64,000 nucleotides of DNA from Dryococelus australis (lineage: Eukaryota; Arthropoda; Insecta; Phasmatodea; Phasmatidae). The notes under the pieces were generated by a model that searched no databases, was not told the origin of the DNA, and worked only from the letters and a program-made list of their open reading frames with translations. How positions within the stretch are numbered: the first letter of the stretch is position 1; every line of letters starts with the position of its first letter. The stretch is from assembly GCA_029891345.1 (NCBI GenBank), contig CM057009.1, positions 91,745,416 to 91,809,415 on the forward strand, read 5' to 3'. Positions 1 through 64,000 of this stretch are shown here, one piece after another. Made by a program: the position numbers and the translations under genes.

Positions 1-429
1 CCCATGTCCATTTCCATGTTACAGTACTCACTGCTTGTACTCCATGGCCTTCTTGGCACCACTGATTTCTGCTCTTTCCCTTGTCCTATGTCTTACGATG
101 ATACATTAATAACGGCATTGCCACATCACTTCACCCTTATCTGATTGGGATACCACATGCTTTCCTACAGTGGTTTTTAGAACTTTCCTGGTGATTTTCT
201 CATAAACGAAGCTTCTAATGAATTTTTTGGTAAGAGCATTTTCTACTTAGTTTTGGCCATAGATTCGTGTGGTGCAGTCAATATCCGTGAATTACTTGAC
301 ATCTGGTAATGATGGTAGTGCAGCAAGCACCACAGCAAATAGCGTGTAGCGCCAAAACTAATCACCACAGATAGGTTCACAATACTTGTTTTTTGTGCCC
401 TCTAACACTCCTCTCAGTAACAAAATGAA
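1..429. other. unassigned non-coding DNA at left edge
   Basis: No convincing coding region, RNA gene or repeat was recognised here. It lies just outside the point where clear homology to the inverted copy at 8.7-9.3 kb begins. It may be older flanking DNA or a further part of that repeat. Confidence 0.3.
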
Positions 430-1190
430 ATTTTTCTGCACCCAGTATAAAGATTAAGTGTTTGTGTGATAGTATGCTTATGATCAACATCCAGACTTCA
501 CCTTTGGTGGTACCATCGTTGACTCCAGTTGGACTCCCTACATTGTTGTCAAATTTATTCACAAACCATTGAGGTAGGGACCTTGGAACTTGGAATGTAT
601 GAACGCAACTCGAGTGATACAGTAGTATCATCTGTGTTCTTCTCAACCATCAATCCACTGTTCCATCAACTTTTAAATATTTCAATCAATCTCTCCAAAT
701 GAGAATAGATGCTAGTCAACCCAATGTCCCAAACACCCAGACCAACCAACAAGATGGCAATCATACCTCGATAAATACCCACAAATAATACCTCAAAAAA
801 CATACCTCCAAAGTTGTAACTAAAAAAAAACCCCTTAAAAATGAATACTTCTAAATTCATACTCGAAAATCACACCCTCAAAATTTATACCTTCATTCAT
901 ACCTCAAAAATCATATAAAAAATAACTTCATAAACGTACCTCAAAATTTATACCTCAAAAATATTCCTCGGAATTCATCCATAAAAAACACCCCAAATTC
1001 ATAGCCCCAATAATGTACCACAAAAAATATACCTCAAAAATTATACCTCAAGAAGTGTATCTCAAAAATCATACCTCAGAAATAATATCTCAAATATCAT
1101 ACCACAAAAAATATATATGAAAAATCGTACTTTAAAAAATATAATTCAATTATCATACATCAAAAACCATGCAGCAAAAATTATACCTCA
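430..1190 (+). repeat. left arm of long inverted repeat, with degenerate ATACCTCAAA tandem
   Basis: This arm matches the reverse complement of about 8700-9300. Shared blocks include GGTACCATCGTTGACTC (near 510), the stretch near 597-660, the block near 700-770 (AATGTCCCAAA, AGATGGCAAT), and then a loose tandem of ATACCTCAAAAA-like units from about 765 on. The outer part is unique-looking; the inner part is low-complexity, with units of roughly 15-20 bp. Long inverted copies of this kind can be terminal inverted repeats of a large DNA element or two separate insertions in opposite orientation; the sequence alone does not decide. Confidence 0.7.
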
Positions 1191-1524
1191 TAAAGATACT
1201 CAAAAATAATTTATTCCCAAAATATATTCCTCAGTTTATTTGTTTGTCAAATAAAAATGATCTAACTTTAAATACCCTGAGAAAGTTTTACTTTGATTGG
1301 ATTATAGCCCTCCTTCTCCACTTGCTCGCAATAATTTTACCTAAGAAAAAAGCAGTAGGGAATGGTTCAAAAATGAAACACTCTCTATTACGCATGCATC
1401 AATTTACTTTTATTTGCGTATTTCATACACTTCAACTTTACATCAGATGATAGCGGATCATGGATAGTAGCTAATGGTTTCATTTGATGTAACGCCTTTC
1501 CTTCACTTTATCGATGGTTGAAGA

Positions 1525-1725
1525 AATCTCTTCAACCTTGTTGCAGGTCAGTCAAATGTTAGAGCATATAAACAAGTTCATTCGTGTCGTCTGGGAATAC
1601 ATAGTGAGCCTTCTTGTCTTCCGTCTTCAAGTCACATGTGGCAACCAACTTGTTGGAGAGATATGTCAGAACATGGGGAAAACTTCCCTCACCTTCACTG
1701 CGAAGTTTCTCTCCATTACCGTCTT
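1525..1725 (-). pseudogene. relic of an unknown coding motif, copy 1
   Basis: Read on the minus strand, this stretch encodes a motif around VLTYLSNK, TEDKKAHYVFP and NELVY. The same motif occurs on the plus strand at about 4479-4670 (VLTYLFNR, TEDKDALYVFP, KEYVYRLKT). A shared protein frame between two copies 3 kb apart suggests real ancestral coding sequence rather than chance. This copy is interrupted by stop codons. I do not recognise the family. Its position inside the large inverted repeat suggests a gene carried by that element, by inference only. Confidence 0.45.
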
Positions 1726-1858
1726 CATCGCCTTTCGTTTTTCAGCACAGAGTTTCCTATCCGTAAGAGTTGAAACATGGTTGGCGGTATTAGTCTGCGT
1801 AGATATGGTGCTATAGGCTGTTCACGGTAAAGTGAGCACTTTGAAAGCACTCTCATTG

Positions 1859-2273
1859 TATTAATATCAGACTTGCACTCACATTGTAACACATGCGTAA
1901 CACGTGTATGGACAGAAATAATTAAACCACATAAGATTTTCCCCTGGAATTATACATTTATTTCAACATCTGAAAGTACGTGCAAAGAGGAATTCAGTGA
2001 TATAGCACGTGGAATGGAAAGTAACTCAGAAACACCAAGAAATGACGTGCAAATACGATTAATTTAGGTGGACCGGTAGCATGGGGCAGTGGACCTGTAC
2101 TCACAGCTGTAAGCGAGCAACACGTGCCGTGACTCATCCTGGCAGGACCGCTTCCTTATAGCAGCATAGTGCTTACCTTAATGGAGCAAGAGGCATGGAG
2201 TACTATATTGGACAAAGAAGAGCACTGTATTGGAGGAAGGACGGGCAATGTGAGTGCAAGTCTGATATTAATA
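1859..2273. repeat. 28-bp perfect inverted repeats bracketing the left TIR of the DUF4817 element
   Basis: Positions 1859-1886 and 2246-2273 are exact reverse complements (TTAATATCAGACTTGCACTC is within the left copy). They enclose almost all of the surviving left terminal arm of the transposon at 1.89-3.84 kb. The right arm of that transposon continues about 125 bp further out than the left arm, so the left end looks lost. A templated inverted duplication made during breakage and repair would explain both facts; a small foldback insertion is the alternative. Confidence 0.7.
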
Positions 2274-3838
2274 CATTATATTTTATTTAGATACCAACGT
2301 AATTCAGGAGATTTGTTTCGTAGTCATCAGTACTGAGTAACGAGTGTGTACAGATGCACAACAAAAATAGAACAAACCAACGTAAGGCGTAATGCAATTG
2401 CATCCACATGCATAGTACAAAAGAGCACAGTTATGGTTGAAACTTTTCATATTAGGTCTTTTTACAGTATGTGCTCAATGTGTTTACCATTGGCAGCAAT
2501 ACACTTTTCAGTGTTCCCCACAGAAAAAATTGAGAGGTGTGAGGTTGGGGGAGTGAACACTGGCCATTTTATAACACCACCACACCCTAACCATCAGTTT
2601 GAAAACGTTTAATTTAACGCTTGCCTCGCCACCAAAGCAAAATACTCAGGACTACCATCATGCTGAAACCACATATCTCTATGTATGTCAAGCGGTATGT
2701 CTTTCAGAAGTGCTGGTAAGGTCTCTCTGAGGCAATGGGCATACGTACAGCCAGTCATTGACCCTTAAATGAAGTATGGCCCTATGACATAGTCTCCAAT
2801 GATTCCACACCACACGTTTACTTTCCACTGTCAATGGTGCTCCACATGCCAGACTCAACGCGGATTCTCCATCGCCCCATAGTGCACATTTCATAAATTT
2901 ACGTGCCCATAGTTTGTGAAGGTAGCTTCATCATTAAATAGTATGTTCTTCAGAAAATTTCTGTCATCCCTTACAGACATCAGAACAAACCTACAAAACT
3001 GAACACGCTGCTGGCAATCACCTTCATGTAATGCCTGATGAAGAGCCATGTGATATGAATGGAATTCCATTCACACTTGTTTTACTTATTCCTATGAACA
3101 TGGAATGTTCTTGCGTACCCATGTGGAGGTTTGCATTGACACGTGCTAACACATTGTGTTGATACATCTCGCCCATAGCAGTCTTTCATCACACTCGTGT
3201 TGTGGAATTCCATTCACCTTGTGGCAAAAGACATGTGCAAATTCTTTGTATCGTTTGGTGTGAAATGGGCATCCGATTAGGTAACCTTTCACCATACATT
3301 AGGACAGCTTGCTTGGCATTTCTGTCACACTCAGCATAAATAAATAAAATGTCTAGTTTTTCCTCATTTGTGAACTTAATTGCATACGTACAGCCATACA
3401 CTGCAATAACACTTACCATAACAGATTACGGGGACTGATGTTAATGCTGCTATTAGGAAACGGTCCCGCCAGGATGAGTCACAGCACGTGTTGCTTGCTT
3501 ACAGCTGTGAGGACAGTTCCGCTGCCCCATGCTACCCGGCCCACCTAACTTTATCATATTTGCACATTATATCTTGTTTCTGTGTTACTTTCCATTTCAT
3601 ATGTTGTATCATTGAATTTTTATTTACATGAACTTTCAGGCGCCTTTGAAATAAATGTAAGTTCTCAGGGGGGAAAATCATAAGTGGTTTAATTATTTGT
3701 GTCTATACACATGTTATGAACAGTCATTTTGCGAGAAATTACTTGGTCTCGTACATATTTTCATTTAGCGAGTGCCGAATGTTGTGATTTGCAACTGTAC
3801 TGGAAATTTTGGGGGGTGTCCATATTAAACGGACCACT
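1890..3838 (-). mobile_element. Tc1/mariner-superfamily element with DUF4817-type transposase and ~270-bp TIRs
   Basis: Long inverted arms at about 1895-2165 and 3442-3712 match over roughly 270 bp (shared blocks include GCATGGGGCAG, TGACTCATCCTGGC and CACGTG cores). The right arm continues to a probable terminus near 3838, GTCCATATTAAACGGACCAC followed by TA. The left outer end is missing. Between the arms lies a minus-strand transposase relic. Such elements move by cut and paste and duplicate a TA dinucleotide; the left target site cannot be checked here because that end is gone. Confidence 0.8.
2465..3419 (-). pseudogene. DUF4817-type Tc1/mariner-superfamily transposase, decayed
   Basis: The start at 3419 opens a 76-residue frame with a DUF4817-like helix-turn-helix segment: FTNEEKLDILFIYAEC near residues 16-31, then YGERLPNR and SHQTIQRI. 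Further along the strand, in other frames, are FNDEATFTNYGHVNL (first catalytic Asp region), VWCGIIGDYVIGPYFI, FQHDGSPEYFALVARQALN (second Asp) and a degraded WLGCGGVIKWP third-Asp block. Order and spacing match insect transposases of this lineage, which are usually near 330-400 residues. Several stops and frameshifts break it, so it is not functional. It sits centrally between the long inverted arms, with its start just inside the right arm. Confidence 0.85.
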
Positions 3839-4478
3839 ATATATATTAAATATTTTTATGTAAGTATCTGCATGTATTCCAATTATCTGCCATTTCTTTT
3901 GTAGCAAATGAGTATGTGGTTTTTCTTAGAGTGCTCTCCTATTTTTTAGATTTCAAAAGATATGTATGGCAGAAGACATTCTGTGAGCACAACCTAGGCT
4001 ATTTATTATAAAAATAATTGATCGTGATTATATATAAAAATGACAGCTGTTGTTCTGACACTGTGATCACTCTCCTTGTACTGAAGATTATTAGTGCATA
4101 CAAAGGCTTACGACTGATTGTGATAAGGTACTACGACAAAGTTTTGCTTTTGACTATAGTGTGCAGCAACATGAGAAGAGTGAATGCCTGTAGAACCAAT
4201 CTCATGTGATTTTTAGTTGCAAATACTGTCCTAGGCAGTTCACTTGAGGGGATAACTTGAATAGACATGTCAAAATCTGCAAGTATAATGTTTCTTCTCC
4301 TAATGAGAAACAGCATGCCATACAGTCGGTTTGTATGAAAATTTTTTTTAAAACTGGCACTTGATCTGGATCAGATTAAAAACATAATGCATCACCAGTA
4401 TCTGCGAAGACAAACACCACCAACAATGCATCAACTCTCAAGGAAAGGTAACTCAGTGATAAAGATGATAGTTAAAAC
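3839..4478. other. gap between transposon and unknown motif
   Basis: This AT-rich stretch has no recognised gene. Short open frames on both strands lack any family motif. The last 100 bp may be upstream coding remnant of the motif that follows, but the frame is not open. Confidence 0.3.
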
Positions 4479-4670
4479 ATGCTTCACGATGGTGATAGCA
4501 TTTTTCCTGATGTACTGACATATCTGTTCAACAGGTCAGCTGCCACACAACCCCTGAAGAAGACTGAAGACAAGGATGCTCTCTATGTATTTCCCTACAA
4601 CCCAAAGGAATATGTTTATAGACTCAAGACATTTGATTCACCTGAAAAAAGGAGATCACTCGTACATTGA
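4479..4670 (+). pseudogene. relic of an unknown coding motif, copy 2
   Basis: An open frame of 63 residues carries the motif seen in opposite orientation at about 1525-1725: VLTYLFNR, then TEDKDALYVFPYNPKEYVYR, and ends shortly after. It is more open than the first copy. The conserved core of about 45 residues between two diverged copies argues for past protein coding. No known domain is recognised. The stop lies a few bases before the foldback repeat at 4690, so the original frame may have been cut by that insertion. Confidence 0.45.
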
Positions 4671-4689
4671 TGAGAGATCATCAATGAAT

Positions 4690-5540
4690 TAAAGGAAGAG
4701 CCACCCCCTAAAAACCACCCCAACATATTTTAACATCATGTAATGTTGTAATATATGAAATAATATGATATGAAATAATATTTAAGACACTTTTGACTGT
4801 TTGTGAGTTGTTAAGACCTTTGCATTGATTTTAAATGTATTTTTTAGAAATGCACATATGTGACCTTGAAAAAGTTCTAACCTGTAAGTCATTATTTACC
4901 GTAATTGTAAAGGAATAATTTGGGAATGAAAGTATATACAATTGACTCTGCCACTTACCCTGATTGAGAATATGTCCTTGATTTACCTGTAGCTGACATA
5001 CTTTCTGAGATGTTAGGCCCTTAAAATCATGAAGTGGATGTGCTGATGTCACCAGATGGTGACCATTGCCTTGAAGAGATAAAGATCTACATGTTAACTC
5101 TGTGGCAGCACTCCTTAGCTCTAAGCACCTAGCCATGGAGTTAACATGTAGATCTTTATCTCTTCTAGGCAATGGCTGCCATTTTGTGATGTCAGCCCAT
5201 CCACTTCATGACTTTAAGGGCTTACATCTCAGAAGGTATGGTAGCTACAAGAAAACCAAGGACATATTCACAATCAGGGTAAATGGCAGAGTCGATTGTA
5301 TATATTTTAAACCCCCAAATGATCCCTATACAATTTGGGTAAATATTGACTTACAGGTTAGAACTTGTTCAAGGTCACATATGGGCATTTCTGAAAAAAA
5401 AAAAAAATGCATTTAAAATTTAATGCTAAGGTCTTAACGTCTCACAAGCAATCAAACTGGTCTTAAATATTATTTACTATGATATTACAACATTGACATG
5501 AAAATATTTGGGGGGGGGGGTTTACAGGTGGTGGGCTGGT
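4690..5540. repeat. foldback (long palindrome) element
   Basis: Arms at about 4690-5100 and 5138-5540 are inverted copies around a 37-bp spacer. The innermost 27 bp of each arm are perfect (AGATCTACATGTTAACTC at the left arm's inner end). Further out the arms share ACATATG, AAGGTCTTAA-like and ATTACAACATT blocks with small indels. The outer ends are C-rich on the left and carry a G homopolymer on the right (near 5511). The structure is typical of foldback or hairpin non-autonomous DNA elements. The open frames on its two strands mirror one another only because of the palindrome. Confidence 0.85.
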
Positions 5541-7406
5541 GAACCCTACAGTGTCTAGAATCTGTGGTAAAATGGAGGAAACAAGGGTAACTTCAAAATT
5601 TCAAATGGGAAGATGGTACAAAATTAGTATACTTGAATAGGGCTCTCAAAACTGAACTTTTTTGTCTGAAAAGTTTTATGGTATGTGCTGCCGATTCGAT
5701 GAAATCCAAAATCTTCCTGGTGCTGAACAGATTATGAATGTAAAAATACCTATTTAATGTTATAGGCCTAGTAAGGAAACAAACATGTGCTTATGCTTAC
5801 ATTAAAAATAATGTTTTTGTTTAGAAATTATGTCAAAAGAACACATTTGTTTGTTTTCTGTTCACTGTAATAGGTGTTCAAAATATTTTCCGCCCTGTTC
5901 TAAGCACATTGATGCCTGTTTTCGTGCACCTTTGATACCCCGAAGTACCTCTGCAGATTGGCAGTGACTGGCATGGTACTCTAATTCAGTCTTTCATTTC
6001 ATCTCTCATTGTAAGATACTACAGTGTTTTTAATGCGTCCCTCAAAAAATAATCAAGAGGAGTTGCGTCTGGCGACCATGGTGGCCAAATCACTGCTCCC
6101 CTTCCCCCCTTTTCAACTTATCCATCGACCAGGAAAACTCTGATTTAAAGTACGCCTGGCCACCAAGGAAAAATGGGCTGGGCATCCATCTTGTTGCAAC
6201 CACATTAACAACCATGCTGCTAGTGGAACATCTTCTAGCCACTCAGTCAGTGTGTGTTGCAGAAATTCAGAGTACCGCTCACCATTTAATTATTCATAAA
6301 AAAATTAGGTCCAATAACTTCATCAAGGATAATCCACCCCTCTGTATTTGGGTTTCAAGTGTACTGGTTCTCTTGCTGACATAACCAATGAGGGTTTTCT
6401 GCTGACCAATATTGAGCATTGTGGATATATACATCCCCTTAGATTTAAAAGTGGCCTCATCAGTCCATAGTACGACACTCTGGAAGTTCAGATTTTGATT
6501 TCAGAACCAGTTGCAGAAGGATATTCTTGTCTGGAAATCATCTCCACTTAATAGCTGATAGACGTGTATGTTGTAGGGATGTAAACCACAATTGTGTAGG
6601 ATTCTGCAGATGGTGATTCGGCTCACCCCTGAATCCTGTGCTATTTTTGAGTAGAAAGATGTGGGTCTTTTATTACTGCAAGAATATCTGAACTACTATC
6701 ATCTCTAACATGTCTTCTGACTTGATTATTATGATTGTGGGTTGATCACACCTGGCCACTATTGTGATTCCATGTCTCCAGTCACTGAAAAACATGTAAT
6801 GACTGGCATGGGCAATCTTGATACCTCCCTGCATAAATGCACTCTGGTTGTTGGTAACTCTGGTGACATTCACCAAGCACCATAAGCATGGCAAATGCCT
6901 CTTCATTTGAATACTACATTACTGCGCGAACAACAGAAACAAAGTAAAAACAGTGCTAGAAATCTTTCACATTGCACGTACTGCCAAAATACCTCTTATT
7001 CAATATGAAGAATGGCACAGAGGGGAACTGCAAGTACTGCTATTTAGTATCAACAGTTCCTGCTCGCCTCGATTGGGCTGGCGTGGTATGGCACAATGTG
7101 ATATCAGGTGTACCAGACAGAGAGTGTTTTGATATCTTCAAAACGGTGAAGCATACCAAAAAACTTCCCAGACAAAAGATATTTAGTTTTGTGAGCTCTA
7201 TTCAATTATACTAATTTTGTACCAGCTTTGTATTTCTAACTCTGAAGTTACCTTTGTTTCCTCCAGTTTACCGCAGATTCTAGACGCTGTAGGGTTCACC
7301 ATTCAATTTGTCCTTAAGAGTTTGCCTACAAAGCATTTTACCCTAAGAAACTCAGATGCACTGTTTTCGAGAAAAAGGGCTGGTACGGTAGGTCGGGGAC
7401 ATCCTG
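5538..7406 (-). mobile_element. second DUF4817-type Tc1/mariner-superfamily element
   Basis: Inverted arms at about 5538-5700 and 7150-7300 match well (shared GGTGAACCCTACAG, then TCTAGAATCTG and GGTACAAAATTAGTATA). The right arm continues to a terminus at about 7406, GGGGACATCCTG followed by TA. The left arm starts abruptly at the edge of the foldback element, so about 105 bp of the left end are missing. A minus-strand transposase relic fills the middle. It is a relative of the element at 1.89 kb but clearly not the same family: the arms and termini differ. Confidence 0.8.
5865..6904 (-). pseudogene. DUF4817-type transposase, decayed but with all three catalytic blocks recognisable
   Basis: From about 6895 downward the minus strand encodes a GECH-Y-E-YAGRYQDCP segment (DUF4817), NHNNQVRRHVRDD, the helix-turn-helix stretch DPHLSTQKIAQDSGVSRITI, then LHPYNIHVYQLLSGDDFQ. 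Next come WTDEATFKSKGMYIHNAQYW (first Asp), WLQQDGCPAHFSLVARRTLN (second Asp) and VIWPPWSPDATPLDYFLRD (third Asp). These follow the order of the Tc1/mariner DDE fold. Stops and frame changes interrupt it, so it is inactive. Better motif preservation than in the relative at 2.5-3.4 kb suggests a younger insertion, by inference. Confidence 0.87.
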
Positions 7407-8699
7407 TATTTGGTAAACTAATGATTTTGAGGTAGGTTTGAGAGTTATGCTTTTTTAAGATATGCTTTTGATGTGTGATTTTGTGCAGTTTGTGCTTGCG
7501 CCGCCAGCATTATAGAGTGCGCTGATCTGGTGTAATGATTTTGAACTGCTGCTCCACCTGCGATTGCCTTGGCTTCCTCTCCCCTACCGTTTTCCCGCCT
7601 ACCTCTTAGCTACCCCTACCGCTTCTGCGTATGCGCAAGCAACAGTGATGTGATTGGTTGGTATATTTTTTGGCTGGACAAGGCTTGATTTTGAGCAAAT
7701 CTTGTCCACTTCTACTTAGGTCAGCTCAGCGAGAATGGCTCTCTAGTATTTCTGCTCGTCGGTCCACTATGGACTCTTTTCAAAAGCCTATACCTCGTTA
7801 GTATATGAGCAAGCTGAAATGTCTGCTGCAGTGCACAATGAGTTGCACGATGAGGTGGGTTTGTGACATGTTGTACCGAATTGATGGTAAATCGAGTTAG
7901 GGTTTTGTGAGTGCTATTTTACTTGCATACTAAATTCTGTTTGGCATTTCCTTGGAATTTTTTCAAAATTAAGTTTGGAGTTACTTGTAGTATGTGGTAC
8001 CCATAGTTCCTTTGCTTTAAAATGGTCTACTTGTTGAAGTAATGTGAATTCCTAGCTGCTTGTCGCCTGAAAACTTCATGGCATTGAATTGGGACCGCAT
8101 TGACTTGCGCTTTGTTGAACGCTTTAAATAATTAATAATCCATCTACAATTGCCTTTACATTTGGAATTATTGGTGCTAGAACTGCTTTAAGGAGTTTTA
8201 AATTGTTTTTAAATGTTGTGTGTACATATTGTTTTTAGTTCAGATGGGCTTTGGAAAGGCTATTGCGCCCTATCTGATGCAACTTTCTTTTAAAATGTTC
8301 AAGTTTGGCTGTTTGAGATCAAGTATTTATATTTCAATATATTTTGATTATATCAATTTTGCTCTGATAATTTATTTAGTTTTGAAGACGTGAAATAATT
8401 CAAATACTCGCTTATCTTGTCTCTTGTATCTTTTGAATTGAGTATGTATTTGCTTGGTCTAAATTTGTCAGTTTGCAAGAATATGTAATATTACTGTTTT
8501 ATTGAAGCTCCCTGCTTTGACGGCCATTTGGTGCCAGGGTTGCCTTTTAAATGTTTTTTATATTAATAAAATTTGGTAAAATCTGTGATCTGAGTAAATG
8601 GAAAACTGAATAAACGCAAATTGAAACTGAATCTATTTGTGCGCTTATGTTTTCGTAACCATTTTTGAGACATGACTATGGTTGTATGATTAATTGGGT
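7407..8699. other. non-coding stretch with a GC-richer, promoter-like patch near 7500-7870
   Basis: No clear gene. Around 7500-7870 the base composition rises, with a GCGCAAGC-type CpG patch, a GATTGG (inverted CCAAT) at about 7650 and a short ATG frame near 7807 followed by a possible splice donor (GAG|GTGGGT). This could be a promoter and first exon of the gene whose terminal exon lies at 9873, but nothing proves the link. From 7870 on the sequence is AT-rich with no motif. Confidence 0.25.
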
Positions 8700-9300
8700 A
8701 TTTTATGAGGAATGTTTTATTTGGTTTTTTTTTGTTTCGTTTATTGAAGTATGTTTTTGAAGTATATTATTATTCGAGATATAATTTTTATGGTGTGTTT
8801 TCTGGGGTGTATTTTTCTTGGAGTATGTTTTTTGAGGTATCATACTTGAGGCATATTTTTGAGATCATTCTTGAATTATGAACTCAGAGGTATATTTCTT
8901 GAGGTGTGTTTCTTGGGATTGTGATTCTTGAAGTATGATTGAGATTTTTTTTTTTTTTTACGATTGCCATCTAGTTAGTCGGGTTTTGGGACATTTTGTT
9001 TGCCAGCTTGTATGCTTGTTTGGAGATACTGATTGAAATCTTTAAAAACTAACGGAATGGTGGACTGATGGCTGAGATGATAAGACTGTGTATCATCCAA
9101 GTTGGGTTCATACATTTTCTAAGTTCCAAGTGACCTACCCTACCAGTTTCCAAATATCAATGACGACAACATAGCAGTCCAGCCAGAGTCAACGATGGTA
9201 CCATCAAAGACAGTGGGAGTGTTATTCATAATCATACTATGAAACGAATGCGTCATCTTTATGTCTACATTTTAATAGCTCACTGGTACAAACTAGTATT
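8700..9300 (-). repeat. right arm of long inverted repeat, with TTTGAGGTAT-like tandem
   Basis: This is the inverted partner of about 430-1190. The low-complexity half (about 8740-8960, TTTGAGGTAT and GAAGTATG units) lies on the inner side, as in the left arm. The unique half (about 8960-9240) contains GAGTCAACGATGGTACC, the reverse complement of the left-arm block. Around 9068-9110 a TGGCTGAGATGATAAG and a GGGTTCATAC block have the spacing of tRNA-type A and B boxes, so the family may have a tRNA-derived (SINE-like) head; this is inference. Confidence 0.65.
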
Positions 9301-9769
9301 CTAAATTTCAGGCAAAGTTTTTACTTTTATGGGGAAATGTATTTGCAATTGTGAGCATGTTCGATAATACCTTACACAATTTTATTGAAGATATGAGAAT
9401 AAAATAACTTACTAAATTGAATGCTAAAATTGCCATGGAAGTGAGTGCAATATGTTACCTCTCGCATCCAGCGAGAAACTGTGCCGAGGGCTGAAATTTG
9501 TTCACATTAACTACTTTCCCCATACTCTAGTGCACTCTGGCAGAAAATGCTGAAAATAAAAGTGGTAAGTGTAAGGGAGTAAGCGAGGGTGAATAACTGG
9601 TTGGACTATAGTGTTGTCTGAGAGGCAACAGAATAAACAGCAGGTCATAGTTTCAGGAGCTTAACTATTGATCTCTCCACCTGCCATCGATTCCCTGGCT
9701 CCTGTCTGTAAGTCTTCAAAAAAATGTTTGCAATGTTTTTGTGTTCAAGGTCATCCAAGGTGACAGTCA

Positions 9770-9842
9770 TGGGGTGGTTGTGTTGTATTGTGTTTTGTAT
9801 TCTTGTGTAGTGTTATGTATTGTTGTGTTGTATTGTGTATTT
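9770..9842. repeat. degenerate TTGTGTTGTATTG simple repeat
   Basis: Repeated TGTGTTGTATTGTG-like units lie just upstream of the polypyrimidine tract of the next exon. They are of microsatellite type with no coding content. Confidence 0.6.
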
Positions 9843-9872
9843 TTTTTTTAGTTTGTTGTTGGTTTTGTGCAG

Positions 9873-10830
9873 GCAATATGCTGTGGATCACTGTGAAGGT
9901 ACAGAAGGCCAGGTAGTAAAGGGCCAAGAATTTTCAGAAGTCAATCTGCAATACCTCTCAAACATTGGACAAAATGTGACCGTAGATGATCTACAACAAA
10001 AAGCACATGAAAAGATTACAACATGTCAAGCAAAAAGGCAAAAAACAAATTATATGCAAGATCCCAAATTTGTAGAAACTAGTGATCTAGAAGAAACATC
10101 AAATGATGATGAGGGTGCAGGTGAAAATCAGTTAGATGATTTTGTATTGCCTACTTCTACAGATACCTCTGCTTTGTTAGTTCAAGTACTCGATAGCGAT
10201 ACCAGGGACATTTTCCATGATATAAACACTCAGTTGGCTACCTCTCCAGAACAAGTATTTCAGGATGTAGGAATTATTGAGGGTACATCATTGTCAGATA
10301 TTGAGTTCAGCCAATTAGAGTCTTCTGATGATTTTAAACATGCTCCTGTGTCGATAGATGAGATATGTTCTTTGGTGTCTGTAGTTACAGACAATGATAA
10401 CATGATAGCAGATCAGGAATTGTATCCGCCAAATTCTTGTGATCCATTACTTGGGAGTGTAAGTGGATATAGTGGAGCAGATCAGGAATTGGATCCACCA
10501 ATATCTGGTGATCCATTGCTTGTGGGTGTAAGTGGATATAGTGGAGCAGATCAGGAATTGGGTCCACCAATATTTGATGAGCCATTGTTTGGGGATGTAA
10601 TTGGATATAGTGGAGCAGATCAGGAATTGTATTCACTAATATTTGATGATCCATTGCCTGTGTGTGTAAGTGGATATAGTGGCATGGATAGTAAAACAAG
10701 AAAATTTAGTTTAAATTTGCATACTGATGAAATATCAGAATACAACACTATGGAGGATATGAATATTGCTAACATTGAGTTGTTTGACCCTAGGTCATTG
10801 CTAAGCTCAAAAAAAAGAATGTCAAAGTGA
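9873..10830 (+). CDS. probable terminal coding exon of a host gene with four 23-residue repeats, function unknown
   Basis: The frame runs to a stop at 10828-10830. I place the exon start at 9873, after a polypyrimidine tract and TTTTGTGCAG acceptor, rather than at the ATG at 9820, whose leader is just the translated polypyrimidine tract. The exon gives about 318 acidic, Ser/Asp/Glu-rich residues without membrane segments. A basic patch (CQAKRQKTN) lies near residue 55 and may be a nuclear signal. Four tandem 23-residue units (ADQELxPPxxxxPLLxxVSG) occupy 10408-10683 with an exact 69-nt period. The C-terminus is SSKKRMSK. Such acidic, repeat-bearing tails are common in transcriptional regulators, but I do not recognise this one. 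Upstream exons are not identified. Confidence 0.6.
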
Positions 10831-11333
10831 AGATACTTTTATGAACTAGTATGTAGATACAGAAGAAGGAACAGATACATTGAAAAAGAATTTTTTTTAC
10901 ATTTATATTGACGGTAGTTGATAAGTTTCATGTAGCTAGATGTAGAACAAGCTGTTCACAGTAGATCACATAATTTAGTAGTTAGTATTTGATGGCACTA
11001 CATAAATATGTGCCGTATATTTTTAAGTGTTGTTCCTGTTGTGCTTTATGTGATCTGTTCTGTTTGTTGTGCATTTTATATATTTTTTATTCTTTTACAT
11101 GTTAATTCCCAAGTAAGAATTAAACTCTATATTACATTTTATTTAAGTAGTTCTGACTTTTTAGTAGTTGTATGGTAATTTTTTTATTTTGTTATAACTT
11201 CTAGTTCGTCCTTGTTTTTGGTTGGTAACAAACTTAATTTAGTTTCTTTTTCTGGCAACATATTGCGTAGGAGTTGGCATGTGTTACTTATTATTGGGCT
11301 ACTAGGGAATGTGAAGAGTATTTATGTAATATT
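10831..11333 (+). other. presumed 3' untranslated or intergenic AT-rich DNA
   Basis: No coding signal. It follows the stop of the terminal exon and may be its 3'UTR. The first AATAAA-type signal seen further down is at about 11982, beyond the MITE; nearer variants are weak. Confidence 0.35.
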
Positions 11334-11523
11334 TAGGGATAGGAAAATTTCGTTAATTCATTTTGGGACAAGGACAAGATAGATGTCTAAACACATATGC
11401 GGTCAAGTCACCTTTGCAATTCGATCATAGTTAATTAGATATACCCTGGACACCTCTGAGCCAATAGCAGGCTTGCAAGGACACACCTTGCGAATCCCAT
11501 ATTGTGAAATTTTCTTATTCCTA
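11334..11523. mobile_element. 190-bp hAT-type MITE with 8-bp target-site duplication
   Basis: The element starts TAGGGATAGGAAAATTTCG and ends with the imperfect inverted partner GAAATTTTCTTATTCCTA. It is flanked on both sides by GTAATATT (11326-11333 and 11524-11531). An 8-bp target duplication and TAGGGATAGG-like ends are hallmarks of the hAT superfamily. It has no coding capacity, so it would have been moved in trans. Exact target duplications suggest a fairly young insertion. Confidence 0.8.
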
Positions 11524-14500
11524 GTAATATTTTGTGAGATTTAAGCTCATAGTTTTGTGTATCATTATCAATTGCAGTAGAAGTTATTGTTGGAATCTAG
11601 TGAATACAAAATTATCTGTTTTTTGTTAAAAATTTAAACTTTCCAAATTGTTAATATACTCTTGCAATGTTCTAGAATTTTAGCAAAAAATATGTACAGT
11701 GCCATATATTATATTAATTTTTTACCAAAGGTTTATATAAAAGTGGTACTCCACATTGTTTTCAAAACAAAAAAAAAATCTAAAGTGAAGATATCTAAAT
11801 ATACCTCAAATGTTTCAAGTCACAAAAATTAAGTGAGAGTTGTGTCATAAGTAATTAATTAGTGTAGCATTTCATATTCTGTATTCATTTTATCATGCAT
11901 ACAACTGATTCTTGCTAGGATTGTAATGAAAATTATTCATGCTTTTACATATACTATTCCTATAGAGGTAATATGTTTATGAATAAATTTAATTTGCATC
12001 CTTTATTTTAATATTTTGAAACATAACGGTTGTATTGTTCCTGTTAACATTTGAGATCTCCAGGGTTGCTCACATGGGGGAGAATAGGTTTGGTGTTGAT
12101 TGTGCAAATTCTCAGAGAAATTTTATCAGAGAGGGGCGGGGGGGGGTAAATGTGGTTTTATGCTAGTAACATGGATATGAGTAAATACAATGGGATGAAA
12201 ACAAATTGTTGGTTGTGAAAAAAGGGAAGTCTGACAAAGTGGCAGTGTGCAGACTGAGGCAAATCACATTATAAACACACTAAAATGGGTAAAGTGTATT
12301 AAATTAGTATATAGTAATTTTTTACTAGATTTCACAAGATTTTCATTAATTGATACACATTAAACATAATTCATTACAACTTAAAACTTATTATCTTACT
12401 TCCGCTATAATATATTTGTGTGCTGTCAAACAAAATGAAGACATTAGCTGCCATTTCAAAAACTTTACTTGTGTTTCGACATTATGAAAGGATGTGGAAC
12501 TAAACAGTGAAATCAACTGCCCTATATTTCATAAACAGTGCATTCTATATATATTATAAATATTTTGGAGAAAATTTTTGTGGAGATTAATTATTGTGAT
12601 GCCACATTTTGCTCTAAAATACATTCTAAGAGTATTATTTAAAAATTATGCTGAGTGTGGACATAATTTTCTTAAGGTGGCAGCCAAATAGGTGCAAAAT
12701 ATTTTGTAGGGAGAACTATTCATAACAGAATGACATTTGTTTCAGTTGTCCTCATTTTTAACCATTATGGTTCCCATGCTGACCAAAGTGTGGAGTAAAG
12801 GCAGGAAAAGTCTTGACTTCATCGCAAAATAATATGTTTGGTATCATAATTATTTTTATTTAATTATTTTTCTCTTTTCATACTTGTTTCTCATGGATAA
12901 TTTTCATCTATTATTGTAACATATTTTTAGGTAAGCAGCAACCCTCATTTGGTCCTAACAAATAAGCAATTTTTTAAAAAAAGGAAAAACTATTTTTGTT
13001 TACTGAAAAATCCTAGAAACATTTATTGTTTCTGTATGAGATTCAGATGTTAGATGCATACTAAGCTTGCTAATGCTTGTCAGAAAATGTGGGAATTAAA
13101 TTCCCACATGGAAATATCACTTCCTCAGTAGTTAATGTTATGTCTAAGAAATGAAAAAATTTTTAAGTACAAATGTTAATGTGAAATAAAGTATTTTGAT
13201 TTTCATAGATTGCCATAAAATTGCAAAAATGTGTACCTACAATTTTGACAAGGTGTAAGGTATAAAATTTTTAATTTATGTACATTGATAATGACTGCAT
13301 AACAAAGATTTAGCAGAAGAATAAGAACAGATGGAAAATCATGGTGGTTAGTGTATTAATAAAGTACTCTGGTACAAAATGACTATCCCATTTTTTTTCC
13401 CAACTTGCTTAAGCAAGTGCTTTGATAATAAAAAGTTTGTTTTTTTATTACTTTAGTGTCTTTCAATCATTATTTGTTCTACAAGATAGTAAATTTTGAT
13501 TTATTTGTTAATTATTAGGTTTTTTATATAAATTTTTTTAATCAGTATTTGCTCTTAACTTTTTTGCTCTAGTTTATTATTAATACTGTATTTTAGTGTC
13601 AATTCCAGATGTAATTTTGCATCAGCACCTATAAGAAAAAGGGAGGTGGAGAGATTCTCGCATGTGTGCCTGGGAAGTGTGTAGGGGGTGGTTCCTTACA
13701 TTATAGTGTTTGGGAGTTGTGGTCACCCCTCTGACCTCAGCTAGTAAATGTTGAACAAATCCACTTTTATTTTGTTTATGTTAGTTTGTAGACACATTTT
13801 TCATAAAGTACAAAAAAAATAGTTCATGTATCTGCTCACCATTATGAATTTCAAATTGCCCATATTCTGTTTTTGCTTTGAATAATAAGTCACACATAGT
13901 TTACTTAAGTCACTGGTATTTATTTTGCCATTGTGAATATAATTTTCTTCAGATTCAATGCACTTCACATACTCAGCTCCTGAATTCAAAGGATAAACTG
14001 TTCATCAGATCATAAAAACTTCTTGACCTCCAAGTTCAGTGTGGAAGCATGAACAAATATATTAATATGTCTGTGTTATTATTATGTTTAATATAGAGAG
14101 AGCTGTATTTAATTTTTGTGCATATGGCAATGTTAAATTGAAACTGTCTTATTACCCATTTCACATAATAATGTGATAACAAACAGAAAGAAGTTTATAT
14201 TTGCATTTTAGAAATAAATAGGTATGTAATATTTCAGAAGAACACTTAGCTACAGTATAATTGTGAGTGAAAGTAATAACTAGGGTTATGTCAAATATTG
14301 AAAAATACATTGAAACAATGCTGTTGGGAATCTTGTCAACATCCGTATTTTTTTAAATGTATTGTCATGTTCCATGTGAAATATGTGATAAATTTACTAG
14401 TTTGAAATGAATGCCTTATAGTGTTTTTACTTATTGTTATAATTTCTTGTGACTCTGTGGGTTGAAACATTTAATACTGTCATTACCATCCACTGACTCA

Positions 14501-15212
14501 TTGTGTCAACAAGACAAGGTAGCGCACACCAGTGTTGTACAAATGCTATGTACCAAAACATGTGAAAGTGAGAGAATAGTAAACCTATAGCATATAGCAA
14601 TGTTCAAAGATGTGTAGGAAGTAAGTAAAGTGTAACCCCTCCTCCAAGTTCGGAACAAGTGTTTTAACATAACATTTTTACCCCCTAAAATGTTATTCCC
14701 ACAAACTTCAGTGTCATAAGCGTGACTATGATTGACTTGTGGAAAATGTTTGAGAGTGTGGATTTATTGGTATTTCTCTTTTACACACTTTGTAATGTAG
14801 TATATTATTTATATAAGTTAAATTATGCTTGAATGGTTATAAAATGTTTGATTGAAAATCAAGCAGAAACAGTGTAAAATATCCTGGAATAGGACCAAGC
14901 CAGGATGGCTGACTGCTGTGATTGGTACGTAGGAGGGTGGGGCTATGTTATGACCAGCAAAAGGTGTCAGCACCTTCACCACTTCACTTGGCACTTATTG
15001 AAATTATTAAATTAGTATTTTATTTTACTTAATGTATAAAAATATATTGTTGGGGTAACTTGGGGCATATAATTATTCTGTTTGAATCTGTGATAATATT
15101 ATTGCATACTAACCAAATTATTTTGGTTTTGTTTTATAAACATAAATACCATAACCTATATTGCAATGCAAGTGTACTGCTAGTTCAAAATGGTATTATT
15201 TACAATTAAATA
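11524..15212. other. long AT-rich non-coding stretch
   Basis: No gene is supported. A possible polyadenylation signal AATAAA sits at about 11982. A C/G homopolymer patch lies near 12134. Two GC-richer patches (about 13620-13740 and 14880-14990) stand out from the AT-rich background without any recognised motif; they may be old repeats or conserved non-coding elements. Confidence 0.35.
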
Positions 15213-16518
15213 TGAGGGGTGTTTGCAAAGTGAGGTTAGGTAGTGCAGAAATAATTTAAATGTGTATTTAAAAACACCAAATAATTTTTTTACATTCCTT
15301 GGCATATATTTATTTCTCAACATAATCACCATTATGCACAACACACCTATGGTATCTTGACTCAAGTTTTTTTAGTCTTTATTCACACCAGGTTGAGTCC
15401 AACCTTTGTAGTCAGCTGCTGACCACCTCCTTGAGTTCATCATTTTCAAACCCATCCCCCCCCCCCCCCCCAAATTTCAAGTGGGGTAAAATTTGGAAAT
15501 CACTTAGGGCAAGGTCTGGGAAATATTGTAGGTGCCTAAAAATCTCCCATTTGAACTAGTTCAGTAAATTTAGAGTCTTCCTGGCAGACTGATGCTTCAC
15601 ATTGTCATGCAGGAGCACAATTTTTCAAGACAGTTTTAAGTGTTTTTTGTTCTTATAGCAGCACAAAGTCATTTCAAAATGTCACAATACTGTTCCGCAT
15701 TAACTGTGGTTCCACAATCAAGAAAGTCAATCAGTAAAACACCCTGGTTGTCCCAAAAAACCCTGGCCATCAAATTTCAATCTGACACATTGAACATTAC
15801 TTTCTTTGGTGCAGGTTCACCTTTTTTTCTCCACGCAATGCTTTGCTGCTTTGTTCCTGGGGTCGAGTGATGAACCCATATCTCGTCTCCTCTAACAGTA
15901 CTTGAAAACAAAGCATCACCTTCATTTTGAAACAATTGCAAAAAAAATTTGCGTGGCTTTCACTTGCTTGTACTGATCACTAAGAAGGCAGCTCGCACAA
16001 ACTTTTGACAGTTCCAAATCCTCCAAGGTTTTTTCGGAGAGATGTTCTGATTTTGATGGTTGGAGGAAGGTGTGGAAGAATTCCATCCAGCATGATATGT
16101 TAGTGTTGATGTCATGAACAGCATCATCAATGTCAGCTTGGTGGGAGGTCGGTTTTCCATTATGCTCTTCATCATGCATTGATTCTCGGCCTTCAATAAA
16201 CATTTTCTACCATCAGCAGACCATCTGAAGTAACATGGCATTTGGTCCATAACTTGTGCATATCTCATGGTGAATTTCTGCCAAAGTAAGATATTTTTTG
16301 GTCCAAAATAGGATGAAACAATGCAATTCTCAACTGGACTAATTTTTCAGCAGGAACTCCGTGACAGCAGGAGAGTGACGAGCATGTGTTAGGTGGTCGG
16401 CCATGAACATCTGGCAGAGCTACCACTACATCCATACAATAATTCACTGCCAGTGGCTGTCCTCTGACACTCAAACTGGTGATGATATAACGTACCTAAA
16501 CTTTGTGAACACCCCTCG
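15213..16518 (-). mobile_element. mariner-family transposon, about 1.3 kb, with TIRs and TA target site
   Basis: Ends TGAGGGGTGTTTGCAAAGT (left) and ACTTTGTGAACACCCCTCG (right) are imperfect inverted repeats of about 28 bp, flanked by TA on both sides (15211-15212 and 16519-16520). The 1306-bp length is typical of mariner. The interior encodes a decayed mariner transposase on the minus strand. A C homopolymer near 15456-15470 interrupts the 3' part of the gene. Confidence 0.9.
15440..16480 (-). pseudogene. mariner transposase, decayed
   Basis: On the minus strand, in more than one frame, are the mariner first-Asp block GDEIWVHHSTPGTKQQSIAW (about 15830-15890), the LLHDNVKHQSARKT block with the second Asp (about 15570-15620) and a PDLALSDFQIF block with the third Asp (about 15480-15520). 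Their order and spacing match the D,D34D catalytic layout of mariner proteins of about 345 residues. The N-terminal helix-turn-helix half, toward 16450, is badly eroded. Several stops and frameshifts make it inactive. Confidence 0.87.
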
Positions 16519-16520
16519 TA

Positions 16521-18630
16521 GAATACGTGCAGAATGACAACTAACTTCTTTGTAGTTACATATTGTGTATTAATCCCAAGTATTGTTGCACTTTTTTGGG
16601 AAAAGAAAATCTGCTTTTGATTTTCCTACCATTACATGGGAGTTTGTAAATAAATGTGAATAATAGCCTGGTACATTTTGGGTACGGAATTACACTCACT
16701 GTGATTGAAAATTGCAGTGTAATTGAGTCATTCACTATGCTTAATGAAAATATATGATTATAATATATTAAATGCTAATATTTCATAATTTTACCTGCAC
16801 ATATACAAACTAGTTTCTTGGATATTAAAACCCAGATAGTTTCAAGCACTTGAAGTGTGTGGTAGGTGCTGATATGACTCTTAATATAAACAAGTATTCA
16901 TACTCTGCAACAATGTTCTGTTCGTTATAGTGTTCTTTACCAAAATATAAATAGCAGAAAACTTAGTGCTAGTTTCAGTACATAATTTAATTCAGAAATG
17001 TTATCATCAGCTATGGAGTAATGGATACATTTCAATTTCAAGTTCCATTTTGTCATTACTCACCAATGACAGCATTTATACTGTTTACGTTCTGGTAAAG
17101 TTTGTCACAGTATTGTCAAAATTTACCCCACTTATCTGAAATGGACAATAGAATAATATTCATGCATTTATTTGCATTTATGATAACATAGCATCTATTG
17201 GTGTACATTTAATATTCTTCACAAAAGGTAAAACAGTTCCATGTATTATTTTAAGAAATGTAATTTTTAAACCGTTGTTTACTGAAACTGAAAAGTGTGT
17301 ATTTTTATTCATATTAGAGTTATAATTAGTGTCAATTGTAAAGGATTAATTTTTATAAAAAGTTTTGTGAGAATGAACTGTTGAATATAAACAACTTTCA
17401 TTCTCTGTTAAGTAAGTAACATTTTTCTCAAGCACCAGATGTTTTCTAAACCTTACTGTATGTAATGTTATTTGTCTGTACAGTGCCTATGTGAGTGTAA
17501 AAGAAAAAATTAATAAATGTACTTTTTAAGAAATTCAAATAATTATTTTATCACCTTATCACATTGACATTTTTGCAGAAAATATCAGTTGCATTTCACC
17601 CATGAAGAGATCTGAGAAGGTAAAAATAACCAATCAATAAACATTTGATCACTAAAATTATAACTTTTTGGGGTAGATACTGTAATGGTTGAAGACAAAT
17701 TTTATTACTTTCCTGCACAGCTTCCTTAATGTTTCTCCGAAAAGTTAATAAGTTTTGTCATTCCTTTTCGTATAATTTTCTGCCTTGTTTTTCTTCTCTA
17801 AACTAATATTTATTTAAGTCAGTAAAGCCAATGCAAACTTAATTAACTCCTGCAAGCTGCACCCATGGTTGACTCAGTGGATAGGCACTAACCTTCCACT
17901 GCTGGACTCTGGCCAAAACCTCTAAGCCAATGTTTTGATAGAGAAGATGGATTTATACCAACTAAATATTTGAGCGTATGTGTGTCCTTCCCAAAAATTA
18001 TTGACCAAGCTGTACACTATGATATGCAGCTTTTGGTAGAGACATAAAAATAATTTTATTAACATATTAAAAAATATTTGTAATTCATAATAAAATGTTT
18101 GAATACCTAACATTAAAAAAATTATTACTTTGTTGCTGTTATGCTTATGTTTATGCTTATATTCAAATCAGGGATAAAATTACTTAATATCAAAGTTTTA
18201 TTTGTATAAAATTTTAGTAATTTGTTGGATTGTTTAAGACACATTTGTTTTGCTTTGGAAATTTGTTGTTCTATAAAAACAGAAAATTATTTACATAGAT
18301 TAAATTAAACCGTGATTTTGTAACTATATTTTTCAATACACATTTGATATTTCCCTGTTCACCTTTTTTTTTTTATTGAAGGTTGATTAAACTGCTGGAT
18401 AGATTTTATGTAAAATCTTTTCGGCATGATACATGTATAATTCATTGTTTGTAAAACCTAGTGTTATGAATTTATTAATTGCACAGAAATTATTTTATAT
18501 TTTAACGTTTAAAGAATTTTTGCATAGTTTCTTACAGAGTAAAATATTTGAAGCCCTAGTATAATGTAGGACCATAATTGCCTAACCTTTCCCATCACCT
18601 CTTCATGCAAGTATTGAGAAACTAATAATA
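16521..18630. other. AT-rich non-coding stretch with a possible SINE remnant
   Basis: No gene seen. At about 17865-17945 the text GACTCAGTGGATAGGCAC resembles the A box of a tRNA-derived SINE head, but the expected B box is too degraded to confirm. The rest is unremarkable AT-rich sequence. Confidence 0.3.
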
Positions 18631-18634
18631 ATGC

Positions 18635-18931
18635 TCAAAGAAAACACATTATAATTAAAATTAGTAGCTTAAAGCTTGACGTGTTCGGTTGCTTGTGAGG
18701 GGCGTGATATGCCAGATTCATATACAGACCTTCTAGCATGGCAACAATGGATGTGGATAAAGTTGTTGATATTCCCAGGGCACCAGCTTCTCTACGTCTT
18801 GGAAAAGCAAGAGGTTCTTGATTTCTCAGGGTCATTACAGGTCGACAGCCTGTGCCGTCATCCCCCCACAGCGCACATCTAATTACGAATTGATAAAGCC
18901 ATGGCCACACATATTGAACACTCTTATACAC
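18635..18931 (-). other. isolated 98-codon open frame, function unknown
   Basis: The minus strand is open for 98 residues with a GC-richer middle (IRCALWGDDGTG, then LRNQEPLAFPRR). A CALWGD stretch also occurs in a wrong-frame reading of the DUF4817 element at 2.88 kb, so this may be a short remnant of such an element rather than a host exon. No splice context is convincing. Confidence 0.2.
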
Positions 18932-18934
18932 GTG

Positions 18935-20050
18935 GCAGCAATTAATTGAGGCCAGATCCCATGGTGAAAATTAAATAAATAATTAAAGACACAGTTTTCA
19001 AAGAAGCTAGTTGTATTACCGAAAAGGTGCATAGGTAATACACACAAGTCCTCATGTCTAAAGCGGGCCTGGCACACGAGGCCTGCTGAGGGCCTAAGCA
19101 GACATAAGTACAGAACAGCACAATGGAAATTACTGTATTAAATTCTCCGAGGTAGCGAGTCTACGGAGACGAGGGCTAGCACACGGGATGAGCCAAAATA
19201 AAAAGGTTCCGGTAACTTAAATTTAACTATTGAACACTAAATGATTAACCACAACTGATGAAGCGCCCGTGGCACGCAGCGTGATACACGTTCACCCTCA
19301 ATGACTCACAGTTGCAGACTATAGATGGTGGCATAGAGAAGCCATTAGTAACATTCTTCTTCTCGCCAGCATCATGAGGGAAATTAATAAAAATACATAC
19401 ACGGAACAGTATACATACAGAAACTAACAAAAGGCATAAAAACACTCAGACAAATTAATTAAGTATTTCTGAATAAATAGAAATCCTCTGGAAAGTCTTA
19501 GTTCATTGTTGCTAAGCATCTTTCAGAAAGTAGAAATTACTGCAAATGCTGGGACAGGCATGCGGATGATATAAAACACTATTAAAATTCATACAAATAC
19601 ATGAAATTAAAGTTTAGCCCTTTTAAAACAGTGATATTAAATTATTCTAAATTTATAAGGCAAACTATTAAAATTTTAAGTGGCAAGATGGCTGCCGGAA
19701 CTGCAAGCGTCTTTGACTGCATATTTATTAAAAAGTGTAAACATGAATTACACCTTTAGAAACAAATTTATACAAGACAAATCACTGCAAAACATGAATA
19801 AAGAATTATGAGCATTCCAGTTTACTCTTACATGATCACACGTTAGCCATGTGGGCGGACACTCATATTTAAAAAGCACTTTATTATAGGGATGAAAGGA
19901 GGAGATAACATTTTCTTGTGCATGCATTAGGCTCTGCTTTTGGGGAATCGCAACACCCCACTATAATAAACAACTACCACTGTGTTTACTCGTGGGTGGC
20001 GTGTCGTTTGGAGCACTGAACAGTTCACCTGACCCATTCATGCCTGAACA
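18935..20050 (-). repeat. probable LTR or 3'-end region of a Gypsy fragment
   Basis: Non-coding DNA lies on the 3' side of a minus-strand Gypsy pol remnant. A short block near 19205-19245 (AACTTAAATTTAACTATTGA) resembles one near 39930-39960 on the 3' side of another minus-strand Gypsy copy. This suggests a shared LTR or 3' region. Exact LTR ends were not found. Confidence 0.35.
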
Positions 20051-22590
20051 ACGCACTTACATTCAAGCAAACTAGTGCACATAATGCAGTTGATGCAGCA
20101 GCAAGCAACATCGGTCTGCCCCCTGAGCAAAGCAGAGTGTGAGGGCGAAGTCAAATACCCTCCCCATCCCAGGGAGGCTGATGGGGCGTTGCAGCAACTC
20201 GGCAGTATCTACACTGAAATGCAGCATTTGGCGAGGCAGCGCAAGTGGCGCGACCTCAGCCTATAGGTGGGGAATGGCCAATTCCTTACCTGTGGTGTCT
20301 CGGACAATCGCAGAGGACGTCCTACCTGGTTGTAGGGGCCTCTGACATAGTGCCTGCAGTGGAGCATGTGCTGGCAGCATGATGTGACACGCCTGCATCT
20401 TGGCTGGCACTTGTTCGATGTCTGAGGCGGGGCTGTAGCTGGCAGTGTTGTTAGCGAGAGTGTGTCGGCCGATGGTACACTGACGAACAAGTGGATCTGG
20501 TGGAAGAGAGTTTCCTGTCGTGCTGCTGTTGCTTTTACTGTCCACTGTTAGATGTGGGGGTTGGCATCTCCCCTCACATGGCATCTAGTAGCACTGGTGC
20601 TTGGTGCTGCCCACTGGCCCTCAGCGGGACAGGTGGCTACTCAGTGGTTGGAAAGCCACAAAATTCATGGGGTGGTGTCTCACTTCCCCACACGTCATTT
20701 ATTTCCCCTACAGCCAGCTCCTGACTTGTTGTTGATGTGATGGCTGGTGCAGTAGGCGGGGCGGCAGCTGAGAAGCCGCGGAATTCAAGGGGTGACCCTC
20801 CCCCTCCCCACACGTCATGAATGTCATCTGTTGCTGTCCTCACATTTATTATTAGCATAGCGGCAGGCATCGTGGCAGTGGAAAATCCATGAAAATTGAG
20901 GGATGACTGACCTCATGATTGCGGCAGACTCTCACTCTGGTTGTGACCTCAGTTTGGTTCAGGTGGCATGACGTCACTTACTCCTACCTCGGCAGAACTT
21001 ACTGAAAGTCGGTTGTTTTGCTTACCCATTTCTTCGTTGCCAGGTGGGTGTGTCTCCTCGTCTGGGATGGTAGCTGCGTGAATGTCATCCCTGTGTATTT
21101 TGCATTTTTTTCACGTCTGTACTTGCACCAAATATGGTGTAGTACTGATTCGCTCTAAAACTCTGTGCTGCCCGGACCATTTGGGGGCGAGTACTGCACA
21201 GGAGATTAGTTTTGCTGTGGACAGATGATGTGCATGCACGTACACGAAATCACCGGGTTGCAGGTGTTTGGATTATTTGTTCGTGCGGGCTTCCTCGTGT
21301 CACAGCTTTCGTTCCCTTTCCAGTGTCTCATAATCTTTATCTCAGGTATGTGCTGAACCCAGGTGGTGTGGTCTTCACCTACCCTAAGGCACAGCTGTGC
21401 CTTAACTTCCTGCTTCGTAACATCTTTTGGATTCCCACAGCCGTGATATATGTCAGTTGTGTGATTTACACGACATTTCATACACAGAGTCATCCAGCGT
21501 GATCCAGAAAATTGCATGGCGTTATCGCTAAGGAGGGTTCTTTAATATTTCCAACAGGAAGAAAACTCCTCTAGGGTTGCAGCAATCTCGCGTATGCACA
21601 AGCTTGGTAATGTGTACAGTTCGCACCACCATGTAAACAAATCCGTAACTACCAACACAGACCGTTTCCCACTAGCTGGGCATGGATAAGGACCCATCCG
21701 GTCTAGGGCAATTTCTTCAAATGGTTGTTTTGACAGCCTTGGCTGCTGCTGTACAGTGCCATTTGATTGCGTATTTTGCAAACATTACACTGTTGACATT
21801 GGCTCATGTACTCCTTTACCACTTTCGTGAGGCCTGGCCACAAGTATGATGCAGTGATGTTTTTGACAATTTGTTTTACACCAGGGTGTCCTGACAGGCT
21901 GTTACTATGTGCTACGTGATAACCATGTAACGTGCTACCGGCGGTACGTAGAGGCACCACCAGCCTCCTTTGCGGCTGTCCTGCGTTTCAAGTCAGTTTT
22001 TTATCACGCGCCATCCCTTTAACTCTTCATGTGCACGCTCTACGTTGACCTCTCGGACCTCCACTGAAATTTTTTGCTGGTTTAGGACATACACAAATCA
22101 TCAGCGCATGTTTCAGCTGGCAGAGTTTGTTTACTTTTGTGAGCTGCAATCTGTTATAGCAACATAGGTGGAGTTGTGCTGTTGCTTTCCAGAGGCAACA
22201 CAGTTTCCCACTTCTTCGTCTCGGCGGTTTCTCGCTCGTCCGGGTGTCGGGACAGGGCGTCTGGCAGTTGTTTGTCCTACCTGGGCACATGTTCGACAAC
22301 AAAATGGAAGCTCTGTAGGAGCATTAACCAACTCGTTAGCTTACTTCTGACTTCACACATTTTGTGTAGCCATAACAAGCATCAGTTGTTGGTCTTTAAG
22401 TTTGGCGCTGGCGTAGTCAATTATGCAATGCTCGTGGTTATCCCCATATTGTAAGAGCACCGCACTGATGCCTTCCTGACTCGCATCTGTTTGGAGTTAC
22501 AAGTGTCGGGTAGTATCAATATGTGCAAGGGCTTGACACTGTAAAAAGCAGTATTTTACCTTGTCAAAGGAATTCTGCATAGTTTGAGCG
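20051..22590 (-). mobile_element. Ty3/Gypsy LTR-retrotransposon fragment, copy 1 (broken)
   Basis: This is a fossil pol 3' part plus downstream accessory region on the minus strand. Recognisable parts, from 5' to 3' of the element, are an RNase H-like stretch (about 22150-22590), the H2C2 zinc-binding stretch of the integrase (about 21703-21960, LSGHPGVKQIVKNI and CQQCNVC), the integrase core start (about 21542-21781, FEEIALDRMGPYP) and a proline-rich accessory region. That region contains imperfect repeats of about 110-120 bp near 20650-20900. It is broken many times and 5'-truncated, and looks old. It is related to the three other Gypsy copies in this window. Confidence 0.8.
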
Positions 22591-24975
22591 GACTGCCGCG
22601 GTGGAGAGGTCCAAGACCCCGCGTCAGCTGTAGCTACGGACTACAACTACCGCACCATGTCTCCCACCACACTCAGCTCACGAGCACACAAAGGGGAAAC
22701 ATGGCTTTGCACACTTCTGCGGGAAAACTGGTGATCCTGTGTAACAGGTGTGAGCGTCCAGTCACAAGCACATCCACCGTAGATGATTTTGCGATCATTG
22801 CCAATACTTGCCAGTGTATGTGAACAAACAATAATGGGAAGGTCACGTACCTTAATTCAAATCAAGTACCATGTACCACATTACTACAAACATCGTTAGA
22901 AATACCAGCTTAGCTGTGCTGGGCCTGCATACACCCAATAAAAACACCCTGGTTTGCAAATCCGCTAATGGGAAAACTGTGTCAGTGCAAACCAGAGAAA
23001 ACTACAGAAGTGCAAACCAAACCTCAACCAATTCAATTATGGCTGTACAAACGGTGAAGAAATTTTGCATGGTGCAATGGAAGGGGACAGAACATAATAC
23101 CTTGTGTACAGTGTAGCCAGCCATACCACCCCGATTGCGTTGCATCACAGGAATGTGTGCACGTCGTGAAGGACAATTTGTGTGAGCATGGTGTTATGAC
23201 AGTGTCGGAAGCGACAGCGGACTGTCCATACTTGCTCAGTGGTAACCAATTACCACCCACACACTGCCAACAGCCCATGTGCTATGGTGCCGGGAATGAT
23301 GTAGTGAAGTGCTGGCTTTTGGGCATCAGGCTCACCAAAGGTGTCCCCCCATGAATGAGTAAATAGCGGACATGGAACATTAATACGAGTGCCAGGTATG
23401 CACAATGCGTCATGCACAGTGTACAGCAATGCAAACTGCCATGTATAATTCATGCATCGCCACTGTTTTCACCATACTGCTTGCATAAGCTACGTTATGA
23501 TGTAGGTTGTGCCAACCCAAGCAAGCACAGAACAGATAAAAATGTACAGAAGCAAAAAACACTCCAACAGCCAGTAACACACCAGCACGGTTTCAATCGT
23601 TACCATAGATTGTGGGATTACTGACAAGAGGACTATACTACCCAGTTCCACCTTTATGGTGTTTGCGAGAAAGAGTGGCATAAGTGCTTTGGGGACCAGC
23701 TGAGCAGAGAGAGACAAAATGGTGGCGATCAGTTAACCATTTTGGAATGAAATAGATCTCATTTTTTATCAGCATTCCAGTGCCAATATAATGGTACATT
23801 CTCCTCGTTACAAGCACGACATTGTGCAGTATTTTTTTCTGGCCTTTGGATACATAAAAAAATTGTCTATGTTACACATGATTGTGGCATGTTTTTGTTT
23901 TACTAATGGGAATAATTTGCTTCTGATATAAATTTAAATACAAGGAGATTTATTTGGGCTTAATGCCATTTCTTTACCACACAATACACACGAAAGAATA
24001 ATATCTTAAGAGAGTAAATGGTTACATTTACAGTGTTTGATTTCAAAAAAATTTATAAAACTCTCAATCAACATACAAACGATACATGCACATATAATGT
24101 TCTCTGTTTAGAATACATATTACTCTTATACAGGAATTTCGTCAGCACACTTCTCAAGCATTCTATATACAATTACCAAAGTAAAACAGCAATTCATTTT
24201 TCAAAAAATGGCAAATTATTAGATCTAGTTCATTGAATGAAATTAAGAAAATTATATTCTGTAAAGCAAGAGAAAATTAACAAAGTAAACATAATTTTAC
24301 AGAAATTGCAAATCTCTAAATAAAATCATTTAATTTTATAAATTGAAAATACTGTGCTAAGAGTTAACATGCTATAGTACATTTTGTTTGGATGCAATGC
24401 CAATATTCTATCACAGTTAAACCGTGCAGCTAAAAGGATAATAGTAGAGGATAAATTGACAGCTTTACAAACTATTGTCTTGAAAAGAGAAGTAAAATTT
24501 TCCATCAACATAAGACACAAAATAAGACCTCTGTTTTCATAGACACTTAATCTTCATAAATTAATAATATTACACTTTCATACAAAGCAGCAATAAAATA
24601 AATATTTGCATTCATTAGCATACCACATTGTACACAACTGCAGAGTGCAGAGTAGAAGTAGTAACGCTAAGTTACATAGTTTGAATGTGGATTTATTATC
24701 ATATCTCAGTAAATGCGAAGTACCTACACAAAATAGTTTAGAAATATAGTAACTAAACATTTACAAAGCAAATAATTTAAAAGAATGGTTTAGTACTCCA
24801 CCATTGTAACACAAGAACACACCTCTTGATAGTTAAGTATAAAATTATTACAAGCATTACTTAAGACAACCAAAATTGTTTCAGTACGAGTATTGTATGT
24901 ATAGTTTGGTAATATGCTACTAATACTTAAGAAACACCAAATACTGATTTTCTCTCTCCAGTTATAGTTGTAAAT
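22591..24975. other. unassigned stretch between Gypsy and hAT fragments
   Basis: The first 1.1 kb is GC-richer with many short open frames on both strands and no motif; it could be further decayed retroelement. From about 23740 the DNA is AT-rich with no recognised feature. Confidence 0.3.
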
Positions 24976-27170
24976 TCTCACAGAATATCATCCAAGTCAA
25001 GTCCAGTCGTATGTATAGAGTGAACATATAACAGCAATAAGTGTGTAAGTTTTTTTGTGACATGCTATTTTGCAAATAAGTCTTGACATATTTTAAATAA
25101 CTAAATGATCTTTTAGCAGATGCTGAAGAAGCAGGAACAGTTAGAAGCAATGCAATTAGACATACGACTTCATCCAATAATGCTAACGTATTTTTAGGCT
25201 GATTCTTGAAGCACTTTGCCAAAGAAGAAACAGAGATGACTCCTTCACAGTCTCTGTCTCCTGTTACTGTTAGTAACATTACGAGCTGGGCGGACAATTT
25301 TAAGGTATTGAAATCGGAATTGATTTTATATTTGCGGAAGATTGTAGATAATTGGTCTGCAGAATTAGGCTTGCAATTTTTTCTAGGTTTACAAGAGTTA
25401 CCACCCCAGGTTGTTGTAATCTCCGTTGCAACTCATTGCTCACTATGTCTGTCACAGAGATATACTCTTTGCAGAAATGACTTTTGGGCGCAATTGTTGC
25501 AGGGGCCGTAGGAGCGTTTGTTTATTCCAGCCTCTTGGTGGATTTAGTCTGCCTTCTCATCTCAGGAGATTTCAAACGAAGATTTCTTGCAGTTTCTTCT
25601 GAACTATCCCATAGGCTATTGATTTGCTGTTCTGTTCACATGCTAGCAGTAGTTTTTAAAACAATTTCTGCAGACTCTTTTGCACCAATAGCTGTGCAGC
25701 TTGGTTTTTGCACATTATTAGCCTTTAATTTGCATGGACCAAATACAGAAATTGTAACTTTGATGGCGAAATAAGTCTTCATGCAGTTTAGTTGTTTTTT
25801 ATATCCTTTCAAAGCAGCTCTTCTCTCATTTCTTACATCTCCATTTGTTTTAAGCAAAGTCTTGACAGTTTCCTGCACTCTTTTGTAATTATCAATAAAC
25901 CTTTTCAGAGACTTCACTTGAACTGCCCATCTTGTTGGACAGAGAAGTAGCAACTTTTTTAATTTTTCTTCTTCTTATTACTAATCAGTACATTTTTATA
26001 ATTTTTTTTCCTTTTGTGAGTCCAAAATTATTGTACTCACATCTTTAACAAGTCCAAGAGCGTCGCATAATAATTCACAACTTTTTGCTTCTTCCTGAAG
26101 TACTAGATCTAAAGAATGATTACTGCAATGCACAAAAATGGACTTAGGTTGAATGTCACTAACTTTTTTCTGAACTCCAGACAGATGACCAGCCATGTTC
26201 GCTGCACCGTCAAAGCAGTGTCTCCTAACTTTCTCAAAATCTAATCCTAGACGTGTCAAGATGTCTTTTATACATGCAAAAAGTGTATCGAATTTTGTAT
26301 CTTGAGGATGATACATTCCCATGAATTTCTCTGATACCTGAAGAGAAGTGGATCAACATTTCTCAAACAGATACTGAACTGTTCGTCACCAGCTGCATCA
26401 GTTGCACAATCTACTATAGTACTAAAGAAATCACTTTGTTTTATTTCTTGTATAATTTTTGTTGAACTTGATGAGCCATGATTTCCAAGAGCTCATTTCG
26501 AATTTTTCCGTCCAACCAATTGTCTTTTCTTGCAAGCCAAGAAGCGAGAACAGGGACATCCACACTTTGTTCTTCCAAAAGATAATGTAAATTCCCACGA
26601 TTATTTACAGACCCACGAATGGCTTGTCCCGTTCATGCCAAATACCTCCCAGAACTCAACACTACCTTCATAGCAGTTCTAGCATCCACTTTCTGTTGTT
26701 TAGACTGAATACTTAATAAATCTATTACTGGTGTTCCTAGTCATTTATGCAGAAGAAAATTAACAGAAGCTGCATGTTGTTCACTTCTTTCATAAACATG
26801 AAACTTTTCACATGCTTTTTTCCTATTTCTGAAACCATTTTCTAGAAATGCCATTTAAGTGGATTTTACAGATGGGTTACATTTGAGATTGTGTGAATTC
26901 ATGCACTCGTAACAAAATACAGCATCCTTTTCTTCTGCATAATGCAGCCACTTGAAAGTATCAAACCATGAGACAAGACATTCCCACGAGTGGGAAACTA
27001 TATTGTTTTGAAGGTTGTCTTTGTTCCTCGATGTTGTTTACAGCAGCACATTTGTCAAAGTGATGAGAAAGGTCTGAAAACTCATGGATAATTGGCGTAG
27101 CTTCAGAATTGAGACTAGAAGAGTTGGCACACTCAGCCACCTCCTTTTTCTTTTTAGGTTCCCCACCTAA
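24976..27170 (-). pseudogene. hAT-superfamily transposase of TTF/ZMYM1-like type, decayed
   Basis: Blocks on the minus strand in order: a TTF-type zinc-finger segment (about 26850-27010, WLHYAEEKDAVFCYECM, then NGFRNRKKACEKF), RGSVNNRGNLHYLLE, and the catalytic-region motif CFDGAANMAGHLSGVQKK with VHCSNHSLDLVLQEEAK (about 26050-26220). Then follow LCPTRWAVQVKSL (about 25920) and the C-terminal hAT dimerisation segment SSASAKRSFSYLKYVKTYL (about 25080-25140). The order matches full-length proteins of 700-800 residues. Several stops and frameshifts interrupt it. No terminal inverted repeats or 8-bp duplication were found, so the element's ends are unknown and it is probably old. Confidence 0.87.
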
Positions 27171-28865
27171 CCACTCGCTAGGAATGTTCTCTTACGTTTT
27201 ACATCTACAGAACAACAATTATTATAATTATTAAAGTGAGTCGTCTGCAAAATAATTATAGTGATTCAGATAAAAATTACACACATTACTCTATAACATT
27301 AAACTGAAAAAGAAAATTTACATATACGGGCACGAGGCAGGATCAGTGTGGTATTGATGGTGTTGGACAGTGCTATATGGCTCTGCCACAAGAGCAGGGG
27401 TGGGGAGTGCGGTCATTTTCCCATTGTGCAGACACAGATACACAGTATAGATTTTTTATTCATGAAATGGGTGAGGAGGTTCTGGTTTATAGAATCATTT
27501 TCAAATATATGTATATATTGACGCCGGCTAACAACCAGTGGTTTTAGAGCCCATGGTGGCGCTCACGTGTCACGTGTTCCGCACGTACGCAAAGAGGCCG
27601 ATAATTCTGAACTTTCCTATAAATTTTAATTTCAGGGTAAAATGTGTTATATTGTCTTTACAGTGTTTAATATGTCTTAAAATGTTTTAAAGTGTTTGTA
27701 CTAACTGTAATTGTTTGGTTATGAATATTCAAAGAGCCTGCTGCACCAAGATTAAGAACACTTAATATTCTGGCGTGAATGCCATCGCAAAGAGACATTA
27801 AAATAATACTAAAATTCAGAAGAAAATTATAGAAATGTAAAACAATATATTATTTTATTTAATTTTCAATATTAAATATTTCACTCAGCGAGCATAGCAC
27901 TTCCGCTTACATGAACTCCGTAGGCGGCCATGGTAGGTCCGTGCGACGCTTGTATCTGGACAGTCTGTCGAGGAGAGCTGGCGAGGTAAGACACTGTCAC
28001 GTGCGCACTACAACTTTTGTTCACTGATTTAGGTTTACATAGTCAGTTTACTGGCTAATCTTTGCTTGCGTACATTTTTGCCAGACAATTCCCCCAGCAT
28101 TATGCATCTGCCTTACTAATTCTTATGCCCTTGTGGCATTTTTAATTTAATCAAGGAGAAGGTTTATGGCATTTAGGTGTAATTTCTGCATTATTGCTAT
28201 ACGCAATTTTAAGAGCTTTGTTTTTATGTATGTATTTGAGGGTAATTTTTGTGTTTGAATATTTTAAGGCAACATCACATATAACTACGTGGCCGACTGA
28301 AGCCAAGTCTTTGTATACGCCATCATTGCGTTTTATGAGGTTATTTATGTAACATAGTATGTGCAATCATTTATTTCAGGGTTCTATGTATTTTTCATTC
28401 AGGGTTTAATGTATTTTTCATGTAAATTGATGCTTTTTGTACTTATTTTGTCAACACAAAGCTATTTTGTTATCACTACTTATTTTTAGATAAAACAAAA
28501 TAAGACATTACTTTGTAATTCCTAGCAAACACTTCAGCAGGTATTAAAAACAGTTTTATAATCACCACAATATGATTTCGCAGGATTTTTTTTCCCCATG
28601 ACACAGTACGTATTGTAGCAGCTACCAATTTATAAGACATATTTATAAATGTTTATGTGTAGTGTGATTAAAAAAAAACAGCATGCATGTTTTCATTTAA
28701 GAAAACAAGTATTACGGTTTAGACTTTTTTTTCTATTTTCCTTACCAGATACCTCACTTGCCTGTGTATGCATCCCAGTTCTCTGTGTATATGATATGCT
28801 ATGACAATACTAACCACATCTTTCTTCTTACACCGTAAAACTGTATTCTGTCTATGGGTGCATTG
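27171..28865. other. non-coding stretch with a CpG-bearing patch near 27520-28030
   Basis: Mostly AT-rich. Two GC-richer patches (about 27520-27605 and 27890-28025) contain CACGTG boxes (near 27573). The second carries an ATG at 27920 whose frame stays open to a good splice donor (GGCGAG|GTAAGA near 27986). This looks like a possible promoter and first exon of a host gene read to the right, but no second exon is recognised. Confidence 0.3.
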
Positions 28866-31800
28866 TCAATGCAGCAATACAAGATAAAAGGAACGCAACA
28901 TAGTAAAGATGCTTGGGAAAATTATTCTTAAGCGCCCCAAAACTCTCAATTCCCACGTTTGGCCTTCCTCATGGAAGGGGGCGCAAGAGAGACATCCTTT
29001 GCCCCCCCTCCCAGCCCAATTTCCGAGGGGGCGGTCGTCTCCCCCCCTTCCCCTTTGGCACTGCAACAGACCCTACTGCAACAGCTCCTCATAGATCAAA
29101 AACCTACACCAAATAAGTTCATACTCATTTCAGTGTATGTCAACAATGTGAAGTACTTTGCCATTATTGACACAGCCGCATTCCACAAATTTGTATGGTC
29201 AGGGTTCGTTGATACGAGAGCTGTGTGGCCTTACAGCGAAGCCATTCATTTTGCCACAACCAACAATAATGGGGAAACCATGGGGAAGCCAACATCACAG
29301 TATGCATAGGCGACCTCGAGACGAACACAGTATCACTCGTCAACGAGTTATGTGAAGACGACATTCTCGGTCTCCTATGGCTAACTGAACAAATCTCTAT
29401 TGTTGGACCACTAGTGAGGAGAATCCTTTTCGGCAGAAGGAAGTGTAGAACAGTCTACAATCTACACCCCTGCTCTAGCAACCATTCACCAAGCCTCAAG
29501 CTCGAAGATCTGGACCATGAGGTACCAACCAGCTTACCATGGCACGGTACAGCAAGTGCTAGAGGAATGACTGGACGTATTTGCAGCTGCGGATCCTTAA
29601 CTATGTGTCAATGTCGCAGAGCACGTAATACCAACTGAACATGATGTGTCCATTTCAAACCACTATGCAGCTACCTTAGCCACCTGAGTAAGATCATCCA
29701 AGATCAAATATGTGAGGTGTTGGCAGAGAGGTTATGAAACCAACAGAAATACGCTACAATTCAGCCATCACACTGGCGCCGAAGAAAAAAGGAACATGGC
29801 ATTTCTGCATAGATTTTCGACCCCTTAACCTGGTCATCAAAAGGGCCCTCCTCCCTACTTAATCATTAAGGGTGCAATTTACATCTTAGGAAAGGCGTCA
29901 AAATCATGTCATCCCTGGATCTGTGCAGTGGCTACTGGCAAGTTCCAGTGAAGCCAGAATACATACACAAAACTGCATTCACCACGCCAGATGGTATACG
30001 GTTTCAATTCTGTGCGATGCTATTGGGTTGAAATGTGCACCATCCACATTTCAAGCCATGATAGTCCAGGTACTAGACTGTCTGGTAGGCGACTTCATTT
30101 GGTCCATGATGTGGGAAGTCCACATTCACCACCTCCCCCTAGTACTGGAGTACCTTGCCATCAATGGGCTCATGTGCACGAACCACAAATGCCACATAGG
30201 AAAAGTATGGCTGGACTTCCTGGGACATATTGTGGACAAAGAATGTAATGGACCGAACCGCAAACAACTGTGAGTGATGAAGAGGACTACGAAAGATCAT
30301 GCACCAGGATGTGGGTCAAAAATGTTTCGGCCTGCTAACTGGTTGCGTGAGTACATCCAAGACAACTGCACCACTCACCACACTTATGTCGCCCAGCCGC
30401 AAGTTCGAGTGGAATGCAGAAGCGGAGGACAGTTTCCCCGCCATCAAGAGCAGTTTTAGGGAGTGCAAGGCCCTAGCACTTCATGAACCCAGCAGACATT
30501 TTTATGTCCAGCCAGACGCCAGCGAACAAGGCCTAGGCAGCACCCTGTTCCAACTCGGCAATAATGGCGAATATCTTATCATCGATTACAACCGGGATAA
30601 GCTTGGGCCAACTGAAGAATTGTATGATGGCGAGAGAGAGTACCTTTCAGTAGTGTGGGCACTCAAATGGTACAATCCATATTTGGACTACCAGCACTTC
30701 ACACTATGGACTGACAACTGCAACTGTTGTCTGGTCTGGTTGCACAGTATGTGTGAAGCATGGAGCAAACTGACCTGCTGGTCAATGCTACTGCAAGCAT
30801 GCGATTTCCACGTCGACCATGTCCCAGGCACAGAACCAGCTGGCCTACATGCTTTCCAGCTCACCAAAAGTGCAGACCACTGTGTAAGATGAGGAAGAGT
30901 GGGGAGGGCTACTTCCCCCACCCCTACAGAAAATGCCAGTGACAACAACACACCAATCTGTGCTAACTTTGTTGTGCCAGATGTCAAGCTCAACTATCTC
31001 TGTGACACTGTAGCAAGGTCACAAACAACTGAACTGGATCCACAGGCCAAGGTCATACTATGCAACCAGCTGACACAGACTGGTGACACATAATCAACAA
31101 TGAACTGGAGACTAGGCCGCATGGATACAACACCGCTTGGAAAATCTATGTGCCAGCAGCACAACCCGTAGATGTATTCCACTATATGCACAGCACAACA
31201 TTTGCTGAACACCCAGGTGTGAAGCAAACAATGAGGAATGTGTTACATCACTTCCATTGGCCCGGCATATCGTACAACGTAGGCAATTATGTTCGAGTGT
31301 GTCTACCTTGCAACAGCTTCAAGGCTCGATGTGCCAACTGCCATAAACAACAACACAAAACACCTAGGGAGCAATTCGAGATGGTAGCCCTCGACCCGAT
31401 GGACACCTTCCAAGACATCGATGGGGAAAATGTTCGTGGTGATCTTCACTGACCTGCTCTCCAGGTGGACAGAGGTGTATACAGTGCCCAGCGCACACAC
31501 AAGGCACATTGTCTGCATCCTGGAGAATGAGTTATTACAACGGTGGGTATATCTCTGATCATTACTGGCAGACAATAGGACGCAATTCATTGGAAGGAAG
31601 TGGCGTAATCTTTATACAAATTGGGAAGTGATGCATAGCACGACAGCGCTCTATCATCCTCATTCCAACCCATCGGAGCACAGAAACCAAAACCTCAAGG
31701 TCCAACTGCTCCTCCGTTCGGGGAAAGACCACAGATCCAGCGCCGGCCAGTTGCCCAGCGAACGCTTTACACTATGCTGATGTACCAATGAAGTAACAGG

Positions 31801-33300
31801 CATGTCACCTGCCGCAATATTGCAAAGGCGTGAGTTTAAACTCCCAGGCATATACAACTGTCTGCCAGCAGAGGGTGCCAGTGAACCAGAGAGTATTGCT
31901 GCCAGGCAACGGAGGAGAGTGCAAAAGCTGGATACAGCCCATGAACAACAGCCCACCTATATCAAGTGTGTACCCCTCACTACGCAACCACAGAAGCTAG
32001 TACAACCCAGGCAGAAGATCTTTGTCAGGGAGCACCTGCTGCCCTCGGCATGGAAAAAACTTTTGTGCTTCCCTAGGCATCAAGTGGAGTGGTCCACATG
32101 TAGTCAAAATGGCTTGAGGACCACCACATATCTAGTCCATGTCAATCGTCAACAAATCATCCGTGTCCACAGAGATGACCTCATGCGAGCTTGGCGTCAG
32201 GAAGCTCAAAGTCAGCAGATGCCGAACCACCTTGGCGTCAGGAAGCTCAAAGTCAGCAGATGCCGAACCACAACAAATAACATGTAACAGACCGTCAACT
32301 CTAACGGCAGAATCATCAGACTGCCACACAATAAAAGACATACTTTTCCCCATGACGCCCGGCGTCAAAATGCCCTCAAGGATATTAGGTTGAGGACAAG
32401 ACTCAGCATCACACACAACAGCAGCCTAAATATCATCAGCACAAGCTACAGCAATGCCTGCACATATCACGATGCCCCGCATCATAAAGCCTACATCGAG
32501 GTGCCCTGTGCTAAGGCGTCCACTCAAGCAGACCCTGCCGAACCATGTATAGACGAGGAGACACCTAGAGGCAGTAAGCCCAGACATGCTTGTCTCCCAG
32601 TGGCCACATCATGTCGACATCAGAGAACACAGAGTGCAGCACAGAAAGTACTCTATGGGCGGCCAGTCAAGACATCCGAGGGGCAACTCCTCAATGGGGA
32701 CTCCAGCTACCCCCTCGATATCGCCGGCCAAACCGGCGCCCCTATACCAGTAGCAGCAGCAGTCATGAGAGTGGGAATGAGAGTGACTACCTCCACGCCG
32801 CTCCAAGCGACCTCGTCCAGTCACATGGGCCCAGTGTGTAGTCTGTCGGGACTGTATGTCCCACAGCACTACCAGGTACCAGTACACCCGTCAACAATGC
32901 CCACTAGTGTCACTCAACACAACACCAGCAGAGCGACCATCGCAGGGGGGTTAAAACCTGCGACCATGCAGGGCCCATCTGTCGGTTCCAGCATGCTGCA
33001 CCTGATCGCGTAGCTACCCAGCGGATGGTGGCGTGGTGCACGAACATTCTCCTGAGAGGTCGCTGGTCTCTGCGACTGTTTGCCATGCCACAATACATAA
33101 ATGGCCGAACACTATGCCGACAAGAACTTCGGGCATATTCATCAGCTACAGTATCTTGATGGTGTTTCAGAAAGTGCCCCAACACTTTGCAAGTCAGCTG
33201 CAGTCCCACATTGATTCAACCACGTGGGCGACACCAGGACAGCCTCGTGGTTCATATTCCAACCGACCAGCACATGTGACTTTCAGGGCATAGCATGTGT
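28866..33300 (+). mobile_element. Ty3/Gypsy LTR-retrotransposon, copy 2 (broken)
   Basis: A fossil on the plus strand with parts in the usual Gypsy order: gag end and protease-like region (about 28950-29310, ISVYVNNVKYFAIIDTA), reverse transcriptase (about 29780-30270, FLGHIVDKE), RNase H (about 30300-30890), integrase zinc-binding and core (about 31150-31700, HPGVKQTMRNVLHHFHWPGI) and a C-terminal plus accessory region (about 31800-33010). The most complete RNase H and integrase of the Gypsy copies here are in this one. It is broken at many places. LTR ends are not securely found; the DNA to the right may include its 3' LTR. Confidence 0.85.
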
Positions 33301-36300
33301 GATGGTGTCACCAGGCTTTGTAGTGCCCCTAATCAGAACACTTATGAACAAGCTACCCCATTATGCAACACAAAGTGTTTGTAAGTGTTAGTGGTCCTCA
33401 AAGGCAGAGCGAAATCCTTCCCAGTTTATACAAAGTGCTAACCGCTAGCAGACTGTTCTACTAAAAATTAATTAATTAAAATTACATTAAAGTAAAGTGT
33501 TGATGACTTCCTACTTGGAGCACGTACTTCACCCATGCTAACCTAAGTTTAGCCCCCACAGGCATCACTTGACGGGGCATCTCAGTTTGTGTTCTTCTAA
33601 GGTGTGAGTGTAAAAGTGTACATGTTTATTTTGCAGCAGTCAACAGATTTACAGACTCGGATAGGCATCTTTACAGCACTATGTGCCCATAAACTTATGC
33701 ATGCCACATTCCCCTCTTAACACTGTTTGCCCACTGCTCAGCACTACAGCAGTGCAGCATTCCTCCACACTCTACTCGTGTGACCAGTGTGCGTGTGTGC
33801 ATAAGACGTCAAGCAGGAGATGCAACAAAGTGTACGTGGTGAAATGCCATCTGGTGCAGCGCCTGGACACAGATGCTGCGAGCCGCATGGTGTGGAGGGA
33901 TACGAACCCTCGAGATCTCTTTATTAAAAAGGGTAACTGAAAGGCTTTAAGGCTGAAACCAATTTATGCACAATCCGTATACTTGGAAAGGCGTTTCATA
34001 AAGCAGCCCATTTAATGCTTAAACATAGTGCAATGTGTATTCTGTTATTTTGTGGTTTGTCCATCTCACATGTTACCATCCACATCCCATGCACCTTTTA
34101 ATGCTTGTGTTATCGTTTAGCTGTTGTGAAGGATGTTTTATTTAACGTACTTCTAGCGTACGTAAAGTATGGTAAATTATAGTGTAATATTACTTGTACT
34201 GGAAAGTAGTTCCATGTGACTTGCTGGCATGGCAAACCTGCCATCGTGTCACATCTGCTATGTTAGTCAAAGCTCATCGTCCGGAGGAGTAGGTTGCGTG
34301 CGTGGCATGTCTCGCATTTCGCGCCCGAGCAGCACTTCAATTTTGGAACCAACCATTTAACCTGCAATAGACATAACTTCATAAACCGTTTCTTCGTTCT
34401 AGCCGCTCAGAACACCTCTCCTCCTTTTCCCCAGTGCTTGCATCGCCTGGGAAAGCTTTTCTTTTCAGTGTAGCTTTACCGGTAGGCCTAAGCCTGGTAC
34501 GTAAGTGTGAAGTAGCCTCCTAGAGGGACATGTATAGTAACATGAAATAAATCTTATTTCAGGTCAGTCTACAGACTTTAAGGGTGTGGGCCCTACTCCC
34601 TGCCTTTGTCTGTTGTATAATTTGTGTTTGTTTCATGTGCTTAATTCGTCATACTGCTTTTCAAATTCAACTGGGGTGTGTGGCTAGCACGATTAGGCCA
34701 CTGTGTAGCATGCAAATACATATTATTACTATCATTATTATTCTACGAGGAGTAACAAAACTTCAGAAGGATGCCGCCTTGGTCGTTGTCCAAACTACTC
34801 CGAGACTACAAGAGAATGCTCTACTAGAGTATGGCATAATCTTAGTGATGCCTGGTGCCTGGATAACTATATCCACACATTCCTCAGATATCCCTGAAAC
34901 CTGATATCACCATAACTAAAATGATTCCTCTACACACCGCCACACTGCAGCAACCCGTCAAATGGCATGTCCAGGTGTGTGGCGAATTCCTACAGCCCTC
35001 TGACAAAACCTAACAACACAAAAGTGCATTGCCATGAATAATTAAATAGCTTGTTACGTACATAGAAAATGTAACATTTTGCTAAGGTCAAAGTTTAGTC
35101 TACATTTAGTTAAGGGAGCTTTCACACACAAGCACTGTATACAATTAAGGGCCAAACCCTATTTTTGGTTTTCTTTTGCACTTGTGTTGTTCCAAAGCTA
35201 TTTATGCTGAAGCATGCGTTCCTCGGAATAGGCAGCGTTGTTCGCGACTTCCGGGTTCTTCACCAGCTTCTTTATCTTCCACCATGAACAAATGTTTTAA
35301 CTTCTTTTTCAACCAGAACAGTGTAACTTTACGTAACTTCATCGTCCAAGCGGAGGAGCGCCTCTCCACCTCCTGCGCATCTACAGCCCCAGGAGTGTAA
35401 GTTAAACTTTTAATCCAGAGAGTATGCACTAGTTTTACCTTTGTTAGCCCTCAATGGGCTTAGTATGTTGGGTCTGCTTATCGATGTGAGCACTGTCAAC
35501 TGGTTTGTAGTGTCGAAACATCAATAAATGGCTGCAATCAGTAAGTCAGTGTTTTGATTTATAGGCCTTGCCTCTAATGTGGTGTCATTTTGTTATTTTA
35601 AGTAGTTTGGGTTTAGAGGCACGGTGAAGTCTGGGTAAGGTAGTTTGTGGGAAAAGGTGTAATTACCCGGGGCACCAGTAATTATCCAAACATAATGCCG
35701 TGAAGAACTGGTAGAGCTGACGCTTCTTCCTCAGAATTGTGTGGCCGACGACCATTGGCTGCAATCCTTTCACGTGCTCTGCTCCAACTCCTCAGTAGAA
35801 TATTTACTTGTTGATTCATGTCCTATGAAGTAGATTATCTGGGCTCTCCACATGCCCATACATTACATGGTAAACACCTGTAAACACTTGGAATAATGAC
35901 AGTACATACACTGGTGCATTCAACAGGAATTTTGAGGGCCTGTATCCCTTACTGCCTTGTGGCTTACCTTAATAAAATACAAGTTTATCCATTGTGGTAT
36001 TTATTAGGTAATGAATTACACGTTCCTATAGAAAACAGTAGAAGCCAGATATTGACCGATCGGTGGTGGTACAACTCAAATATAGCGCGAAGGACCTTAC
36101 AGTAAATACAGTGTGTTATGCTTCCCCAGGCAATGCAAACACTGGGTAAGGTGAGAGGCGGTGGCCCGGGTGGCAGAAACGAAACAGTTCTGGTTGATAA
36201 AATGTTCTATTGCAGTAAAATACTGGCACTAAAGATGCCCGGGTGCACGAACCAATGATACACACGTCCCACCTCTCTGGATACCTTGCATCTAGTGTAG

Positions 36301-36355
36301 CTCCAACATGGTGTGCATGCCAGTGTTGCGCGGGCAGGCGAGTCATGTGGAATTA
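33301..36355. other. unassigned stretch, possibly containing the 3' LTR of Gypsy copy 2
   Basis: No gene is recognised. An AATAAA near 35523 and a GC-richer patch near 35210-35400 could belong to an LTR, but no second copy of this sequence occurs on the 5' side in this window. Several short open frames have no family motif. Confidence 0.3.
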
Positions 36356-39300
36356 CTTGTTACCTCACTCTTGCATAAAACATATTATTTCTAACCGTTA
36401 AAGTTCTGACCCACTATAAAAATACATTGCACGTGGGAGTAGGTAATATATTGGATAAATGGGTGAAATGAAATGAGGATGGTTACATGTACAAATGAGT
36501 ACATTTACAAACAACATAAATTAAACACCTGCACTTTGCTTTAGGGCAACAAAACTATATTTAGTGGTGTTTTCTCCTGCACATGTGACTTGGTGTCACC
36601 ACCCTTGCCCTATTTAAGCCGTTATGAAATTACAGAACACAAGTACTATTTTCATGTATTTGCGCACCTTTTGAGCGCATGTGGTTATTCGGCCACCATC
36701 ACCCTCGTTGCACTTTCCTACCCTGCACTACTTGCTCACTACCAAATTTCACAGATGCGTTCCTTAATGACATACTCGTGCGAAGCCTGGTCAAACTGAG
36801 CACTGCCACGCATGGTAGAGTGCATATCTACTGCACTATTGAAATGGACATGGCGGGCAAACTGTCTTAAGGGTGAGGGAACCTGGCACACGTCAACACC
36901 CCCATTCATTTTGAGACCGCTTGCTGCAGTCATGCCTTCAATGACAGCAGGCACACTGCCTCTGTTTTGCCGTTGTGGCCATAGCTGGTAGGGACACCTA
37001 GGTGCCTCCCCATGTTGTGTAGTTGATGGCTGCTGTAATTGCTCATGCTGATCTGTTCCCTGCTCTTCAGTGACCTGCATGGTGTCAGAACACGCCCACA
37101 GGTCGTGCACGTTGATGGCAGAAGTCTCCGCCTCCGTGACTGACGCAGGACAAACGAGCCGGCCGACTCAGGCCCATAGTCATTACTACTGCCATTGCTC
37201 CTCCCACACTTCCATTTCTCCTCCCCTTGCCCTTGCTTTTGTCGGCATGACCCGCTCTGGTGACAACTGAGAGGGTTTGATCACCCTGCACTAACCCTCC
37301 AGTTACAACTTCCACACTTGCATTTTCAATTTGAGTGGTTATCTCACTTGCCAGAGGCATCACGACGTTGGGTGTCATGTCGTCCATTAGTGGCTTCGTT
37401 ATGAGGTGTGCAGGTGACAGTTGAAGCGCTGGCACTTGCATGGTGCCGCTTGTAGGTGATGTGCCATCAAGCATGTTGGGGCGAACCTTCTGATGCACCC
37501 TCCCTCACGCCGGTAAATTGGGCGCCGTCGGGCTTACTGCGTCCATTGCTGACCATCCTAATGAGGGTGCTGACACACCCTCCACTTCTCTCCTGCTCTC
37601 ACACTGCTTGATATTGACATTGCCATCAAGCGTCTTTGGGTCCGAAATCCGTTCCTCCTGATCTTTTCCTACATGCTGTCCTCCTACATGTTCCGGCGTG
37701 CTCTCATTTGCCGTTTTGTCTGAGGCGATGACCTCTGTTGGCGTGACATTGTCCCCAGCACCGCGACTCACTCCATTCCGGTACCTGGTGGACATGGCCA
37801 TGTCCGTCATCTGCGAAACTTGAGTCACCGGTGGTGGCTCTCCTGTGGAAAGTGTCGACCAACCTTCCTCCCCTCTTGCTTGCTTGTGGAGCTCAGCAGG
37901 TTGTTCGCCATCGTAGGGCTGTGGTGTACTGGTGGGCATCTCCTCCAGTGACATCTCTGGGCGCTAGACAGATGTTGTTCCCGGTGTATCCTCACTCCTT
38001 TGCAATCCACTTGGACCAAATAAATGGTTGGTCCAATGCCCCCTATGATCTACTTTGTTCCTCTCCATTTAGCGGCTAGGTCTGCACAAAAGTTTTGGTG
38101 GGTGGCTGATTGCGAGTGTGCCCTCAGGTATACCTGCTGTCCCTCTTGCAGTGCATGTGGCGGTGTCTTGCTCTGTGGGGCCCATCTTGCCACATATTGC
38201 ACCTGGTGTTCTCTTTGCTCTTGGTGCCTTCGCTGGTGGTTTTCTCTTTGCTGTTCAGTTCTCTCCTCGCTGCTCGTTGCTGTGCTCCTTGGACAATCCC
38301 TCTCACCAGGCATGGCTAGATTCCTTCCTAGCAAAACCTCTGTACGAGTTCTCCCAGTGGCGGCATTCACATGCTGTTGGATTGTAAACAAGGCAGCAGG
38401 CAGATTTTTGGGCTGTTTTGTTGGTTACCCGCACGGAGGCGCAGCTGTTTTTTCAATTCTACGTTGTGAAACTCTGTGGTGTTGGCACGTGTGTGGTAAA
38501 CTCCCTTTTTTTAATGGTACACTCCCCACCAGGTACATGCCTCCTGCCACTTCCTGCCCGTAAATTGTATGCCGTTATCTGTTAGTACTTGTTTTGGATA
38601 ACCCCAACATTCGAAAAAATTCATTATGATGTGGCTTCACTATACTCGTGACACGTGCGGTGCTAATCACGTGCGCTTCAATCCACATGGAGAAACTGTC
38701 AGTTACCAAAAAAATAAACCACTTACCCCCCTGCTGACCTGGTGTAAGGGCTCATGAGATCTATGCTGAAAGTTTCGAATTGTCTTTTTGGCAGTCCGGG
38801 TTGCTGTTGCTGTGCGCCATCTTTGTGGTGAGATTTGAACTGTTGACACTGTTGATAGCTTCGGACATACTGCCGTGCATCTCGTGGCAAATCTGGCTAG
38901 ACAAATTCCTCCCTCCCATTTCTGATTGATCCATTCCTGGGTGTCCTGCTGTGTGACTAGTATGCATACATGCACAAAAATTTTTCCCGCATTCGTACTG
39001 TCACAAACAATCTCCACTTACTACTAGTGTTGAGCTAGTGTGAGACACATTTTGAAACTCTCCTTGATCTCCTGAAAAGCCCATTCCATTTCCTCTGTCC
39101 ACTCACAATGTTTTTTGCAGTAACAGTAGATCAGTTAGTGCATTTGTTATTATTGCAAAACCATCAATATACTCGTGGATCCAGTTTATAAGTCTCAAAA
39201 ACTTGTATAACTTCTTGCGTATACCTGGCGGACATTGCCTGTCAACTAACTTCAACTGTTCCAGGTTCTTTGTGTTTCCTTGCTCTCATGGGGTTGGCTT

Positions 39301-39380
39301 TATGGACTCCAGGAGGAATAGAAATTTTCATAGGTTAGGATGGAAAAGTGTTGGTATGGGTGCCAGCTCAGTGAGCACGA
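36356..39380 (-). mobile_element. Ty3/Gypsy LTR-retrotransposon fragment, copy 3 (broken)
   Basis: A fossil on the minus strand. A small reverse transcriptase/RNase H junction stretch (about 39050-39350), an integrase zinc-binding remnant (about 38760-38970, HTAGHPGMDQSEMGG) and an integrase C-terminal part (about 38050-38391, EGQQVYLRAHSQS) are recognisable. They are followed by a long proline/threonine-rich accessory region (about 36740-37954). It is broken at several places and 5'-truncated. The accessory region retains the longest open frames of any copy here. It sits next to a second minus-strand Gypsy copy. Confidence 0.8.
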
Positions 39381-40990
39381 GGTACAGAGGGGGTCTGACA
39401 TAGACAGCCTATGCATGGCATCCCATGGTAGTCACCCATTCTGGATGCTGCAGAAAGTAGACTGATGCTGCTGTTCCAACTGATAAAGTAATTACCTGGG
39501 CTAACACGAGGTGTTGGCCCCTCTTCCTCACCATTTTTCCAAGTTGTAGATTTTACGTTGAAGTAAATTCCACAAGGTATATTCTTGTGGGGGCTGTAAG
39601 CCTCACCCAAATGCTTATTTACTCCTGTGGAGGCTGTTTTGGTCTCCTCCGACACAATTAATTTATAAAATCAGACATCTGAGAAACAGGTAAAACACCC
39701 AAGAAGTGGACTGCGAAATTAAGAGGCGACGTCTTATACTGAACACTATTTATATCGCTGGTCATTCAGAAGGAGCACTTACTTACATGTTGTTCCGCTT
39801 AAATGGGAACCCACTAACACTGCAATAGTGGTGCTAAGCCATGATGAAATTAATGTGTGTTTCTCCCTGGTCATGTACAAAATGATTGGGATGTGAGATG
39901 GCTCACTCCCGGGGCTTCAAAACAAAGTTCCTGAAATTAAATTTAAGCTATTGAAGACTACATGGTTTGGCACGAAACGGTGAATCGCCAGGGAGTATGC
40001 ACACGCACGTCTACCTCACATGATGATCAAGAAGCTACTGACAAACATGGTGGTGGACTGTCCCTCAGTGGCTTGAGTTCCCGTACCACGTCAAATTACC
40101 AAATTAAACATAAAATATTTAATACTAAATGACTGAAATGAAATGACATGGTCCTCTGTGAAAATAAAGCAGAAAACAACATCTTACATTCAAATATCAC
40201 AGAATAAAAAATGTATACATGTATAACTTAAACATAACATTTACCACATGGCTGACGACATAACCTCCAATTTGGTGTTACATTGCAGGTCGTGAACAGC
40301 CCTGCACGTGTAGTGATTTATATCCATTTATTTGTAAAATGTTACTTTTTGATACACAACGAAACAATAATAAACACCCTTGAAATAACACTCTAAAAAA
40401 CTAGTTATTATTTATCCTGCAATTTTCTGCACGTGGTCGTTATGCTAAGTCATAGGTGTTTGTGTGGTTTATAAACCCCTTATGAACAATACTGTATAGG
40501 CAGTGTTTATACTGGCTCTCACAATGGCCAAATATGAAAGTTATTATTTTTTTCTAATTTGCAAGTAGGCCCACGTATATAAACATGGGCAAAAAACATT
40601 CAACACTCTCCTCTATACGGTGCACCCCATCATGTGGTTGCACGGCATGTCCTTTAAAGCTTTGTTGCTAATGGCAAGCAGGAAATATTAAATAAACAAA
40701 ACATTATATCATTGGCATTTGTAAAAACTCTCTTAAAACTAACACACGTTATTGCACTGTATCGCATATGGAAACATATTTTATTAATCCAATTGAAAAA
40801 CGAACATGTTGTACTATCGCACTTAGTCTACCATACTTCGATTTGCACAAACGATTCAAAAGGGATTTATTATACACTAGGGTCCTCTGATTATCTTTAC
40901 ACATACAACAAACACTCAAAAATAATGATTATAAAATAATAAGGGCCACGACACAAGCAGAAAATAAATATACATCTCGATTCGACAGCT
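39381..40990 (-). repeat. probable 3' non-coding/LTR region of Gypsy copy 4
   Basis: This AT-rich, non-coding DNA lies between two minus-strand Gypsy copies. A block near 39930-39960 resembles one at about 19205-19245 beside Gypsy copy 1, consistent with related LTR or 3' regions. Exact boundaries are not resolved. The open frame at 39368-39655 on the minus strand has no recognised motif. Confidence 0.35.
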
Positions 40991-43900
40991 ATGCACTAGT
41001 GCAGTCTCGTGCATTCACATAGGGCACTGGTTTCGGCTAACAACTGCCCACATGTGATGTAGAGGTGGCTTGTAGCGGTAGTGAATGGACGAGGAAAGGC
41101 ATACATGGTCCTCGTCAACCCCTGCCCCACACACATTTCAAGGCTGTTCACGTGATGCCATTTGCTCTTGTTTACCTGCCACACTTGCGCGGCCGATGAA
41201 GCTGACTTCGTGGGCGCAGGTTTTAGGTCGTGCATTCGCACGTGGATCCGGTGGAAGTAGGCGAGGCTGCTGCTCCTACACTGCTGGCATTGTTGTGACA
41301 GCTGCATTGGGTGCCTGACCACACCTGCAGGCTGTACATATAGCACACCATAAAATGATTGCACGCTTCGAATGGCAGGGAGGGCAGGAATGTTCTCCTG
41401 TCCCCGACTCGTCACTGCTCCTCTGATGAAGGCGGCGCAGGTTAGGCATTTCGGCATCGCCAATTTGAAGTGAAGGGCCTCACTCTGCTGCCGATTCCCC
41501 TGATGTCAGTTGGTGTCTCCACTGCATCACGAAGCCCTCGGATGGGACTCTTATCTGGCGATCGTGGCCATCTTCAAGTGGCTCATTCGGCTCGTCCTCT
41601 GTCACGTCGTGGTTAGCCACCGAGAGCAGCTGCAGAATGTCTGGTGAACAGGTGTCAGTTCCCACGGTGTGCCTTGCTGAGTCCCCTGTGTACATGGTGG
41701 CGTCAGGCACATCAGAAGTGGTCACGCATGATGTAGTTTTACCTGTATTCTTACCAGAAGTGTTGGAGACATCAGTGCGTGGGGCTGTTGGTGCCTCACC
41801 AAAACCCACATAATGAGTCGCGATGGCGGTGGTGACAAGCTGCAATGCAATGCGGTGATAGATGCGTGTTTTCTCCTGCTGATTTTCAATTTGAAGCAAA
41901 TTTCACCATGTGCCGACCCTATTGGACGTGGGCTGCTCCATTTGGCGGCAAAGCCCATGCAGAAACCCACGCTGCCAAAATGACTGGGAATGGGTGTGCA
42001 CATACACTAGTTGACCTGGCCATAGAAGTGAAGGGGGGGATTGGATGTTGTGTGTTGTCCGCTGCACAGCATAGCAGCATTGTTGTTCCCTCGCCTCATG
42101 CATTTTTCTTTCTCTCTCTTCCTCCCACATTTCTCCTCACTCCCAGTAAATGGCTCGCTCCCTCGTGCCACTAGAAAACTCACTGGGGAGGGGGAGGTCA
42201 TGGCATTGAAGGAGCTGGGGTGTTTTCCCCATTGCTTCATTTGTATGTATCCACAGAGTAAATGGGGTGGCTGGGAGGTGCTCGGCTCACGATGTGTGGT
42301 TATCTGCCACACAAAGACGCAATTACGTTTCGCTCTCGTTGTTGCATCATTAGGAGGAACTAGCCAGTGGGTGGTTAATGGCTGTGGCATGATGTTGCAC
42401 ACCCCAGCATGTGCAAAACTGCTGCCAAGCACGTCCTGTGAACTGTGTACCATTATCACTTAGGAATGTTTGTGGGTAGCCCCAGTGGTCGAAAAACTCA
42501 CCGTCTAAAGTTTTCCCGATCCCGCAAGCTCATGCAATGAACATGGGATAAACCTTCACCCATTTCGAAAGCAGGTCTGTTAACATGAGGGTGAATCGTT
42601 TGCCATCCGGTGTCTGTGGATAAGGTCCCATTAAATCCAGCACCACTTTCAAAGTACTTGTTTGGCTCGTACGACTGCTGTTATTGCCCGTCACTACGGT
42701 GGATTTTTAAGTTATTACATTTGACGCACTTGTGCACAAATGCTCGTAAGTGCCAAGCAACACCACACCAATATAAGTACTCGCACACATTTTGTTTGAT
42801 CTGTACAGCCCCAGGATGTCCCAAAAGGTGACTTGGGGGGGGGGGGGCGTGGCATAATACATCATGTGCTGTGGCTGGATCAAACACACCCCACACCTCA
42901 CTATTGACATTTTCCAGTGATTCAACACATCAATCCACAACACACTAATTGTCGATGGCTTGCTGGGCGCACAATTTGTTCCACTTACTTGTCATTGGGC
43001 AGTACTCCTGCAGTTCGATAATCTCGTCACATAGGGCGCCCAGAGTCACAAAAGTTGGTAGCACAGTGATGTTAGCACACCAAACTTTGTGTATGCTTGA
43101 TGTGCATCTTGAGGGGGGGAGTCTCGTCCCACTCATCCTCATCACATGCTGTTTCAGCACTGGGTGAACAAGTTAAATAACCGGCCAGATGGTTGTCTCT
43201 TGTGCGATATGTTGAACCTCAAATTCGTATGACTGCAATCACAGAGCCCAATAGGTCAACTTCCTGCGACTCTCCTTCATGGTGTGCAAGCACAACAGGC
43301 AGCAGTTATCCATGTGCAGGGTGAATTGTTTGTACTCCAGTAGTGGGTGGTATGTCTTAGCTGCTCACACCACTGCAAAGCATTCCCATTATTCACCACA
43401 TAATGCCCCTCCTCTGGGCCAAAATTTGCACTTCCGAAATCATTATTTTGCGACTCCCATTGTAGGCAATCTGGAAAACTACCTCGCCGAATCCCTTCTC
43501 ACTGGTATCTGTCTGGTCATAGAGGTGCCTTAACGTGTCGTACCTGGCCAGTTCTGGACACTCCACGAAACACTATTTAACCTCATCAAAACTTACCTGT
43601 GGTTCAGCCTACCACTAGTAATGGACGTTTGGTGGCATCAGTACCGTGATGGGTGCGGTCGCTAAAGCAAACTCTGCTATTTACTCTCACAGCCAATCAA
43701 CTAACCCGAAGAACTTTCGAAGTTGTTTTCAGGTAGTCGGGACTGGGTAATCTTCTATCAGCTGCAGATGTTCCGGGTTCAGACTGATCCCATTTTCATC
43801 TAAGATGTGACCCAGAAACTGCAGGTTTGTTTCCCTCATGTGGCATTTCCAAATGAAAAACATTAGGACATTAATGGCGAGCCGCTCCGAAACCAACATT

Positions 43901-45000
43901 AAGTGGTTAATCTATCCTACCATGAGCTGGACCAGATAATAATGTCGTCTAGGTAAGCCAATGAAAATTATCCGATAAATCCATTCAGAACATGTATCAT
44001 CTTGGCTCGAAAGGTGGGAGGGTCAAACCTAAACCTAAATGTCATTGCGTAGAATTAGTAGTGGTGGCCGTCAGGGGCGGTGAATGCCGTCTTGTGACGA
44101 TCAGCTGTGCACACTGGTACCTGCCAGTATCCACTTCTAAGATCGATCGTTGGCAATATTTTCATCTGTCCCAAGGTATTAAGGGCGTCTTTGATATGTA
44201 TGTTTTAGAGATGGGGGGGGGGGGGGTTCTTTGCATGACCTAGTTGAGTCTACAGAAATCGATCCAAATACACCACATCCATCCTTCTTAGGAGCGAGGT
44301 TTAACACTGAGTTAAATTGGCTCTCGGAAGGATCCATACCCCTCATCAAACATCTCCTTCAGTTGTTCGCGAATTATCTGCCTTTGGTGTGGATAGTACC
44401 ACCTCGGACTGTCGTAGATGGGGGTTTCATTTAGTAGCAGTGTTCTGTACTCGGCCACTGTTTTCCAGCAGAGCAGATCTGCGGCAGTGAAGACATCACG
44501 GTGCTTGCTCAGCAGGTGTATGCCAGCTCTGTACTATGAGAGAACTGAATGGCCCAGCTCGTTCAACAATACGGCAGATGCGTCATCGGTCGGCCGGGGT
44601 CAAGATAGTAAACAGTCCTCCTTTCATTCGTTCCAAAATATATACGTCCGGCCGCTGGTTCCACCAGTGTGTTTTGGTCCCTTAGCCACGGGACTCCTAA
44701 AATGGTGTCTTTATTTCGTCATTGGACATGAACGATTTTGTTGTTGTCTCAATGTCCCTCAGATGTACTTGAATAAAATTCTCTTCTTTGATGTTCCGGT
44801 ATGTTGTAAAATTGCCAGCTGAGTGACATTTTGAACACTATTTATTTCACTGTCCTGAACAAATTTTGATTTACTGAAGTTGTGCGATGCGGCCATGTCA
44901 ATCAAGGCATGGAATGGATGACTGTGACGAAATAATGACAGCCAAGACACCACACTGCCACGAGGAGACATCATCCCCATCAGCCTATTTTCCGAGGGTA
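40991..45000 (-). mobile_element. Ty3/Gypsy LTR-retrotransposon, copy 4 (broken, 5'-truncated)
   Basis: A fossil on the minus strand with parts in order: protease-like region (about 44759-44980, HALIDMAASHNFSK), reverse transcriptase (about 43550-44430, with the active-site box YLDDIIIWS near 43940 and FLGHILDENGI near 43810), RNase H (about 43130-43550), integrase zinc-binding region (about 42681-42896, LLGHPGAVQIKQN), integrase C-terminal part (about 41903-42130, PGQLVYVHTHSQSF) and accessory region (about 40996-41899). It is broken at many places. The left half is compositionally like copy 3, and the HSQSF-type motif is shared between them. Confidence 0.85.
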
Positions 45001-45044
45001 TGTTTACACTGCATTTGTGCAGTGCACTATTGAATATTTATGGG

Positions 45045-46740
45045 CCTTATTCATAGTCAAAGCTTCGCCCTATGATGATCCAAAGATGATCTTCCTTGGA
45101 GTTGGTCTGAGGTTAGTTCGGACTTAGAGCCGGGTTCACCACACAAGTTTTACTTACTAAGTCAAGTTTATGAACGAATTAGTTAGGATTACTGATCGAT
45201 TGCATTTCACCACTGTCAAACTACGATTAACTTTAACTTGCCCGAATTTAAGTTTAAACACCTATCTTCGGCCGTTTTAGTTCTTAAAATCCAATTACGA
45301 AAGAAATACGGCTGTCGAAACATATTACAATACTTTGAAGGTTATGTTAAACAAATTCGGCAGACACCTTCATTGCGATCACAATATTAATTGCAGTCCC
45401 TGCGATGTAGTTTTGATTGATATTTGTTAAATGAATACATACAAAAATGCATTTTAGATTGACTGTGCGAAATATGCATTTTAAATATTAAATTAATGAC
45501 GAATATTATGGATCTTATGTAAAACGATTAGCCTTCATTAAAATGTTGTTTTTATTTTATAGGCTCTTTGAGCCAAGTACAGTATGTTTAACATTGAAGT
45601 CTAATTCTATTGTTTGTTGCTGTTAATATGCTAGTTTATTTACATGGCAGTAGTAACAAACAATTTGATACATGATGCCAATTAAAATATATATGTTAGC
45701 TGAACATTACAATCCGCAGCAACTATTATTCAAGTTTGCGATCTTCCATTCACTGGCATTATTTATACTGTTATATTTTGCAACATCAAAGTGTCCGCAC
45801 GCTGTTTCCATCAGTGTCTAATATTTTCATGTATTTCATTCTGCCAGGATTTCAAAGGAAAAACACAACTCAGATTCCATAGATTAGTGAGCAAAATCTT
45901 TGCCACCACCTTCTGATACACCATTTTCTTCAAATTTCGGGCTCTAAACTTAGATTTACTACATGGGTTTAATTACCTGCTAGATGTGCATGGTGTAATG
46001 CTCTGAAAGTATGTGTGTTTGAGTGGTTTGATATTCTGTTAGTGTTTTTTTTTGCTAGTTGCCGTTCGTGTTACCAGAAGCACTTTTTTGTACAGCTATT
46101 TCTGCAATTGTTCGCTGAGGTACAGCAGAAATATCAAAACGAGCAACGTGGAAAAAAATGGCTGCCAAAATAAAATTACAAATATCGAAGAGTCTTGGGA
46201 GTGTTTACTGCGAATAGTAACTTGCTTTTACGCAGAATTGATGAAGAGAATATGTTTGGGTATCCTCTAAGAAGTGCAGAGAGAAATAAAAATAACTAAG
46301 ACACACTTATTCTCGACAGTAAATTACCTTGAGTAGCCAACATTTTTAAAACACATAAATTACACAGAGACAATAATGATTATAAACATTATTTTCATAA
46401 CATTTTTCGACATACGATATTTCTATGGTCCGTCGTTCATGTCGTCCTTCCGTATGTAACTGCTGTTTTTGCTACTTTGCTACTCGTGGAGGATATCACT
46501 TGCTCTCAGATAGTAGAAAAAGCATACCACGTAAACAAACCTCTTAAATACTGGTAAATGAATAGTTAAAATTTTACTTTCGTTTAGTTAAGCCGAGTTT
46601 AATGCATTTAGTGGTGAGACTGGCCCTATGGGTGGACTAAATATATTGATACATAAACCCCGATTAGAGTGAGACTAACTTTAGTTGAAGGATCATCGAA
46701 GTACACTTCTGCCTAATTTGCTGAGCTAGAGCACTAATGA
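45045..46740. mobile_element. nested inverted-repeat DNA element(s), family unclear
   Basis: CCTTATTCATAGTC at 45045 begins the unit; a second inverted-repeat layer starts near 45129 (GCCGGGTTCACCACA). Its weaker partner is near 46590-46625 (GTGGTGAGACTGGC). GGTTCACCA-type ends are known from PIF/Harbinger elements, so the inner layer may be one. No transposase or Myb-like domain could be read with confidence. Boundaries and nesting are inferred. Confidence 0.35.
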
Positions 46741-47378
46741 CAAAATAGAATTTAGAAAGCGCTAAACGCAATAAAACTTATTTAAAAAAAACAGTTTTTT
46801 TTTTCGAATTGAACAATAATTTACAATAACATTAGCATTAGTCTGTGTAAGAAGAAACAAAATATGATCAAATATACTGTGTGATGAAGCGAAAGAAAAA
46901 GTAAAAGATTTGTAAATATATATATATCCACAAAGCAATTTTTGAAGAAAAAGTTTATATAAAAGGTCTCGGCATTTATTTGCATTTGATAATTCAAAAG
47001 TGATTAATAGGAATTTCGTTATTTTTTAACTATTCATATTGTTTATGCCAATACTGCAGGATGGAGATCAATAAAATTAATGTAAGTTACAAATATCTTA
47101 TTTTTTTCCGTATTGATTTGTTAAATTTTCATTGCGCACCTCTATGGGCTGGATTCATTTTATTATGCCAATACTGTCTTTATAACGACGTTAATTACGT
47201 ATTTTAATGCTTAATACATTACAAAAATGCATTATAACTGGTTAATAGTCTACGCCCTAGACAAAATTCGAACTTGCATCCTTCTGTACATTTAGCCCAT
47301 GTTATTACAATTGAGCTACCAATTAATTTTCGATATGAATATATACTTTATTATTATATATTGCAAAGTAAGAATTGT
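46741..47378. other. AT-rich non-coding stretch
   Basis: No gene or repeat was recognised, apart from a poly-A/poly-T patch near 46785 and a short TA-rich microsatellite near 46917. Confidence 0.3.
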
Positions 47379-47561
47379 GTTAAACCAAATATGGTAGAAG
47401 GACACTGTGGGAAAGTAACCTAAAAAAATGCGAGACACCGTTGCCAGTGCTCCTAGCGGTTTGTGCTGTTCGTACGATAATAAATTGTGCATTGAATGGG
47501 TAGTTTTGAGTATTTTGGATGCATTTTAATTAAAATTGTTTCGCTTGAGTGGTTATTCATT

Positions 47562-47656
47562 ATGGCAGGAAAGATTTGTGTAGTTTTTGGCTGCAATAAT
47601 TACAATGTTGCGAACTACAGCAAGTCCTTTTTAACATTTTCAAAGGATGCAAGTCG
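47562..47656 (+). CDS. first exon of a THAP-domain protein
   Basis: ATG at 47562 opens MAGKICVVFGCNNYN, then SFLTFSKDASR, followed directly by the splice donor GTAAGT at 47657. The V-x-GCNN-x-SFxTFxKD pattern is the start of a THAP zinc finger (C2CH), a DNA-binding fold of about 90 residues found in P-element transposases and many host regulators. Exons in such genes often split the THAP domain near this point. The remaining zinc ligands (Cys and His) and the AVPTIF box must lie in later exons, which I could not place. It could be a host THAP gene exon instead of transposon cargo. Confidence 0.6.
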
Positions 47657-47860
47657 GTAAGTACACTAGCTGTAGTGGATAACATTTTCCATTCGTGTTT
47701 TTATTGCAAATTGCAGTCACACGAACCGTAATTTACTAAATACTGTTTTGTTATTTCCTCGGTGCAAGCAATGGGTGCAGTAATGTAAGAGCAGACCTGG
47801 ATGCAATGAATAAAAAAGGAACTGGCGGTTTATACACACAAGAGAATAGTGTGTTCCAAA

Positions 47861-47920
47861 CTTTTCAGAAAAGAGGATTTTCGCAATCCTCTTTTCAGAA
47901 AAGAGGATTTTCGCAATCCA
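47861..47920. repeat. 30-bp tandem duplication
   Basis: Two adjacent 30-bp units starting CTTTTCAGAAAAGAGGATTT differ by only the last base. Such near-identity points to a recent slippage-type duplication. Confidence 0.9.
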
Positions 47921-48080
47921 AATTTGCTTCCGCAAGACCAAGAACGAAATCACTTGATTGTCGTAGCTGCTATTTCTAATCGTGAACACTGAAGGGCATT
48001 GTTAAGTTTGATAGTCCTTAAACTGAAAGGTGCAGGTTTGTTTTTTTATTGGAGCGACACCTTCGAAAAATAAAAATTAA

Positions 48081-48402
48081 CAATGTTTACAAATTCCACA
48101 TTCGTCTATTAAACTGGCTGAAGTCTCTTGTTAAAGTGTGTGTTTAGTTCAGCGAGTTGAGCTAGGGATATAATTGATTGATTGCTTCAGAAAAGTTGTT
48201 TTTATAGGTATGTGTGTCGGTGATGACTTTTACAATGTTTACATAATCAGTGTTCGAGTGTTCGTGTATTAAACTGGTTGGGGCCTCTTAAGTGTTTCTA
48301 TAGTTCAGCAAGTTGAGCATGGGATAAAATTGATTAATTGCGTCAAAATAGTGTTTTCATAATTGTGTCGGTGATTGCTCGTACAATGTTTACATATTAG
48401 CC
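48081..48402. repeat. tandem repeat with a period of about 152 bp, 2.1 copies
   Basis: Units at 48081-48232 and 48233-48383, followed by the start of a third, share CAATGTTTACA, ATTAAACTGG, AGTTCAGC-AGTTGAGC and TGTGTCGGTGAT blocks in the same order. They have diverged by small changes. They lie inside the THAP unit. Confidence 0.8.
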
Positions 48403-48721
48403 AAACACTATGCACCGAGCCAGAGTTCTAGCGTCAGCAGGGTAATAAATACCCAAAACAATTATTCAAGGTGCACCGGCAATTTATTTTAGGTGGTAAC
48501 GCGAAGCGTAACGCATCAGCGAAACTGGGAGTTTCCCCATAAATGATTGTCATGTATAGCCTATTTGCACTAAGAAATTGTGTATGTGTGTTTTGCAATT
48601 TAACATATTTCTGTACTATTTGTAATTTTTCTGTAATATTGTCTCATAAAAACATGTTTAATTGCAACAGGATTGGACTGAACACTAGGCACCGTACCTG
48701 AATTGACAATTTTACCAATAG

Positions 48722-49035
48722 AATTTAGAACAATAGTGGGGAGAGCTATGAAATTAAGGGAAATTGAGGGGCAAAAGTTTATAATGAAAATGTACATATT
48801 TTGTATTTTTTTTCACCCCACAATTCCCCTGATCTTTATAGCCCTCCCACTATCGTATTTGTAGCTTGTATCGGTAATATTGTCTATTTAGTTAATATAT
48901 GGCTCAGCTTGTTTTACAATTTAATGTATTTTCATAAATAAATATTACATTAGTTGCATATTTTTCACCTATTTTACCCCACAGTTGCCCTTATGTTCAT
49001 AGCCACCCCCACTATCGTTTTTGGAGTTTCTATTG
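48722..49035. repeat. three related ~50-bp units, one inverted
   Basis: The block CAATAGTGGGGAGAGCTATG (48731 on) recurs as reverse complements near 48835-48860 (ATAGCCCTCCCACTATCG) and 48990-49018 (ATAGCCACCCCCACTATCG). The first two form a potential hairpin. This resembles the subterminal repeat clusters of some DNA transposons. Confidence 0.65.
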
Positions 49036-49384
49036 GTCAAATGTTGATGTCCCTAGTAAATTTGTGTTCTGTGTAATTAGTAGAGTGAAATTATACCATT
49101 TTCTGATATTTTTCTTAGAAAAGCCCCCATTTTTTAAAATTGCCCCAGTTTTCAGCACATTTATTCTGTAATGTACATATCTGTATTGTTTATATTTCTT
49201 CAGTGTTTTTGTCATACTTTGGAAAGTTATTGTTTGCATTTGGGAAACTATGTATTTGAATATTAATTTGTATGTTATTTGGGTTGTGTTTGCACCAACT
49301 AACAAATATTTTAGATGATGTATTAAAGAAACAACTGAATGAAAACTCTAAGTTTCCTTTCTAGATAGTCGCTTACCCTTTACA

Positions 49385-49642
49385 TGTTGCTTTTGAACAC
49401 AGCGAAAGCAATAAATACTCACTCCTAAGTTACGGTTTAATGTATTCTTTATTTTCTTGATCTTCCTTTTGTTTACATAGAGTATACTAGACTTAAACAG
49501 CAATATTGACAACCTTTTATCTGCAATAACAACACACAAAACCTTTCCATCATATCCTTTGTTTACCTATCAACAGGAACAGGAAGGGATCATCGATATG
49601 TATAACAAACATTACACTTTTGGCGAACTTCATAACTTAACA
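49385..49642 (-). repeat. Copia 3' LTR
   Basis: Begins TGTTGCTTTTGAAC and ends ACTTAACA on the plus strand. The purine-rich tract expected at the 3' LTR border is visible on the minus strand just inside it (about 49643-49653). Confidence 0.92.
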
Positions 49643-49820
49643 CCCTTCCTCGCCAAAAGTCTCTAGTTCCATTACAATTCTTCAGAAACACATATCTGGT
49701 TAAACATTTTGTCAAAATGTCAGTGTGTTGACTTACACTTTCAACAATTTGTATATCAATTTCACGTTTCTTAACTTTATCACATACAAAATTATACTTC
49801 AAGTCAATGTGTTTTACACT

Positions 49821-50298
49821 TCAAATTTTTTCTGGATTCTTAATTACGGCAATACAATCTTGATTATCTTCATACATTGTAATCTTATCTAATTTGACAT
49901 TTAAGTCTGCCAATAACTTTTTCAACCATAAACACTCACAAATTGCAGTACTTAACGCTATGAGTTCTGCCTCCATTGTTGACAAGGCTACACAATTCTG
50001 TTTCCTTGTCACCCAGGATACCACATTTCCATTTGCCTTACACAAAAAACCTGAAACTTATTTTCGATAATTTACATCTCCTCCCCAATCTGCATCAACA
50101 AAACAAGAAAGTTCAGGAGAACGGTTTCCTCTGTACACCAATCCAAACTTCTGTGGTACGCTTCAAATATCTCAAGATGCTTTTTAATTGATACCATGCC
50201 TCATCAGGTGCTTTGTCCAGTATTCTACTGAAGTAATTTACAGCAACACATAAGTCTGGTCTGGTACCCAACATCAGATACATCAGACAGCCTATCAT
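49821..50298 (-). pseudogene. Copia RNase H region (fossil)
   Basis: The minus strand carries the Copia RNase H signature VALSTMEAELIALSTAICE and, upstream, the LMYLMLGTRPDLCVAVNYFS stretch that links reverse transcriptase to RNase H in this family. It belongs to the element at 49385-53982. Confidence 0.88.
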
Positions 50299-50427
50299 TT
50301 ATCTAAAAGGTTTTGTTGTTACATCATTTTCATGTGTACAAGGTTTAATGTTTGGCTTTGGCTCAATTGGTGTTGGTGATGATATACAATTCTCACATCC
50401 AAATTTTTTCAAAATTCCTTTAGTGTA

Positions 50428-51140
50428 CTAGGTTTGGTTAATTTTCAAAACTTTGTTCTCCCTGTCATTAGTTATCTCCAACCCAAGAAAATGTTTCAGT
50501 TTTCCTTTTTCTTTAACCTCAAAATTTGATGCTGGCTGAGACTTAACATAATTTATGAGATTAATGCTTGAACTGGTTAGAATAATGTCATCCACATAAA
50601 GCAGTAAATACAAAGTTTCATCTCCACTCATCAATGCAAATAGACAACATCGTTTTCAGACCTTACAAGGCCTAATTCTAACATGGCCTAGTTAAACTTG
50701 TCATTCCAGCACTTAGGTGCCTGCTTAAGACCATACAAAGAGTTATTTAATTTAAGAACAGAGTTAGGCTTACAACTAACACCAACTGGTGGATAAATAT
50801 ATACATCTTCATGCAATTCCCTATTCAAATATGCAGTTTTTACATCCAACTGCTCAAAATGATAAGACTTCTGATTTCCAACAGTTAGCAATGTTCTTAT
50901 GGTAGTCATTCTAGCTACTAGTGCATATATAACATAACAACTCACACTTCCTTCTTGTGCAAACCTCTTGCAACTAGTCTTGCCTTATACCTGTCACTTA
51001 CATCCTCCTCTAAGGGTTTCAATGCAGATACCCACTTTGCATCAATAACTTTAATATACTTTGGGTTTTCTACTTCCTCCCAAGTTCTATTTTCTTTTAA
51101 TAGACTCAATTTCCCAATCCATTGCTTGTAACCACATTTC
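50428..51140 (-). pseudogene. Copia reverse transcriptase region (fossil)
   Basis: Recognisable blocks are QLDVKTAYLNRELHEDVYI and SLYGLKQAPKCWN (about 50688-50945) and the active-site box LLYVDDIILTS with KHFLGLEI (about 50428-50634). These are diagnostic of Ty1/Copia reverse transcriptase. Confidence 0.92.
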
Positions 51141-51513
51141 CTTGTCGACCCTTTTTTCTACTTCGTTATGGTTCTATGAAACATTCTCTACAAAACTCAT
51201 CACATTATATGCCATGTATATTTCATAGTCATCAAATCTTTTTGGCAACCTTACACTATGTTTGTGATCCCTAAATACACTTTATTTTCCTTCTTTACAT
51301 TTACATCTACTGGACTGACACTAACATTTTCAGGTTCACTACAGTCCCCAGCATCCTGTTTACATTCTACAAGTTTTCTTTCATTTCTTTCTTCAAATAT
51401 AAAATTTACTTCATTAAACTTAACATCACATGACACTTTGATTTTTCCCTTTTCAAGATTCAATAGCCCATAACCATTTTGAGAATACCCCACTAATATA
51501 CACTTTTTCTGCC

Positions 51514-52211
51514 TTATTGTCTAACTGTGTACACAACTCCTTTGTTACTCCTTAGGCTGTATGCCGCACATCCAAAAACCCTCAAATTGTTTACGTTTGG
51601 CTTACACCCATACCAGATTTCAGCCGGTGTGACTCCTTCCATGCTTGCAGTTGGACTACGATTTACAATATAAGCTGCTGTTCTGACCACTTCTCCCCAA
51701 AGTTGTTTAGGTACCCCAGATTCACTGATCATACTAAGTACCCATTCGACTAAACTCCTATTCATCCTTTCTGCCTTGCCATTTTGTTCAGGCGTGTATG
51801 GCACTGTCTAATCAAGAATTACGCCTTTATTTCTACAAAAATCAATCAATTCTTGTGCAACCTTCTCTCCTCCATTGTCACATCTTAGCTTTGATACAAA
51901 CTGCCCAAACATATTGCCTGTCATACTATAATAACCTTGAAAACATTTCGTAACTTCACCTTTTGACTTGATCAGATACGCCATTATAAAATGAATGTAA
52001 CAAAATATTTATGACTCTCTTTTGTAGTAGGTGAAATTGGACCACACACATCTGAATGAACTTTGCCTAACACACTGTTATTTTTTGTTCTGTTACCAAA
52101 TGGTAAGCTTGTTAGCTTTCCATTTACACACTCCTCACAGAATTCAACTTCGTTCATATTTAACTCCTTGTTTATCCCTTCCACCATGTTTTGACTGACA
52201 GTTTTTTTCAT
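51514..52211 (-). pseudogene. Copia integrase region (fossil)
   Basis: A pre-integrase zinc-binding tail with CEECVNGKLTSLPFG and VHSDVCGPI (about 51984-52211) is followed by the core block PYTPEQNGKAERMNRSLVE (about 51700-51804), a standard Copia integrase sequence. Confidence 0.9.
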
Positions 52212-52370
52212 TTCAGATTAGTTTACGTGACCTAACCTTCTATGCCATAGCTTATTTTCGTCACCCTCTCCAATTTTGTGTCCCTGAAGGCACAACTGTA
52301 CATTACCATTCTGAAAAACAACCTTAATATTAGCTTTTTCTAAACATTTCACTGATAACAAATTTTTTTC

Positions 52371-53580
52371 TTAGGTTTGGTACAAAAATACATTTTGTGC
52401 AGTACATTCAGTTCTTTTACCCTCTACTTCCAAAAATCCATGAATATTTCCTACACCTGTTACCTGAATCACACTATTGTGTTTAGCCACTGCTATCTTA
52501 AGAGGCTCTTTCAATTCTACAAACTCAGAAAATACACTTCTGTCATTCAACCCTACCATATGATTTGTACACCCTGAATCTACACAGGAACTCACAACAG
52601 CATTTTTGCTCATACTATAATTGTCTGCTTCTATTTCACTTATGAAACAAATTTTGCTACAATTAGGGTGACTAGTTTATTTACCTTGAGTATCCATGTC
52701 AACATAATTGCTTTTTGGCTCACCCATTGTTGAGTAATGTTGAGATTGATTTTACTGACGACCAAATGCTTGGAAATGTCAGCTCTGGTGAACATTTCCA
52801 TAATACCTTCCAGGTCGATGATGTCCATGAAATCCCTCTTGGTAACCCTGCTGAGTTGCACCTCTTAAGCTGTTCCTGGGTAGCTGCTTACAGTTTCGAC
52901 GAATATGTCCTTTCTTGCCGCACTCACAACATACACTTTGAGTTGCTGATGATAATGCTGATGGCACCAATGCATTTTGTACTTCAGTCTTAGTAGATTT
53001 ACACTTGCGTTTTTCTTCTTTTGCTCGCAGCTTACTCTTCACAAATTAAGTGTTAATGTTTCTGGTGGCATATTTTCAATGACTGTAACCACTACATCGA
53101 ATAACTTGGGTAAACTCAACAAAAAATTGCATATAGCATCATTATCCTTTAATTCTACACCAGTAAATTTTAACTGCCTTACCACTTCATCAAACAGCCT
53201 CAGGAAACTATCTGCACTTTCACATTAATTTAGCATCATTGACTGTAACTTCTTTAAATTCAATTGCCCAGGCAATCCCTTCTTCTCGTATAGATTTTCT
53301 AAGCACTTACCTTATCGCGCAAATTCTCTATTTGAGAATCATCAACACATTGAACAATTAAGTTTCTAGCACGATTTTCTTTTATCTGATCTGAATCACA
53401 TGTCGGTTTTCCATCTTCAATTTCACCATATTTCTTGTTAACACACTCAGCAACATCATTTTCCGCAAGTAACATAAGCAATCTGTACTTCCAATTGTAG
53501 TAATTCGAGCCATTTAGTGGCTCTACCATATAACCAACTTTATGTTGCATGACCATTTTCTTTAATCTCTGAATAGCCAC
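52371..53580 (-). pseudogene. Copia gag and protease region (fossil)
   Basis: Gag starts near 53580 with the NYYNWKYRLLMLL stretch typical of Copia gag. A CCHC zinc knuckle (CCECGKKGHIRRNC) lies near 52880-52931, and the aspartic protease motif DSGCTNHM near 52560-52580. Confidence 0.9.
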
Positions 53581-53713
53581 TTAGCACAAAAAATACTAAC
53601 TCTTACATCTTGCCATCAAATATCTTCACACATACCTTGGCCATTCCGTGCATTGATATTTCACTCGTACAGCTTTTCTTCAAAACTTTCGCCATGTTCT
53701 TGTGCATCGTGCT

Positions 53714-53727
53714 CTGGGCCCATAACC
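53714..53727 (-). promoter_or_regulatory. Copia primer binding site for a tRNA-iMet half molecule
   Basis: Directly inside the 5' LTR the minus strand reads GGTTATGGGCCCAG, complementary to the anticodon arm of initiator tRNA-Met. Priming by an internally cut tRNA-iMet is the known habit of Drosophila copia and relatives. Confidence 0.85.
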
Positions 53728-53982
53728 TGTTACTTTTGAACTCAGTGGAAGTAATAAATACTCACTCCTAAGTTACGGTTTAATGCATTCTTAATTTTCT
53801 TGATCTTCCTTTCTGTAACATAGAGCATACTAGACTTAAACAGCAATATTGACCTTTTATCAGCAATAACAACACACAAAACATTTCCATCATCTCCTTC
53901 GTTTACCTATCAACAGGAACAGGAAGGGATCATCGATATGTACAACAAACATTACACTTTTGGTGACCTTCATAACTTAACA
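53728..53982 (-). repeat. Copia 5' LTR
   Basis: Partner of the LTR at 49385-49642, with the same TG...CA ends and followed by the TTACA target duplication. Confidence 0.92.
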
Positions 53983-53987
53983 TTACA

Positions 53988-56216
53988 CACCCTAAGGTCT
54001 ACATATCATTACTGTTTTACTGTGTTAATATTTTTATTTTTCTACATACTGAGTTTGCAAGTAATTTTAATTTGAATGAGTGGCGAGTTGTTGAGTACAG
54101 CTTTCGATAGTGAGAATAATTCTTCTCCAGCCAGTGCATAAAAGTTCATTCTGTGGGATAAACACCATGTATTGACACCACACACCAAACACTTTAATTG
54201 CAGCAGTGGAGATGTCATCAGGTTGTCTAATGTTGGCAAGTCAGTGTATATATTGCAGAGTTTGAACCAGCTGTCGAGTGTGGGTTCCCGTCAAAACCAA
54301 TCAAAAGTAGTAGCAACATTCCCACCTCCTCACCATACTCGCAATTGTTTACACAACTGTGTACAAAACTTTCAAACTATAATATTTCACTCCTGGGTGT
54401 CATCGTTACATTTCAGTGGTATTTATTATAAATTATTTGCAAATAAATAAAGGATTTCTTTCTTGATTTCAATTTCTCTTATTTACTCCCTGAAGTACTC
54501 AGTATTTTAACTTTGTGAATATACTTATAGTATTAACTTAAATCAGGCGTTTTTCAATGAATTATTTTTCCACATTCAGCAATGCAGATAAGTCACTTAT
54601 AGTGATATGCACACATTTCTTTTGACCTGTTAGCCTATTTACACAATTTTGTTTACGATGATCACATTATTGCAGAAAGTACCTGCAAATGGCATTACAA
54701 TAACAAATGCCATGAATTTGAACAGAAAGTACCTCAAATTCATGTCCAAGGTAAGTTAGTTTCAGTTCAGCTGCTTTTGAATTCTGCAACTGTTTTCCAG
54801 TCTTCTTGCCATGAAGCATATGAAGATCTGTGGTAAAATTCAGGTATGTTATTATCCAATGATCTAATGTTATAAAAATTTGGAAATAGGTTATTTTTTT
54901 AAAGTGAAATACAAAATTAAATGTGCTTAAAACTTAAGTGGTGAAGTAAATAAGCTGAGTAGCTTGAGTACATATTTTAGTATGTACTATAAAATATTTT
55001 GACCAATTTCATTTTCATCCTAGCATCAGCTCTATTGCATAAATGTTATTAGTAAATGGTGGGAAATGATTGATTAAAATGTTTAAAGATTGTCGTCTAG
55101 TTATGTTCTGAAATACTCTCCTTAATACAGTTACCTTATTTATAATTTGTGTAGTATTTAAATTATTTATCTCATCTATAATCTCTCAAATGTCACTTAA
55201 GTGGCATGATATCAGAGGCGATGGAACATTTTCATATTTGGTATAGGCGCACCATTGTGTTGTTGAAAGCTGTAAGCATTTTGCAGTCAATGTTGCTGCT
55301 TCCTCCATGGATTATCTACACTAGCCAAGAAAATGAATGTCTCAAGTAGGAAGTTGTGTTCCAATGCATGTATGTACTATATCACACCATGTGTGGTGGT
55401 CATAGTATTGATCAAACTTAATAGTCCTACGAAATTTAATTGGGGTATTCTCTATAGTCACTGAAATAGTATTCTAAGAGGTAATGTGACCTGAATTAGT
55501 CGAGTAAAATAATGATACATTTTATATTTTACTATGGAACGATACTTACTAGACTCCTAAATTACCAAATCGCAACCACTTCTGAACAAGTGACTTAATA
55601 GTATCCCAACTGAAACACTACTGCATGTTAAAATACTATTGTACTAAATTGTAACTTTGAACACAGTCTCACTATGTGTGGTATGATTGGGTGTGTTTTT
55701 CTTTTTACATAAATACGAACAAATAAAACATTTAAAAAGGAGTGGGGTGAGCAGTTTTACCATAATTTATAAAAACCTGCTCAATGATGAAGTGATCAGT
55801 CAGTGTCTATGAAACCAGCCCTTTGGAAATGGGCGGTAGGAGGAGGTGATATTCTTGTCCCTTCTGTACTTAACTGTGCCTTTAGCACAGTTACAAATTT
55901 GACTGTACACCCATTTCGATTAAAATTTCCCCCAATTCCGAGATGCTCTGTAATAAGAACATACTTTGTTTTGTTGATGAACATGCACTAAGACATTACC
56001 AAGCTACAGAATAGTCCTTTGTGTATAATTTTTGTTACAGTCTCCAAAATTTCATAACTTGTTCAATCATATTATGAAGCATTGATTGAGGTTTCAAATG
56101 TTTGTTACTTATGGTTGAAGCATGGCTGCCAGTGGGTTAACCATAGCTGCCTGCGTTTCACTTGAGGCAGTGTAGTTGTGGCATAACTGCACGACAAAAC
56201 TGATTTTTATGTGTAA
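53988..56216 (+). other. remaining interior of the THAP unit, no gene recognised
   Basis: Mostly AT-rich. A possible small exon with good borders lies at about 54675-54751 (acceptor ATTGCAG, donor AAG|GTAAGT) and another at about 54803-54846 (acceptor TTTTCCAG, donor CAG|GTATGT). Their frames do not join cleanly with one another or with the THAP exon, so they are only candidates. Confidence 0.25.
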
Positions 56217-56217
56217 A

Positions 56218-56339
56218 GGTGGACTCGCAACCATCCGTCGCACCCGTCAGGCGGTCATATGATCTTCAACCAATCGCAGGGCAACGTTTTTTATCCGTCA
56301 AACTTAAACTTTCGACGGACCGACGGATGGGCCACCACC
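56218..56339. repeat. short inverted-repeat (MITE-like) unit
   Basis: AGGTGGACTCGCAACCATCC at the left and GGATGGGCCACCACCT at the right are imperfect inverted partners around about 80 bp that also contain CCGTC/GACGG copies. No target duplication was found. Confidence 0.45.
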
Positions 56340-57609
56340 TTCTGACGAGATTCTGTAGACACGAATACTCACTTTGAAATGAAATGCAACACACTGGATA
56401 TGTGTTTATTTATCTTGGTGGTAAATTCAGGAAATTAAAACTTTTTGCGTATAAATTTTTATCATGTCAGAATTAATTTCCCCAAAATGTGTCTCTCTTG
56501 AAAATGTATTTCCAACCAAAATATACCTTCTACAAAAGAAGAAAGCAGAATGAAAACCATATCTGTTAGGAATAGAAATTTGTGAACTTTTTATTTTGTT
56601 GCTAATTTAATGATGAAACTTCAAAAAGCAGTAAGTTAAAATTTAAGCAACCTATTTTGTTGCTAGGTTAACCTTAAATATTTAAAAGATATTGCTGCTT
56701 ATAGAGCTAATGAAAGCCACAGTGTTAAATCACTAGCTGTAGTAGAGCTATTTTTAATTAATCTTTCGCTAGTAAAAAAAACATATAAGTTGTGGAGATT
56801 TTTCTGTCCAAAAAAATTTTTGATTATGTTCATTCCCGATTTTTTGCAGAAAAATAAGCTTGGTAACAGCTCCATTCTCAAGAACTTATTGAATAAATGC
56901 AGTCGGTTATGAATATGACAAATGAAATACCGTTTAGCATTCCATTCTCTTACTTATAATTGATTAACATTTGTCCTTCGTAACTTGCAACATCTAAGTC
57001 TGTGTCCAGTAACATGATTCTGTTACAACTGATTGCCCTTGTTTCAAGTGACAATATTTATGCTTTAAGTACATTTTTTTAATACGGTATAGTAATATGA
57101 ATAAGCAACTATTATATTACATTCGGCAAAACAACATATTTTATTACTACGAGACGACAACCGCACTCAAATCGCGCATGACGAGTCATGTAAATTTGAA
57201 TTTCCCGTGTATCCATCAGCACAAGCCGCTAGGAGCGCTGTTGGAATGTGTCTCGCATGTTGACAACGTAAAAACACCTCAGTTTCCCATATTATCCTTC
57301 TACCATATTTGGTTAAACTTTTCTTGATGTGTTTTAATATCACATCTCGTAGGAATCTGTTTTCAGATAAGGCATTTGATTGACACAGAAAATACAGGCA
57401 TGACTGTAGCTAAAAATGTGATGTTATTAAACTTATTAACTAAATTTCCTTTGAATTATTATTCGCAGAACTTTTCATCCATTAGGTCGGCATATTTTTA
57501 ATACGGATTGACAGAATCGGCATTAAATGTAATTTTTATGTTTCGTGAACTTTATCTAGCTTTCACTGTCATGTAATACTAACGAAACTGTCATATATTA
57601 TGTCTGCCA

Positions 57610-57787
57610 TGTTTCTTTTTGACCTGAATACTTCGTTAGTCCTACCCTTAGTCCGGACTAAAAGTTAGGCTGTTCTAAAGCAAGATTATCCTTGGACTAG
57701 CAATAAAAATATGCTCTCTGTCAACGACAAATTTTGGTAGGAGGATGATCTTTCCCTAGTCCGGACTAAAAACGACTGTGAATAAGG
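57610..57787. repeat. inverted-repeat end with two TAGTCCGGACTA palindromes
   Basis: The 12-bp palindrome TAGTCCGGACTA occurs twice (about 57651 and 57758). The unit ends GACTGTGAATAAGG, the inverted partner of CCTTATTCATAGTC at 45045. It is probably one end of a DNA element family also represented at 45045. Confidence 0.5.
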
Positions 57788-59990
57788 TGGTATGTTTTAT
57801 TTTAAAAAGGGCTTTAATTATTTGTTGTAAAATGGTAGTGTTTTCATGTTGTGCACCTGTGTTATGCTGTATGTCTTAGTGCACCAGTGCCCCGTACAAC
57901 GTGTGTAACTTGTGTTGTTTTGATATAGGGTATTGTTTATGTTTTAATAATTATTAACCGAACCATTGTGTTTGAGTGCCACTGTGTTCTGTTTAATTCA
58001 TAAGATAATTGGATGGCGATATGTTATTTTTAAGAGTGTTCCGTGTCAAAGTACCTGTCTGGCACATTTCTTCAATATTAATTCAGCCTCGCGTTGACAA
58101 GAATTTTGGTAGTTCAACATAGTAAATATTCTTAAATAATTTTGTTTGCATTGTATGGACGTGCACCTAATCTAATATGATTTAATTTAATATACTATTT
58201 TCACTGTCAGTATTGCGACCGTAGTTCCAGTAGTGGGGTCAGTAGAATGAGGCTATGTATGTCAACCACAATAAAGGCCCTTACAAAATTGAAAACTTAA
58301 ACATTTGACTTTACAAATTGACTTTACGTTTGCTTTCCAACATGTTGTTTCTTATGGAGATTGACACAACTGAACTGTCAAACGTAAAGTCAAGCACTCT
58401 TGACTTTACAATTTCGAAACATTGAAATTCAAAGTCAAGATCAAGCAGCCATTTTGACGAGAATATAACAGAGGTTATGTGGAAAGTGCATAATTTTATT
58501 GTAGGGTGATTTTTTCTCGGTGTATTAAACAAAGCTCTTCTTAAAATAAATAAATGGCAACAAATATAATGTGAAGTGGAAATATATGAATTGACATATT
58601 TTGATAAAGTAAACAAATTAGTGTTTTGTTTTGAAATAAACATTTAAGAAAAATTTTTGTATATTCCTTAAAAGGTGCATAACATGCATTCCTGGATAAT
58701 ATAATTATTTAGATAACAAGATACACATTTTTATGAAACTTGCAGTACTGATGTTCAACTGTCTGAACTCTGACTACAATAATTGTATTGTGTATTGGTG
58801 GTTTGGTCAGAGGACGGGAAATAAAAAGTCAAATGCTAAAGTTTTCTATTGTGTAAAACGCTTACAGCCATAATGCATAAGAACAACCACCTATTCAGTT
58901 AACTTAAATTTTTCCATAATTCTTATTTTCGAGTTTATTGTGTGTTTGTAATGTAATTGTAGCCCCAAGTAAAACAGTCTGATATAATAGGCTTCAAAGG
59001 GGTCAACTCGAGAATGAAGTAATCACGTACCAAACATGTGTACTAAATTCGAAATAAGGCTAATTCATATGTCAATAGTGAAGGGTAAAATGAAATATTT
59101 TTATTTGTGTTTTATGTTTTGATTGTATATTTTATAATGCCTTGTGTGATGTGTAACCTTCATCATTCCTTTGCCACATAAATTTTAATTTCATATAATT
59201 AAGTCTTGTTGAATAAGAGCACTTGTGATGTCACGCAGGAGCTTATGCAACAGCTGATTGGCTCCTGCGCAGGCATTCAGTAGTAGCATCATCGTATCTC
59301 GTGGGGTAGATCGTGCATGAGGGCCCGCTTGGGGGACTTCGACTTTTTTCTGCCAATCATGTAACTGCCGTCGTTAACTTTAATATTTCTGGAACCTTTT
59401 ATATTTTACTCACCTCGGAGCATACGCTACCCCATAGCCCAGTCCATTTGTACACCACCTGGATGTAACTTGCACGGCATTGGGTGGCCGAAACAACTCA
59501 TCATGTATGTATTGGCATGATGATGGGCGAAAGATTCGCCAGGACCATGAGGGGAAATGAGGTGTGGTGGATAGGAATTGATGTTTGCCAGGGTTAAGGG
59601 CGCTAGCCCGCGGTGCGAGCACAAAGTTACACTTGGTAGAGACTCCCCCTCTAGGGTCGTGATGGCCAACGACCATTGCCCTGTACCCATGTCCACGTCT
59701 TGATAGATGTTACCAGTTGTAATACCTTTCTGCCAGCTGTGAATTACACTCTAATTGCCTCATCTAGTCAGGGATGTCACCCCCCTGATACGCCAGCTCA
59801 CTCCCAAAGTGTTATTATGGCTACCATTATTAAATATACGAGGTCTATACAAACTGTTCAAAGTGTTCAAAGATCAATTTCTTTGGCACTGCGATTGAAC
59901 GATGTTTTGGTGTTCGTTGCGAATGGAGATTGTGGAAACTTTTAAACATTTTTATGTTTTTCCACATTCCTTTGTAAACGAGGAAAACGA
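57788..59990. other. non-coding stretch with a hairpin near 58318-58394
   Basis: TTGACTTTACGTTTG (58318) and its inverted copy CAAACGTAAAGTCAA (58378) can form a 15-bp stem around about 45 bp, with further GACTTTAC copies nearby. A GC-richer patch lies at 59220-59720. No gene was recognised. Confidence 0.35.
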
Positions 59991-60060
59991 TATTTTTTAC
60001 AGCTGTTGAGCTGAAAATAAAATTAAAAAAAAAACTTTTTTTTAATTACAAAAAAAACGG

Positions 60061-60069
60061 GTATATAAA
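60061..60069 (+). promoter_or_regulatory. TATA box ahead of the nuclease gene
   Basis: GTATATAAAG lies about 60-100 bp upstream of the first ATGs of the plus-strand gene, in an otherwise GC-richer leader. It has the placement of a core promoter. Confidence 0.5.
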
Positions 60070-60158
60070 GAGACGAGAGCGCCTATTTGTTTCGCATTAA
60101 TTGTTTTCCTTTCGTAAGAGAATAACAATGTTGGTGCATATAGAACTGTGAGATTTGT

Positions 60159-60926
60159 ATGATTTGTATCTCTAGAGGAAAACACAACTATTCGGTGCAC
60201 AATGATTCATGCAAAACCTTTATCACTGCTTCGACATGTGTTTCAAACACCTTTCCAAAATTTCAGTCAAAGAAAATGGCCTCTTACATAGCGATTTTGC
60301 ATAAGTTTTCCATCGGGCCATACGCTGATTTCCGAACCTATGACGATCCGGTAGCCGCCATCGAAGAAAAATGGAAAATTCAGTCGAGAAGTCATTGATT
60401 TGGGAGTTTAACTACATACAGATATCGAAAATAACTAAAAATCGTACGAGCAAAACTACCCGATGCGATAGACGATACGTTTACACAATTTTTAGATTTC
60501 GACTGCGATGTTAGACAAGCCAACGGCTGGACACCTTATACATCGGAGTTCAGAGAACGAGATGTTGATTTCGGTCTTTGTGGAACAATCGACATGCTTT
60601 TCAAGTCCAAGCAGGGTGATTTGGTGACAGTCGAGTGGAAACGTACACCAAAGAATTTCGAAGAGTCTCGTGACTATTATGGACTTGGACCTCTATGTAA
60701 CGTATTAGCATCACAACTAAACAAGTACTCTTTGCAGCAAAACATTTATCGTTATATATTCAACAAGGAAATAAATTTATATCTGACCATGTGCGGACAG
60801 AAAATCACCGAAATGTATCTACTGCAAATGCACGTAAACCTGTCGAATTACAAGTTGTTGTCGGTAGTTGATTTTGACGAAAATGTGATTGAGAAATGTT
60901 TAATTTACACAATCGATAATGAATAA
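60159..60926 (+). pseudogene. PD-(D/E)XK-type nuclease gene of the virus-like cluster (fossil)
   Basis: The C-terminal part reads GTIDMLFKSK, then VTVEWKRTPK, the Asp...Glu-x-Lys arrangement of PD-(D/E)XK nucleases, with an acidic beta-strand followed by EWK. Such enzymes act in viral DNA recombination, resolution or host-DNA breakdown. Downstream helices contain YSLQQNIYRYIF, similar in layout to RecB/YqaJ-like nucleases where a Q-x3-Y motif follows the core. The family call is made from motifs only. The gene ends 14 bp before the convergent ATPase gene. The N-terminal region is less certain. Confidence 0.5.
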
Positions 60927-60940
60927 AAATTGTTTAGTTT

Positions 60941-62200
60941 TTACTTCTTGTCATCTTGAAATTTGTTGTATTCTTCTTCATTCATTATTCTTGTACTAGC
61001 AATTGATTTGTTGAAATGATCCAAGTTTAGCCTGAAGAAAATTCTGTCGTTTGTCTGGATGCTGTTCCGACACAGTTCGTAGATGGTTTCGAGACGCAAA
61101 GTCAACACTGTCGATTCGTTTGCATTTTCGAGTACTTTTAGCGCCACTTCGTATGCAATGTGTTTACTCACGTACTTTTTCCTTTGGTATGTGTACGTGC
61201 AGAAATTTGATTTTCGATCGCGAACGAGAATGGCCTGTCTTTGTAGTTTTCCAATCTCGCCATATGATTTATGGCCATGACGTTTCTAAAAGTGAGGTAT
61301 TGTGGTAGAGAAATATTATAAATCACCCGATGTTGGTATTCTTCATCCCAGTCCTTAAGATGGTGATTCTTAATGAACTGAAAGAGACCAATTAATGCGC
61401 CGCGACATTCTTCCTCCGAAGACAAGTTGATAAAGTAAAAGGCATGGGTTCAGTCGAGGATTGTAGGTCTTATCGATTTTTTTGTAATTGGTTGCAGCTA
61501 CAATTAAAACATTATTTTCATTTAAACACCTCCTTCGAGACCGGTTTGGGGGGTAATTGCCACACTTCGCAAATGGGGTGAACTTGCCAAGTTTTGCAAA
61601 ACTATCTCTTCGATTTCACCTAGAAAAATCACGAATCGCTGGTTGTGGTTCTCGATGGTCATCTTGAACAAATTGCCACACTTCGCAAATGGGGTGAACT
61701 TGCCAAGTTTTGCAAAACTATCTCTTCGATTTCACCTAGAATTAATTGGCTTTCCATTCGGGCGCGATTGCGCGGGCCAGCGTACTCTTACCCGTACCCG
61801 GAGGACCGAAAAACATTATAAATTTGAATCGTGGGTTAAACACTTGCGTATAGATTAAAATCTTGAATTCTGCTTTCAACTGGTCGCGGCCACGTACATC
61901 CTTAAAAGAAAATTGGGCTTCTATTCGCCATGGGTCCAGCTCGGATGTAATCTCCGAATTTGATTCTCCTCCAAATAAATCGCTCGCATGCTTGGAATTC
62001 CGAATGTAACCGAGAAATACATTTTTAAACAGGGCCGTTAAATGTTCGAGATTATTTTTCGATAGCAGAGCACATCTGAAAATTGTCGATTTTTGTACCA
62101 AGTACACCCACGATTTGTAAATAGTGTATTGATTTTCAGCCAGCGTAGATTCCCGCTCCGTTAATATTTTTGAAAATTCTTCACCTATACTAAAGAGCAT
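60941..62200 (-). pseudogene. AAA+ ATPase gene of the virus-like cluster (fossil)
   Basis: The minus strand carries a Walker A box FFGPPGTGKSTLARAI (about 61770-61820), a Walker B-like acidic strand and a sensor-like AATNY further along, then a helical C-terminal part. The GPPGTGKS-plus-AATN pattern is that of classic AAA and AAA+ motors (remodelling or helicase-loading type), rather than of the FtsK/A32 packaging ATPases. An N-terminal stretch of about 120 residues before Walker A has no known domain. It is convergent with the nuclease gene and separated from it by 14 bp. Confidence 0.6.
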
Positions 62201-62424
62201 ACTCTCTAAATCATTTAAACGTTTTTCACCTTTCGGCGAAGTGATTTGTGTTTTTTTCTAGCGAAGATTACAAAAATTTCGCAAGGTTCAGCATTTGAGA
62301 TAATTTTTCCATGTTTGCATGTTCGCCAAATGCGGTTTTCGGCGCACATGTAAACTGAATTAGTCTGGCTACTATGGTGGCGCGAACGCTTTCATTCATT
62401 TTTTTTCATCTGGGTTTTCCGCAG

Positions 62425-62433
62425 TACTTATAA
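62425..62433 (+). promoter_or_regulatory. TATA-type box ahead of the unknown gene at 62641
   Basis: CTTATAAGA lies about 210 bp upstream of the ATG in a leader rich in CAACAG repeats. It is a plausible core promoter of a compact gene cluster. Confidence 0.4.
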
Positions 62434-62640
62434 GATTCTTTTTTATCGTCTTGCAGCACCAACAACAGCAACAGCAAAGAACCTTGTTTCCATCCTTGCA
62501 ACTTCAACCACTCAGACCACAGTGCACCGACTGTGACATTCTCATAACGAACCAGCAATCTTATTCTCAGCCGCTAAACTCTTCTCCCCCCCCCCTCTAA
62601 TCCACCACCTATTCATTTACAAAGACCTCATGTAAACACC

Positions 62641-63424
62641 ATGACTGAAATGTCCATTCCTCGCATCGGCATGCGAATAGAGCCAGATTATGGATACGTA
62701 GAATTGGTGCAGAAACTTAAAAATTACATACATCAATTTGTGGATATTTTGACGGGAATCCGTACGACCATCACACAAACAAAAAAGGCGATCGGTGATT
62801 TTTTTTGTGTGCTAAATACGTCGGTGGCTATGAAACGAGTGGCTATACATTTCGCCGAGCTCGGTCGACTAGAATTGAAAATGGAGAATAATGGAGCGGT
62901 AAGTCATCAGTACGTGGAAATTATAAAATCCATCCTTGATTCGAAATATAAAAACGTGCTGGGAAATATAACGCGGTTCGGTCGAATCCTCGAACAACAC
63001 AATCCTCTAACCGCATTCACTCTCTTTCAAATGTGGCTGAACGGATCTATCGAAGCACAGCCTGTACTCAACACCCACTCGTTCATCAAACAAATTAAAT
63101 TGGTTCCACCTTTGCAATCTCCATTCGATGCTTTTATGAAAGCAGCTTTGGAAAAATGCAACAAAAGAAAAAATCGACTACGAACTTTGTCGTATAATAT
63201 CGGAGAGTTTGGAAAAGAACAAAACCTACGTCGTCAGCGAAATCAGGCACGAATTTCTACCACTGAATGAATCAGCATTCAAATATGCATCTTTCAACCA
63301 CTTCAAGGAACAGTTCGATGGATTTGATAAAAAGTCTTTGTTTTTTCTCGAAATGATGAATAAAAAATTAGCGATGTATCTAACGTATATGCAAACATTC
63401 ACGTTTCATAAAAAAATTTATTAA
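62641..63424 (+). pseudogene. unknown gene of the virus-like cluster (fossil)
   Basis: The first part is a 209-residue frame opening MTEMSIPRIGMRIEPDYGYV, mostly helical in look, with no membrane segment. A second frame overlaps its end and continues to about 63424. I do not recognise the family. Its strong ATG context after a TATA-type box and its poor match to host composition support it as a real former gene. It lies on the plus strand, between the ATPase and the last gene. Confidence 0.45.
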
Positions 63425-63612
63425 TAAAAAAGTTTTTTAATTTACATATTTCTATATGTATCTAACCCATGAGTTTGAGTTCTGTGCTATTGTCATCAGA
63501 TGTATTTTCCTCGTCATAATCGTTACACTCGACACATTCAAATACTTCCGTTGGGAAAACAAATGTTCAAAATTATAAGCTAATAATAATACCTAATATA
63601 AGAGCGAAAATC

Positions 63613-64000
63613 ATGTCTGGCGAAATCGTCAGTGAAAGTGTTCTTATCTTAAAAGACGACCAGATCCGTATTCACACATTTGATGTTGATTTAGAAATTC
63701 ACAACAGCCTTAAAACTTTCGATATTTGTTTAAGAATATTTCACCAGTGTTGTATCAATCAGTCAACTATTAAGACTGCACTGTGGCTGGTGCTCGTCGA
63801 ACTAAATTGGTGAAGCGAACGCACGATATCGACCAATACGAACAGCATCTTCAATTCACAGGCAATGAGAATTTCGCATTCGACTTTCACAACAATGCCA
63901 ACAATGTGTGTGAAGTAAAACTTCAAAAGACTCCACCGCAAAATGAAAGAACCCCGATAATGAACCAGGTTCAGACATCGCCCGTGTATTTAAATGAACT
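63613..64000 (+). pseudogene. unknown gene region of the virus-like cluster, cut by the window edge
   Basis: It opens MSGEIVSESVLILKDDQIRI. A basic stretch (ARRTKLVKR) and a Gln/Asn-rich tail follow to the window end. The family is not recognised. It may be a structural or DNA-binding protein, but nothing beyond composition supports that. Confidence 0.35.

Follow-up and report, generated by a model that had tools for sequence, protein, structure and literature searches.

What kind of genetic element lies at the right edge of a 64,000-nucleotide stretch of the genome of the stick insect Dryococelus australis? This stretch, hereafter the window (C17:91745416-91809415), ends in a cluster of virus-like genes, and a reading of its sequence alone had left undecided whether they belong to an endogenized large DNA virus or to a capsid-bearing DNA element. 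The host genome (3.415 Gb, 646 contigs) has now been searched for related loci. Because of the genes found next door and in other copies, the first alternative is supported. The cluster very probably belongs to one of what are likely several hundred decayed copies of a large, baculovirus-related dsDNA virus that entered the germ line. This virus, of the class Naldaviricetes, carries markers of Lefavirales type, namely Ac81 and the C-terminal domain of LEF-5. The cluster is not compact, nor is it single-copy or intact.

The gene cluster and its left edge

A PD-(D/E)XK nuclease on the forward strand and an AAA+ ATPase on the reverse strand had been described as converging with 14 bp between their stops, and the frame coordinates bear this out. 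In the open reading frames of the window, the nuclease frame at 60435-60926 ends in a stop at 60924-60926 and the lowest AAA frame (60941-61285) in a stop at 60941-60943, leaving a gap of exactly 14 bp (60927-60940). Alignment shows that both genes are broken relative to the other copies. The nuclease is a pseudogene (60128-60926, forward strand), whose ATG at 60128 runs into a stop soon after and whose two pieces, 60144-60398 and 60435-60926, were read separately and left unmended. The AAA+ pseudogene (60941-62257, reverse strand) is split into at least five frames (61742-62257, 61522-61731, 61370-61615, 61168-61449 and 60941-61285) and holds a 71-nt exact repeat (61555-61741), with copies at 61555 and 61671 and a start-to-start distance of 116.

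Both identities withstood a profile check. PF12705 (PDDEXK_1) is matched by six of the nine aligned nuclease members (best 3.1e-6), not by the window's own frame, which matches no Pfam family at E <= 1. PF00004 is matched by the window's AAA gene (E 1e-5) and by 6/7 aligned members of this family (best 2.8e-22), in which Walker A, Walker B and sensor-1 motifs were identified by eye. The structure model of the nuclease is poor (mean pLDDT 35.8), and a PDB profile search with PIF-2, P74 and the nuclease gave a best E of only 0.73.

The two further genes of the earlier description are also in place, both on the forward strand and apparently broken. Gene 3 (62641-63424) consists of frames 62641-63270 and 63140-63424. 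Gene 4 starts at 63613 and runs past the window end at 64000, with frames at 63520-63813 and then from 63774 into the adjoining stretch (L009:1-230). Neither matches a Pfam family above cut-off, and the model of gene 3 (62641-63267; mean pLDDT 46.2) is too poor for use. A scan of viral contigs with gene 3, AAA, PIF-2 and P74 returned no confirmed relative, such single-protein scans reaching close relatives only. Of the TATA-type leaders proposed for these two genes, inspection by eye left a weak TATA-like stretch before gene 4 and none before gene 3. A putative leader element, TATATAAA (60062-60069, forward strand), was instead seen before the nuclease, followed downstream on the same strand by CATT (60095-60098) and TAAG (60115-60118), likewise by eye.

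The span of 59991-64000 first given to the cluster holds on the right only up to the window end, beyond which the copy continues, and homology with other copies begins on the left at about 59,860 instead. To the left, the viral sequence abuts a high-copy host repeat of about 340 bp (59518-59855), SINE-like by eye. Of the 868 candidates for this repeat, 40 were scored; apart from the window's own row, 39 full-size rows have 82-88% identity, and 29 of the 39 end at window positions 59852-59855. The match to the window starts at 59851-60027 in 29/29 other viral copies, each of which keeps at least 881 bp more leftward; in two of these loci (L002 and L004), the leftward parts carry related open frames by eye. 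Since all 29 extend further left, the edge at about 59,860 is taken as a truncation private to the window copy. No other viral stretch was found by blastn of window positions 1-59,860 against the sampled loci.

Viral genes to the right of the window

The left-truncated copy (59860-64000, forward strand) continues to the right through L009, L010 and L057, which, with L062, are separate 10-kb stretches of the window copy. Viral features can be followed for some 32 kb rightward from the nuclease. They include an Ac81-like frame at +9.5 kb, with an E-value of 0.0073 taken alone and lying in DNA 85% identical to L064, whose Ac81 match (1.1e-14) is the best. Further features of the window copy are a Rho_N-type domain (3.3e-9), a LEF-5 C-terminal domain (LEF5_C, PF11792; 25.8 bits against a cut-off of 24, 8.6e-6, a match of 29 residues in one copy), a dUTPase (Pfam 5.1e-16 and NCBIfam 3.5e-20 in the same frame set), PIF-2 at C17:91825917 (3.2e-4) and the IAP-type domains BIR (1.1e-21) and RING (1.7e-8). 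Direct and inverted repeats, named hr-like by analogy, lie at L057:6944-8630; related repeats occur in L010 and, among the other copies, in L063, L021 and L022, and none were found within the window. The adjoining L062 carries Ty3/gypsy-like retroelement frames, with integrase domains assigned to it by eye.

A B-family DNA polymerase (polB) match lies at C17:91863360 (5.8e-5), about 57 kb right of the nuclease and separated from the stretches read by the interval C17:91849316-91863359; it would belong to the window copy on the strength of an offset like that in six other copies. The cluster had been called compact; the distance to PIF-2 and polB rules out a compact element, with viral features read to +32 kb and the polymerase match at +57 kb. 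The sequence-only reading had also pointed rightward as the place to look for hallmark genes such as a DNA polymerase. Viral genes (Ac81, the LEF-5 domain, dUTPase, PIF-2 and BIR/RING) are indeed found there, and the polymerase match is a putative one, assigned by offset.

Two scans of open frames complete this inventory. The first (93 of 119 listed frames) gave a BRO-N match (2.9e-4) in one unplaced frame and a polB exonuclease-domain match (0.009) in one frame, not in the three long frames of L059. The second covered 43 frames (11/28 of L062, 20/21 of L063 and 12 from other loci) and gave a PIF-1 match (3.8e-11) and a polysaccharide-lyase-8 N-terminal match (1.2e-4), taken by eye as an ODV-E66-like frame in L063. 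Weak Pfam matches in this second scan (Baculo_F at 9.9e-4, DUF4309, DUF5125 and FST_N) were set aside. Among the 136 frames scanned, which cover part of the element, no family for pif-3, pif-5 or p33 appeared at E <= 0.01.

Virus genes and gene order across the genome

P74, PIF-1 and PIF-2 are signature genes of the class Naldaviricetes (PMC10271883), and homologs of all three are present in the stick-insect genome above Pfam cut-offs. At least 145 matches were found for P74/PIF-0 (PF04583; 145/150 scored, of 380 candidates; best 1.3e-14), at least 79 for PIF-1 (PF05092; 79/83 scored, of 170 candidates; best 5.1e-15) and 39 among 104 for PIF-2 (PF04631; best 1.1e-9). Ac81 (PF05820) gave at least 139 matches (139/150 scored, of 203 candidates; best 1.1e-14) and the nuclease at least 150 (150/150 scored, of 503 candidates). 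The P74, PIF-1, PIF-2 and Ac81 profiles matched in 0/14 control genomes, a weak control consisting of bacteria and archaea. The PIF, P74 and Ac81 genes uphold the view that the element is virus-derived and no ordinary transposon; on finding them, a Polinton/Maverick or adintovirus was set aside.

B-family DNA polymerase has 33 matches in the genome, 13 of which, in three tight clusters, were set aside as likely host exons; seven of the other 20 lie at +21 to +68 kb from a nuclease match and on the opposite strand. Among 21 tyrosine-recombinase candidates, two copies pass Pfam, and these share 84% identity over 2.5 kb. Per os infectivity genes, a dUTPase and IAP-type domains are thus part of the element, and the polymerase matches and the recombinase occur at corresponding places in it.

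The arrangement of these genes recurs. Among the 150 nuclease matches listed, 53 have Ac81 nearby (51 to the right, 49 on the opposite strand, mode +8.8 to 9.5 kb) and 97 have no listed Ac81 match within 80 kb, both lists holding the best matches; with Ac81 positions shifted by 1-5 Mb, the mean was 2.5 and the maximum 8 in 200 trials. In the same list, PIF-1 lies near 32 (all left, 30 opposite, mostly -4 to -11 kb), P74 near 40 (37 left, 36 opposite, mostly -12 to -20 kb), PIF-2 near 14 (13 right, all 14 on the same strand) and polB near the seven mentioned above, all to the right, and recombinase-side DNA lies within 100 kb of 12 (11 right, +18 to +89 kb). Well over a hundred copies were scored, on most large contigs; where neighbors were found, the gene order is almost always the same. 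The best matches are spread over 14 contigs for the nuclease (150 matches) and 16 for P74. From the overlap of the nuclease and Ac81 lists, a rough copy number of about 434 loci (150 x 139 / 48) is obtained, an underestimate if both lists favor the same well-preserved copies.

Burst, decay and age

For a tree, the window copy was taken together with the 29 next best of 150 scored matches, ranked by likeness to the window. The 30 copies form a star, with terminal branches of mean 0.070 (0.049-0.101) summing to 2.10 and internal branches summing to 0.089. Private changes fall equally on the three codon positions in the nuclease (114/105/113, p 0.80) and the AAA gene (137/130/118, p 0.46), and shared changes are also even (56/52/62 and 64/65/74, respectively). 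Sampled copies are about 12% apart, the window copy being about 13% divergent from the others, and 106 of the 150 best nuclease matches have at least one in-frame stop. Because of the star tree and the equal private changes, one burst followed by neutral decay is the reading adopted: the 30 sampled copies arose in one short burst and later mutated without visible selection. This sample does not fit repeated infection over a long time by a virus that kept evolving. At an assumed 1-3.5e-9 substitutions per site and year, a background range rather than a measurement, the burst would date to about 20-70 My ago, and the sampled copies today look like inert fossils.

Host segmental duplication, or a host transposon, might have been the main source of the copies instead of viral replication and integration. 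Such an origin is unlikely; the spread of the 150 best nuclease matches over 14 contigs and the star-shaped tree suggest a burst over stepwise duplication. No end or target site common to the copies emerged from the stretches compared, which leaves some room for this alternative. When a piece of L061 served as the query, 38 of 40 matches stop at query base 330-333 and one starts at 332, L061 alone running through; this shared break more probably reflects a deletion that befell L061 only. An attachment site or terminus beside the recombinase is less likely: on one side the hr-like repeat continues in L057, and on the other an open frame crosses the place in L060.

Placement and proposed history

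The assignment to Naldaviricetes is made confidently, that to the neighborhood of Lefavirales more cautiously. The class also has a circular genome and a rod-shaped or filamentous nucleocapsid as traits; the copies seen here are all integrated and decayed. The placement near Lefavirales follows the order markers: ac81 and lef-5 are both present (lef-5 as the 29-residue match in one copy), and Table 2 of PMC10271883 gives Ac81 and LEF-5 for Lefavirales families, not for Nimaviridae. This bears on a second alternative, an endogenous nimavirus (Nimaviridae) in an insect, which would be a member of the same class with the lifestyle of a giant transposon and no Lefavirales transcription genes. The high copy number and the tyrosine recombinase do resemble endogenous nimaviruses (PMC10871703), and the LEF-8 and LEF-9 profiles found no match, nor any in the controls, in searches run without a positive control. 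Against this, Ac81 is clear, with its many genome-wide matches, and the LEF-5 C-terminal domain is there as well, so that the absence of ac81 or lef-5 recorded for Nimaviridae does not apply to this element. A telomere-repeat target is not seen either: 64 loci hold no exact (TTAGG)3 and the window none with two mismatches, the element ends being outside the view. A nimavirus is thus distinctly improbable.

That the copies are those of a domesticated virus (viriform), retained for a host function, is very improbable. Naldavirus genes have often been domesticated in wasps (PMC10259472), but here the nuclease and AAA genes, the two covered, show private changes with no preference for any codon position, and most of the best nuclease matches carry stops. 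Contamination or an unlinked viral contig can practically be dismissed, since the copy lies within a 326-Mb contig, joined to host DNA at the adjoining repeat as had been claimed, with retroelement frames in L062 and its own divergence from the other sampled copies.

For the naldavirus reading, a history can be proposed. On the model of endogenous nimaviruses (PMC10871703), the virus would have used its own polymerase to replicate in germ-line nuclei, and its tyrosine recombinase may have inserted the copies; breaks and host repair are another possible route of insertion. Integrase genes are present in Lefavirales other than baculoviruses (PMC12548425), and for this reason a tyrosine recombinase gene alone is no proof of integration. 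The PIF proteins would formerly have served oral infection, and the nuclease and AAA+ ATPase may have served viral DNA processing or recombination. A bolder proposal, to which we give somewhat less than an even chance, is that of a new lineage of Naldaviricetes at family level, near Lefavirales, whose way of life in its polyneopteran host was that of a giant selfish element. It would stem from a single germ-line burst of a recombinase-carrying genome, leaving some 400 or more copies, which at a guess may make up as much as one per cent of the chromosomes. It would thereby be for insects what endogenous nimaviruses are for crustaceans.

Comparison with known systems

The cluster had been proposed as an undescribed lineage, which is plausible and not proven; no description was found among the open-license papers listed. 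Their titles and abstract openings yielded no account of a naldavirus element in a stick insect, and the nudivirus remnants of Cheng et al. 2020 might include one. In the accessible text of the D. australis genome paper (PMC10268593), 'endogenous' is absent and 'viral' occurs once, in the reference list; the accessible text of the Clitarchus genome paper has neither 'nudivirus' nor 'baculovirus'. The published assembly of this species (PMC10268593) contains 1.56 Gb of unclassified repeats, part of which the element may account for. It extends the range of large pif-carrying viruses that behave as high-copy genomic parasites to a stick insect, and its genes are of the Lefavirales type, not of the nimavirus type. 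Since the many copies stem from a single burst, they also offer a clock, and a test of when and how such viruses colonize germ lines.

Several systems show a partial likeness. The endogenous nudiviruses of aphids and a planthopper (PMC7916170; Cheng et al. 2020 via PMC7943256) are Lefavirales in insect hosts as well, but the LEF-8 and LEF-9 profiles are without match in the stick-insect element. Teratorn of medaka is likewise a large DNA virus that multiplies as a giant mobile element (PMC10175614), whereas it is a fusion with a piggyBac-like transposon whose viral part is herpesviral (PMC10871703), not naldaviral. The AmFV/LGDV-like endogenous viruses of ants share the insect host and naldavirus genes with many paralogs; an AmFV-like case has 135 paralogs, including 22 of pif-1, 18 of pif-2 and 24 of integrase. 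In these ants, paralogs are fewer, and the LGDV-related copies are mostly reported to be under purifying selection (PMC10259472, PMC12548425).

Crustaceans harbor endogenous nimaviruses (Majanivirus, Pemonivirus, Clopovirus and others), which are likewise large pif-carrying dsDNA genomes with tyrosine recombinases and are present in 22 to 477 copies per haploid genome (PMC10871703). Their copies are called almost identical and are inserted in microsatellites or 28S rDNA (PMC10871703), whereas those of the stick insect are well separated from one another, decayed and without a known target, and carry Ac81 and the LEF-5 domain. High-copy endogenous naldaviruses are already known, from crustacean nimaviruses and from copies in ants; the stick-insect element is one that carries Lefavirales-type markers.

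Repeats and Possible Gene Variants of the Viral Element

AT-rich repeats, in both direct and inverted orientation and termed hr-like by analogy with hr repeats, are present in roughly three locations along the viral element. Two of these lie to the right of the window in its own copy (L057:6944-8630 and L010:417-851), and a further one was located in another copy (L063:365-1272); a search of the 64-kb window for hr-like repeats found none. In L061, a locus of another copy, an hr-like repeat meets the tyrosine recombinase region at a sharp joint near position 2481, which probably reflects a deletion in this copy. Among the matches listed for P74 (PIF-0) in the host genome, there are seemingly two coverage classes, spanning profile positions ~36-196 versus ~36-166, which may perhaps represent two subfamilies or else a common truncation.

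Other Features of the Window

A high-copy, SINE-like repeat of ~340 bp occupies 59518-59855, with 868 candidates in the genome. At 9811-10830 (+), an open frame of 339 aa carries several repeats of ~25 residues (SGYSGADQEL...). Further frames resemble, by eye, known mobile elements: a hAT transposase C-terminus (24962-25432, -), a gypsy-type RNase H (30281-32287, +), and, as broken frames in a region of strongly negative GC skew, a Ty1/copia element (50688-53580, -).
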